From NCBI RefSeq assembly GCF_001632365.1, contig NW_024468515.1, forward strand, positions 832,983 through 896,982: a stretch of DNA of 64,000 nucleotides, written 5' to 3'. This DNA is from Laetiporus sulphureus 93-53 (lineage: Eukaryota; Basidiomycota; Agaricomycetes; Polyporales; Laetiporaceae). The notes below the pieces were generated by a model. That model had not been told where the DNA came from, did no database searches, and saw nothing but the letters and a program-made list of their open reading frames with translations. This document shows, piece by piece, positions 1 through 64,000 of this stretch (its first letter is position 1; each line of letters starts with the position of its first letter). The translations under genes and the position numbers were made by a program.

Positions 1-2257
1 TCAGGTCCCAAAATATGCTAAGTTGCGATAAGGTTAGGGGTCTTGGAACGGCCTCAGAGGCCCTAAATATGCAATCAGCGACAAGGAAATCATGATTTTG
101 GGCCACTCAAATATGCTATTTTGCGACACTCATATGTGAGAGTTGCCCGGGGCCTCCCCCTTAACTCCCGAAGAAAGGCTGTGGAGGAGCTGGTCACAAT
201 TCCTATTTCCCTGCGCCCTAATGTCTGCGGTGCTCGCGGAAGTCGATCCTCTCCGCGTGATGATCTGATACTATCTCCTCTCGGGAAAAAGCTACGGCAT
301 AGATCGCGCTATTCGGAGATGCCATCGACAGGCAAAGTCAAAAGCGCGAAAGCCTCGTACGGAGACGCGGATTCGCAATAATTCTGATGGCTTTTGATAG
401 CTGAATGCGACCCCTGCTGCCATATGCTGATGAGGCGCTAGAAAAGCATCGAGACGACCAGATGCGATCAACAAACGACCGCGATTTTAAGATCAAGTAC
501 GTTAATACCATCGTAACTGATTGAAGTTGAAAATCAGGTTGACTCACCGCTCATCACCGTGCTTTCCACGCCTATCAGGACAACGAACGTAATGAGGAAG
601 GGTTGAACTTCGCGAGCATCAGCTATGCTCATCTTCTTGTTCAGAGTGCCCATGAAAAAAAGCTCGCCGACTGCAGACGCATCTGAAACACTCCGGTCAG
701 ATCGCAATCGGTACTGCTACGACTCTAGCCGTTTTCGCTCGTAGACAACCCAACGGCAATAAATCTATCATAGTCATAATGTACAAAATGCAGCCTGAAT
801 GTCAAACTATCCGTCTCGCGAGCGCAGAATCAAGCTAGCTTCCACGTTCCAGAGCAGCGGCTGTGTAAGAGCGTTGAGAGGCAAGTCCGGACACTATGCG
901 GTAGCCTGAGTGAGGCTTTGTGAGATGAACTTCAATGAAGACGCACTCGATCTACTTGAGTCCAGGTTGAAATCTATCTGGATTCACCGGTGCCATTGCC
1001 AGTGCTTGTGTATAGAGCGAAGGCGAGAATGCTATGATACAAATTGGATGCAAGGTTGGCCGTCTGATGATCAAACAGAGTATTGACAACGGAAATCATG
1101 ACGGGGTTGATCGGCCGGGCTTATCGAGGCTGTACCGCTGCTCGTGCATGTTACAAACGCATATTGCGAAGTGTGGCACCACATGTACGCTGTAAGAGGT
1201 GCTCTGCATACAAATCAAGACGCTCTGCGATACTGCAAGGGGGGGAGGGTCCATGACTACGTGAGCTGGGCCGGAGGCTGAGATCTCTCGCAGTTATACA
1301 AGAAGTATGGCGGTGAGAATACTTCTGTCCGTCGAGATGCCGTTGTCGCATCTCGCAACCCGTTGAACAACACCCATTTCTTTTCCAAATGGCATGCACC
1401 GCCCTTCACTCCACAACTGCATTAGTTACCCATATGTACCTCGATGTTTGGTATTTGCAAGGTACAGCAAACTCTCGCTCTTTTTCAGTTGGACGAGCAC
1501 ACACCTATACCAAGCCTCGGAGGTCTTGCAGGATATAATAGACCTCGTTATCTCAATAAACAAGAGGAGAGATGTGCTCGGCAACTTGCCCGGATAAGGT
1601 TATTGAACATACCTGACCCAATTTCCACGTATATCATTGATGAATCTACTTGCAATTGACAGCAACTTCGGATCCAATTCTGCATTGGAACACTCGCACC
1701 TAGTTCCAATGCGCAGTAACACGGCCGTTCTGCCTGATGCAAGTGCGCCGTACCGTTCTTCATGGGTAATGAATGGGACCGCTCGCGGGGTTCTAGGACA
1801 AACAATCAGAGCGACTCAACGCCCGCATCTTGACTCTGAGAACTGGCTGGCGGTAATATCTGTCAACGGCTTCAAATTGGGATGGATGATGTGAACTCCA
1901 CTGCATCTCTTTTGTGAGTGCGCACAGCGTCCTACCACTTTTTGAACGTATGAAACAGGCAATAATGGACCAACAGCGCTTGATATCGGTCAGCCACAAC
2001 CATTGACCGGACGTGGGCTGCGAGCAGGCATGATTGTTGAACGCCGTCATGCAAACAGCATGTGCACTCCGCGTCGAAAGACGGCCGTTGCAGTTGCCGA
2101 GCTTGACACTGCCGCCCTTCAAACTGTGATTCACTCGGCAATCGTAGTACAACGAACGACAAGCGAAGAGACCATTTAGACTAAACCTAGGTTTCAAATA
2201 TGAGGAGACTCACAATATACATACACAGTACACGACACGGCAACAGGAGAATATAAT
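1..2257. other. Gene-poor left flank
   Basis: I see no convincing gene in this stretch. The open frames are short, overlap on both strands and carry no recognisable domain. Near the left edge the motif AAATATGC followed by a TTGCGA-like or CAGCGA-like block occurs three times, at about 11, 65 and 109, and could be the tail of a repeat that starts outside the window. The last part, 2160-2257, probably holds the 3' UTR of the SF3B1 gene that ends at 2258. Confidence 0.5.
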
Positions 2258-5200
2258 CTAAATGAACACCTGGAGTGGATGACGGTCATACACGTTCTGT
2301 CCTTCGCTCAGCTCTCCCAGGTCTGGATAGAACGGTACCAAAGCGTCAGCAGCGCCAAGGTATAGCGAATTATAGATACGCCAGTACACCTGTTTAGGAA
2401 CTCGATTAGCGGGTAAGCTCATACAAAAATCAGTAGGTAACGTACCTCGCGAACTTTCCTCGCTGGATGGAACAAGCCTTGCAGGACATAGCTCAACAGG
2501 ATACCCGGGCCGAGAGTCACCCGCATGGCTTCGATGGCTTCCATCACAGCACCGATAACGTGCGGTGACGTCTCGAAGCAATTGGGCCACACGAGGTTCA
2601 TCAAGTGCAGCATGGAATCCTCACAGCCGAGGCCGGCGACGCCGATGGCCAGATGCTTGACAATCGTGCTTGCGGTCTGTCGGTGCACAAGGTCGCGGTC
2701 CGTGAGAGCATCCTCCAACATCGTGACGACAGAGTCCGCGTAGTAAGCCGACTGTGGACCGACGTATTCGAATACGAATGAGAGTGCCTTCAGACATCCA
2801 GTCCGGACATTCAATTCGGCAGTGCGATACTCGTTGAGGATGGCAGGGATACATGTGAAAGCTGGAATGTTTTTGATGAGTGAACATACGCATGCGAGAT
2901 AAGGATTTGAACTTACGACCGCAAGTCTCTGCTACAATAGCGATTGCAACCGTACTGCAGACACGACTCTGTCGCTCTTGTACACGTAGGTTTGTAAGCA
3001 ACACTTGCAATACGTCTTGAGGACCAAGACTCTTGGCAATGTAACCGAAAGAATTGACCGCCGCACGACGGATGCCCTTCTTGTGCGCCTTCAGGAGATC
3101 CAGAAGCTCGAAGCAGATACGCATCCATTCTCGCGCTGGCACAAACTCGGCACCGCGGTCAGCTGGAATTAACAATGTTAGCATGTTATTTGTGAATGGT
3201 GGGAGACTGACGTACCAATGCGACCGATCAGGTTAATCGTGGCCTCCTGCACCTTCTCGTGTCGGTTACGGAGAATCGGCGTCATACGGGGCACTACGCA
3301 CAATGACATCAGCAATAAGCACTTGCATAGACAGAAGTGAGTACTCACGGAGATCCTTCACAGGCGGATTCATTTGCGTCATACCGACAACGTTCGCGAT
3401 AGCACCCTCGGCAGCAATAATACTACCCAGGGTATCGGGGTATTCTTCACCGAGCTGCTCGAAGAGGACGAGACCCAGTTTGCTCAGAAGCTGATCTTCG
3501 CCGCATTGCTTGATGACAACGGCCAGACGTGTGGTGAGATCCGCTGCTTGCTGACGCACCTTGGCGCTCTTGTTATTGAGACGCCAGAGGATGGTAGACA
3601 CGATCTGCGTCAAATACGGCTTGACCCGAATACCTGAGAAGCACAAAGTCAGCACCTGTTTTGCATGGAACGTTGCGACGTGAAGCTTACCCAGTGCATT
3701 GACAACCGTACCAAACCCATCCAGCATGACTTGATCCTCCGTCGTCTGCTCTTGGAAGGCGTAGATAATGCCATCGACGAGCCGAACCTCCAGTCGTTCA
3801 TCAATGTCGGATGCACCGAGAGAAGCAACCACTTTCGTGATTGTCTCCATGACCATCTTGCGGTACGGCTCGGCCTCGTCCTTGAGGTCATTGACAATCC
3901 TTCCAACAATTTCTGCAACACCAGACTTTTGAGCCAACTCGACAGTTGTCTCAACGACCTGTCTGTAATTTCTACGGTCGAGAGCCATGCGACGGACCCA
4001 GAAGGCCTTGAAGAAGTCGGGCAGAATGTCCTGCTTGATGTACTGCGGCGTAACACCTTCGGTGGCGGCGCACTGCTGGACAACCTTCAAGACGATCTTC
4101 TTCATCTCCTCGTCTGACGTTTGAAACTCACGGATGAGGATGATGGTCACCTCCTTGATGTAGTAAGAGACATATTCAGGGTCCATCAGGGGCAAGATGA
4201 AACCGATGGCCTTCAGGAATGCAGCCAGACTCTTGCCGCGGTGCAGGCGGATACCGACCCACAGCGGCTTGAGGACATTGTCAAACGATTCTATACCGTA
4301 GGGCGCAGCTGCCTCAGCCAACGCTGCAAGACCCAAGGCGGTCATTGTCCTGACCTTCTGTTGCTCATCCTGGAGCCCATGCGCGATGCAATCGACGAGG
4401 TTGCGAAGGTGCGGTAGCACGGCGCATCCCATCATGATAGCAATCTGCTGGACGATACGGATACCAGTGTGTCGCGCCTGCCACGACTTCTTGCTCCGGC
4501 AGACAGCTTTCAGGAAAGGCAACAGAGATGGAATACCGAGCGCCGAAGCCACAACTGAGAATGCACGGGCAGTTGTGTTACGCACGTACTCGTCCGCATG
4601 GTCGATATCGGGACGCATGGTGGAGATCATGTGCGCGAGACCAGCTGCTTTGGACAAGTTGGAGATGATCTCACGTCCCTCAACACGGGCATAGTAGTCC
4701 TCATCGATGAGCAGAGGCTCGATGACGACGAGGATCTTATGGACGTATGGCCGAACAAGGTCGTCGAGCTTGTACAGTACGCGGTCGATAACCTTGACAA
4801 GCAGGTGACGTTCTTGGTCCTCCAACGTTCGCTCCATCAGCAAAGGCAGGATCTTGTCAAAGAGAGGACCAGCCCCGAATTCACGGGCTTTGTCTGTGAT
4901 CTGTCGGAGGGCGGTCTTTCGGACGGGCGGCGTGCCGTTCTTGATTTTGAGCAGGAGACGCATGATCTTGCGCTCCTTCATCTCGTCCACCGACAACTCC
5001 GTCTCGTCCTCCTCCTTCAAAATCTTGGCGAAGTACTGCGCGTCCTCCGCCTTAAAGAAAGCGAGACTGCCGACGCCCGGAATCTCAGTGGGCAACTCGG
5101 GGGCAAGACCGGCCGCTGCTGCGAGGTTAGCAGCATCGGAGCTCTCCTGTATCTGGAAGCCGCCAACTTCGGTGACGGGAGTGGCGACCTTCGGGGGGCG

Positions 5201-6058
5201 AATCAGAGGGGCATAACCCGGAGGCGGAGTGACAATGGAATAACCGGTGGCAGGGAGAACAGCGTCCAACTCTTCATCGGTCAGATAACGGTTGTGCTTG
5301 TCCTCATGCATGAAGCCAGGCGCATTCATAATGATGGGCTGCATGGGAATGTCTTGGACAACGGGTGTCTGATCCCAGCGCGATCTCTTGGGAGTCTCAC
5401 TGAGCGCATTGACGTCGGCAGGCGTCGCGTCCCAGCGAGAACGACGCTTCTTAGGTGCAGCCTCCTCGAGAGCTTCCTTGGACCACTCACCACCCTTCAC
5501 CTCCTTGTTCTCCTTATCCTCTGGCTCAGCAACATCCCATCGGCGTTTGCGCTTCGTCCCTGCGAGCTCCTTCGCCGCTGCTTCAAGCTCCTCCCGAGGG
5601 GGTGTCTTGTCTAGATCCATCTTTGCTTTGCCCTCCTCCCTCGCCTGCTTCTCTTTTTCCTCGATTGCTCGTCTGACTCGCTGCTCCTCCTGCTCAAGCC
5701 TCTGCAATCTCATGGCACCCTTATACCCGCCCTCAACATCCTTGCCCTCCTCTACCGCTTTGAACGCATCCTCGCTCTCGAGTGCTTGGCGATTGAATCG
5801 GCGGTTATGGTAGTCGGACTGCCGCGACGCAATCTGGCGCTTTGATGCAGTTTCGGCGAAGGGGTCAACGTTCTCCTCCTCAGCGAGTTCTGCAAACTCC
5901 TGCAGTACTTCCTTTGGTGCCGTGAAAGAGTCAACTAATCTGGGGAATCTTGGGGAGGACATGATGGAAGCAAAGTAAGAGGTGTCAGAAGAAGGAAGGT
6001 CTTGGTCACTAACATCCTCTCGCCGAAGCGATGACCAATCCGGCAACTGCCGCACCAT
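2258..6058 (-). CDS. hsh155: Splicing factor 3B subunit 1 (SF3B1/Hsh155)
   Basis: U2 snRNP component that clamps the branch-point helix in the nucleus. The protein is about 1,150 residues, slightly shorter than the animal one. The N-terminal third is charged and low-complexity, with the RWD motifs of this family ([17 protein letters not shown]). The rest is a HEAT-repeat solenoid that follows the family closely, for example [22 protein letters not shown] and [10 protein letters not shown]. The lysine in DEQQK matches the human cancer hot spot K700. The long first exon (to about 3349) contains one in-frame 57-nt intron (3634-3690) without a stop. Further introns follow, the last at 2390-2445. 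The start at 6058 is the first ATG of the frame. Nothing suggests damage. Identification is secure; individual exon borders were placed by eye from splice signals and family alignment. Confidence 0.95.
3634..3690 (-). other. In-frame 57-nt intron in SF3B1
   Basis: On the minus strand it starts GTAAGC and ends TCTCAG. It encodes 19 sense codons, so it does not break the frame. The family alignment runs directly from VVNALG on one side to RVKPYL on the other, so these 19 residues are not part of the normal protein. Retention would insert them into the HEAT solenoid without a frameshift. Confidence 0.8.
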
Positions 6059-6833
6059 ATTTTAACTCCGAAAACACTCCGCTACTTGCCAGCGCCACAT
6101 CGGCCGCTGACGGCACGTGGGCGCTAGTGACGATGTTAATCGCCCTGCGATTTTAACAACTTGAACGCACATACTGGTGTGATCGTGTATGGTCTGATTA
6201 TCCTCTTCTCTTTTATTAACAGCAATCACAGACCACTAGTGTGGCTTGCGTGGCTACGTGCATATATAGTAGCCGTGCATCTGAATTTCTGAAAATATAC
6301 AGGTGCTACGGTCATTTTCGTGGATGCGTCCACAACGTCCTCACGACAGAATCTGCAATGTATGGCTCTCAGAGTGAATCGATCGCTCTCGGGTGCACGG
6401 AGATGTAAGAGAGCGATGAAAATCCGATGTAAGAGAGTTTTTGAAGTCAAGGTTGGCCATGAAAGCGATGAAAGGTGCCATTCTGGCGCGAGTTGTTTCT
6501 TCGACTCAGGCCCGTGCAATCAAGAATCGATCCTTATCAAAAGACATAGGATATCGCGCCTCCTATCATACAGCAAGCCAATGGTGAGTTGGTGAGCAAA
6601 GTTCACTGATGCTCGCCTGCATGATGAGCCTGTCCGTCGTTATTTCGAAAGGTACGAATATGATACATCAGCTCTATCCGCTCTAACTGCAGAGGAACAA
6701 CAGTCCGAGAAGACGGTGTGCCCACAAACACAAACTTAGAATGCTCATGAGTACTGATTGCATCGTCGGAGAGAAACGATAGCACTCACCTTGAGGCGCC
6801 CCGAATCAAGTAGCCTGATTTCCGCGGCATGCA
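6059..6833. other. Spacer between SF3B1 and MYND copy 1
   Basis: This should hold the SF3B1 promoter and the 3' UTR of the MYND gene. A CACGTG box lies about 55 bases upstream of the SF3B1 ATG (near 6113). I see no gene in it. Confidence 0.5.
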
Positions 6834-7684
6834 TCAGAAGACCCTGCCCGAGTTGATCGCCTCCTTGATGAACTCTCCCCAGTCCACCAAACCCTGATAA
6901 AACGACATCACCGCGGGCTCAATGTGGTCGTAGGCGATAAGCTCTGTCTCCGTCATGCCCAGTTCCGGACACCAGAACATCGCTATAAATACGCCCGCTT
7001 TGCCGGACGCCTGAGCATGCTCGCGTTCGTGCGCTAGCAGGACGGGAAGAATGCGTGCCTCGGACGGAGTGACTACTAAGCCGCCGATATCCACGGGGTC
7101 GATCCAGTGTATCTGCGTGACGGAGAAGGCCGCCTCGCGCCGTTTCTTGCGATGCCAGTCGAGACGGACGACCATGATGAGGCGGTTTGCGAGGTTGGGA
7201 TAGTCATAGAGCTCCATCGCCGATGGCCCTGTCATGGAGACTGTCCGGAGGTGTCGATCCTTGTATAGCTGGAGGAGGTGCTGTCGTTTTGCGGTTGCCT
7301 CATCCATGTTTGCGATGCGATCGCACTTCTCCTTGTGTAGGGACCAGTCAGCCCTCTGGCATTGCTTGCTCTGTAAACGACGATAAGGTTGGGCGTTGCC
7401 TGCAGACATAGTGCACAAAGACATACACAGTATGTATCCACCTTACACCGGGAGCACTTCATGAGCTTCTCAACTTCGGAGCGTGGTTTGAAGCAGTGAG
7501 AACAATGCATCATCTGCTTGTACGAGGGCGCCTGGTTAACTTCATCTTCGGGAGGTGATACCAATGCATCGAGTGCTTCGAGCGAATATACAGTTCGTTC
7601 ACGAATGAGTCGACCGCCGCCGGCCGCGATCGGATAGGCATCCTCCTGGTGATAGATGGGTGTGTAACGGTTGACAACTGACAT
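6834..7684 (-). CDS. MYND zinc-finger protein, copy 1
   Basis: A 264-residue protein from two exons, with a 56-nt intron at 7371-7426. Residues about 60-105 form a MYND zinc finger: CSHC, then CSRC, then YC-SKQC after the splice, then a final H and C in HKEKC. The intron falls exactly between YC and SKQC. The roughly 150-residue C-terminal part (KDRHLRTVSMTGPS to INSGRVF) has no function known to me but is shared with the two MYND genes at 28.9 and 30.6 kb. MYND domains bind proline-rich peptides, so this is probably an interaction module; the target is unknown. An ATG 14 codons upstream (7726) is possible; I chose 7684 because the paralogues also start with MS. The gene lies head-to-head with DUF1275 protein A once the 8.4-kb element is removed. 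Confidence 0.8.
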
Positions 7685-9038
7685 GGTAGATGAAATGAGG
7701 TCCGGACAGAGGACGGAAAGATGCACGATATCTCGAGCAGGTCAACTGCATGCGGCTGTCTGTGATATACGATCGAGACTGCCACCATGCGCGAGCGGCG
7801 TTTCGCGCCAGATACGAATTCGTCGATGGCTCAGCAATTCTCCGAACCGTTATAGACGTTCGCGGACTAATGTTCTTGCTCTCATTGTCTCTCGCGTCCT
7901 GCGCCTCCACATCGCATCCGAATGGAATTCCGCGTCTATTGCCCTTCTCTTTAGTGCTGTTCTTCCCATCATGCGAGACACAAAGTTGGGTGCCAGGACG
8001 AAGCGGGGTTTTGATCCGTGATGTGAAAGGGTACACTAATGACCGGCGAGTTCGAAGACAACTACTAGGCACATTACATTCGTGCCACTCTCGCATTGCA
8101 TGTTCGTACCTGACAAGACGCTTCCGAAACGTGATTTGACTTGAGGCTGACGAGACGTCGACGATTCCGTGCAGTCTCACAGCGCAGTCGGACTTCTCAA
8201 TACTGGCAAGGGAGGACTTCACCAAGGTTCTCTTCTCTTCTCCTCACAACCTGCGAATGAAGAAGCGCGTACTCGAGTTCAACCCATGCTTGTCAACCAA
8301 AAGTGGCAATCTCTTCTACTGAATCACAATGCCCTTCCCCCCAGCTCGAGCACAACTTCCGAGTGTACTCAGCCTGCTTCAACGTCACATTGAAATCGCT
8401 CGCGCTCGCTTCCCCATGAACGGCTTCTACGCACCACACGTCGCTGTGACAGCCTTGATGCCTCCGCTTCCAGGCCTTTGCTGACCGTTTCAGTAAACGA
8501 TGTATCTGCTTTAATCAGCGTTGAGCTAGGACAAAGATTTGGGATGAAAGTTCGATAGCGAGGAGCGTCACAGATAGCAAGAAGCACATAATTAGGCAAA
8601 TCGAAAGGAAGCAAAGAGCATGCGTCGAGTCGGTCAGTCAGAGCTTGCAAAGATGAGACGAGGGCGATTCTCAAAGTCCAGTCATGTTGAATCCTAGAAC
8701 TCGCCATCAGACAGCCCAAGCGTTGTTACTACGATAGCGGCGGCGAAGATGGCAAGCAGTGAGCCATTGTCAGGTATTCGCATTCGGGGAGCCGGCTTCG
8801 TAGGCATCTTCAGAGAGCATTGCCAGCCATCACGAACATGAGTACTGTGCTTCATCCGTTGATCGTCGTCCCTATAAGGAGACTCGCAGCTGCTAGTGAC
8901 GAAATTTGTTGCACGCCAATCGCGAGGAAAGACCAGCTAGCCGGAGGCGGTGCCCTCAAAGAAGCATGGCAAACATATCCGATCACGTCGCATAGGAATG
9001 AACTAGAACGAGACAAGGCATAGCGTCAAACGTTGAAG
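7685..9038. other. Spacer between MYND copy 1 and the 8.4-kb element
   Basis: No gene that I can support. The open frames on both strands overlap, are arginine/serine rich and look like shadows. The stretch next to 7684 should hold the MYND promoter. It ends at the 4-bp target duplication of the element. Confidence 0.45.
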
Positions 9039-9042
9039 GTAT
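9039..9042. repeat. Target-site duplication GTAT, left
   Basis: GTAT lies directly outside the left inverted repeat and is matched by GTAT at 17460-17463 directly outside the right one. Four bases could match by chance (about 1 in 256), but together with the sharp repeat ends they support a transposition event. Confidence 0.75.
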
Positions 9043-9326
9043 GGCAACCGTGACTGACCAGCTACAAACACGTCCGTATATGGTATATGCCGAACCTCGC
9101 GCCACCCGGCTTTGCGGTAGGACCTCTGTCACTGTCCATTAAAAGCGGAAAAGCGTGCTTCGGATTATGTAAGCGTCGAACCTGTGTAACTGGTTTGAGG
9201 TCATATATAGGCTTTGTGAGGAAAAGATAGATTTCTTCAGGTTAGGAGACATGCTGAGAAGAAGCTCATCGTGATTTTCGGTGAAACGGATGGCCGTATA
9301 TCGCCCTACAATTCTAACTCTCTGCG
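9043..9326 (+). repeat. Left terminal inverted repeat, 284 bp
   Basis: It starts GGCAACCGTGACTG and ends CTCTGCG. It is the exact reverse complement of 17176-17459 over all 284 bases; flanking bases differ at once on both ends. It contains the internal near-palindrome GTATATGGTATATGC. I see no open frame conserved in it. Confidence 0.95.
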
Positions 9327-10369
9327 CGCCAACTGTGTGGCTGGCAGCTCCCAGTGTGATGACGGCTCGCACGTGACGTGGCCACAAATGTACTGAGGAG
9401 CGTTGCAGCTCTCCTCTGTGTAGAATGGATCTCTCAGTGACACCGCCTGTCGGGATGACTACGAAGACTCGACCACGGGACTACGGGTCATGTTCGGCAG
9501 GTGGAGTGTCAGCTGATATAGCTTGGTACCGCTGTCTCCTCCTCACCATTCCCCCCTTTGTCCATCTTACTCGCACGTCCTCCACTGCATGCAATCCGTC
9601 CCCCTCGCACCTGACGCCCTCCGAGCGGAGACCCCTCCCTCCCCTCCAATGCCCACAAACGCCACGCCCCACCATCAGTTCGTGACGCTCGCCTATCCTA
9701 TCGCACCTGCATTAATATCCTACCAGCACTTACCTCACAGCCCTAGTCACCACCCCGTCAGAGCAGCCCACCTAGGCCGTTCATCCATACATGCACATAT
9801 CCGCCCAGGGAGTGCCAGCTGCGTCAGATACCCGTCCCTCGCTCACTCATCCCGCTCCTGCTCTCATACACTCTCCGTCCCCCTGTTCTGTCTTCCGCAC
9901 CTGCTCTCCCGCTCATGCACTTTCACCCTCATGCTCTAGACTATCTCGCTTCCAGCCCTATCATACAGCCTCCGCATTGTACCTTACAGCCTCCTACTCT
10001 CCTGATCGACCTTTCTCCCTCCCGCCGCCCGCCGCCACGCTCAGGACCTCCTCTCCTTGGCCCACGCCCCACCTCCTAGAAGGTGCTCGCTTCGTATCTG
10101 CCATGCGCATGCCAGGCGTACATGAACGTGTAGAAGCCGCCTGTGCTGCACTTCATTCACGAATGCTGCGAATAACATTTTCGTCCATCCAGCACCGCGC
10201 CGCGCCATCGATTAAGCGTGTCAACATTGAGCAGGAGCTATAATAGCTGCGCGCGAACGTCCCCGAGCAAGGTGGCTAATGGGGTTGGAGAGGCGGATAG
10301 CAATTGTAGCGTCAATTAGAGCAGTATCACACGGTCGTCGAGAAAAAGGAGGTGTAAGGTGAGCACTGC
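9327..10369. other. Pyrimidine-rich segment inside the 8.4-kb element
   Basis: The plus strand from about 9530 to 10110 is strongly C/T-rich, with many CCTCC and CTCC runs. Its open frames encode only proline/serine/histidine-rich low-complexity sequence in several frames at once, which is what such composition gives by chance. It could be a promoter or leader for a rightward transcript; tracts of this kind precede many basidiomycete genes. No domain is visible. Confidence 0.4.
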
Positions 10370-10714
10370 ATGTTCCGCTGCGAATACCCATGTTCAGTTC
10401 CAGAACTTTCCCATGCTATGCACTGCCAGCTTGCATGCTCCCCCCACCCTCAACGCGCCATCCCTGCAGTGCAGACTATCACTACGCCTACTCCCGCTCC
10501 CGCCACCCTCTCACTCAACGACCTCTTCCACTTCCTCAAATTACCCTACATCCCCACTGCTCACACCGTCCGGATCATCTCCCGTCTTGCCCTCGGCTTC
10601 GCACCTCGTGAACGCAGGTCCTTGCTCTCCATGTACGCCGTTCCTGATGTCTGCGTGGCCCTCACCATGATCCATATCCTCGCCGACAGTCGACGTGCTG
10701 CCCTCCTCGTTTGA
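10370..10714 (+). CDS. Hypothetical small protein in the element
   Basis: A 114-residue open frame that begins at an ATG in the sequence TGCATGTTCC. The first 40 residues look arbitrary, but the rest, from LSLNDLFHFLKLPYIP to TMIHILADSRR, has the mixed composition and amphipathic spacing of a folded helical protein, unlike the proline-rich frames around it. I do not recognise the family. The reading may continue into another frame after about 10670 through an intron or a frameshift, because a second open frame (10695-10946) follows at once. It runs opposite to the transposase and kinase genes. It could be an accessory gene of the element, captured host sequence, or chance. Confidence 0.3.
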   Translation: MFRCEYPCSVPELSHAMHCQLACSPHPQRAIPAVQTITTPTPAPATLSLNDLFHFLKLPYIPTAHTVRIISRLALGFAPRERRSLLSMYAVPDVCVALTMIHILADSRRAALLV

Positions 10715-11412
10715 CCCCACCCCCACCAACAACTCTGACGATCCCCAGCTCCAGCGCCAGCTTCCTCCGGTGAACGAGAAGTCTGCAGTTGCAAACGCTG
10801 ACGGCGAGGCCTTGTGCAACTGGGCTGCTTTCGTGCACGCGTACGCAGTCGGCCGCTTGGACTGTCTCTGCACCCCGCACTCCCCTCGCTCACAGCTCCA
10901 GGCACCCAGTCATCTGGCGCAGGCGACTTTGGGTTCGACCTTTTGAGACAGATAACATTCCTGATCGTGGATCCGCCCTTGGAACCCGGAGGGTTTGTTT
11001 CTGTAGTTCGAGAGATCTGTCGCACTCTGTCGCAGAGATCGCAAGATGTTTGAGTCCCTGTGCCAGATACATCCACCTGAGATGCTGTGCAACACAGCAT
11101 CATATGATCTCACAGTGTGGATGGCGAGGTCGATGTCTGGAGCGCGGAGGGTGTCGGAACTGAGATCAAGATAAACTTTGACGGGGAGCCAGTTGAACAG
11201 CAGGCCTCATCTTGCGATAAAGAGATGATGCAGGTGTATGACCACATGAGGCAGCCGACCATGTGGTTGCTAGGCTTCGACGACTTGCACCGAGGCATCC
11301 TTGCAGTTCCTGACCCAGCATCGCCCGTACCGTCTCACAGATCAGGGGTTCGCAATAATGATTCTTGTTATTACGCTATTTCTGCTCTTTTGTATCGACA
11401 ATCAGTGTGGTT
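10715..11412. other. Segment between hypothetical ORF and transposase 3' end
   Basis: An open plus-strand frame (10695-10946) without recognisable domain runs into this stretch. The part next to 11413 should be the 3' UTR of the transposase gene. Nothing else is visible. Confidence 0.35.
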
Positions 11413-13202
11413 TCAATGAAACCATCCGTGATCCTCGTCCTCCTCATCCTCTTCAGAGTCCGTGAAGTCCGCCAACTCGAGATCATCAGGATTGCCTTCA
11501 GGTGCAGAACTGCCGCGCTTGCCAATAAGCACATCTCCATTGCGCAAATCACGAAGACCGGGTAATACTTCGATCTTCTCGTTCATGAGCCTGTCGAACG
11601 TTGCTGCATGCTCCGCGATTGCAGCGGAAAGTTCAGCATTTCCTTGAAGACGATTAAAGTGGTCGAGCATCTGAAGGTACACATCCCAAAATGATTCACC
11701 ATGAACCCCTGGCCTTCCGATCTCATTGTAGATCGTCTGCGCATGCTCCTCGAATGCTGAAGGAACCAGTTCAAAGATAGGGTGGGTCGGAGGTGCCCAC
11801 TGTCGCTCCACTTCGTCAATGAGATCAGCCGGTGCATTCACCTTCGACACGCAGCTATCAGTGGCCTTTCTAGATGTAATAGCACGATGGTATGATCACG
11901 GACCTTGAAATCCACGGCATTGAAATCTTGAGGCTGGTTCACAATGAGGATTGGAATGCCATGCGGGAGAGACTTGTGCTTATTTGCGCGCCGTGGAGTC
12001 AAGTTGAATTGCTTTGTCCAGTCGTCAAGCTCAGCTTGTAGCCATGGTATGGCTAGCCAGCGGAAGATGAGCCTATTGGGCTGTCAAGACGACTGAAATT
12101 TGTCGGTACTGCAAGGCACTCACACTTCTAGAGTGCTATTTACATCATACCATCCTTGGTCAACGCCGTACTGAAGTATCTCCTCGAATCCTGGCTTGAA
12201 GTCACTGTTCAATACCGACCACATGATTTCTGGTTTGATATTCATGTGCGCCCTCATCCAGCGGTGCTGAAGCGTGTCTGCAAGTGAAGGATCAAGACGG
12301 TGCCGAATAGTGGTGTGCGCATTTGCGACACCAAAGTTCTCTGACCCTGGATCGCTCTGCGTTACTAGAGGGACGGCTGCATCATATATGATGAGCTGCA
12401 GACTGTGCAATGCATGGATCACAATAAAAATGCTCACCTTTGAGCTTACGGATCGCCTCGATGTAATAGCCAGTGATGAGCCGAGGATTTGAGTTGTTCC
12501 ACCAAATCTTCATCCAATTGATGTAACCAGAGAAGGTGTCAACGGAGACGTGAAGATACAAGCCAAAGCGACCCCATTTGTCGTGCTGATCTTGCGCCCA
12601 TATGTCATGCACACCAGTTGCCCAGAAGCGTCGTCTCTTAAAACGTCGGTGGCGACGTGCCTGGACAGCTTCAGGCTCGATCTGGCGTAGATATTGAGCA
12701 ACCAGTGCTCTGAATGCCACGAATGAGCAGTGATGATTTTGAGAAGCAAACGGTATGCAGACCTTGGTGCATGGACTTTGAACGTCAAAATTAGCGACTT
12801 GCGTATGGAGTCTGCACCGCGATGTGGAAATTTTGCCTTGATTGCATCGACATACTGTGCTATGCTCTCCATAGTATGGCCTTGCTGGCGTGTGCTAAGA
12901 AGCCCCCACTGTTTCCTGAATCGTTTGACGGAAGAGATACTGAGGAAACATTTCAGTAGATTGCACTTTCTTGCTTGAGTAGTGGTACATACCTCAGACC
13001 ATAGAGCTCCACGTCAAAATGCTTGATACAACAGTGTGCTATCTGGCCATCGTTGAGCCCAAGATTGTAGAAGAACGTCAGGACAGGTTTTAGCTCATCG
13101 GCTGGGGCTGTCAGACGTCGATTGTGCCTTCAATGGCTATAACGAGCAGAGAATGTAATACGTACGACAAGGCTTATGCTGATTTCGCTGTCGTTGTTGC
13201 AT
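11413..13202 (-). CDS. Integrase-type (DDE) transposase of the 8.4-kb element
   Basis: Seven exons give about 485 residues. The N-terminal region (about 1-110) has a helical DNA-binding appearance and family motifs such as ELYGLSISSVKRFRKQWGL and STRQQGHT. The RNase H-like integrase core follows. The first acidic residue is in AQDQHDKW (about residue 150), the second in QSDPGSEN (about 208), and the Glu in NIKPEIMW (about 249), so all three catalytic residues are present. After it come the conserved FRWLAIPWLQAELDDW and RRANKHKSLPHGIP blocks and an acidic tail ending DHGWFH. This matches the integrase core family common in Agaricomycetes. No stop or frameshift is needed to read it. Start at 13202 chosen because it is the first ATG in phase with the second exon. 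It lies tail-to-head behind the kinase gene, with 200 bases between them. Confidence 0.85.
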
Positions 13203-13402
13203 CTTCGAGCTGCAGTGACATTCCACAAAAGCAATGAGCGCAGTGGCTAGGTGGCACGTGAAAAGTGAAGTGGCCAATACTGGCCGCAATTTGAAGCCAC
13301 CTCGCGTCTCAACACCATTTTTGATGTGAACAATGCAAATCGTTGGGTTTGGAAAGCATGCAATTAATTGTCAGATAAAGATTGAAAGCTGTTTAGATTT
13401 TA

Positions 13403-16400
13403 CTACTGCATGCGACTGTCTTTTTCAGCTCCTACTGCTGCCGCCATTGCATCTCTGATCTTCAACTCGACAACCTCCCCCTCTTCCATTTCATCATGAC
13501 CGTGGACACGTGCAGACTTAGTAGAAACCTCTCCTGTTGCCTGGACACTTTGCTTGGACAGTGCAGCCAAAGAAGCGGAAAATATCTCCTTCTCCATAGT
13601 ACTGGTTCGGAGACGAGGATCGTTCACGGATGGCACAAACAGCGGGCGAGCAGATTTGAAACTGGCCTTCATATCGTTTTTGCCGAAGTCCTCAAAGATG
13701 CCATAGTGCTTACAGAAATTGTTGCACTCGTGAGCCATGTCGAACTCGTCCAATGCTGCGGACACATTGCCATCACTGAAGATTGTGCCGAGAGATCTGT
13801 ATCAACATGCCACCGCACTATATCAAATACTGCTATTGTGTAAAAGAAGGTGATGGAGGCGTACGCATCTGAAATAATTTGTGGATCAGACAAAAGAGTG
13901 CTGCCGCCTGGTACGACATCGAAATAGAAATGAGTAGAGTATTAATTGAGCTATAGGATGTAGTACTTGCCTTGAAAGTCAGAGACGAAGAGCAGGCGCT
14001 TCGTCTTCAAAAACTGTATATGCTGACAAAAGGCCAGGAAGTCAGCGCGGTGTTGATCATCTTCATCAATCATTGCGAGTGGAGTAGGCGTGTCATTGTT
14101 AATATATTTGCGCCAGCGTCCCTCGGCTGTTGAATCGATGTACTGTTCAAGCAAAAAAACCTGGCGGCGGCGAGATGGGTTCTGATCGTTTATGTCGCTT
14201 GCATCCTCCACTGCCAAGCCGACACAAACAAATTGCAGCTGAGGAATGGTGAATGGAGGTGGTCCACGTATGACATCTTCCCTTTGTATAAAAGCGTAGC
14301 AAAGCTGCATAAGACCGGCAGCCCACTGCGCACAGTTGACCTCCACCGACAGCAACTCTGCCTGCTTTGCAGCATCATAGAACATAGGATGCGGGGATGC
14401 CATGGCCCTATCACGCACAAATGCACGTTTAATGGCCACATAACCAGTACTACCGAATGCAGGCAGTGGAGGACTGATTGTGCCGAAGTGCGTGACCTTG
14501 AATGTGCCTTGTTGGAACTTTGATTGCGGATCATAGAGTAGATTGGTCTTGACAGGACTGACATTCGCACGCCATGTGCCCTTCCTGGTTGCGAGCTCGG
14601 TATATGTTTGAAAGGGACAGACAAACACCAACACCGGAATACTGGCAATGTTCACTGCGAACACGGAATCATGAGTGGCATGCTCCTCAGCGCAGAGAAT
14701 GACGTACGAAGGGACCGGATTGCATTGCGGCTAGGAGCTTTCTGCAACGCAAGTGCAGATCGAAGCTGTTCATCGTCTGGTAGCTCAAGTGCCGTCACAT
14801 GTTCCTGTTGAGTTTCTGTGTCTCTGCAACTAGCGCTAGTATCCAGTGCCTTACTTGCATCAGCGGCAGGAATCTCTGCATCTTCAGCTTCAGCATGAGC
14901 AGACGTCTTTGCAGCTGGTACTTGACATTTCCGGTCCTTCTTCGGGGACGCATTTGCATTGTCACTCTAGATTTGATGAAACACACGTTCAGTTACATTG
15001 ATGTATTGAGAGGTCACACGCTTGGTTGAACTTACTTCATGGCTAGCATGCTTCCTTTTGTGTAATTTCTCGCTATTGCTTTTGTGGTGACGGTCAAAGA
15101 AGTTGAAATTTTCCATAGCACGTGTTTCGTGTTGAGTTTCCACATTGTCTTGTGCAAGCTTCGAGTTCTGTATCTCTCATATAGGTAAAACTGTTCAACT
15201 TTATCTTCAAAGTATGTGAACACGCACCGACGCAGTCTTATAGTTCCCATATTCCTTTCCTGCCATACATTCTTCCTCACCTTCACTGATCCTCTCGCCA
15301 GTTTCTCTTGCTTCTTCTTCCATCAAGCGTTGATGCAATGCTGCCTTGTACAATTCAATCGGAAGTTCAAGATATATGTCGATAGCGCCTGCTTTGAACT
15401 TTGATTGATTGCCCAACTTTCCTCGCCCGGCAGTGAAGAAGGTAGCGGATACAGCGTCCATATCACTCATCAAATCTGGAGGTGGTACTAGCTCAACCCA
15501 ATCTTTTGTACGCAGGCGAAAATCGTTGATTGAGACCGCCTCGCATTTTGACCAGTCGATGTATTGTGAGACGAGCGCTGAGTAAACTATCGTCTTGAGG
15601 TTGCGTGCACCGATTCTAACTGGGACAAATGCAATAGAGTCGACAATGTTCTGATAAGGAATTTAGAATGCGGCAGCTCATTTTGATGTACAGAAAAGCT
15701 TACTGAGACGACTTTTGGAGCCTTTTTGCCTTCCTCCCATGTCATCATCTTCGCCTTCACAACAATAACCTCACCATTTGCACCAGCATATGCAAAGCTT
15801 TGCAGGCGAGCACGAAGATCATTGTATGTGTCATGGGCGGCAGTATATCCAGGACGCTCATTGATAAAGGTGGATGCGTAAGGAGTGGGATAGATGAGAT
15901 GATTTGCCGACTGACTGCTGGCCCCAGGCAGGAAGACGACTGGACCTGTACGCAGTGGACCAGATCGTGGTGGTGGCATCCGGTGTTCAACGATTGGTGG
16001 ATAGTTACGTGACGGTCTGTTGCTGCCTCTGACAGCACCAATGGGGCGAACGGGATCAGCAGTTTCTAACCAAAGCTCATGTGAGCCATGCTTCGCCCAT
16101 GTCATCTACAAGAAATGCACATACCTCCACGCTGTGCGGCAGCAACCTGTCTATGAATATGCACTCTCTCGTCATTATATGAATGCCCCACATGCCTCGT
16201 CGGGAGGTCATTCATGCTTCTATATAAGTTGGAAGCTGCGAAGCCAATCATTAGTACACTAGTTCATTTGATAGACGACAGGGGTAGAATTTGATTACGC
16301 ACCAGAAGACAGAGCACGAATTGTGGTAGGTTTACTCTGATAGCGTTGAAAGCAGTCGATGCAGAGGTGCTTGCCAGGCTTTGTAGGGTCCTTGTTGCCC

Positions 16401-16534
16401 ATGTATTTGGTAGGTACTGGCACATCGGACACTTCGTTCGGGCAGTTGTGTGCCTCACACCGCTGGTTTGGGTTCTCGGTCGTAAATGTCGCAAGAAAAT
16501 CAGCTGAGACAGTGTGTTGAGGCATCTTTAGCAA
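13403..16534 (-). CDS. Alpha-type (atypical) protein kinase, element cargo
   Basis: A multi-exon gene. The first exon encodes a cysteine cluster, CEAHNC with LCIDC about 35 residues later, perhaps a zinc-binding head. The middle (15.9-14.7 kb) is variable. The C-terminal catalytic domain is an alpha-kinase: a lysine in YVAIKRAF, FTIPQLQFV, GRWRKYINN, then VSDFQGG, LLSDPQI and IFSDGN, and finally HECNNFC, which matches the zinc-binding HxCN...C of eEF2K and TRPM7. The order and spacing follow eEF2K (DIQG, DPQIH, FGDGN, HACN..C). Key residues are present, so it is probably active; the substrate is unknown. The intron at 13908-13970 is a GC-AG intron. The gene ends in an acidic then basic tail. 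Start may be 16534 or the ATG three codons later. Its position between perfect inverted repeats suggests it travels with the transposase. Confidence 0.85.
13908..13970 (-). other. GC-AG intron in the alpha-kinase gene
   Basis: The donor reads CAAG|GCAAGT and the acceptor ACCAG. Removal joins VSDFQ to GGSTLLSDPQI, exactly the conserved catalytic block. Using the only nearby GT would break the frame and the motif. GC-AG introns are a known minority class in fungi. Confidence 0.75.
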
Positions 16535-17175
16535 GAATCAATGGCTTTGAAGCAAAAGAAAGACTGTATAAATGAGTGTGGGCAAAAATGACCGTGTCGA
16601 TGTAAAGATGCAGGTCAAACTCTGACGGGCGCCAGAGTCTCTAGCTGACGCGCAGTGCAAGTTGAGCTGCCGGTGGCCACATACTTGCTCTTTCATGATG
16701 CATCCGAGTAGATTTTTATATCAGAACATCACTACCCTTCGACCCGTTGTGCCTTTATGTGACTCAGAGTACTGTCATGTTCAAAAGACATTGTACGCAT
16801 AAAGGTAGCGGTAACAGTATCACTGGGCCACAGCACACTTGATATAGCTCTGTGAAACCATGTAAACTGTAGACAGTGCATACGTCATCCATGCTCTTAC
16901 CCAATAACCACCTGTGTACGCTGCACTGAACTTCAAGCTTCAGCGTGCTACAGCATGCACCACACAAGGACTGCACGGTGGGGGTTGGAGCGTATCGTCG
17001 GCATTGACGGTGAGGCTGAGTGCTTGTAAACTGGTATGTATGATCGCATTGACAAGCCCACGACAAGTTAGCAGCAGTGAGGCGAAGCCAAATCTATTAC
17101 AGGTAGACAATCAGGCTTCCATAGGCATGTTCCATGGATAAATTGGGACTGCCTAACAGGGGAAGCGCCCGTCAA
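16535..17175. other. Kinase 5' region inside the element
   Basis: No gene. This should contain the promoter of the kinase and possibly the subterminal binding sites of the transposase. Its inner edge is the right inverted repeat. Confidence 0.4.
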
Positions 17176-17459
17176 CGCAGAGAGTTAGAATTGTAGGGCG
17201 ATATACGGCCATCCGTTTCACCGAAAATCACGATGAGCTTCTTCTCAGCATGTCTCCTAACCTGAAGAAATCTATCTTTTCCTCACAAAGCCTATATATG
17301 ACCTCAAACCAGTTACACAGGTTCGACGCTTACATAATCCGAAGCACGCTTTTCCGCTTTTAATGGACAGTGACAGAGGTCCTACCGCAAAGCCGGGTGG
17401 CGCGAGGTTCGGCATATACCATATACGGACGTGTTTGTAGCTGGTCAGTCACGGTTGCC
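17176..17459 (-). repeat. Right terminal inverted repeat, 284 bp
   Basis: It begins CGCAGAG and ends CGGTTGCC, the exact reverse complement of 9043-9326. Outside it the sequence is GTATGAAGG, giving the GTAT duplication (17460-17463) shared with the left flank. Confidence 0.95.
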
Positions 17460-17463
17460 GTAT
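17460..17463. repeat. Target-site duplication GTAT, right
   Basis: Partner of GTAT at 9039-9042. It directly abuts the end of the right inverted repeat. Confidence 0.75.
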
Positions 17464-17958
17464 GAAGGCAGCCGCGGAGCAGGATTTGTGTCAATGAAGT
17501 ATTCGTCAATGAGTTAAGCCAGGTACATAATCTCCTGGGAACATTGAACGGATGAGAGACAACAGCCGGATTGTCACAAGGCATGAACTTGGTCTTCAAT
17601 CGCCAGCATATGGTCGCATAATCCTAAGACTCGCTGCTGCTAATCGCAGCGAGTGGCGAGGGAACCTTGGCCTGAATATCGGCCCTGGGTCTCCCCTGGT
17701 CTCCCATGCATGCCGTGCACGCGACAGCCAAGAATAGTGGGGTACATCGCCGCCGAGCAGCGAATTTGTAGTGCGCAAAGAACACAAAGACGGCGAGCAG
17801 GACGTGGGACGCGACCAAGACACGGTCGCCGCCGACTCACGGGACCCTTCGGAGCCGACGTCGGGCCGGAAAACCGACCGATCTGATCATATACACGAGC
17901 GCTGAATGCGGTCATAGCGGCGGCTACGCTCTTTCTCGCTGTGCTGCTCGTCGTCCAA
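17464..17958. other. DUF1275-A upstream region
   Basis: Promoter and 5' UTR of the gene starting at 17959. It is GC-rich, especially after 17,600. No separate gene is visible. Confidence 0.45.
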
Positions 17959-18909
17959 ATGCGCGTCCTCGCCGTTTGGCCCAGCGCAGGCCGCTGTTTA
18001 TACCACCGCGGGACGCGCCCCGTCGCCTCCCTCGCGTTCCTCCAGCGTCCACGCACTCATTATGCGTGCACGCGACCTCTCTCGACCACGCCTCCCCCAC
18101 GCGCGCCAGCATCCGAGCCGCTCTCCAACTCCACGCCAGCTGGCACGTCGCCAATCCCACCCCCGCAATCTCCCCTAACAAAACCGACACCGAACAACAA
18201 CGCCCTCCTTCTCTTCTGTCTGTCCACCGGCCTCGTCGACAGCCTGACTTTCGCCGTCTCGGGCGTGTGGTGTGCCTTTGTCACGGGCACCACCGTGCAA
18301 CTCGGAATGGACCTCCCCGCTCTGCTCGCTGACCTCTGTGCCAACGCGCCCGATCTCACTTCTGCGTTCACGATATTCGCTGCAACGCCCACCTCTGAGC
18401 GCCTCGCGGCTCTCTCGGGTTTCCTCTTCGGCGGCTTCACCGGCTCGCGCCTTCCCCATTTCATTACGCCCGCTATCTCCACTGCGGTCCAATCAGCCCT
18501 GCTCGCAGCCGCAGGTGCGGTGATCCTGTCGCATCCTGGGGTGGCGCACTTGCCTGACCCACACATCACCCTGAGTCTGATCTCGACGAGCATGTCGCTG
18601 CAGGCGGCTTTGGTGCAGCGGTTGAAGACGCCGTACGCTACTAGCGTTGCGTGGACGAGCGTGTGGCTGAGCGCTGTCGCGCCGGGACCGACGACCTCGC
18701 ATTGGAAGCGCTTTGCGGGTCTTGCGGCGTTGATGGCCGGTGGCACCTTCGGGGCGGCTATTTTGAGGCTCTGGAAGGAGGACGGGGAGGAAGGTGAAAA
18801 GGAGGTCTTGCACCGTATGGGATGGGGATTGGTCGCGGCGGGAGCGGTCAAGGGATTCATCTCACTGATGTTGCGGAGAAGAGGGAAGAAGGGACTTGTC
18901 CAGTTGTGA
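17959..18909 (+). CDS. DUF1275 (YoaK-like) membrane protein A, likely mitochondrial
   Basis: Intronless, 316 residues from the ATG at 17959; the frame is open further upstream but has no earlier ATG. The first 50 residues are rich in Arg, Ser, Pro and Ala and contain no acidic residue until about 48, which suggests a mitochondrial presequence. The DUF1275 core starts around residue 70 with LLLFCLSTGLVDSLTF, VWCAFVTGTTVQLGM and later SMSLQAALVQRLKTPYATSVAWTS. There are about six hydrophobic segments, the last ending in a basic tail, RRRGKKG. DUF1275 proteins are predicted membrane proteins without an established function. A paralogue (DUF1275-B, 39661) lacks the presequence. Confidence 0.9.
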   Translation: MRVLAVWPSAGRCLYHRGTRPVASLAFLQRPRTHYACTRPLSTTPPPRAPASEPLSNSTPAGTSPIPPPQSPLTKPTPNNNALLLFCLSTGLVDSLTFAVSGVWCAFVTGTTVQLGMDLPALLADLCANAPDLTSAFTIFAATPTSERLAALSGFLFGGFTGSRLPHFITPAISTAVQSALLAAAGAVILSHPGVAHLPDPHITLSLISTSMSLQAALVQRLKTPYATSVAWTSVWLSAVAPGPTTSHWKRFAGLAALMAGGTFGAAILRLWKEDGEEGEKEVLHRMGWGLVAAGAVKGFISLMLRRRGKKGLVQL

Positions 18910-21900
18910 GGACTTATGGGCTGCAGACCGTCCTTTGGGCGCGTCGGAAGGACCCGTTGTCCAACTAGACGAGGTAAAGGCTCAAATAGAGCCACCCATT
19001 TTTTTATTATTATTGCGAAGGTACACATCTAGAGCGTAGATGTTATCTTAGATATCTCGTTTAGATAGATTAATAGGGTACATTAATAAGACTTACTGGT
19101 GACGTTTGTTGGAGGCTATCTCACGCGGGCCATACAACGGGTTGCTTCACTTGAAATCTCGAGCAACAGGTCATACAGCGATCGCTCCTCTCATGACCGG
19201 TAGGCAGACCTGAGCAGAGGACATTAAAATTGTACGAGAAGGCGGGAATGAATTGATCGAGCACTGCGAACTTCGCGGGAGTACTCTTACCTTCCACGAA
19301 CGGATCACATAAAACGTTGCTCCATGCTTCGCCCCCGCGTGCTGCCAAAAAAGATTTCCGGGGTATAAACCGTGGTCACCTGTGGAGTAGCACGGCTGCA
19401 ACGTTTCGCCGTCAGGCCCCACCGTGCCCACACGACTAATGACCTCGGCACAACTCCGGATTCGTACCAGAAGGTGACCTGCCTGCGTGTCGTAAGGCAA
19501 TACGAGGGCCTGACTTGAGTGCGCTCGGACACGGCCAAGCAAGAGATGGTCTGCTGCTGTGTTTGCCCGTGTGAGCGAGATGCGGAGAATTTGGGAGTAC
19601 ACCTGACATACAGTCCAGACGCTTCCATGTGCCTTCGCGTTTTCGTAGGACTCTCTACGACAGGAGTAGTTGCCTCTATATTAGTGAAAGGCTTGGCAGT
19701 TGCACACGCATTTTCAAGACAAATCATCGAAACCCACACATACCGTGAATTACGCCATTCATCACGAAGGAGAAAATCAAGGGGAAAGACTCAGCCAAAG
19801 CCTTCCTTCGTATAACACTGTTCCTGACCCGATCATAAACATACTTTATATGCGATGTATAGAGGCAAAGAAGGAACTTACTTAGATGATCGCACCTCCC
19901 GCGTTGAAATTTTGCGGAGGTACATGGACACATTGCCTCCATTTGCGGCATAGAATATACTCGATGGAGCGCAGCACCTTTGTTGTTAAGGTGTGGGTGA
20001 CCCCAAGATACGGGCAACCGCTGATACAACTGGAGTCAATTTGGCAGTGATGATCCTTCGTTTGTGGTCGAAACGACACGTATTTGACTTCCCGCGGCGC
20101 TTTCATCCCCTGAGTAGTATGGCAACCTAGTTCATTCATCAATAACGTTTACGACGGGCACGACGGCGTCACTACAACTGCTCCCGATGCACGGGAGCGA
20201 ACCCCACCGCAAATCGTGATAGTCTAGCTTAATCTAGGCGCATATATGCGCATTAGCTTGACACGGGATGCCATATAGAGACCACGATGTGCCACGCTGT
20301 TGAAGGTATGCAAACGTCTGCACCTAGAACGGTGACTGTCAGATGGCGTGCGCATATACTCTCCTGGGGAGGGAATCCTTTGTCATCCAGAAGAACCAAC
20401 CTGGGGCGATCACGTAAAGTAAAGCTTCTGGTTAGTAGCGGGCGCACCAACGGCCTTGGCAGTGAGTGGTTCTAGATCTGCAGAAGACTCCCTGCAGCTG
20501 GTGCTGAACTGCCATCTGACCGCACCTCCGAACGTAGTGTTTGAAGCTTCACTGCCACCCCGTTGCGAACATCACGAATGTCATTAATCCGCATTGGTCA
20601 GAGGAACACACCTTCACGAACGTTGCATCTATCATGTTATGCATATAGCCATTTCCCGACCGGAGCGCCTGCGAGCCTTTCGCTCCAAGGAAGGAGTATG
20701 ACCGCCGCTGGATTCGACAAAGGCTACATTGATGCTCTTTCCGGAGATTAACCGTTAGCTCGTCATCATCTCAGCGCCACATTGCGTACCGATATGGCTG
20801 AATAGCCTGATACGTGGATCGGGGTACTGCCACGACATTGGCGGTACGCGACGCGAACTTCCTGGAACTGCGCGGGTACAGACTCGGGTGCAATTGATGT
20901 GCACATTCTCCACTCGATATAGCGTCCGGCACGAACGCAGCCACAATTGTACATCATATCGCCCGTATTAGCCTTTCGAATGTGGTCCGAACTGGTTCTT
21001 TCCGCTCCAACGTGCGGAGGACACAATAGTAAGCAGTAATCGGTGGAATCAGGTGGGACCTCCCTCATCTGAGACGCCTTTGGATAAGCATGACCTGCTG
21101 CGCGCTCCTCGAGGCGGAGGAGCTCGTCATCACCCCCGACCCGCAGCCAGCCCGATCCAGACATCTTCTCTTGTGCCTCGCGACCAGCGTCCGCGAGCGA
21201 CAGCGCATGCATCGCTGCTAAATTATCATCCCCGAAGGCAAAGCGTCGAGACGTAGACGCGGACATGTGGAGGCTTCCCAAGGCCTGTCTTGTTTGACAG
21301 CTTCTCCCGACGGTTCGGAGGATGTGCACGGGGAGTTGGCTCGCTTCATACTCGGTCGCGGACGGCAGGCGGGGATCGCAGATTCCGTGCAGCTGCGTGG
21401 GCGTATGGACCTGGGTCCGAAGCAACAGCCATCGCTGACTGACTTCACAGTACGCGGCGTCGCGCACAGTCAGGCGCTCCGAGAAAATTGGCAACTCATG
21501 CCGCAGAGTAATGCATATGACAATGCGGCAATGACCGAGTCGAAAGTCAGGACGGCAGTCAGGCATCTGTACGTAGAGTGCGCCGCCGCCACTCAGCGGT
21601 GAATATTTGAACACGGCTAGGCTGCGAACACAAGCCAAGCAAGATCGCCCAAAGAACACTCGTCAATCGCTCTCCATCTCGAAGCCCCCGATTTCCTTCT
21701 CGCGTTGAAATTCACATTTGGACAAGCGAACAGCAAGCGAGCGAACGTCGATACTCCGTGCCGCGGGCAGGCGGCGGAGAATTGCACAGTGGAGTCGGGA
21801 AAGCACAGATATGGTGCACGGCACGATCGATCACGCTCACACCAGATCCCCCACCCGGGCAATGCCGTATAAGGCTAGGCGCCTGCTTAAACACCGTGCA

Positions 21901-23774
21901 CGTGGGCGTCTCTCCGCGCTCGCCACAAGCGCGTTGCTGCCTCTCCCGGCGTAGTCATCTTTTCAAATCCCACATTCTAACCGCGCAATAACATGCATTC
22001 TGAAATATCTTTAGGTGACTCAGTCTGGATATTCGAGAGCATTCCATACATGTTACGCTGACTGAAACTTTAAGCTTAAGCTTCAGCTTCAACGCATCAG
22101 AAAGTACTAATTTTATCATTTGAACAGCGGATTTATGGACCGGTTCCCTGTTCATGTCAACATCGATACCATAGGCCCAGACTACTGTACAGTATCTCTG
22201 CCGCTGTATCTGCCAACTCACCCTCGTCAAGTTTCACCGGCCTCAGTCATCTAAGTTGTCATCAAGATCTTCTTCTATCGCCTCACCGCGGTCAAATGTA
22301 GCGGCGATTGCATGCTCGTTACTGTCATCCAAACGTTGTCTGGCAATTACACCTGTGTGTGTGGTAGAAGACGGACGCTACTGTCTCCGTGAGAAACTGT
22401 TTCAGGCTGATTTGCCTCACGACCGAGAGATCTCGACGGAATCTAAACGGTCCAGACATCTTCCATGGCATATACCACGTCTACGTAAGCACATCCAAGA
22501 ATCACTCCGTGAGTTAAACCTCTGTTCGGATTCAATCATCATGATAGATGGATGCTAACAATTGCAGCAGACTGACCGAAGAATCGTGCCACAGCCCACT
22601 TCGCGAATGTACCGCCGGAGGGGTGGAACTCTCTCTACCCAAGCCAGTGGCCCGATGAGACACGATATCCCCACTAGACATCCGGTGACTGTCTTGCCGT
22701 TGTCTCGCGTCGACAGGCAGGTACATGAAGGTCGACTTTGACGGCATGCGAAAATTTGTTCTCGCTTCTCATCCGGAACTTGTCTACTTCTAGCAGCTTT
22801 ATTGCCGCTCTGATGAATTCCTAATGCTTGGTGCGATTCGAAGAAACTCTCCTACAGGCTGATCATCGACCGAAGTCCTGTCACCACGCAGGTTCTACGA
22901 CGATCGGTGCTGTGGTGCATGACGGAAAAATTAATGAACCAGAGTACGTGCCGACGGCGTCGAAGAGGTGAACATTCTGACAGATCCTGACGCATGGACT
23001 CGGAAGATTTCCGAGAGTCGAGATCTCAAAGGCAAACGAGGAGCGCTGGCAGTTTTGCGGCGCTGGGAGCATCCTCAATTAATGTTCAGATTCCCAGGGC
23101 TAGAAGCCGCGAAGCCCACGATCCGGCGATGCCACGGCAAGTTACAGGACGGAACATTGGGGGTGAGTTGGATGCTCACGCAAGCCCGCAAGCGCATATG
23201 GCTGAGGGTGGTGGCGAGATAGACGGACGGTGTATCTCGACACGCGGCGATGAGGGTGAGAGAGAGAAGCAGAAAGAGGGACCTGGGGGTAGAGGAGGTC
23301 TGGACCAGGCATTCAAAGTGCGAAATTATAATTCAGATTTGCCCTTCGGCGCGCTCGATGGCGGCGCGGCTTCCGGGCACTGCCTCGAGTGATGAGTCCG
23401 GGAACATTTTGATAACAACGCGCCGGTCGACCATCACGGTGTGAATTTGAGTGGTGGCGTGGCGAGGGCTGGTGAGAACACGTCGGGGCGCCGTTTCAGT
23501 TCGTCGGAGTGTCGCTGTCGATAGGCGATGCGGGCGATGAATGATGGGCAGACGTCGTCGTCGTCGTTCGCCTTTGTCGAGTTGTGAGAACAAAAACCAG
23601 GAGAGCGGTAAGGGAAAGCGGAGGCGCCTAGATTTGGTTCCGAGTTATGGAAGATCATCAGCTTGGGTGATCACCCCGCGCAGCCCAAATCAACTCCGAC
23701 CGAATCGCCGTGCACGTCGTCGAATGCAGCGGCCGCGCTGCCATATCCTCCAGCCCTCCTTACTCCCCGCTACC
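18910..23774. other. 4.9-kb region without a supported gene
   Basis: The 3' UTR of DUF1275-A ends early in this stretch. On the minus strand at 19171-19602 and 19882-20142 are frames whose composition is less random than their surroundings (for example VGTVGPDGETLQPCYSTGDHG), so a spliced minus-strand gene at 19.1-20.1 kb is possible; I recognise no domain. The 297-codon minus frame at 20766-21659 starts at GTG and looks like chance. The last 0.5 kb should hold the C2H2 gene promoter. AT-rich blocks near 19,020-19,100 and 22,000-22,150 have no visible role. Confidence 0.4.
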
Positions 23775-23807
23775 ATGTCCTCCTCCTCCTCCCGCCTCGC
23801 CTTTTAA
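23775..23807 (+). other. uORF overlapping the C2H2 start codon
   Basis: An ATG followed by five TCC codons and four more, then TAA. The final A of that stop is the A of the next ATG, giving TAATG. The predicted peptide has 10 residues. This arrangement is known from genes where translation of the main frame depends on reinitiation. Whether the mRNA starts upstream of it is not visible from the sequence. Confidence 0.45.
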
Positions 23808-26410
23808 TGTACCCCGCTCTTCCTCTCCGCAATGACACAAGGGTCCCTGCTTCTCGCCCCGCTCCCATGACCTACTCCTACCTCGTACACTCCCTCCCGC
23901 CGCCGAGTGCGCACAGCCAATACACCTACGCGACGGCTAGCCTGCCTCCGCCCTCCGTGCCTGCACAGGAGCAGTCGCAACCCAGCCCTCCGCCTGCCTC
24001 CTTGACACCGCCGCAAATGAGCCCTACGAAGCGCAAGCACATCTGCCAGACATGCGAGCGCGGGTTCACCACGAGCGGTCACCTGGCCAGGCACACGCGC
24101 ATACACACTGGCGAGCGCAACCACAAGTGCCCGTTTCCAGGTTGCGAGACGCGCTGCTCACGACAGGACAATCTGCAACAACAGTGAGTGGGTTCTCCGT
24201 TCAGAACTCATCACCTTTCGCTGTGATACGGGATGGCCGACAATCGCTGCTTGGCTGCAGCGTGACTTTAGCAGTGGGCTAGCAAGTCGATCGTAGACGC
24301 GCTCGGGCATCAGTTGTTGCTTTGCCTAAATTTGGCAAGCAAGCTGTCGTTTGCAGTACCGCCGAGCCAGCTGAGCTCTACGAGCAAGCGTCCTGCATGA
24401 TATGGACCAAGCGATTTTACCATACGAGCAACGTTCAATTGGCATCGCTGCTTGTGCGCAATATTTCGCTGCCTTGCAGAAGCGTTCAGCGTCAATTGTG
24501 CCATCAGTTCTGCCAGCATGGAAGCTGATGCAAGATGGCCTTTTCTCTTACATCGTCGGAAATTGTGATGTGTTTGCAAGAACGGGAATTGTTCAGGTTG
24601 CTTTTCTCTGCAGCAATCCACATCTACCGTCGTGTACATTCTTTTGATTTCTCAGTTCGTGTGCTGATATCCATGTCCTCCCAGTTATCGCATCCATCTT
24701 TCCCCTGGCTCGCGCAGAGGCTCCAGCTCAGCGACGCGTGCCGCCATGACCCGCGCTCTCAGTCTTCCCTCCCGATCGCGCTCACCGCGAAACCCTCGCT
24801 CTAACCACTCTGGCGGGAGTTATGCCCATACGAGCAACATCACTATTCCTCGTCTCTCTCCCTCCCTGTCTCCACTCCCGCTCGAGCCGCCCGCGCTTGT
24901 ACAGGCCACCTTCCATCATAGCGCGAGCTCCATCCTAATACCGGAGCCACCGGACACACCGCCTCCATTAGCGCCGGCATGCGTGGTGATTACAGTCGCA
25001 GCATCGTCAAGGAGTATATCCAGTCAGTCTTCAAGTGCGAGCGTGCCTTCGCATATCATCTACCATCCACCGGCGATTGCGGATGCGTATCCACAGTTCA
25101 ATGACCAGGACAGCCACAATAGCCCAACGCTGAGTCCGTCACAATCGCCTGAGATTGTGTATCCTCCCTCGGGTTATTCCCCGCCCCAGGATGTATACCC
25201 CTCCCGTCATCCCGATCCGCGAGCATACGGGGGACATTTGCACCCTGGGCCACTCGCAACGCCAAATGGGCTGTCTCACAGCGAACCTCCTTCACCGCTG
25301 TCGAGCGCAGAAGGCCATCAAGTAGCTCGTGGGTTTACTGGAGATAGATATCCATACCTATTCGAGCCTGATCTGCAATATCCGGGGACGCCGTCCGACG
25401 TGCACTCGCCAAATGCTCCTCAACTGAGATGTGGTGTGCAATGCCAGCCGGGTACTGGCTCCTCACTGCAGCAGCTTACTCCGCCGACGTACAAGCCACC
25501 AATGGCGTCGCTGACGTACAGGCCACCGTCGCACGGCACGCCAGTCCAAACTCAGCCGGCAGCGAGGCACAGCCACGAGGCTGCACCTGCATATGTTTCA
25601 CATGCTCATCTATCGATCTATCCGACAGAAAGCATGCACGTGGTGCACCGAAGCAGTACCGACGGGAACACGGCAAATACTCATATGTCCGCGCCCCCTT
25701 CGCACAACGGCAGCCAGGTTCCGAGTCCAGTGCAGGAGAGTCCTCGCGACGCCTGTGGAGTGCCGGCTGTCGCTCCGATAAGTCAGCCTTTCGATGATGG
25801 CTACAGGTCGTACGCCTATCTGAAGCCGGACCTCCCTCAAAGTCAGCTCCCCACTCCAACCGACAGTGCTCCGACGATATCCGAGTTCCCATACCGACAG
25901 GAGGATGAACGTTATCCTGCTTATGCGCGTGGTTCATCCACGTTCTCGACTTTGACATACTCTGCTGACCAGCTAGCCGCCAGCAGGTGCTCGCCGCCGG
26001 CCGCGACGCTTGTGCTGACCACGACCACAATGCCTGCTCAGAGGCCGACGCAGCTCAGGGTCGATGTGCACACTGCGAACGCACGATTGCACTCGCATAT
26101 GAGCAGTGCCGCGTCTAGCGGCAACAGCGTGCCCATAGGAGCGTACTCTAGCCATCAGACCCCGCAGCCGCAGCCTGAAACTGTTTCACCGCAGGCGCAC
26201 ATGCGAGATATGGTGGTTGCCAGTGCCTCTCAGCAGGCTGTGTCCGAATCTCCACACGACAAGGCTGGAGTGAACCCGCCTCTTCACCAGCCCCGTCCGC
26301 AGCATGCGATGCTTGGATATGGACAACGTCAGTACGCCGGTGGGTATTCGTTCTGGTCTCAAGGAGCTGTTACTGGCGGGTGGAGGGCGGAGGGCGGCTT
26401 GGTGCCATGA
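23807..26410 (+). CDS. C2H2 zinc-finger transcription factor
   Basis: Two exons (23807-24183 and 24685-26410) give 700 residues. The two fingers lie near residues 75-130: C-x2-C...H-x3-H in HICQTCERGFTTSGHLARHTR, then CPFPGC...QQHYRIH. The linker TGERNHKC and the following HLSPGSRR are typical of a basidiomycete family related to Nrg/Mig-type regulators. The intron splits the codon of the first zinc-binding His of finger 2; only the acceptor at 24684 restores HYRIH. The long C-terminal region is low-complexity Pro/Ser/Gln/His sequence, as in activation or repression domains. It presumably binds DNA in the nucleus; targets are unknown. An internal ATG (MTYSY, about 23868) is an alternative start. 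A short uORF abuts the chosen start. Confidence 0.9.
24184..24684 (+). other. Long (501 nt) intron in the C2H2 gene
   Basis: Donor GTGAGT, acceptor CTCCCAG. It is about nine times longer than the other introns in this window (47-75 nt). It contains stops in all frames. No inverted repeats or RNA signature that I can see. Confidence 0.8.
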
Positions 26411-28199
26411 GCTGGCTGGATTATTCTCCATGCGACTTCACGATGACTTTGGGCTATCTGTTCGGGGACTTTGATGCGACATGTTACATCGTGCCTCTCA
26501 TCTTTCATATTTCGACTGTGCTATTCCGTCATTCCTGCTCGCTTGGATGATTCTCATTGTCGCTCCCACAACTGCTATCCTGCATTTCTCGCTTCTCACT
26601 ATACCCTAGTACCTAGTAGCACGTTCGCTGTACCTCACTCGATCTCTCCCCGTCCATCATTTGCTGGTCCCAAGATGCCATCATCTGTGATATTCTGTAC
26701 CACCGTACTCTTCTCAGCTCACGGTTCTCTCCCCTGCTTCCAATCTCCTGTTGCACTGAATTAGCTGTGGATCACTTACACCTCTACCCGTTATTGGCGC
26801 TCTTAGCCCAAGCCATTATCCTAGCATGCTCTGGTGCTCGATGTATCTTAACTGCTCTCATGCTATGCTTAGAGGATCATGAATACTACAGTATGATAGA
26901 TAATTTCACTAGCACTGAATTTCACTGGATCGTCCCAACCTCGATATCGATTTCTAACACCACTCTTGGTCCAACATCTCGCTTGGCCTTCGCCAGCCCG
27001 CACAATGGACGCAGCTCACGTACAGGATCCCCTCTCGAAAGCGACATTGTCCTCCTGACCGCCATTGCAATAAGCGCTTACCCCGCGTTTCTCAACATGT
27101 GCTTTCTCTGGCGTTCACTTCCTGTCATTTAAGCTCATTGCACAGAAGGGCTTCCATATGTAGCCAATTCGAAGACGTAGAGGCGCCAGAAGTAGAGTTA
27201 CAAGCTCAAGCGCGACCGCACTGCTGATACGACGTGGCTGGTATGCCCTTATCTCTACGAGCAGGAGGTTTTCACAGTTGATGTTTCTAGAGCGCGGTCA
27301 TTAGGATGATGTGAGAACATGATGGCCATTAAATCAACGGCAACGAGATAAAAAAAACAAGAGACTAGAATGCTTTCTGCGCGCCTTATACAAGAGATAC
27401 ACACCAGAATGAGTCTGTGGATCTAGACTTGTGAAACAGCCTTCGCAGAAATGACAGTCATTCTATGCTCATCTGGACATCAAGATGCGTGGAGTACCGG
27501 AGGCTCTTGGAGCACCAGCGGGGACCTGCAGCTGCTGCGCGTTGTTACGCTTGGGGAGCTGAACTCCGACGGCATCTCGTCGCACATTGTGCGGGGGTAG
27601 TGCCAACGTACGTTCGTCTGGAACATGGCTGGCTAGTTGAATCGCCGTGTTGGTGTCCCAACCCTCGACATTTGAGGGTAATCCACGCTAAGCGAGCTAG
27701 AGCCCCGATCAGCGGAAACATGCTCAAAGTTAACCCGATTGAAGGAAACTCACTACATCGAATCGCTTAATTGAGCACGTCATGGCGCTCATGTTCGGCC
27801 GGCGTGAGGCTCAGATGCAGTGACAAGCTTGCAAGCATCGATACGGCAGATGATGTTCGGCGGCGGTCGGTAGACTTCACTTCCGGGGTGTCTAGATTGT
27901 CCGCCTCCATACAGTTAGCATCCTGAGCGGCATTGCGCCCGGTATCTTCGCCCCTTATAGTGTGAGCATCGCAGCTTTGTCATTCGGCGAACTCGGAAAT
28001 TGCTGCCATATTGTTGTCGACACGTAGGTGGTTTGGATCAGGTGAATGGGGTCAGATGATTATAATACAGAACTGACTCACGCGTCTGATTGGGATATTA
28101 AGAACTGATGGAAGCGAATGGAAGCCACAGCGTCGGAAACCACAATCGTGCGTCTGGTCGCAATCTCGAGCATGATGCGTATTAGTATTCGAAGGTGTT
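26411..28199. other. Spacer between C2H2 gene and MYND duplication
   Basis: The first part is the 3' UTR of the C2H2 gene. The plus-strand frames at 26471-26764 and 26767-27132 contain hydrophobic stretches but no domain, and sit in C/T-rich sequence; I do not support them as genes. No other feature seen. Confidence 0.4.
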
Positions 28200-28641
28200 A
28201 TAACGATGTCGTAAAGGAGAACCAACATGACGTAGCAGATACGAAACCAGAGGCCTCGCCAACCAAGAGTCTGAGAAGGGTGAGCAAATAGATATTGAAC
28301 AAAGCGTGAATCCGTAACGCAGCGCTGATCCCAAAGGAATAGCGGGCAGCGAGGACTAAATGTATACACCGGCGAGTCAACGGCGGATGCGAGCATCTGT
28401 GCACACACGTAAGCAAAACGCCATGAGGATGCTTCGTTAGACAGTATGAAATCGCCTGTTCTACGATCAGGTCTCGACCAGTCCTCCATGGACAAGATAG
28501 ACCTCTTTTTTGCAGGCTGAATACTGTCCGACAGCGCACCGAACATGTAATGACTGTCAGCTGCTTTATTGCGACTGGAGATGTCAGTGCAGAAGAGCGA
28601 TCAGCTACAGGCTTGAACAAGATCTGCAGCTTCTGAGTCAA
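28052..28641 (-). pseudogene. Frameshifted ORF, duplication unit 1
   Basis: Minus-strand sequence homologous to 29790-30337. The part ASSWRFAYVCAQMLAS is in one frame and the hydrophobic part LRLLVGEASGFVSATSCWFS in another, because a one-base length difference near 28360 shifts the frame relative to unit 2. It may be a broken membrane-protein gene, or never coding. No family recognised. Confidence 0.35.
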
Positions 28642-29834
28642 AGGACAGAGTTTTACGAGTGGCGTTATGTGTAGAGTGCCAGGCAGGAAGTGTGAGGAGA
28701 ATTAACGTTGAACAACGAACATCATCTGCAAGGTCAGAATCACCGACTCGGGGGCGCAAGCGCACGGCGCGCACTCTTCGCTAGTGGCTAAATCATATTA
28801 GTAGTACGCGCCATCGACATCCCAGGTCCCTACTTCACGTTCGAGGTGAAGTATCCCAGTTATTCACCACCCTCATCTCGTCTTCCAGCAGTGGATCAAC
28901 CGACACTCGCACACTATGAGCTACAGCAACAATAGCGGTTATGCTCGGCATCATGCTTCTACAATCGCATCTGAAATCATGTCGCTCTATGGGGCTGGAA
29001 GCAAGCCTTTGCCTATACGCAAGGAAATGATGGAGTGCTACCACTGCGCGAAGTCACTCAGGAAAGCCGGAAAGCTCATGCAATGCGGCCGTTGCAAGTG
29101 GGATCTCTATTGCGTGCGTTCACAGTCAGATTGCATTCTCTCCCTGTTTGACCTTCGTTCGTTCCGCAGAGCAAACAGTGCCAGAGAAACGCTTGGCCAG
29201 CACATAAGAAAGCATGCGACAATGTTGCGCGCATGGACGATCTGAACGCGGAACGCATGCATTCTCTCGTCCTGTTCAAGAGACGCCATCTGCCCACAGT
29301 CACCGTTCTCGGTCCCTCTGTACTCGAGATCTACGAGATGCCTATCGTTACCAAAACCGCGGCCTTACTTTTATGCCTGGACTCGCACCCGGAGAGGCGG
29401 CGTAAAGTCTCCTACTCTGTGACAGACATTTGTCTATTCGGCCTCGACAAACTCCCCGAGACAGTGCTCCATCCGGAGGAAGTGCGCGCGAAGTTGGCGT
29501 CAGCGGACGAGAAATTCAAGGCAACGGGTCACGGAGGCGCATTCTTGGCGATTATGTGGTGTCGCAAGCTGGGATTGACGCAACTGGAGATCCTGGCCTA
29601 TATGAAAGACAAGTTCCCGCCTTTGAGTCTGATGCCGGGCACGCGTGCGGAGCGGAAGCAGCTGCTGATGGATGTGATCAATTCTGACCAGGTTTTTTGA
29701 ATCACCTGGAGTTTGATGCGCCATTCGTGTCTCCCATTACTGTGTGCTTATTAAGTGAGTCATGTCGTCTTGGTTTTCCAGAGCGACGCTTATGAGTTCC
29801 CTAGTGTCATTGCGCTTTCAAGTTTGTAGCAATG
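28200..29834 (+). repeat. Tandem duplication, unit 1
   Basis: About 1.63 kb that is closely repeated in 29835-31495. It includes a minus-strand ORF block (28.2-28.7 kb), a divergent promoter and MYND copy 2. The junction lies in GTAGCAATG, after which the second unit begins with AGGAGAACCAACATGACGTAG as in unit 1. Confidence 0.85.
28916..29700 (+). CDS. MYND zinc-finger protein, copy 2
   Basis: Two exons (intron 29114-29169, 56 nt) give 242 residues. MYND finger at about residues 42-80: CYHC, CGRC, then YC-SKQC across the splice and H-KKAC. The intron is at the same position as in the copy at 6.8 kb. The C-terminal region KRRHLPTVTVLGPSVLEIYE to INSDQVF is shared by all three copies. Start ATG follows the context CACTATGAGC. 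Molecular partner unknown; a protein-interaction adaptor is the likely role. It is near-identical to copy 3. Confidence 0.85.
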
Positions 29835-30337
29835 TCTAGAGGAGAACCAACATGACGTAGCATATACGAAACCAGAGGCCTCACCAACCAAGAGTCTGAG
29901 AAAGATGAGCAAATAGATATAAGATAAAATATGAATACGTAACGCAGCGCTGATCTCAAATAAACAGCGAGCAGCGAGCACTAACATATACACCGCCGAA
30001 TAAACGGAGGATGCGAGCATCTGTGCACACACGCAAGCAAAACGCCATGAGGATGCTTTGTTACACAGTACGAAATCGCCTGTTCTACGATCAGGTCTCG
30101 ACCAGTCCTCCATGGGCAAGATAGACGTCTTTTCTGCAGGCTGAATACTGTCCGACGGCGCATCGAACATGTAATGACTGTCAGCTGCTTTATTGCGACT
30201 CGAGATGGCAGTGCAGAAGAGCAATCAGCTACAGACTTGGACAACATCTGCAGTCTCAATGACAGCGTCTTATGAGTGGCGTGCATGCGAAGAACGCGAG
30301 GCAGGAAGTGTGAGGAGAAATGTTGAACAAGCAACAT
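29790..30337 (-). other. Unassigned ORF, duplication unit 2
   Basis: The longest frame (29790-30224) encodes up to 144 residues. It starts MLFCTAISSRNKAADSHYM in the track frame, although the first true ATG is at MFDAPSDS. It continues into two hydrophobic stretches (VYSAVYMLVLAARCLF and LSYIYLLIFLRLLVGE) that could span a membrane. It is divergent from MYND copy 3. The homologous block in unit 1 is frameshifted, which argues against strong constraint on the protein. No family recognised. Confidence 0.3.
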
Positions 30338-31495
30338 GCTGCAAGGTCAAGGGCCGCAAGCGACGGCGGGCATGCAACTAGCATGCAACGTGCTCTTGGC
30401 TGCTAGCGGCTAATATGATCATCGTCGACATCCGGCCTGAACCGCGACTGACATACTTATGTCACATCACTACATAAAGGCTGCTTCACGTTCGAGGCGA
30501 AGTACCCCAGAGATTCACCGCCTTCATCCTCCTCTTCCAACAGTGGATTACCCGACACTCGCCCACTATGAGCTACAGCAACAATAGCAGTTATGCTCGA
30601 CATCATGTTTCTACAATCGCATCTGAAATCATGTCGCTCTATGGGGCTGGAAGCAAGCCTTTGCCTCTACGCAAGGAAATGATGGAGTGCTACCACTGCG
30701 TGAAGCCACTCGGAAAAGCCGGCAAGCTCATGCAATGCGGCCGTTGCAAGTGGGATATCTACTGCGTGCGTTCACAGTCAGATTGCATTCTCTCCGTGTT
30801 TGACCTTCGCTCATTCTGCAGAGTAAACAATGTCAGAGAAACGCTTGGCCAACACACAGGCCAAGATGTGACAATGTGGCGCACATGGACGATCTGAACG
30901 CGGAACGCATGCATTCTCTCGTCCTGTTCAAGAGACGCCATCTGCCCACAGTCACCGTTCTCGGTCCCTCCGTACTCGAGATCTACGAGATGCCTATCGT
31001 CACCAAACATGCGGCCTTACTTTTATGCCTGGACTCGCACCCGGAGAGGCGGCGTGAAGTCTCCTACTCTGTGACAGACATTTGCCTATACGGCCTCGAC
31101 AAACTCCCCGGGACAGTGCTCCATCCGGAGGAAGTGGGCAGGATCCGTGCGAGGTTGGCGTTGGCGGACGAGAGATTGAAGGCAACGGGTCACGGAGGCG
31201 CATTCTTGGCGATTATGTGGTGTCCCGACCTGGGAATGGCCCAAGTGGAGCTTATGGACTATATGAAAGACAAGTTCCCGCCTTTGAGTCTCATGCCGGG
31301 CACGCGTGCGGAGCGGAAGCAACTGTTAATGGATGTGATCAATTCTGACCAGGTTTTTTGAATCACCTGGAGTCTGATGCGCCATTCGTGTCTCCCATTA
31401 CTGTGTGCTTATTCAGTGAGTCATGTCGTCTTGGTTTTTGAGTGCGACACTTATGAGTTCCCCAATGTTATTGCGCTTTCACGCTTGTAGCAATG
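29835..31495 (+). repeat. Tandem duplication, unit 2
   Basis: Second copy of the 1.6-kb unit, in the same orientation. Relative to unit 1 the MYND coding part carries a 9-base insertion (three codons, in GRIR). The flanks show scattered substitutions, so the duplication is not brand new. Confidence 0.85.
30568..31361 (+). CDS. MYND zinc-finger protein, copy 3
   Basis: Two exons (intron 30766-30821, 56 nt) give 245 residues. All MYND ligands are present: CYHC, CGRC, YC-SKQC, and H-RPRC. The intron sequence is also nearly the same as in copy 2. A three-codon insertion in the middle and a few substitutions distinguish it from copy 2. Function as for the other copies; unknown beyond a probable protein-binding finger. 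Confidence 0.85.
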
Positions 31496-34044
31496 GAAGA
31501 ACGTGGTAGAATCGTAAACAAATGATGTCTTCTTTGTTCTGAATTTGCATGATTGTCAATGTGTTCGAGGGGCAAGAATGACACTTGCAAATAGTTCTTT
31601 CGACAGATAGGTCAGGAACCGTACTAGCTGTAAGGTCCGTCGTGTCAGCACTCGGCGCCGCTCGATGGTAGGCTTTGCGTTCGTCTTGCTAAGCGGGCCG
31701 AGGCATATCCCCATTTCGACTGTCCCTGTGACTGTTGATTTGAGCTTGAAGTCCAAAGGCATGAACGACGCCGTATCAACTAGGATAGATGAGACTTTGA
31801 GTTCCCGATCAAGGTTCAATTCGATGTTAGGACTAGATGCGATAAATTAATGACGTGAAAATGTGCTATGTCCATCAATTCCGGCATACGAACCATTGAC
31901 TACTGCAACCCCATTATAAATGCCTCGAATGGGGTTCAATCCGTCACGAACGTTTGATATCAGCTCGAATGAACGTTAGGGAATATCCACGACGCGGTCA
32001 CGTGAGAAAGTCGCGCATGTGGCTGAGAGTAGTACGAGGACGCCATAGCCTGTGCTTTTCCTCGCTGTCCAGCATCTGTGATGCAAAAATTGGACCATAA
32101 CAACATCTCTCAATACTGTTCCATGTCATTCTCGCAGTTGCCCTGTGAACGCATCCGCCGGCCTCACGAAAGAGGTTGGCCATACGATGGTAGACCTGCT
32201 GTCCTGAGAAATACAACTTTGATGTCGAGTCATCCATCATTGCACATGCGGTTCCATCTTTTTCGTGTAGAATGTACATGAGCACAGTATACATGGAACC
32301 ACATTGCCTGGATAAAGGTACTATTGACTCTCATTAGCACTACCAGCCCTTGAAAGGTGACAGAATCATGATTAAAAGCCGGTCTGGCTTGTGGTACAGC
32401 CAGATAGTGCATCCTAAATGATAAAAGCACTCACCAAGAGACAACAAGTTATGTATGCATTATGACAGAGATCTTCAAGCATCACAAATGAAAAGAGAAC
32501 TGTCTGACCCGAGAGTCTGTATGCATGCTTCCTTGTTGCACCTGTCACTGAGTCGCTCTAGTTGCAATAATGTTCACAAAGTCAGTGATATGGACTGCAT
32601 GCAAAGTGAAATATATCGTACTCATTGAACAGGTACTACCCGTGTCGTCACTAGACAACGGAGTATACATACTACTACAGTACATCTAATTTGTGCCGCA
32701 CGCTGTTGCACACTGTCGCGCTCGGGGAAAATACCAGCGTGCTCTGTTGTGCGCTGTCGTAGCTGCCGGGGACAACAACATATATGATATGACAGGGGGG
32801 GCCGTTCTGCGACACGGCTACCGATACAATCTCGCATCACGTCGGTGGCGGGCATCTTCCTGATGTACTGATGCAGGGTGACCGTAAGTTGGGATCAAAT
32901 CCATTGAAAGTGATGGCTGTGCAATTAATGGCGAGCTACTCGTGAGGTATATATCTGACGATTTTGTGTGATATGAGAGATGTGCCGTTCACGAAGCCGA
33001 TCACCGAGCATGCACGCAAATGCCACCTTCAGCTACAGCGGGGTTTGAATCAAAGAGCCAGTGACAAACTTGTTGAGAGATTAAACTCAAGTAAGCCGTG
33101 CTCAAGGAAGTCACCAATGCGGACAAGGCACATTTATATGATGCAGTGAGTCGTTCATGTTCGGGCTAATCTTTTCTCTGATCTGTCCTGTCTCGCACGT
33201 ATGCTTATTGTGTCATGATGCGTTCAAGAATCATGAGGCACCAAGTTGGTGCATCAGTACGAGTATGCGCTGTAATTTACAGTGGGCTAGTAGGGGTATT
33301 TCGCGCGTGGTCTCTGTCAAGAGGACTTATATTATTTACTCCATGGTTGACTGAAACCGTAGTGTAATGAAGAGTAATTCAAGTTGCACTAACCGGCTTT
33401 CTTTTGCAGTGCAATCCTTCGGCCAGATCTGGTGGATTCAAGTTGTGTCTATGCAGACGTAGGACAGTGATCTCTATCGGTTACGCTCCATTCCGAACTA
33501 AGACAGCTCAATGGTGGATTTGCACTTCCTTCTGTATCACGATGGCCGTCGCATGACTCTAGATAGCCGCCCTGTCATACGCCCTCTATCTTCTATACCT
33601 GCATCTTCAGAGTGATCCGCGCCACTGTCTGCATAATTACCGTCACCTTCTCGCTGATCATCTTTGCACCAGGCTGTTCCATATCCATGCGACCAAGGTG
33701 GCATGAGGCGCACAATCCTTCATGGGGCGATAGCAACGGGCTGAGCTGGAAGTGCTCATCCCTGAAGGAACATCTTATTTTTTCTTGGGCACCCTTCCAC
33801 GCGTGTAACCTCCTAAATTGACCACACTGCTCATCATTCAAACCACACTATGTGCTTCTTGATCCGCATGCTTCATGGCACGTTCCGGCTCAAAATGGGT
33901 TTGAAGACATAATCACCGCCTCCGGATGAACTGAGGGCGGCGTGCTCCGTCGTTTGCGGCCATGCATACAACGATTCGATTCTTTGATGGATTCTCCGGG
34001 ATGCAGCGACGCCTTGATCCCCCGCCTTGATCCCCCAGTGACTC
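31496..34044. other. 2.5-kb region without a supported gene
   Basis: Many short frames on both strands but no domain. A palindromic TCACGTGA (31998-32005) is the first of three similar sites in the window. Between about 32,400 and 33,400 the sequence becomes AT-richer with no coding pattern. Two tandem copies of CGCCTTGATCCCC lie near 34,010-34,035, just upstream of the 7TM gene promoter. Confidence 0.4.
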
Positions 34045-34050
34045 TATAAG
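34045..34050 (+). promoter_or_regulatory. TATA box of the 7TM gene
   Basis: TATAAG 48 bases upstream of the ATG at 34093, which implies a very short 5' leader. Confidence 0.5.
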
Positions 34051-34092
34051 TGGGCGAGAGACCGCCGCCCCTTGTCCGCAACTGAAGCTATC

Positions 34093-35333
34093 ATGGCATC
34101 CTTTCCCCTCGCAGAGTCCCAAATTGTTTCGCTCTTCGTGCAGAGCGTCTCATACGGCGTTCATGTCGTAACATTCATGGTGTGCATTTGGAACATGCTG
34201 GAGCAGCGATACAGGCACGCGAAGCCGATCAATTCTCTGATGCTGTCTATCGTCGTCATCCTGTTCGTTGTTGGGACGGCCGACCTTGCATTTAATTTGT
34301 ATCACAACATCCTTGCTTTCACGTTGTATACAGGCTCTGGCGGAGCCACTGGCGAATTTGAGCAGATCTCGACCTGGGTGCAAGTGATCCGAGTACGTGT
34401 CCACTCGTTCAGTCTCGCAAATGTAACTGACTTTGCGATAGAGCGTATTGACGTGCTTGTCAACGCTCGTCACAGATGCTGCTCTCGTACGTCTGATCAT
34501 GACTCAACCCTCCTTGTCGAGATCCAGTTGGACGGTTTTCACGAATATATGCTGAAACAGATATATCGCTGCTGGATCGTCTATGAGCGCAAACCTCTGG
34601 CTATTGCGGTACCCATAATTATCTGGTTGGGAGCACTCGCATCTGCGGTAGGCGAGCTATACTTCACTGGAACCTTGAACGAGAAGACAAGCGTGGCCGA
34701 TGCTCGCAAAGTCCAACCGTTCCTGATCGCGTTCACTGTTCTGATGAATGTGGAAAATACTCTAGCGACCGGTGATTTTCTAACGTTTTCTCGAGCAGAA
34801 ATAATATTAACGTGCTCGATTACAGGCTTGCTAGTATATCGCATCTGGCGGATTCACAAACAGTCATCTCGATTCTTCTCAAGTACATCGTCCGGTGGCG
34901 GCGCACGCAGCAGGCAGCTGTCGAGTGTCATCAGAATCATCGTCGAATCGGCGTTGCTGTACGAAACTATCGGTCTTTTGACTCTGGTCGTCGATGCATT
35001 GGGAAGTAATGCGATTTACGCCGTTTCCAGCCTAGTACGTCCATTCGCTTCACTCGCAGGCGTATGTCACTATCTCACATTGCTCGCAATGAGGCTATCG
35101 AGATTGGTGGTATCCAGCTCGATTTGATACTGATTCGTATCAGCCGAGGCATTGCAGCGGAGCACGTTCAAACGAGTGCAGAGGCGACCCGCGTTCAACT
35201 GCAACTCATGGACGAGTCCACCTACAATCATGCTGGGAACTTTGCCATTGAACTCTCTCATATGAAGATTTCGAGAAAGGAAGGCGGCGGAAGGGTGAAC
35301 TCGGAGATTACTGCTGACATGCCGGAAGTGTGA
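34093..35333 (+). CDS. Fungal 7TM membrane protein
   Basis: Five exons give 334 residues. Introns are 34393-34441, 34487-34560, 34772-34825 and 35035-35093, all GT-AG and in phase. Seven hydrophobic segments are spread from residue about 15 to 265, followed by a 70-residue polar cytosolic tail. Motifs match a large Agaricomycete family of orphan 7TM proteins: FNLYHNILAF in the second loop region, LIYRCWIVY after the third segment, LLVYRIWRIHKQSSRF, and VIRIIVESALLYE. No ligand is known for the family; sensing is plausible but unproven. The 45-nt second exon (34442-34486) is needed to complete the third membrane segment. Start ATG at 34093 follows a TATA box. Confidence 0.88.
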
Positions 35334-36551
35334 GATTGCGAGGACTAAGCGCTGAACATTGGTACCATGATTGGTGTATCTTGTTCTAGGTTATTGTTGT
35401 CTTGTCTATTGAACTCATGAGTAGTGTTGATAGACCAAAACGGGAACCTGCTTGTCTCGTCGGTCATTTTCTTCAGGGCAATTCTTGTGCGCTGTTTGCT
35501 GTTCGCGCAGCGACTCGAACGCGTCTGTGGTAACTCAGTCTGATGTGGGATGACATTATCGCTCCTGTGCATCGGGATTCGGCTACACATATTGCTCCGC
35601 GTGCAGCGTGGCACAATGGACGCGTCAAATTCTCGTTCTTCGGACCGTATAATCCAGGCAGCCTTCGACCAGATGAAATCGAAACGATCACTTGTGAATA
35701 ACAACGTGCAGCGAGAGAGACCACACGCGACTCAGTGTCTGGAGTCACAAAACAATAAATTACAATAGCGTGTTTGAACACTCTCGACTACAGGTATACA
35801 TAGCGCCATGACAAGCACGTCTCAGACCTGCATATCATTCTCTTTACTTTCCGAACGAGCTCACGATTCGGATTGATCGTGTCCTTGTGCAATTCATCAA
35901 ATCCTTCCTTGTCAGTGAGTCAGCCCGCACAATATGAGTCCTACTCACGCGTGGAGGACCAGTGACGTTAACCCCTCCACCCGGGGGGGGGGGTGGGGGG
36001 GATCTGTGTAGGGGTGATAAACAATGCGACGGGGAGAGTTCGTTCAGGGATACTACAAGTTCGTGGAGATATGCATGAGGATTAATGATGACGGTTGTCG
36101 CCACAGGGTTGCGTCCGTAATCATCCAATCCACGCGCAAACCGTTTTGTAAGAAAGTGCGACAACACGCGGAGAGTATGCGAAGGTACATTTGGAGTATT
36201 CAGATACAGCCGCAGCCGCCCGGGCTGTGGGTCTCGAGGCTTGACGGTGGGAATTAACCGATAGGATGACGACGGTTAGTGCACTCATGGCTTCCAATGC
36301 GGCGAGGGAAGGGAAATGATGACTGAGTGTCCTTCGGTCTTCCTCTGCGCGGCAACGTCTGCGTTTACATGTACACACATGCAACGAATCGTGTCTAGCC
36401 CTCCCGCGAATATACGTAATGCCGCTCCCGATATCGTTCTTCAATCACGAATAAGTATGTTGAATACGATGTTGCGTCAGAAAATGACCGAAATGGCTGA
36501 AATCTGGATGAGCGCCTGCGCCCTTACAACGTCAGGACATTGCCGTAGTAG
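35334..36551. other. Spacer with a G-run
   Basis: 3' UTRs of the flanking, convergent genes. It contains a run of 11 G, one T and 7 G (35983-36001). No gene supported; the frames near 35345-35770 lack any domain. Confidence 0.45.
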
Positions 36552-37884
36552 TCAATGACGCTGGTTCTGTAACAGTATAAGTCGCATCGTGGTTTCCATC
36601 TTGGACACAGAGCACGCAACGCACCGGAGAACCCCTCGCTTGTGGAGTTTAGGATATTGGGAAACAATTCGAGAACTCAGTCGTTGACCAAGTGGCTGAA
36701 GATCTTTCCATCCAAGGGAGAAATCTTGGAGTTGGAAGTCCACTTCAGCGAGAGCTTCGAACTGCTTAGACGATAGGAGATCATCTAATTGCGAGCTCGT
36801 AGCTGGTTGACTGAAAATGTCAACGCTATCGATACGTAAAGCATAGGTTTCAATGGACTGCTTTCCAGCCAGTGGTTTCTCGCTGCGGCCCATCAGAAGC
36901 ACTGTGATCTGTCTGAGCTGGTTTGACGTGATGGTGGCCAACATGGCGTTGAGCCATCTAAGATAGACTGCGTCGAGATGCCAAGTCTTGAGTCGGAGTC
37001 GCAGCTTTTGGAGCTTTGAATTAGCTTTCAGAGCTACGCCTGAAATGCCAAGAAATCAGTCGGTGAGACGACGTCCGTAGGACTGAGAATCACTTGCCGA
37101 TATCATGTCTAACAGCCTCTTCTACAGCAGAGCCAGCGTCTGCTTCGATTTGTAGTTCCAAGAGTGATCCGCCGGCAGAAGACAGCAATCGCTGAGTTTG
37201 CCAAGCATGCAATTGGGACATCATCGTGCGATCACCCTCCAGCTCAGCTACCTCCAGTGCGTCCAGCATTCGAGTGGAAGTCATAGATGGGATAATCTCA
37301 TACGACTTTTCATCAATATGCAGCCGCTTGAGACTGACACTGCTCTTGCAGGCAGAATGATAGGACGAAACTCCTCCGACCGAAACAAGGCAACATTCCA
37401 ATCCCGTAAGTCTTGGAAGAGCGGAAATGAGGCGATGGAAGACATTGATCGAAGGGAATTTGACGCGGTAAAGATGGAGTTGTGTGACAGAAGACAACCT
37501 GGACAAAGGAGCGAACGCGTCTTTGTGCATCTCTGATGGTTGCCAATCCGTGTAACGTATAGAAATTGAATCTAGCCGGGGTAACTCTCCTGCGAGCTCA
37601 GTGACTGCAGTCGAGAGGATTGAGCATCGGCTGGGGTATTGAGGTTCGATGCACAAACTTCTGGTGCGCTCTCGCAATGACGGTAAATGCGCCCTCGGTG
37701 ATTTCAATAAATTCACGTAGCATCGCACGTCTGCTTGATTTCGGCAGAGTAGATGGGCGAACGACGTGATGCGACTCTCGAAGTACCATGAACGGCACAC
37801 ATGGGCGCATGCCTTCAATGTCTTGTTATCTCCTGATTCCATCTTGATTATGTGCTCCCACACTTCAGGTGGGAGTACGGGCAA
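36552..37884 (-). CDS. F-box / LRR-like protein
   Basis: The N-terminus LPPEVWEHII...CAHVCRSWYF is an F-box, the Skp1-binding motif of SCF ubiquitin ligases. It is followed by leucine-rich repeat-like sequence (SVTQLHLYRVKFPS, LTGLECCLV, VSLKRLHID). One intron of about 60 nt (near 37038-37097) joins HDIG to VALKANSKLQKLRLRLKTWHLD, and the protein ends at 36552. Length is about 390 residues, usual for the expanded Agaricomycete F-box family whose substrates are mostly unknown. The 5' end is uncertain. The frame begins at a TTG at 37884, a stop lies just upstream in the same frame, and the first ATG (MESGDN) would cut into the F-box. A short upstream exon is therefore likely. Confidence 0.75.
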
Positions 37885-39660
37885 TGCTTCAGAGGATGCT
37901 CATCTCAGTATTGGAGAACTTCGAAAGTGGCAAGGCTTGCCTTGAGACGGGTCCTTCCTCACAAGATTACCGGTCTGCCATCGCTGACGCCAAGTAAAGT
38001 CGTCTTCTGCGTAAGTGCCAATGGACGACATGAGGATGAAACAACTTGCGGCCGTATTGGGGGGCGGTAGAGTGTTCCGGCTATCCTTCGAGAGTGGCCG
38101 TACTTATAGTATGAGCCTTCTGGCTCAGTTGATACATGGTAGATCCTGCCGTCCAACGCACCGCACCGACTCCTTGTGCCCACCGCGTGTCAGCGGCGTG
38201 TATATCATATCCCTCTCTTTGGGGATCTTCTGTCCCTCTTCTTTTGTGTATAATCTTATGGACCGTATTGCGCAATGGCTCCATCGGCACCTGCATCGTG
38301 ATGATTGTACCTCGCGGACAAACCAGCCGAACTGCTCATATTGATAGCATTCGAATACTGCGGTTCGTAACTGCAGCACTATAAATAGTCATCCGAAGGG
38401 TGTGCTGCCAAGAAGATTGATCAGTCTACAACGAGACGTGTGGTACTTGAGATAACGCCTGTCCTTTAAACCAGCGTATCAGTTGTATAGCCCCTCAACC
38501 CACGTAATAATTTGAAATCTGCGATGGCGACCTCAGATCCGTTTCTTTTGAGAAATGTGCACCAAGTTCTATGAGAGTGAGGGAATCGACGTGAATTGAG
38601 TGCTGTCAATCGCACGGCGTTGCCCCACAAGCCAAGATCCACTGCGAAAGACCTGTTCGCCTCGTTGCAGGCGTATGCATCACATTACATGAGGGTGCGG
38701 ACTGCAATGTAGCGTGGTGGCTTCCGTGTGATTCAGAGTGCGCATAGCTCCGGCCGAGGTTGAACCTTCATCGAATATTGTAGCGCCTATCCCAGAGAAA
38801 ATATCGAAGCCAGGCATAGGGGCCTCAAGAACGGGGTAGACAGCCTCTAAAGCAACATAAATAAGTATTCGGCCAGAAGAATTCTTCGCGGAGTTAATTG
38901 CACTTCACCTGTGGGCTCATAGGTTGAATCGATAATGGTTATGCTCCCACAACTTGAAAGAAACAATATATCATAAAAAGCTGACAACCTTTCGGTATCT
39001 GTAACATATTATGAGACATCCGGAGAGCTGTAGACTCTGAGATTATGAGCAAGACCGGCCCTGCAACATTGTTTCATTGAATAGGAACGCCTCCCGAGAC
39101 CAATAGCACTCCTTGCAGCAAGGTGATACGATTATGGTGGTTTCAACAGAACCATAGCAGAGGTTTCCAAAATCAGTGGTCTGCCTTGCACACGAATGAC
39201 CTCGAAGAATTGATCACTATGCTGTGTTAGAACAGGCAGGGAGTGGCCCCCGCATGGCCCGGGTGGCGCCCGTTTGCTTGAGCGCGGTCACGTGATACTT
39301 TTTTTTTTCCTCCTGCTTTTGGAGTCGCTGTCAACCCATTCCTGCTGCTTGGAAACTCAGCCGAGTCTCCAACTGTTTGTCATCCTTATGTGAGTGAATA
39401 GAGCACACCGGTCACTTGGTCAATGAACAACAACGGCGAAGATTCATGCGATAGCAAGCATTATAGATGACCCTCCGTCGAAGAGCGCCGGTCCCAGAAG
39501 TCACCGCAGAAACCCGACGGCCGCGGCTTGCGGCGGGACGGCGACAGGCACAGGTCATTTTTACCTCCTCCTCCTACCACAAGGCTGACACTCACTATCG
39601 CTATACATGACGCCCGCCAGGCTTGCCTTGCTCTAATACTGGTTGTAGCATATTACCGCC
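37885..39660. other. Spacer upstream of F-box and DUF1275-B genes
   Basis: Divergent promoter region of 1.8 kb. A possible first exon of the F-box gene lies near 37,980-38,050. TCACGTGA occurs at 39288-39295 and a T-run (10 T) follows it. A 10-codon uORF (39607-39636) precedes the DUF1275-B start. No further gene seen. Confidence 0.4.
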
Positions 39661-40467
39661 ATGTCCTCCGACCACCAAGTTGAATTTGGTCCCGAAGCCG
39701 ATGTTGCCCCACCCACCGTCGCCCTACTCATCCTCTGCCTCTCAACGGGCTTCATCGATAGTCTTACCTTCGCCGCCACCGGCGTTTGGTGTGCTTTCGT
39801 CACCGGCACCACCGTACAGCTTGGGATGAACGCCCCCGGCCTCTTCGACGCCCTCACCTCGTCCCAACGGCCCACGTTCAAGCACGCCCTTTCCCGCTTC
39901 GTCGCATCCACCGCCTTTGCACGTATCGTGGCTTTATCGGGCTTCCTCTGCGGTGCGGCGGTCGGCTCGAACACACCTGTCCGCAATCTCTCTTTAACAG
40001 TCTCAGGCGCCGTGCAGGCCGTCCTCCTCGCATGTGCTGCAACGCTTGTGCTCCAGAGCCTTTCTGGCACGCCTGACCTGCACATCGGCCTCCCGCGTCC
40101 CCATGCGGTGCTCGCACTCGTTTCTGCTAGCATGTCTCTCCAAGCTGAGCTTGTCAGGCGTGCACACACTCCGTTTGGCACCAGCGTCGCGTGGACCAGT
40201 ATCTGGCTTGATATGGTCGATTCGCGCTGCTCTCGCATGCAAAGGGCGAAAAAGGCGTCGGGCCTTATGGCGCTGGTCTCAGGAGCCGCAATAGGCGCAC
40301 TGACCCTGCGATGGGGGCGATCGCCAGAGGAAAGCGATAGCGAGGCAGCCATACAATTGGCAAGAAGGGTCGGCTGGGGATTCGTGGTCGCGACGTTGGT
40401 CAAGGTTGTCGTCGTAGGGATGTTTTGGAGGAAAGAGAGAGCTGTTGGTAGGATACGTCTCGGATGA
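39661..40467 (+). CDS. DUF1275 (YoaK-like) membrane protein B
   Basis: Intronless, 268 residues. After about 20 polar residues the DUF1275 core begins: LLILCLSTGFIDSLTF, VWCAFVTGTTVQLGMN, later SMSLQAELVRRAHTPFGTSVAWTS. Six or so hydrophobic segments and a basic end (WRKERAVGRIRLG). It is clearly paralogous to DUF1275-A at 17959 but has no presequence, so the two may sit in different membranes. Function of the family is not established. Confidence 0.9.
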   Translation: MSSDHQVEFGPEADVAPPTVALLILCLSTGFIDSLTFAATGVWCAFVTGTTVQLGMNAPGLFDALTSSQRPTFKHALSRFVASTAFARIVALSGFLCGAAVGSNTPVRNLSLTVSGAVQAVLLACAATLVLQSLSGTPDLHIGLPRPHAVLALVSASMSLQAELVRRAHTPFGTSVAWTSIWLDMVDSRCSRMQRAKKASGLMALVSGAAIGALTLRWGRSPEESDSEAAIQLARRVGWGFVVATLVKVVVVGMFWRKERAVGRIRLG

Positions 40468-40984
40468 GACGAAACCAACGTACCCTCTGGCCCGCAAGTC
40501 CTCGCAGGTTGCGCTGTAACATCTGAGTGTCGCTCATCCATTAAACCTTACGCATTGATCACCTTGGAGGATCAGCAAGACCTTCCACAAGCGCGACGCT
40601 TGCCACGCATGGGGCTCCTGCTATGGGTTTACACAGAAGTAACGAGGAGGAGCCGAACGCTGCCCTGGGATAGGGAGTGTGAGGGAGTCGATAGTATACT
40701 TCTTGGCTGGGCGGTCCATCCGCATTTTTTTTTAGAAGCCGTCGCACTCATTGATGTCCCATTGAACGGCCTGTGCACATGAGGGAGGAGTGTGCTAAGA
40801 TGCACGTAACCGTGTTCGCAAAACAGAGAGCCAAGGTAGTGAGCTGGCAGATCATCGTTTAACGTTTAACGTCGGATTCCAGAACCTCCGAGCTACATAG
40901 CAGAGACACGGTCACGTGATGAACACCGGGTCAAGCTCTGATCAATAGCTTGATTGCTGCGGTACTTTCTTTGGCTAGAACGAA
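40468..40984. other. Spacer between DUF1275-B and LTR element
   Basis: 3' UTR and intergenic sequence. It contains the tandem CGTTTAACGTTTAACGT (about 40857-40872) and a TCACGTGA palindrome (40912-40919). No gene. Confidence 0.45.
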
Positions 40985-40989
40985 AGATG

Positions 40990-41195
40990 TGTTGGAATCT
41001 GGGCGCGGAGCACAGATGTGAGAGGCCCCGGTGCGACCTGCGCCACCGGCGTGGGAGAGTAGTAGCGCGCGTGTATATAATAGGGCGCGGCTACAATGGG
41101 ATGGGCCATCGGTTTGGCCCCGTGGAGCCATCTTCTAGAGAGCGGGCGACTCCCAAACTCCTGGCCGCACAACGGGCTGGCTGGGAAAGTCAACA
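40990..41195 (+). repeat. Left LTR, 206 bp
   Basis: TG...CA termini. A TATATAA box at 41074-41080 is a plausible LTR promoter. It differs from the right LTR at six positions (41147, 41155, 41158, 41166, 41169, 41172), all transitions. Confidence 0.93.
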
Positions 41196-41939
41196 CAAAC
41201 CGATCACCATTGACCAAGGGGCACTCACCGCAATCGATGTGAAACCACCAACTACGAGGCTCCTGCTGGGGACCAGGATGCTGGCTGGTGAGTAATCCAG
41301 TTGGCAGGTCAAAGGCTGGGAGCTGGGGCAGGTCGCTGAGGTGTGAAGGCTGCAGGGCAGCTGAGGGACAGGTGCGACCAAGCAGAGGTGGGATCAGGAG
41401 GTCGAGGGCAGGAGGGTGAGGGCCAGAGGGTTGACCGCGGGGCGCCGCTGCGGTGATACAAGACACCAGGCGCAGGGGGCGGGCACTGCGCGAGGCGGGC
41501 CTACCAGCGAGGCGAGGGCGGAGCAGGGCGTCAAAGGGCGGGCCGAGCGGATGCCGAGCGAAACAGGCCGGCAGTCCGACGAAGCGGCACAGCCACAGCA
41601 CGCGGAGCGCCGAAGAAAAGCCGAGCGAGGCGCTTGCACGGAGCGCGCACGGAACGGAGACCGAGACCCGAATCCAAGGGGCGTCGGCACTGGCGTGCAG
41701 ACCGAGTGAGCGACGAGCGCGTGGGGGCGCTATAGGAAGTCACCGAAAATGGGCACGTACGGGATGCGTATGGTACGGAGACCGGGACCCAAGATCAGGG
41801 GGTGCCGGGACTGGCGTACGGACCGAGGCGGGCAGGGAAGCACATGGAACGGAGACCGGCATCCCTGGGGACAGGGAGTGTGGTACAGGCGTGTGGCCCA
41901 CAATGGGATAGACGCAGCAGTGGCTAGGTCGAGGGGGCG

Positions 41940-42145
41940 TGTTGGAATCTGGGCGCGGAGCACAGATGTGAGAGGCCCCGGTGCGACCTGCGCCACCGGC
42001 GTGGGAGAGTAGTAGCGCGCGTGTATATAATAGGGCGCGGCTACAATGGGATGGGCCATCGGTTTGGCCCCGTGGAGCCATCTTCTAGAGAGCGGGTGAC
42101 TCCCGAATTCCTGGCTGCGCAGCGGGCTGGCTGGGAAAGTCAACA
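41940..42145 (+). repeat. Right LTR, 206 bp
   Basis: Same length as the left LTR and identical to it over the first 157 bases. TATATAA at 42024-42030. Followed by AGATG, the target duplication. Confidence 0.93.
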
Positions 42146-42150
42146 AGATG

Positions 42151-44009
42151 TATACCGCAACTCATGGAGATTGAATCGCGGATGAAATGATGGAAATATT
42201 CAATGAGATCTGTGCATTCGAAGACAGTTACTGGATACTTATCAAAATCGGGAGCAGAATGCGCGCGTTGAAGCTGTAGCAGCGCGATATCTAGGATCTT
42301 TTACCTAATTGCCAGCAAATCTGCAACACGTCCCATGAACAGGCGTTAGAGAGCGAAAAAAGAGTTATTCAAACAGTCCGCGTGAGCGAATGCACGGTGA
42401 ACGTCATGAGATATGGTCTTGTATTTTGGACATCTTTGGAGGCCTTTCGTTTCGCAGTCAGACGCCCATGAAACAGTGAGGTTCAGCGTCACGGCGGATC
42501 TGTGTGGCTTTGTATCTTGATCGCGATTTTGAGCAATTCGGGGTCTTCGATGTCCGTGTACAACGGAACTACATATCCTGCTCGTGCCGTCGCGCCCAAA
42601 CGTGCTGCCTTTGAGTTCGATTCAATGTGAAAGGAGACAACATGCTGCAGACTGATGTCCGGCATGGGCAAACCACCAAATGACAGTTGCCATAGAGGCC
42701 GCGCTGGTTATCGTCGCCTCTCGACTGTCTTGCAGAACGTTTGACGTGCGCAGCTGAGAGCGTGCGACGCGCTCTAATCAGCTGCGCCACGAGTAAACTT
42801 GGCTTGTGTGCCCAAACCTGCTCGGCACTGGCGCCATGTCCAGCGGGTTCGCATTCTCCTTCATTGTTCCCCCCTGCCTAGTTTGCAACCTTTCCTGGAC
42901 TTCCCTGCTTTGCGCCGTCCTCTTCGAAGCTGCAGAATTTGAGAGGAGACTCGACAGGGACTCATAATTGCGAAGAAATATTCTTTGTCGCAGGGACATT
43001 CTGCAGGGAAGAGAGGGCAGGTGGTCGGATACGCCTCGAGTGTGGGTCAAAGCAGCATGTTCTCCACCTCATGTGGCCCTAGTCTATGCCGTAAGCGAAC
43101 CGGGACCATTGTACATGCTAAGTCCATTGCAAAGCATTTAGATCACCCACATTCCTTATTGTGTAGGGACCATAGGTTCGTAAAGTCACCCTTTAATGAC
43201 ATGCACGCACAGCTCATGTCAAGCATTGCCCCCCGGCTTCATCTCGGCTACGAAATCCGGCAAATGACATGACACCCGTAGATCGTTGCAGATTGATTTC
43301 CGGATTGCGATGGAACTACCTGGCGCAGGTTTTGGCTGTGCAGTGCGTTCCGGTGCCGCACAAATGGTATCCACGGCAATGCCCTGTGAAAGACCTAATT
43401 GAATGCCTATGCACACGAGGAGGGGGTGTGTAGGGATATCTGCATTCGCAGCTATGTGGTGGCTATTCAAATGGTTGGTCTAATTGTCCCTAAGGCGCGC
43501 AAGAAGTAGAAGCCTTCACAGGCGACGCGATGAGGGAAAATGGTCAGCGGTCGTAGATTCGATAATGTCTAGACATATAGCAGGAAGGACCCAACGCATT
43601 TATGCGCAAAGTCGCTTGTATCGGCCAGAAGAAGAGTGCCGGTGGCCGCACGAATGCAAACGCGGTCACGGGTGCATAACCGAAAGTGGCAATTGTGCGG
43701 CGTGGAAGCGGCAACGGAAGGCTTTTGTCCTCATACTGCACATTGCTTGTGTTCTATTCGGCAACTCCTTTCGTCTGCATCCTCCCATTTGCCCTCTCGA
43801 TGCCCCGATGTTCTCCAGTCTGCTTCGCGAAGCCCTCCGGTAACCGCGATCCCACGCAAGCGATTGTTCTCGCGCGCCTCCCCGCACAGGCTCATTGTTC
43901 TCTGCGTTCGCATTTGCTTTCGAGATCCCGCCGGCAGCGTGCCCACAAACTCCACTTAATTTTCATTTCGCATAGCTATCGAGACGCGTGCCACACCCGC
44001 TGTATCTGA
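42151..44009. other. 1.9-kb region without a supported gene
   Basis: Short frames only. The minus-strand frames at 42489-43050 have no domain. A tRNA-like A box is present near 42,770 on the minus strand but no cloverleaf can be built. The last 300 bases become pyrimidine-rich and lead into the promoter of the 67-residue gene. Confidence 0.4.
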
Positions 44010-44017
44010 TATATAAG
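44010..44017 (+). promoter_or_regulatory. TATA box of the 67-residue gene
   Basis: TATATAAG, followed by about 270 bases of C/T-rich leader before the ATG at 44290. Its strong match and the pyrimidine leader suggest a highly transcribed gene. Confidence 0.5.
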
Positions 44018-44289
44018 TCTCGCCCCCGCATCTTGCATTTCGCGACCGCCACCCACGCCCTTTCCCGGACTCACCTCGCTTCCGTTGTATCCTCATCCTC
44101 GTCTGTGACGACATTATATCAGCATTTTAGACCACTGTATTACCTCTGCACGTTCTCTTCGCTCTCGCCGCATCTGCTCCTCGTCCCAGCTCGCACATCC
44201 GTCGGTATATCGTCCACGCTCTCGTCACGCCCACATACATTAGCTACCCCACACCTATTCTCGTTTTTTCACCCACTACTACGACCGCC

Positions 44290-44553
44290 ATGGCCTCTCG
44301 CTACCTCGCCGCCACCGTTTCCGAGATCGAGCGTCCCCAGTAAGTCTCCCATTCTCGTTCATTCTCATCGACCTGCTCGCTCACGACCTCGCGCCACAGC
44401 TTCTCCTGCAAAAAGTACCTCGAGCGGCGCATCGTCCGCGCATGGAAGTCCTTCAGCCAGAGGACCCGCAAGCCTGAGCGCGCGTCTATCCTCCCAGAAG
44501 ACTTTGTCCTCATGACTGCCCGTCGGCGCAGCATCCGCTACAACCAGCACTGA
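44290..44553 (+). CDS. Small basic protein, 67 residues
   Basis: Two exons with a 60-nt intron (44340-44399, GTAAGT to CCACAG) encode MASRYLAATVSEIERPH, then a very basic part with KKYLERRIVRAWKSF and ARRRSIRYNQH at the end. The ATG lies in a good context (CCGCCATGG). It is strongly basic (Arg/Lys about a quarter of residues) and without a signal peptide or membrane segment, so it could bind nucleic acid or a protein partner. I do not know the family. Support comes from the TATA box, the long pyrimidine-rich leader typical of well-expressed fungal genes, the clean splice sites and the coding bias. It is missed by length filters. Confidence 0.6.
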
Positions 44554-45157
44554 GCACCGTCTCCACATGTCTCTGGGCTTAACACGTCCGCATGCATGCC
44601 TGCACGACATCCGGGTGCTCAGTCCGACAGCAGTCGAACTATCGGCTCGACGAGGGTCCAAGCACCCATGACGCCCCTTCGCCTCGTCCGTGGCTCCGAA
44701 ATACCCCACCACCCAAACGCGCAGCGCGCTACCACATTCTTTTGACGTGGACGATGGACAGCTTTCTCGTGTAATGCCCATGATGCCCTTACCCTATTTG
44801 CATACCCTTGGATGCTATAATCATCCTCTAGCAACCGGACATCGCCATGTTTTGTAGATTAATGCCCCGTACTACGTTGTATGTGTGTATGTGTTCAAAC
44901 GTTCTCTCTCAGCCTGGCGTGGGCTGTTGGGTTCGATACATGTACTGCCCTTGCTACCATACTGCTGCATAATGTTTAATGCACCATCCTGCTATCGCTA
45001 TGGCACATAATGCATCTACTCATTGGTGAAAGGATGTCAGAGTAACTTAAAATGAAGTCCGTCTATGATAAGGACAACGGCCTTCCGACAGAAACGGAAC
45101 GAGAGTGAAATCACACGCATACAACACCCCATAACCCGTCCAGCCACAACGCCCACT
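44554..45157. other. Convergent 3' region
   Basis: 3' UTRs of the small plus-strand gene and of the DUF676 lipase, which end toward each other. No gene seen. Confidence 0.5.
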
Positions 45158-46896
45158 TCACATAACAAAATGGTCTGCCCAGTGCCTCAACACACCCTCG
45201 CCCAGCTTATGAAACTCAAATCGCTGCGGGTCTCGACAGATAATTGACCCATGCGCGTTCCGCACCGGATCTATGAACGCGCGCTCCTTCTTCAGCCCCG
45301 GAAGCGTGTTCAGCAACCGCACGAGCCGCAGCTGCACGTCCGTCAGGATCACATGCTGCGGCGCGCTCTCCCCCAGCTTCAGATGTGACTTCGACTTCGG
45401 ATCTAGCCCAAGCTCAGGGTTTGGCGAGTCGTTACGAGGTGGAGACGGAGAGGAAAACGATGAAGGCGGGTTCCCGGGATCGTCCATTATGTCGTCAATG
45501 GCGCTTTCGACGCTGCGCTCGAGCCGCGCGATGACCTTTGCGAGGCGCTCGACGGAGGAGGGCTCCTTCTCGAGCAGCTCAAGCCGCAGCCGGGACGCGC
45601 GGGAAGCGAGTGCAAGTCGGCTCAGGACAAGCGCAAGGAAGAGCGGGATGATGACTGGGAGGGAGATGTAAAGCAGCTGCAGGGCCGTGAGTGTGAGCGA
45701 TCCTAACAGAGCATAGGGTAGGGATCACGTACGATGTTGAAAGGAAAGGTAAATTGGAGTGCTGGCGGCAGTGGTATCTGGAAGCTCTTCAGCCATTGCA
45801 GTGTGAATCGCTTTGGTGGCGGTGGTGGCGGCAGCGGGGGATCTGGGAGTGAATAAGACTTGATTATAGGTGCGTATTTATCGTCTAGTTCTCTGTTGGG
45901 TTGGCGAAAGCCGTCACCATGTGGCTATATGCGCTTGAATGATGAACGTACATCTCTATGCCATTAGTCATATGGTTCAAGAAGATATCTTCCGCTTCGA
46001 TCGCGGCTGTTGGGTATGGTACGGTGAGGTCATTGACCGCATTCGCATATATGCGCACGTCTTCGAACAGGCAGAGAGCTTGGTAGAATATACGATCTGC
46101 GTCATCTGTTAGCGGGGCAGATGGTGACTTTTACGATTCTGTATTCACCAGGGTCCGCCATGACCTCCAGCAGCGGCCGTCCATGTGCAGACCACTTGTC
46201 CACCTGAGCATAGGCACCAGTCAGCGATTCGTCCAACAGCAAGTATCATGTGCACACGCACGACCCAGAACTGCTCTCCCGTCCGCGAGAGCATCTTGGG
46301 CCCCAAGTAGGACGTCAGCGAGGAAAGCACATTGCGGTACCTCGGCAGGCCTATATGCGGTGTCGCGAAGGTGTTAAAGTTCACCGGCTTAACCTTGTCG
46401 AAGTATTTGCGTTGGTGCAGTACGCTATGTAGGCGGCGTTAGATAACAAGCATCGAACTAGATGGGAAACAGCGACGTACCCAACGGTGTACCGAGACAC
46501 CAGCCCTCCAAGGCTGTACCCAGTGATTGAGAAGCGTGTGACTCTCTCGCCGGCGTCCTCGAGTCGCTTCACGGCCTCATAGATCTATATTGCACATGGA
46601 TTAGCGTTCCGCAACACCGGGACAATTCCGCGACGGACGAGATGTAGTTCGGCTTGTATGTATAGAGCACTCACCTCGTCAGCGACCCGCTCTCCTCCCC
46701 AGTCCACTCCATCATACGTATGGTCCTCCCTATTTGTTTCCGCGAGCAAGACCTCCAATCGCTCGCCGTCCGGCCCTGGATCGGAGGAGGGTTGACCGCG
46801 CAACTCAGTGATCGTCCGGTGCAGCTCCGCGAGGTGGACGGGGTTGCCCCACATTCCATGCACGAGCACGAGCAAATGCACTGTCTCCGCAGACAT
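45158..46896 (-). CDS. DUF676 putative lipase (ROG1-like)
   Basis: Alpha/beta-hydrolase. Exon 1 starts MSAETVHLLVLVHGMWGNP, where the HG oxyanion-hole motif follows the first strand. The nucleophile elbow GYSLGG (G-x-S-x-G) is in exon 2, and NFNTFATPHIGLPR continues the core in exon 3. Near the C-terminus a hydrophobic segment (SLPVIIPLFLALVLS-like, about 45,620-45,680) suggests membrane attachment, and the end, RFEFHKLGEGVLRHWADHF, carries the expected catalytic His region. Yeast relatives (Rog1, Lpl1) act on phospholipids or acylglycerols at lipid droplets or the ER. At least six exons; borders in 45.7-46.2 kb were not all resolved. Divergent from the DPH4 gene, with which it shares about 0.4 kb of promoter. 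Confidence 0.85.
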
Positions 46897-47301
46897 GATC
46901 TGTTGTCGATGAAGGCAGGATAGGTCCGTTAGGAAGATGAGTGAGCATGGGGATCAAATTGCGTGCATAAATAGAGCCAACCGGGCGGGGCTGGTGCAGC
47001 CACCTTGGGGCCTGACGCGTCCCAGTGCCGCGCCCGGCGCAGCAACCATATTTCGTATCCGAGCGATTGCTAGTCATCTCGGCGATTGCTATGCATGCGG
47101 GAACAGATGAACTGATTGCGATGGCGAGGAACCGAGTCGGCTAAAGTGGCTGATCGGCGGCGAGCGCTGACTGCGCACTCACGCATCAACCATCTTCTCC
47201 TCGAGGTACGACAAACGCTCGAGCAGTGTCGGTGCGAGCCTATTAACGTTCTATCTGAGCTCCGTGCTCGACTGTCCATCTGAGTCCTTGTTCTTGAGTC
47301 C

Positions 47302-47787
47302 TTCGCCGAGGCTTCGACCAAGCTGGATAACAATGCTCTCCCCGATTACTACTTTATTCTCTCCACCTCTCCGTCTGCATCCGCGGACGAGATAAAGCTC
47401 GCATATCACCAGGCTCTTTTGCGCTTTCACCCTGACAAGGCCAAGCGTTCCACCCATTCGGAGGCGGCGCCCACAATTGACATTGGCTTGTTGAAGGCCG
47501 CCTACGAAACACTAACCGATCCTAATACCCGCTCCATCTACGATTCGTCAAGTGCCCAGAAGAACGCGACTCATATCGGGCCGCGTCCTGCGCAAGTAAT
47601 TTCTCTGGAGGATTTCGAGCAGCCGTCTGATGAAGGGCCGCTGAGATGGACGTATGGTTGTCGATGTGGAGGGTTGTATGTGATCACGGAGGATGACATG
47701 GAGGCGGGTCAGCATCTTGTTGGCTGCATCAGCTGTTCAGAGGTGCTTTGGGTGGGTTATGAGCTAGCGGAGGGTGGCGAACACTGA
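47302..47787 (+). CDS. dph4: DPH4-type J protein (diphthamide biosynthesis)
   Basis: J domain with ALPDYYFILSTSPSASADEI, then the catalytic HPD motif in RFHPDK and AAYETLTDP. It is followed by a CSL-type zinc finger: YGCRCGGLYVIT, then GCISC about 20 residues later. This architecture is that of DPH4/Jjj3, which works with Dph3 in making diphthamide on elongation factor 2 in the cytosol. About 165 residues, normal for the family. The 5' end is not resolved. The frame is open from 47284, where a stop lies, and no ATG exists in it before the J domain. An acceptor at TTCTTGAG (ends 47298) implies a short upstream first exon carrying the ATG. It converges on the Ppo gene. Confidence 0.8.
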   Translation, partial: FAEASTKLDNNALPDYYFILSTSPSASADEIKLAYHQALLRFHPDKAKRSTHSEAAPTIDIGLLKAAYETLTDPNTRSIYDSSSAQKNATHIGPRPAQVISLEDFEQPSDEGPLRWTYGCRCGGLYVITEDDMEAGQHLVGCISCSEVLWVGYELAEGGEH

Positions 47788-47871
47788 TCGCAATTCCTGT
47801 ATGTCTGCTACGCCTCTGGGGTCACGACTTTGCTTAATATCCGTGGTAGAAGAGCAGAAAGCGATAGGGTT

Positions 47872-50800
47872 TCATTCATCGGTTATCATAAGATATATAC
47901 ATTCATACGAGTGGTTCAAGATCATGAAATTGCTAGCCGGGATCGATATGAAAAGACGTTCAATCGAACTATGGCAGATCACCAGGCACCAGTCAGACTG
48001 CTGCACTTTGCAACAGGGAGCCTGGATATGACGTACCTGCACTGCCATCGAGGACGCCCAAGGAACCAACTCCTGTTTGGATGACAGGTACAAGTAAGTG
48101 CTGGTCTTCGCAAGATCGGTCTTGAACCTACACGACGACACGTCAGCCTGGCTTGCATTTTGGTAAGACTTAGTGTAGGACTCACCTCTTCAACATGCCT
48201 GACTGTCCCGGAGCACGGCGAATATGCTTGGCCTCGAAGACTGCGCGAACAACTTCACCAATGATCTGCGCAAAACCCCCCTGTGAGATAAGATTTAAAC
48301 AACAGTTCATCATACTGCGTACCTTGGTGGACAGCTCGGTGCCGAGACATCTGTAGAGAGTAGATCAATAGGTGCTGCGGTAGAGATATGGCAAATAGGC
48401 CACCTGGCAGATCCGTCGCCAACTAGGTATCGTTCGGTTGGGCTTCGAGTTGGGTTAACTGAGGTAGGGTCAACGAAAACGTGTGCCTGGTAATGGCATG
48501 AGTGAGCCTGCACGATTTTGTAATGAGGGTGAGATGCTCACATCAAGGCTTGCGTCAGCAATGTCCAAGAGGATCGTGGTATTGGCCGGGACAGCCTGCT
48601 TGCCGAGGGTCACGGTGCGTACGGCTTGTCCTAGATGAGACCCGTCAATCCTATGTATGGCGTCCATGGCGACAGAGCACGTACGGTATACACCACGGAA
48701 CGGAGGATCGAGGCCTGCATGATCAACGTCATGAGCGGCGAAAATGTACTGGAAAGAGACTGATACATACGAAGAGCCTCCCTTACATATCCTCCCAGAG
48801 CGTTCTCATCTTTCGGGCTGAGTTTGATCTTAGCTGCCAGGCTCTGCACGTCCCTCGGCTTGTTCTCATCCAGATAGAAGTTGACGACGTGGATGATAGC
48901 TGCAAGCCGCCTTCAGGATGGTGGACGTGCGAACGCACGAATTGAAAACCTACATTGAGACATCTCCACAGTGGCACCGACCAACACCGCCAGGATGGAA
49001 TTGGCAAGGGTATCCGTTGGAAAACCAAGCTGGGTCAAGCTCTCGATGAGCTCATCCTTGTCGCTCTTCTCCCGTCCGAGGAATATCTCCGCGATTGACT
49101 CCACAACTCCGATGATCGACAGCTATAACATCTCCTTATTAGAGCGGGCTTGATGTTGGAGGAGAACCACTCACGCGCGACGAGCCCCGAAGACCTGCCT
49201 TGATGAGCTGCAGCAGCTTGTCAATGTCGGTCTTCACTTTTCGCTGAAGGTTGAGAAGCTTTGACGCTTCGACGTCCAGGAACAGGAATCTGAGGAGTCA
49301 AAGGCCATGTTCGTCAGCAAAGTTTAACTTTGTGCTTGTTGGTGAGGGGGGACCCACGAATAGATATCGGATAGCATGTCAAATAGTTCCTGTGGCGTGT
49401 AGTCACCGTCTTTCGAGTCCGCTTTTGCCTTGAGGCGAATGCCGGCCTTTGAGATGCAAATCGTCAACATTGCGCCCGATTGAAAGACTCTAGGAAACAA
49501 AATCACCAGCGAGCTTGCCCAATGGATGGGGATGTACTTCAAGACATCTCGCACGATATCAACGTTCCTGGTCGATGTCCCAACCGATGTGTATGACTCG
49601 CGCTGCATGAGAAGCTGCGTCTTCTGGTAGAAATACTCCATGATCTTGCCCGAGAACTGAGAGAGCACGCCAACGATGGCGCTTTGCTCCTTTATCGCCC
49701 GAGCGGGATCATCTGAGGCGATGAAGAAGCTGCCGTACTGGGATCAGTAGTGTGGCCAACCCATCGCATTCTCCGCACTCACCCTTGTCCAGTAACCACA
49801 CGTCCTGCACGGCTCGCGTATGGTACAGAGAATTGATCCGGGTTGCCAAGCACCTTCGCCACGTCCAAGTACTGGTTGAACTTCGGCAAGGGCGGAATTG
49901 TCCCAGGCTTTGCGAGACTGTAAGTCTGGATGTCTCCAAGCTTTGTCAAGACCGTCTGTATGGCCTCCGGCGTCATGAGAGGGAACCAGGTATACGTGCT
50001 GTCACTTGTGAAGTGGTTGGGCAGCGTGCGGAGGAACAGCTTGCCGAGCATACTGCCATATCCTGGGGCATCAGGGTCCCGCTGGCAATCAGCGAAGCCC
50101 CAGGAGGTCAGGTTGTACGGAGTGTAATCGGCGGTGAAAAACCTGTCGCCTCGAGTAAGAGCAATGGCATCGCTGAGAATGGCACGACTGATGGTGTACG
50201 CTAAGCATGAAGGGTAAAGATCAGTTGACATTCCCGGTAGGAAAGCCAGAGATGGCGCACATGGACACAAGCCTGCTCCCTCCATGACGGGCTTCGCGGC
50301 TTCTGCCTGCAAACCAACGTATAACTCTAGGCGATCAATATCGCCGTACAATTTCTCGGCGGCAGCTGCAACTTCTGGATCCGGATTCCACTCAAGGAAA
50401 CTTGAATATCCTGACAAGAAGATGTTAAAGTCTTATCGCAAGCGGTCCTGCTGGGTGTGGCTCACTCTTCAGCCCAATGAACTGGGAAGGAATGGTACGG
50501 ATTATTAGACTCATCAGGCGAATTCTATGAGATTACGTACCTGCCGGAAATCATTCAGGGAACAGCAACCCCATTTCCGGTTCGATTCAATTCCCATAAT
50601 TTCATGCAGGCGCATGACGTGGGGAGTTCCACGAGCTTTGAAGGCGGCTGCCGGATGCTGGGTCCTAAGACGCGCGAGTGAGATCCTTAATGAATATTAC
50701 AGGTCGAACCACGTACGCTGTCTGTATGATGGCAGCGAGATCTGCATCGTTGAAACTCCCATCGGCTTGACGCTTCAAGCTGTTGGAGGAATCAGATCGG

Positions 50801-52840
50801 CAAACTATTTGACTTCAACAAGCTGTACATACCTTCCGAACGTCCAATGAGTGATATCAGGCTCCAATGCCTGCAGGTCCTTCGCGGTTTTCTTGAAATC
50901 TGAGATTGAAATCTTTTGACAGTAAGTCCTCAGACGTACCAAAGTTGGAGGAACTCTCATTTACCTGATTCCATGTTTTACCGGGGAAAAATTTACCAAA
51001 GAGCGTCTCTATCCACTGCTCATCGTGCTGCGAGGTCGTAGCATGCCAGCGGTATAAGCAGTTGAACTGAGTAGCGACAGCACTTAGCATCCATGCCTAC
51101 TTGCGCGCAAATTCACATACCTCAATGCTGCAAACGTTACCTCTGCCACGTTCAAACAAAGAGTGATCCATATCTCTGATCTCCTACAGCGCCAAGCACG
51201 ACTGTCAACGAAGCAACAAATGCAGACAATCTCAACTCACTCCAAATGGATCCAAGCTCCAGCTGTTGCCATCCCGTACTAGTCCCAGGATCGCGCTGAA
51301 GTAGTCGGAGAAGACGACCGATGCAAACCAACCACAGTTTATCAGGCGCGCTGTTTGGAAGATCTCTTCATCTTGCGCCAGAAGAATCGAAGCACGCTTA
51401 GGGTCCTCTGATGGGATGAAGTCAGGATCGACGTATGTGCCTCGCTCGTTCAACTCGAGCAGCATTTTCGCGATATACTATTATAAGCAGTTCGGATGAG
51501 CAAATAATCTGAACTGCTCCAATGGACAGCACTTACATTATGGTTCCGGTTGAACATAACGAGAAGGACACAGACGGCCGGCGGTAGGAGGAGCAGCCTA
51601 TCTTCGGCAAATGTATCAGGATAGATAAGACCGCGGCCATTGCGCACTCGAATCTTGTCCTGTGTATCTTGGTTGTTGCCGTACAATGGAGCAAGGTCTA
51701 CATAGGACGACGTTTCGTTGATGTTAACGTTCTCGTGAGAGGTGCGGAAGATGCTTCGGCAGGATGTCAGATATCTACCTTAGTTTACACAGACGATATG
51801 CGACGCACCTATGAATGACGAGCGCAGCGAATGAGAACATCATGCTAGATAGACCAGCCGGATGCTTGACGAACTAGACATTATCAGTTAGATTGTGAAC
51901 CTTACTCCAAAAGGAATAGTCGCTTACGGCCTCCCGCCTCAGTAGCGTGTCGAATACGAGACCGGCATCTGGCAACTCGTTCTGAGGGAGTGGATGCGTC
52001 TGCTGTACAGTCCGCGCATATGGGGTACCTGCTTTGCCTCTGTCTGGAACAGAGGCATTGTTGTTCGAGCCGTCCGCAGTGCGCCATGCATACTCGTTGC
52101 CTATGTATGTCAGGGGAGGATGTGGAAGGTCGTTGTACACTATCATGCATGTCAGAGAACCCGAAGAAGGCTGTGAAAGCATGAACTGCTCACAGAGTTC
52201 GACGACTTTAGTCGACAATGCTGCTCCCAGGGCACTCGTAGAATGCGTCGAGAGGAAGATAAGGATATGCTCGAGCTGCTATAATGTCAGCGTGATGCGA
52301 CCAATCAGCGCAGGTGTTCACTAACCAACATCTTACGATCATCAATGCCGTTAGGATGCTTGAGAAGGTCGACCAGACCCTCCTACAGATGCGGCGTCAC
52401 ACAAGTGACTGTAGAATGGGGCAAATTGACGGCTTACCACAGTAGCAATGTCATCAGCAATGGGTCCTCCGTTCTTTACCTATTCGTATTGTCAGCATTT
52501 CCACGTTTGTATAGACTCTGGCATTATTATCATACCGATTCACGGCATTTCTGGAGGAGCTTCTCTCCCCGAGCACTGATGTCTTGATCAACGCGCGCGA
52601 TGTCATGCTCCTGTCGTTTCACGCAATGAGACACACGTGCATGGTAATAAGCGTTATCTTACCACGGTTGAGGTGAACGACGATAGTCTGCTCAGTGTAG
52701 ATGCCATCTGGGCTAGGCGCAATGACAGTGGGAGAGTGAGCTTCTCGCTTCGTGCCTGCCTCTATATATGAGGAGGAGAAGCGCTGCATGGCTGTAGACA
52801 GGCATGAAGGATCCTGGATCTGTCGTAATGTATTGCCCAT
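47872..52840 (-). CDS. ppo: Ppo-type fatty-acid dioxygenase / linoleate diol synthase
   Basis: Large gene with about 20 short introns encoding a two-domain oxylipin enzyme. The N-terminal half is a heme peroxidase-like dioxygenase. It has the distal His region VIHSIFRTSHEN, SSYVDLAPLYGNNQ, and the YRWH motif (FNCLYRWHATTS) with catalytic Tyr and proximal His, followed by GDIDRLELYVGLQAE and DRFFTADYTP. The C-terminal half is P450-like (YTPQELFDMLSDIYS) and keeps the heme Cys in GDGSARCLG, split by an intron. Such enzymes turn linoleate into 8-hydroperoxide and diols, the psi factors that control sporulation and mating. Both active sites look intact. Start uncertain: 52840 (MGNTLRQ) or 52789 (MQRFSSS). 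End uncertain: the last exon stops at 47872 if the final intron is retained or spliced in phase. Confidence 0.88.
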
Positions 52841-54328
52841 CGTTCCCTTCGGACACGACACTACTAGACACATTCTCGTAGGGATTCCATGCACATGTCG
52901 CTGATATTCGGAAGAGTCGGTGGGATTTCCAGCAAACGAATGATCCCTGCTAGCGCATAGGCACGCGAAGATTGGTTGACGAATCTGATTTCCTTTAGTT
53001 GGCCGTCGGCAGTTCATAGGCCACAAGGCCGCCGGGAGAGGCGCTTCGATACTAATGTATCCTTCCATATGCAGAGGACATGCGGATCTGCGGTTCCGAC
53101 TGGCACGTAAGCGGCAACAATGGCGTAGAAACTAGAACTGGTACGTTTTTATCTTCCTGATGGTTCCCGTGATTAATGTATCGTATTTGGGCGCAGCTCG
53201 TCTTTGACAGTTCAAACCTTCGAGGATCGTGACCGCCCTGTGTTGAGCCGGCAAGCCAATGGACAATTTCTGAGTCGCTGCAACGGATTCGCCGACATCA
53301 GACACATTATATGCGCACGTACTCAGAGCAGCTACCTGCGAGCGCTCCCAGACAGGTCGAGGCTAGGTTAGAATGTAGCGCTTCAGATTCCTCCATCCCA
53401 TGTAACATCGGATAGGACCCACCCGACTATATGGAGTAATTGTCGCATTGATTATAAGAGATGGCTTGCGTACTCTCGGCCATGAAAGGAAACGACTTGC
53501 CAGCAATCACGAGTGCGGGAGACAACGCATAAATTTTCAAGACTCAGGTTGTGTGTCTTTGCTGCTAATTGGAATGGGACACACCGTAAAAAGTGTTCAT
53601 CTCAGTGTCCATCTCAATGAAGATTTGGGTTTCGATCACGGACCATCGCAGTTTCCGGGCAGCGGCAGTAGGACGAATGTAGAAATAGGAAATCTCCTCA
53701 CTGAGCTTGAGGATTTCTATGAACCGCCGTCAGCCAACCTGTAAAGCCACGATTCGTGCCATCCGTCGCTGTGACGTCGGACGAACTCCGCTTATCGACA
53801 AACCACTATGGTCGAGCGCTCGGATAGCAATTGAAAAGGCGGGGACTCGCAATATTCAACAGTCGCATGCAACTTACCCGGATTGAGAAAGATGGGCGTG
53901 GCATGCATAAGCCAGAATGGCCTATTCTAAGGAAGCATCATACGGCCAGAGATACCGGGCCGCCTCTAGAAGACGATTCCGTTCGTTTTAGTAGGCAAGC
54001 TTCCATGTCACTCACACAGCGCGAATCCGTCGTCAGTCGGAAGCGAGAAGCATGACATGAGCGTGGCTTTGAACTTGTCCGATTGTAGTAGTAACCGAGA
54101 ACGCCAAGCGACCACACCTATGTAGTCGCGGGAACACACCAGTTCTTTCGTCCTTATTCGAGTCCTCTCATCGCAATCGATCTATGTCCGCCCGCTAATT
54201 TCATTCATTCGCAGTTGGCTGCCACACTTGATGACACACACGCACCTCACTCAATCGCAGCTTTGACAAGGCTTGAAATTTAAATAATCGGAATGTCCAT
54301 TGGTCCGAATGCACCAACACAATCTACA
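52841..54328. other. Spacer upstream of Ppo gene
   Basis: Ppo promoter (about 53 kb) and the 3' region of epsilon-COP. The plus-strand frame at 53448-53744 has no domain and no ATG at its beginning. I see no gene. Confidence 0.45.
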
Positions 54329-55444
54329 TCACGCTGTGGCGACCGCCAGCGGTGGCACATCGAATTTTGCGCACAGCTCGTCAAACAAATCTGCCTTACG
54401 GTCGACGTCGAGTACCATCGGATAGCTCGGATATTGGCTCTGCAGTTGACTGAGGCAGCGCGGTGCACAGTCATCATCCAACTTATGCCAAAAATGTCTG
54501 GATGTGCACACCTGAATAGCTGGTCCGCTTCCGCATGCTTCGAGGTACCCAAGCCCGCCGCGACGGTCATCGCAGCGAGCGTCTCCGCATCAGGCTTGCC
54601 GCCCAACTGTGATACGGCCTCCTCAAAGTCGCACTTTGCTGCTGGAACCTCACCGCGTAGCAGGCGCGTGACCCCGCGCGCGGTGAGCAGATGTGCAGAA
54701 GAGAGCGAGGGATTTCCAAGCTGCTCGGTGTAGAAAGAATTGCAGTCGGAATAACCATCCTTGCCAGTGACGAGGCCGATGGATGATTCGATGAGTTGCA
54801 AGAGCAGGTCGTCCTCCGACCATCGCTTGGCCTGATCGAACTCCTTGCGTGCAAGGTCAGGACGATTGATTGACAGGTATATTTGAACTGTGAAAGCGAC
54901 ACTGTAAAGTGATTGGTGAACGAGTCGCGAAATGACAGATGAGAGACGCACGCCTCGAGGTTCTGAGTACTCGTCCCCGCGCCGAGAGTCTCCAAAGCCT
55001 CCTCAACTTCGCCAGCTAGCGCAAAGGCAGTCCCAGCAAGCACCCGCACCATGCCCTTCTCATTCTCATCCGCATCAACGTCCTCGCCCTCAATCTCGAT
55101 GCAGAGATCCCGGAGCTCCTCGAGCGACGTGTCCTTCTTGTCTGCTGATGAGGCCACGACGTAGCGAGCGAGGGCGGATACCGCCTTTAGCGCAACATTC
55201 TCCGTATCCTCTGGGACTACCTGTGAGACCGCCTCGGGCTCGTTGAGCGCGATGTGTGCACGAGCCTGGTATACGAGAATCGGTGTGTAGTCCGGAGAGC
55301 CGGGGTCGGGTAGCGTGAGGTTTACTAGCGACTTGTATGCGCCTGATTCGCACAAATTTCAACGACTAGTAACACATATGAAGCGTCGACCTGCATACCA
55401 AGGATGAACTGCTGTTTGACATGGTACAACTCTGAGGAATCCAT
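54329..55444 (-). CDS. sec28: Coatomer subunit epsilon (epsilon-COP)
   Basis: Component of the COPI vesicle coat that binds alpha-COP in the cytosol and on Golgi membranes. The start MDSSELYHVKQQFILG is followed by an intron and AYKSLVNLTLPDP, then a run of TPR-like helices: YQARAHIALNEPEAV, LAGTAFALAGEVEEALETL, IYLSINRPDLARKEFDQAKRW and SLSSAHLLTARGVTRLLRGEVPAAKCDFEEA. It ends with FDELCAKFDVPPLAVATA, the typical closing helix. About 290 residues, normal. Three introns, one after the first 16 codons (about 55345-55397). Confident from colinearity with the family. Confidence 0.93.
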
Positions 55445-55760
55445 TGTAGCGTGGCGGTTCAGGTCGACTTCGATCGATATAGGCGCCCGTATGTCGTTGT
55501 GCTTGGCGTGCTTGAGTGACCTCAATGTGGCCCTCGGGCCTCGACACGCTTAGTCGTCCATAAGCCGCTTTCATAGGCTTTTCTAGTTTGCGCGCTACTG
55601 CTCATACGTTCGGCCATAGAGTCTCGCAGCCAACTTACCCGCTCGTGAGGTCGAGATCAAGGTTATCTAAATATCGTTCTGGTATTGCAATGGTATCATA
55701 CATGCGTGTCATATGCCAAATGTCCGAGTCTATGTCTAATCCAACTCCTGCGAGAATGAG
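55445..55760. other. Promoter region of epsilon-COP
   Basis: 316 bases between the epsilon-COP start and the end of the upstream minus-strand gene. Nothing further seen. Confidence 0.4.
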
Positions 55761-56712
55761 CTACTTCACAGGGGCCATTTGGGTCGGACGCTCTACCAGC
55801 ACGGTGATCATCTGTCCCTTGATGTACGAGCAAAGCGGATGAGCCTCTTCCTCAACCGTGATCTGCACATACCCTCCACATCCCAGAACGCCACTCTGCC
55901 CCTGCTTGCCATTCGTCTGCGGCGGTGCACCAACCGGGGCCGTGTCGGGCTTGTGCTTCTTGCTAACACCGGCAACCCAATGTGAAAGGCTGCTCTGTGT
56001 ACGCTTCAGCGGCTTGGCACCTGCAGGCGCGGATGCATTGCATATCTCTGGCTGCGGTGACGGCGGGGTCGTAGAGGTAGGAGAGGGACTTGGTGGAGGT
56101 GGTTGTGGGACGGAGGAGACGATGACACGCCTCTTGCTGCAGTCACACCGGAACGTTTCCGTCCAGCATTTAGCGGTGAGAGGACGTGCGTGGACGTTGT
56201 TGCTGGTGAAATAATGAGAGTCAGCATTCAATTGAGGAGCACAGCCGATATGCAAACTCACCTGTGAGGATACTCGACAATATTGCGGAGCTCAGAGGAC
56301 ACGAGCTTCACCCGCTTTGCTGCAGGAATGGACGGATCCGCGATGATCGACTATGCGCCGTGGAAATTGACATATGGCAGATGTTGCGAAGAAGCTGCGC
56401 GTGCCTCTTGAAAGGCCCCGAAGGACGCGGCGAGGTCATCACATAAGTCGTCCCCGCTCTGGTACACGGAGCATATGCATTCGCGATAGGCAACTGCTTG
56501 TTCCTCATGACCATCCAGACCGACTTCGGCTGCCTTTCTTTTCCCAAGCTGAGACCTCTTCGCAAGTTCCGTTCTCATTGCCTCCGTACTAGAAGCACAG
56601 TGAGCACTCCGAGATACCGTGTGGTTGCTCGTACGTACCTGATATCCGACTTGGAATCTGCCGGTGGCATCGGACTAGGTGTCTTCCATGTGTTTTGGGT
56701 TCGGTCGATCAT
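55761..56712 (-). CDS. Unknown protein with proline-rich middle
   Basis: At least three exons. Exon 1 (ATG at 56712) encodes MIDRTQNTWKTPSPMPPADS and splices into TEAMRTELAKRSQLGKRKAAE. A later exon encodes IIADPSIPAAKRVKLVSSEL and, after a 59-nt intron, NNVHARPLTAKCWTETFRCD, a proline/serine stretch, HWVAGVSKKHKP and a glycine-rich end. No domain recognised; KRKAAE and AAKRVKL look like nuclear localisation signals. Between the second and third parts an in-frame TAG occurs. It can be removed by an intron that starts GTGTAC (100 nt, phase 0) or lies at the end of a GT-AG stretch only 21 nt long. If neither is used the gene is broken. The exons before and after stay in the same frame. Confidence 0.5.
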
Positions 56713-57810
56713 GGGTGGTACAGCCGCGCAGTTCTTCCACACTAGAAGATTCGGAACTGTTTTTAGAACGGAAAATGAATGTAAGCCGCATAGTCAGCGG
56801 GAGATGAGGTGCGAAGCGACGTGTCGAGACGCGTTGCGTGACGCAGTCAGGTGGTGTGACAGACGCGATGTGTCACATCTCATCTAGTGATCGCGTGACG
56901 GCGTCGACTCCTACGACACAGCTCGAGTTGACGGAAATTCGGTTTTAGCCTGCGTTGATCGCAGCCCATAGCTCCAGTTTCCATGTATTATCATGCAATG
57001 CAGTAGGTTGAAGTGCTCTTGAGACGACTATATGCGTCAATTGCTATGCTCTCGAGACCTAGGTCGAGGTTGGCGATTCATCTACCAGAGATTCCTCCGC
57101 GCCCGCTCATGCATCGAACTCCTACTGTGAGGGTCACAATGTCACTCGGTGAAACTGTCTTGGACACTACATTCATCTTTTGGTACAGGTCTCCATTTCG
57201 GACGTCACAAGATCCTAACGTCATCGCCACGATTGCTTCCGCAGTCCCGCTGTGGCCATCCGACGTGCCCGATGGACGATGAGAGTCTCAGCCTCATACA
57301 TAGGTTTCATGCTCTGGCTTGCTGTCCCGAAGTACTTGGTGGGAACAGGGGCCTGCTTACGATGGTTGAAGAAAATTCTAGATACTTCAAGCCGTCTCAA
57401 AATCTTGGACTTGTTTTTCCCCCTAAGATTCGGAAGCGCCTCGAACTCCAAGCCCCGCATCTACCGCATACGTGCGACGATCATATACGCTCACCGGTCT
57501 CCGATATTACACTGCTGTGGTCCGCAGCGGATTCATTTTCGCTCACGGACCATCGCACCGACCGAAGAGGTTACCCGACGATGCGGCAATATTTCGGTTG
57601 AGTTGCTCAGCCACACACAGCCACATTGGCGCGGCACGGGCTGCGCGCTCTCGATCGCCCCATAATGGCGGCGGGGCCGGAGGCGAATGACGTTTTGGTC
57701 GAAACCAACCGGTCTGTGTTCATTCTGGACGATTTTTTCCGGATCTCGAAGCACGGATCTGCTGATGTCTCTAGGTGGAACGGGTGCCACTTCGGCCCAT
57801 TCCAGTGCTC
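56713..57810. other. 1.1-kb region without a supported gene
   Basis: Overlapping short frames on both strands, no domain. The first 150 bases are probably the promoter of the minus-strand unknown gene; the end leads to the TATA box at 57811. Confidence 0.4.
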
Positions 57811-57816
57811 TATATA
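57811..57816 (+). promoter_or_regulatory. TATA box of the 88-residue gene
   Basis: TATATA in CTCTATATATTGG, 73 bases upstream of the ATG at 57884 and followed at the right distance by pyrimidine-rich sequence suited to a start site. Confidence 0.45.
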
Positions 57817-57883
57817 TTGGCTCACTCATCACAGATGAGCCAGCACCATTCGCTGTTCCGTCTCTCTTACCCTCACGACTTAT

Positions 57884-58150
57884 ATGCTCACGAACATCGA
57901 ATCGGATATGCCGCATACCATTAATACCATGCCATCCTCTACGACCCGTCATGTCGAGATAAATGATACCCCGTTTCCGCAAAGTTCTCCTGTGGACGAG
58001 AGTATGCCGATATCAAGGGAACTACAGGGTGCAGAGCGCATTCTTCCTGGCGAGCGCACCGTGCGGAGGAAGAAGAGTTCATTTGACCTGCGCGACATAT
58101 ACCTCAGCGGCGGACCAGTTTATGCCACCGAGTACGATACGGAATTCTGA
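57884..58150 (+). CDS. Small hypothetical protein, 88 residues
   Basis: A single open frame from ATG to TGA encoding a hydrophilic protein. The N-terminal part is Ser/Thr/Pro-rich (MPSSTTRHVEINDTPFPQSS). The C-terminal part contains RTVRRKKSSFDLRDIYLSGG, in which RRKKSS resembles a kinase site. No signal peptide or membrane segment. I do not recognise the family. Support is the TATA box, an ATG at a suitable distance and a composition unlike the neighbouring random frames. Its 3' end faces that of the Rad9 gene. Confidence 0.45.
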   Translation: MLTNIESDMPHTINTMPSSTTRHVEINDTPFPQSSPVDESMPISRELQGAERILPGERTVRRKKSSFDLRDIYLSGGPVYATEYDTEF

Positions 58151-58423
58151 TAACGCACTCGATACTCATGCAGACTCTGTGAGTCCACAATCTCCACGTT
58201 CAACATCTATCATGATTACTCACGTTTGCGTTCATTAGACCGTCATGGTGGCGGACCACTTATGACATTCACGACCCGTACGATATTGATGACCGCTCTT
58301 TGTGATTGCTCACTGTCTTTGTATGGACTCTCCCATTAAACGGAACTCGAGTTGTATCGTTAGTAACGCAATGTATCGTACACTTGTAGGTCGGATGGAA
58401 GCAATAGGACGGCAGAGTCGATC

Positions 58424-60398
58424 CTAATCCTCGAACAATGGTCTGAATGTCTGTGATAAGACGAATCAGCTGCATTTTCAAAAACTCCGATACCAGAATG
58501 AGACAGAGTCCTCACCCTCGTTCCAGCTTCCACCTGTGTGGCCTGCATCTCTTCGTAAATATTAAGACTGCCTTCCCTTTCACCCTCATCGTCCTGTCCA
58601 CTCAGCTTATCCTCCCCTTTCCCATCCCCAAAGTCCACCTCCTCCCCCTCTCCCTCCAGCATATCCGCAAATTCCTCTGCAGTCATGTTTTCAATCCCCA
58701 ATCCTGACGACCTGATTGTATACTGGTCTGCCTGCGATAGCTGGGTGCCGGGCAGGAACAGCGGTTCCTGCGTGCGCGAGAGAGGTGTATGTGACACTTG
58801 CGACATTCCGGGCCTGATCAGCTCCTCTTCGTATGGCTGCGAGGATGGCAGGAAGAGCGGCTCGTGTTGTGGTGACGCACTTGCGGCCGACGCAGCTTGA
58901 AAACGAGGAAAGGATGGAGGAGGCATCAATTCGGGAGAGAGCACTGATGCCGGCGGAGGGAATGATGCAGGCCGTGGGATGGACGCGGGCGGTGGCATTG
59001 AGCCTTCTGGGTATACAGGCCCGCTATTGGAAGACTGCGTGGCCCGCGATGGCCTCGAGGGAACAATCGTACCTTCTCTCGAACCTGAGCCTGAGCGAGA
59101 CGTTGTGACGCTCGGCGCTGTATCGTCCTCGCGCGGCCGCTTCTGCCCACGCGGTTGTGCATTCGGAGTCGAGGCCATGACAGAGGTGCCCCGCCTCCCT
59201 GTGCGCGGGCCCGTTTCTCCCCGTGCCTGCGTGGTGGCAATCACAAAGAGCATTTCGGACACATCGCCATCGAGATGGATGAAGATTGGCTCGGCCGGGT
59301 CGGTGAAACTTATCTCAAGTGCCAGAGAAGATGCTTCTGCGAATGCGATGGTAGCCTATATGCGCGTCGAAGGGACATTCAAAAGTGTTCAGCGTACATA
59401 TATATACGATGCTTACATTGAATTCGCGGAGATGGAAGGCAATCGTTGTAGGCACCTCATAGATCTCATAATTGTCAAACTCCTCCGCACTGATTGTCAG
59501 CTCTGTCGCCAGCTGTGCCCTGCCTTCTCCGGTCACTCCCATTAATACGACTACCGTCTATCGCGACGAAGCGGACGCACCCTTCGAGTCGATTGACGCC
59601 TCGATGCTCTTGACCTCCACGTCCGTTTCGCCAAAGTTCCAAATCAGCTGCGGATCGCTCTTCGGGCCCTTCACAAAGGGGAAGTGCTCAATCATATCCC
59701 GCATCGCACGGGGACCGACCGCCAGCCGCGACTGAAATGTCGGGTCAGGGATACTTGGCGCAAGCAGAGGCGTCGTCGGAGTTAGCAGCAACAGCCGGTG
59801 GGTTTTCACGACACCTGTGGATGCACGTCAGTGGGCATCGCCCGGCGACCTGAGTGGACGGCGAGCAGATATGGCGCGGAATTACCGTGTTTGCAGTGGA
59901 GACGCACAGTCAGTCTGCTCTCTAGGGTATCCTCATCGTCTGGGCCGCCGGCGTCGCGATCCCCATCTGTTATGGAGAGCTCGCATTTGTCGACCGACTT
60001 CTCCACCGTCCTATGTTTGAGTATATAGAGCAAATTCTGATACACAAGTGTGAATGTTTTGAGAAATGTAGCAGATCACGTATTGCGCCCGAACCTTTGC
60101 GATCAGCTGGCCCATAACACTAGGCACCTCATCGGCATCCTCACCAGACGCCTGGCCACCAACTTTATATCTGGAGAAGAACTGTTTGCCATATTTGAAG
60201 CGACAATAAGCAGACTTGGAAGAATTGGTGATAGATAGAGCAAATGTATCGGGCGTCGCGTAAACGACGAGATCCTCTCCGTATCGCGAAATGCAGGTCA
60301 ACGCTCTGGTGAGTTCTGATGGTATAGGTGAGTACAGGTTCGCCAAAAACTTTAGAAACCGCACGCTTGAGCGAAGTTACATCCAAAGTGGCCTGCAT
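58424..60398 (-). CDS. rad9: DNA damage checkpoint clamp subunit Rad9
   Basis: Subunit of the Rad9-Rad1-Hus1 ring that loads at damaged DNA and activates the ATR pathway in the nucleus. Exon 1 is MQATLDVTSLK. A 47-nt intron then joins LTRALTCISRYGEDLVVYATPDTF and AYCRFKYGKQFFSRYKV, the hallmark of the family. Further PCNA-like blocks are SVDKCELSI, RLTVRLHCKHG, FPFVKGPKSDPQLIWNF and NYEIYEVPTTIAFHLREFN. The C-terminal 200 residues are Ser/Pro-rich with acidic patches, as in the regulatory tail that is phosphorylated to recruit TopBP1-like partners. The final exon has just nine codons (58424-58450) and ends FRPLFED. About seven exons; inner borders approximate. Confidence 0.9.
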
Positions 60399-61203
60399 AC
60401 CCTTCTAACGTACACAGACAAAGTTAAACTTGATGGATAGCGTATGGAATTAGAAAATGCGAAACGCTCTCGCGTGCTTCGTGATGTGACTAACCGCGTT
60501 ACGCGACGCGTTAGGTCACGCTCAATGGCTACCGCGCAAGTGAAACAGCTCCTCCGATGCGCCATCCATGAACGTACTCGAGCTGATGACACAGGATTAA
60601 GAGCATGGAGTAATAACGATCAGGATGAGCATGAATTTAAATTGGTCCACGAATTTCAGGAGCGCAGTCTATACTGAACATGGAAATACGGAAAATTGAA
60701 TCTAACTGACTTGACAGTCAGCCATAGGAACCGCTGATAGGATGAGGAATGATCTCGAAAATTCGCGAGCGGTTTGAGGGTGTCCAGCGTGGCTGAAATG
60801 CCCGGTCTCGGGTTGCGCTCATCATATTATACCTTGGAATGCTTCAGAGGAAGCGCAAAATTGGTTCTTCGAGGAAACGCGTACTATCGTTCCTTTCTAG
60901 ACATTGCAACCGCTGGACCCCGCCATTAATTGGTTAAGTAGACTGGGATCGGGAGAGACTTGCCCATTATACGCGTGTCATGCCACGGGGTCAGCCTCCG
61001 ATCGAGGAGCGGCACCGATTGATTGTTCAGGATGCTCTTGAAGGCGATCGTGGACGCGGTAATATCGAGCTCTCGAATGAGCGGTAGCTCATTTATCACA
61101 AGCTGAGGTTAGCGTCCCGAATCCTCAAAGTGGACCTCGAGACCGAAAGCGTTGCTGTGACAGAAGATGGCGCATGCTTGGCTCTCCGAAAAACCTCCTT
61201 CAT
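60399..61203. other. Spacer upstream of rad9
   Basis: Promoter of rad9 and intergenic sequence. No gene or repeat seen. Confidence 0.45.
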
Positions 61204-61587
61204 TCAGTCAGACTGGCGTGTGATCCTGATGCGACTTTTGTAGCCTCGGGGATCCGAGTGCATTTGAGCGGTAATAGTGGGAGCAGACTCGTGTGATCGT
61301 ATTATTTCCGTCAAGATCTCTGGCGGGAACTGATTGATTGGAGCGTGTATTCCATTGATAGCGCAAGCGTGCCCTCCAATCTCTTCTTCTATGTTCTTGC
61401 ATATGATCGAACCGTTCGTTTGCCAACCGAAGATGCGCTGAGGACACCAAGCGATATAGCTGCCGTTCCAGCAGCAGGAGTTCGTCATTCTCAGACGAAG
61501 ATTACAAGTGCACGTACTAGCAATGATCCGACAACGCAACGAAGGGCTGCAGATAACAGAGGAAAGTCCCGAGAATGATGAACTCAA
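61204..61587 (-). pseudogene. F-box gene remnant
   Basis: The minus strand encodes INQFPPEILTEII, a good match to the start of Agaricomycete F-box domains (usually preceded by a coiled coil and I-x-x-LPPEIL). The preceding part (NSCCWNGSYIAW in this frame, DELLLLERQLYRL in another) shows that the expected coiled coil is split over two frames. The F-box itself stops after about 35 residues at 61204. I read this as a decayed fragment, not a working gene. Sequence is too short to name its parent. Confidence 0.45.
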
Positions 61588-61809
61588 TTAGGCCTGTGTG
61601 TTGGTAGAGATGCTTGGTGAGCGATAAGCACCCAGAAGCATCATCAGCAGAAGAGACAAAATCAACATGGCTAGTCCCGATATCTTGCCACCACGGGCCC
61701 AAGATCTCGCTCAACAGTACTGTCTAGTAGTTACCGTGCCGGCGGTACAGGTTCTTTGTGAACTCCTGCCATCCGAACTGAAGCCTTCGCAGGCAGGCCA
61801 CTTCGATTA

Positions 61810-61922
61810 GGCGTGCTCAATTCTTAGAGTTCGGCACGCCAGTTCAGTTCGTCGACCTCAAATACCAAAGGAACGGCGATGCCGAGCAAATGCCGAGAAT
61901 TACATAAGCAAATGTGGCTGTT
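61810..61922 (+). repeat. MITE left inverted repeat
   Basis: It contains GAGTTCGGCACGCCAGTTC and GTCGACCTCAAATACCAA, mirrored in the right arm. The outer 65 bases are identical; inner bases differ at scattered sites (AAGGAACGG versus GGGGACGG). Confidence 0.85.
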
Positions 61923-62402
61923 GAGATGTCCGGCAGTTAATTCTATCTTTGGGACATTCCTACATTTCTTGTGTGAATTGCTGCTTGTGTAAACCCCAAA
62001 TTGCGATGCGGACATCCCTGAAAAGAAGACTGCACACCCACAATCTTCTCACGGTTTGTGGTGTCCAGCTGCAGACAACCTCGGCGGGGATCACAGTGAC
62101 GAATGGCTGTGTATCTCACTCTCACAAAGTCACAACATAGATGAGGAACAATAATGACATTGACAGCAGCTACTGCATGGTCCTGCATATTGCTGTCATC
62201 AAATGTGCTGTGATAGTCTGTGTAATTATTGCTTGGAAGCATTTCAACATTCAGGCTAAGCAACTCTGTGCATACATGTTGCAATCCATGGTAAACCAGA
62301 GCACTAGGGAAGGTGCGACGGGAGATGGCAATAAAAACCGAGAAAATGTAAAGCAATCCTTCGGAAATAATCTCGCCACTCCTGTTCCCTGCCTAGCGTT
62401 CC

Positions 62403-62515
62403 CACGAGCCACTTGGCTTACATAATACTCGGCATCTGCTCGGCATCGCCGTCCCCTTGGTATTTGAGGTCGACGAACTGAACTGGCGTGCCGAACTCTA
62501 AGAATTGAGCACGCC
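62403..62515 (-). repeat. MITE right inverted repeat
   Basis: Reverse complement of the left arm. Outer end GAATTGAGCACGCC is followed by TA. Confidence 0.85.
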
Positions 62516-62517
62516 TA

Positions 62518-63204
62518 TTGTGAACAAGTGTTCTCTGCTTCCTATATCAAACATGCGTTCCTTTTCGCTGATGCGAACTATAAATATTTGTTCCGTTGCC
62601 ATGTATTACATGAAATATAATATTTGGATCTATCCCTATCATACACATATGACTGAATGTGAATTAATGATCGATAGCAAAGGGACGGCAAGGAGGAAAT
62701 ATCAAGGGGATGTACGGCGAACCTAAACCATGACGGACTTCATTGATAAAGTCCTCACTTCTCAAAGTTGCCCAAACAACTGTTGATTAGACAGTCGTTT
62801 GTGATTTGCTCTTGGCGCGTCACCAGAACCGATGCAGAGTGGAAAGCAACTGCTCGGGCAGAAAGGCGCCAACTAGACAGACGTACCAGAGGTGACGTGT
62901 ACTCAGAAACAAGGAAATTGAACTGCTGACGTCCACGTTGACGACGATGCTCTTGGCATTGAGAAACGAATACGTTTCACTTCATACAGCAAAGAAAGAA
63001 GGTAGTTGATGAGAGAGGGACGATGGAGTGCAAGCGTTTAAAAAAATCACAAATTTATGCCCGGACGTGCTAGTGGGCGCCAATCAGCGCGTACCAAACA
63101 TGCGCAAGCATCCCCGCACGCGTTTGTGGCAAAGCGACTCGGACTGTTGTCCAAGACCGACTCTATTTTGTGGCTCTCATCTCTTGCGGCTCATACGAGC
63201 TGAC
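62518..63204. other. TEL1 upstream region
   Basis: Promoter and 5' UTR of the TEL1 gene. No TATA box seen. The frames inside are short. Confidence 0.4.
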
Positions 63205-64000
63205 ATGGGCTCCGCTTCCAACTTGAATGATGTTCTCAAACTTCTTAGCAGCGAAAAGGTGAAAGATCGTCAGGAAGGTTTTGCGGGCCTCCGTGTTGCT
63301 TTCGAGTCGAACTCCGCCGTGCTCAACGTCGACCCAGGAAAGGCATGGGGAGTAATCTTCCACAAGCTATCCATTGCCGTACTCAGCGAAAAGAGTGCCC
63401 ACGTCAAGAAAGGCGGACAAACTGGTATCGCCGCTTTCCGCAGAGTCAACGATGCTGCAAACACCGTTCGTTGGCTGACTGAACGGAGTGTTCGGAGGTG
63501 GAACAAGAAGGTTGTTCACAATGTGCTCGATCACTTACTAAAGACTATGATGCATAAAGGTGCACTGTATACTCCGATAGCTTTGGAATATGTCAAGGCA
63601 ATACGGTGCATTCTAAGTTGGTCGCCACATCTGGACCATTTAGATGTATCGACTTGGGTCGGGTTGCTCGAAACGGCCTTCAATGTTGTCCTCGAGGATC
63701 CTGTCACAAGAAAGTTGGAGAATGACATGGAGGCATCACAGCATCGCTCAGAAAATGCTGAAGACTCGAATTCAGGTACCGACAGCATACCGGGAGATGA
63801 CGAAGTTGACGATGGTGGTATGTCGTCCACCTACATCGCCACTAGGAAGCGGAAGCATAGAAGAGTAAATCAGAGGCTCCAGCACTCTACTCCTCATCGC
63901 AGTCCTGCTCCGAAGCTTCAGCCTGTGAATCCAGAGCAAGTTGAATTCATGGCTATCATTGCCCTCCTTCTGCAATCATCGTCTTCACCTCTGCTCTCGA
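63205..64000 (+). CDS. tel1: TEL1/ATM checkpoint kinase, N-terminal part (cut by window edge)
   Basis: 265 residues are visible from the ATG at 63205, without a stop or intron, and the frame runs off the window. The first 25 residues contain LKLLSSEKVKDRQEGFAGLR, the TAN motif (LxxxKxxxRQ.GL) found only at the N-terminus of Tel1/ATM proteins. It is followed by helical sequence with WGVIFHKLSIAVLSEK and RWLTERSVRRWNKK. An acidic linker and a basic patch (RKRKHRR) come next. Tel1 is a PI3K-like kinase of nearly 3,000 residues that binds the MRN complex at double-strand breaks and telomeres. The kinase domain would lie about 8 kb to the right, outside this window. Confidence 0.85.
   Translation, partial: MGSASNLNDVLKLLSSEKVKDRQEGFAGLRVAFESNSAVLNVDPGKAWGVIFHKLSIAVLSEKSAHVKKGGQTGIAAFRRVNDAANTVRWLTERSVRRWNKKVVHNVLDHLLKTMMHKGALYTPIALEYVKAIRCILSWSPHLDHLDVSTWVGLLETAFNVVLEDPVTRKLENDMEASQHRSENAEDSNSGTDSIPGDDEVDDGGMSSTYIATRKRKHRRVNQRLQHSTPHRSPAPKLQPVNPEQVEFMAIIALLLQSSSSPLLS

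What the first reader, a model, noticed from the sequence alone, without database searches (positions are those of the whole stretch)
9043..17459. An alpha-type protein kinase carried inside a TIR transposon with an intact integrase-type transposase
Seen: perfect 284-bp inverted repeats, a GTAT duplication on both sides, and between them only two recognisable genes on one strand: a DDE transposase with all three catalytic residues and an alpha-kinase with all its motifs. Known: alpha-kinases are greatly expanded in Agaricomycetes for unclear reasons. Inference: this family may be spread, and perhaps used, by transposons. A mobile kinase could modify host translation, cell cycle or silencing to favour transposition. 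I do not know of a described element with this gene pair.
Basis: partly seen in the sequence, partly recalled or inferred. Interest (0 to 1): 0.88.

Follow-up and report, generated by a model that had tools for sequence, protein, structure and literature searches.

The report
Mushroom transposon carrying an alpha-kinase gene
This is a jumping gene of the known IS3EU type in a bracket fungus; it carries its own unusual protein kinase, and the only other kinase of that kind detected in this genome also lies beside such a jumping-gene enzyme.

Summary
The element is real: a DNA transposon at 9040-17462 in Laetiporus sulphureus 93-53. Its inverted repeats are 287 bp with one mismatch. The true target duplication is 6 bp (TGAAGG), not GTAT. 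Termini TATGG..CCGTA plus 6-bp duplications match the IS3EU superfamily. A second, 234-bp copy with identical ends has its own duplication (ACTAAC). The transposase (483 aa) and alpha-kinase (877 aa) have intact frames on one strand. The gene pair is already in print: Kojima 2025 says all TET+ IS3EU families carry an alpha-kinase gene, in opposite orientation. Here no TET gene was detected and both genes share a strand. Best reading: the kinase is a long-standing, selected part of one IS3EU lineage. Its substrate and role are unknown; counter-silencing or transposase control are guesses.

The parts
9034..9039 (.). left target-site duplication TGAAGG
9040..9326 (+). left terminal inverted repeat, begins TATGGCAACC
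   Evidence: 286 of 287 complementary to the right arm
9531..10161 (.). stretch 82% identical to host locus C5:685895-686477; no Pfam match in the three frames tried there
10595..10933 (+). stretch 83% identical to host C14:401548-401887, colinear with the next piece
11094..11295 (+). stretch 84% identical to host C14:396921-397125, a histidine-kinase-type ATPase segment in the host copy
   Evidence: (HATPase_c E 3e-8 on the host copy; the element's own frame gave no Pfam match)
11413..13202 (-). transposase gene, 7 exons, 483 aa (public protein P0001), PF24764 rva_4; D150, D209, E250
13403..16525 (-). alpha-kinase gene, 9 exons (8 GT-AG introns of 53-69 nt), 877 aa: N-terminal Cys-rich finger (inferred), ubiquitin-like region (weak fold match in a relative), alpha-kinase domain with zinc module
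17176..17462 (-). right terminal inverted repeat, ends ..GGTTGCCGTA
17463..17468 (.). right target-site duplication TGAAGG

Best explanation
An autonomous IS3EU-type cut-and-paste DNA transposon. Shown: long TIRs with IS3EU-type ends, 6-bp duplications at two insertions, an intact integrase-fold transposase frame, and a short deletion copy with the same ends. Inferred from family knowledge: the transposase binds the TIRs, excises the element and joins it across a 6-bp stagger. The alpha-kinase is a long-standing component of one IS3EU lineage, not a chance passenger: its catalytic and zinc residues are kept across divergent relatives, and it recurs beside related transposases. Inferred: it works for the element by phosphorylating the transposase or a host chromatin, silencing or cell-cycle protein, perhaps targeted by its N-terminal region. 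Confidence: IS3EU identity about 0.95; kinase under selection as an element component about 0.7; any particular target under 0.3.
Against: 8 of 10 IS3EU-like transposase loci in this genome have no alpha-kinase found (flanks of about 10 kb or less looked at), so it is not needed by the superfamily as a whole. The C57 locus shows no TIR or TSD, and its transposase is known from tblastn alone (E 3e-11 with P0021; E 0.02 with the window piece); the rva_4 profile search listed neither it nor C5 nor the window itself. 6 of 10 other kinases had no contig-length match, though only 120 of 475 transposases were listed and some contigs are tiny. Correlated distances may reflect species relationships. 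No codon-level selection test, expression data or empty site.
Confidence: 0.68

Rival explanations
1. The kinase is host-beneficial cargo: the element spreads because its kinase helps the fungus, as with genes carried by large fungal mobile elements (recalled).
For: The kinase frame is intact and conserved; IS3EU-related elements elsewhere carry unrelated extra genes (Styx, PMC10853768, passages seen).
Against: Only two loci found in this genome, both by transposases; no host-fixed copy without a transposase seen here.
Confidence: 0.15
2. Passive capture: the kinase was picked up as host DNA, like the histidine-kinase pieces in the same element, and has no role.
For: The element does hold stretches 82-84% identical to host loci.
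Against: The kinase is full-length with a 9-exon open frame, key residues are kept in 11 of 11 divergent proteins, and it recurs with related transposases.
Confidence: 0.1
3. The inverted repeats or the two-gene unit are an assembly artefact.
For: One full-length copy only; reads not available.
Against: Matching 6-bp duplication outside the repeats, a second copy on another contig with its own duplication, IS3EU-type ends, and a like gene pair described by others.
Confidence: 0.02

Closest known systems
TET+ IS3EU families with an alpha-kinase gene in rusts and Tuber indicum (Kojima 2025, PMC12730594)
   Same: IS3EU termini TAYGG..CCRTA and 6-bp TSD (given for the rust families), transposase plus alpha-kinase in one element
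   Different: Those have a TET/JBP gene between the two genes, and transposase and kinase in opposite orientations; here no TET gene was detected (PF12851 0 matches in the genome at E up to 0.1), only 200 bp lie between the genes, and both are on the minus strand
Styx of Zymoseptoria (PMC10853768, passages)
   Same: IS3EU-related transposase, TIRs, 6-bp TSD, about 8 kb, several genes
   Different: Its extra genes have GATA, CCHC and DUF3577 domains; the passages mention no kinase inside the element; TIR 36 bp against 287 bp
C57 locus of the same genome (C57:138237-140443)
   Same: Alpha-kinase beside an IS3EU-like transposase
   Different: Genes on opposite strands and convergent, kinase very different in sequence (Pfam E 5e-16; blastp to the window kinase E 1.1), transposase incomplete, no TIR/TSD found
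TRP-channel kinase (1ia9, TRPM7 by recall), MHCK-A and eEF2 kinase
   Same: Alpha-kinase fold, DxQG, DP and HxC..C motifs
   Different: No transposon association that I know of; different N-terminal regions (recalled)

Membership tests
IS3EU superfamily | TA..TA termini (TAYGG..CCRTA in rust families) | tested here: met
   TATGG..CCGTA at both copies; definition
IS3EU superfamily | 6-bp target-site duplication | tested here: met
   TGAAGG and ACTAAC at two independent insertions
IS3EU superfamily | integrase-like DDE transposase | tested here: met
   rva_4 33.9 bits against cut-off 26; D150, D209, E250 in 11 of 11. Assigning these as catalytic is by analogy
[quoted passage not shown]
   none noticed by eye in the N-terminal alignment; no formal test; definition
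IS3EU superfamily | transposase groups with IS3EU in a tree | not tested
   Repbase IS3EU proteins were not available
TET+ IS3EU with alpha-kinase (Kojima 2025) | TET/JBP gene between the two genes | tested here: not met
   only 200 bp lie between the genes; PF12851 has 0 matches in the genome
TET+ IS3EU with alpha-kinase (Kojima 2025) | transposase and kinase in opposite orientations | tested here: not met
   both on the minus strand; the C57 locus has opposite strands
Ginger1 / Ginger2 (suggested by a 4-bp TSD) | 4- or 5-bp TSD | tested here: not met
   6-bp TSD; Ginger lengths
Alpha-kinase family | Pfam Alpha_kinase above cut-off and conserved catalytic and zinc residues | tested here: met
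   49.3 bits against 21.3
Alpha-kinase family | kinase activity | not testable with these tools
   needs an enzyme assay

The most novel reading that the evidence does not exclude
Alpha-kinases in basidiomycetes are largely a transposon protein family: IS3EU elements carry and spread them, have long used them as an element-encoded regulator (finger plus ubiquitin-like module plus kinase), and the alpha-kinase expansions reported as host gene families, as in rusts, are counts of transposon cargo.
Probability: 0.4. Interest if true: 0.75.

Novelty: new variant of a known kind. Interest (0 to 1): 0.52.

Why it matters
One paper calls the alpha-kinase family highly expanded in the rusts (PMC4469406, passage), and another lists PF02816 among families enriched in wheat rusts (ratio 2.34, q 0.035) and reads the enriched domains as adaptation by gene duplication (PMC5295586, passages); the alpha-kinase passages do not mention transposons. 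If these kinases are cargo of IS3EU elements, such expansions need recounting, and a DNA transposon with its own signalling kinase becomes an experimental system for how transposons regulate themselves or disarm the host.

Full report
What is there. The window lies in a 38.6-Mb, 124-contig fungal assembly. The public transposase protein P0001, 99% identical to my first gene model, is named for Laetiporus sulphureus 93-53 and lies on a contig of 1,085,884 bases, the length of contig C6 that holds the window. The element runs from 9040 to 17462. Its ends are 287-bp inverted repeats with one mismatch, T against C at the third base. With the ends set at TATGG..CCGTA, the flanking duplication is TGAAGG, 6 bp.

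A second insertion on C30 (392293-392526, 234 bp) consists of 59 bp identical to the left end, 3 bp, and 172 bp identical to the right end, with its own 6-bp duplication ACTAAC. A 26-base terminal pattern with up to 3 mismatches occurs at 5 places: two each in C6 and C30 and one in C34, a lone truncated end. The same pattern read backwards occurs at 0. The C30 copy keeps the same T/C asymmetry, so it is most simply a deletion derivative of this family mobilised in trans (inference).

Family. Kojima 2025 gives TET+ IS3EU in rusts as 6-bp TSD, TIRs over 30 bp, ends TAYGG..CCRTA. An earlier paper (PMC10045372, passages) gives TA..TA ends and TSDs usually of 6 bp. The element meets these. Two other elements in the genome, on C9 (5954 bp, CCAAGC) and C19 (6348 bp, ATCACC), show the same kind of ends and duplications and score more strongly for rva_4, but no alpha-kinase was found in them. 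A tree with Repbase IS3EU proteins was not possible.

Genes. Transposase: 13202-11413, 7 exons. That these three are catalytic is by analogy. Kinase: 16525-13403, 9 exons, 877 aa, one terminal stop, ending 200 bp before the transposase start on the same strand. The spliced product aligns along most of its length with ten related proteins, which supports the model. The search listed no annotated protein for the window's own kinase (length limits apply), so it may be mis-annotated or missing in public sets; not checked further.

Association. A PF02816 search of the genome found 2 loci: the window and one on C57 (the C57 gene spans about 138237-139299). The C57 kinase reads through five exon pieces without a stop and scores E 5e-16, yet it barely resembles the window kinase (blastp E 1.1). 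On the opposite strand beside it, converging, is an IS3EU-like transposase piece (C57:139486-140443), interrupted by a run of N (gap or withheld). This piece was seen by tblastn (E 3e-11 with P0021) and not by the rva_4 profile. So two long-diverged alpha-kinase types both sit by IS3EU-like transposases. All transposase-like loci together make ten (C5, C6, C9, C18, C19, C27, C30, C40, C45, C57); two have a kinase. Not all ten have been shown to be IS3EU; four have clear or partial ends with a 6-bp duplication. Outside this genome, ten related kinases were found. Six do not: Rhodofomes, Arthromyces, Mycena, Tulasnella, Hygrophoropsis and one unnamed-source protein. With an assumed 40-Mb genome the chance of four or more is 8e-5, and distances of the five pairs (window included) correlate at 0.79, with only the true ordering of 120 that high. 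Species relationships could produce part of that.

Captured host DNA. Between the left repeat and the transposase stop codon the element holds three stretches similar to host loci: 9531-10161 (C5, 82%), 10595-10933 (C14, 83%) and 11094-11295 (C14, 84%). The two C14 pieces keep host order and orientation, although they are about 4.4 kb apart in the host; the second is an ATPase segment of a histidine-kinase type (host copy). So the element appears to have taken up host gene fragments, perhaps by gap-repair copying as in other DNA transposons (recalled, not tested). That the pieces came from another species was not tested.

How it works. The transposition route is inferred from the family. The kinase's role is open. 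For an element role: conserved active site, recurrence with related transposases, two kinase types, and published co-occurrence in rusts and Tuber, where a TET/JBP gene lies between the two and is thought to help escape methylation-based silencing. Against a necessary role: eight of ten transposase loci here have no kinase found, and Styx is mobile with no kinase named among its genes. I therefore place it as an accessory regulator of one lineage, with counter-silencing or transposase control as the leading but unproven ideas.

Novelty. The pair 'IS3EU transposase plus alpha-kinase' is in print, in one passage. What I did not see in print (searches, passages of six papers) is a TET-free, same-strand version in a polypore, the finding that both alpha-kinase loci of a genome are beside such a transposase, or the idea that the expansions are transposon cargo. 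That idea is my inference and needs the genome-wide survey named under next steps.

Noticed in passing
C9:572403-578356 and C19:365581-371928 of the same genome (L035/L036, L043/L044): Two more IS3EU-like elements with 22/24 and 24/24 matching ends (TATGCTGTTCA..) and 6-bp duplications CCAAGC and ATCACC; they carry extra open frames but no alpha-kinase was found. One frame on C9 matched DUF7368 below its cut-off.
   Followed up: partly
L012:3115-8500 (C57:135114-140499): The second alpha-kinase locus lies just downstream of what looks by eye like a non-LTR retrotransposon frame (reverse transcriptase and RNase H; not searched), and near a 505-base run of N.
   Followed up: partly
window 10595-10933 and 11094-11295: Two pieces similar to one host histidine-kinase-type gene lie 160 bp apart inside the element, against about 4.4 kb apart in the host; suggests capture of host gene fragments by an autonomous element.
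   Followed up: partly
C30:181792-184434: A possible further 2.6-kb element with ends matching 18/24 and duplication GCTGAA around an rva_4 piece.
   Followed up: no
window 17887-18909 and 39649-40467: Two similar membrane-protein-like frames (look like DUF1275 paralogs by recall, not searched); the element ends about 420 bp before the first frame.
   Followed up: no
window 3266-6061: Large frame that looks like splicing factor SF3B1 (recalled, not searched).
   Followed up: no
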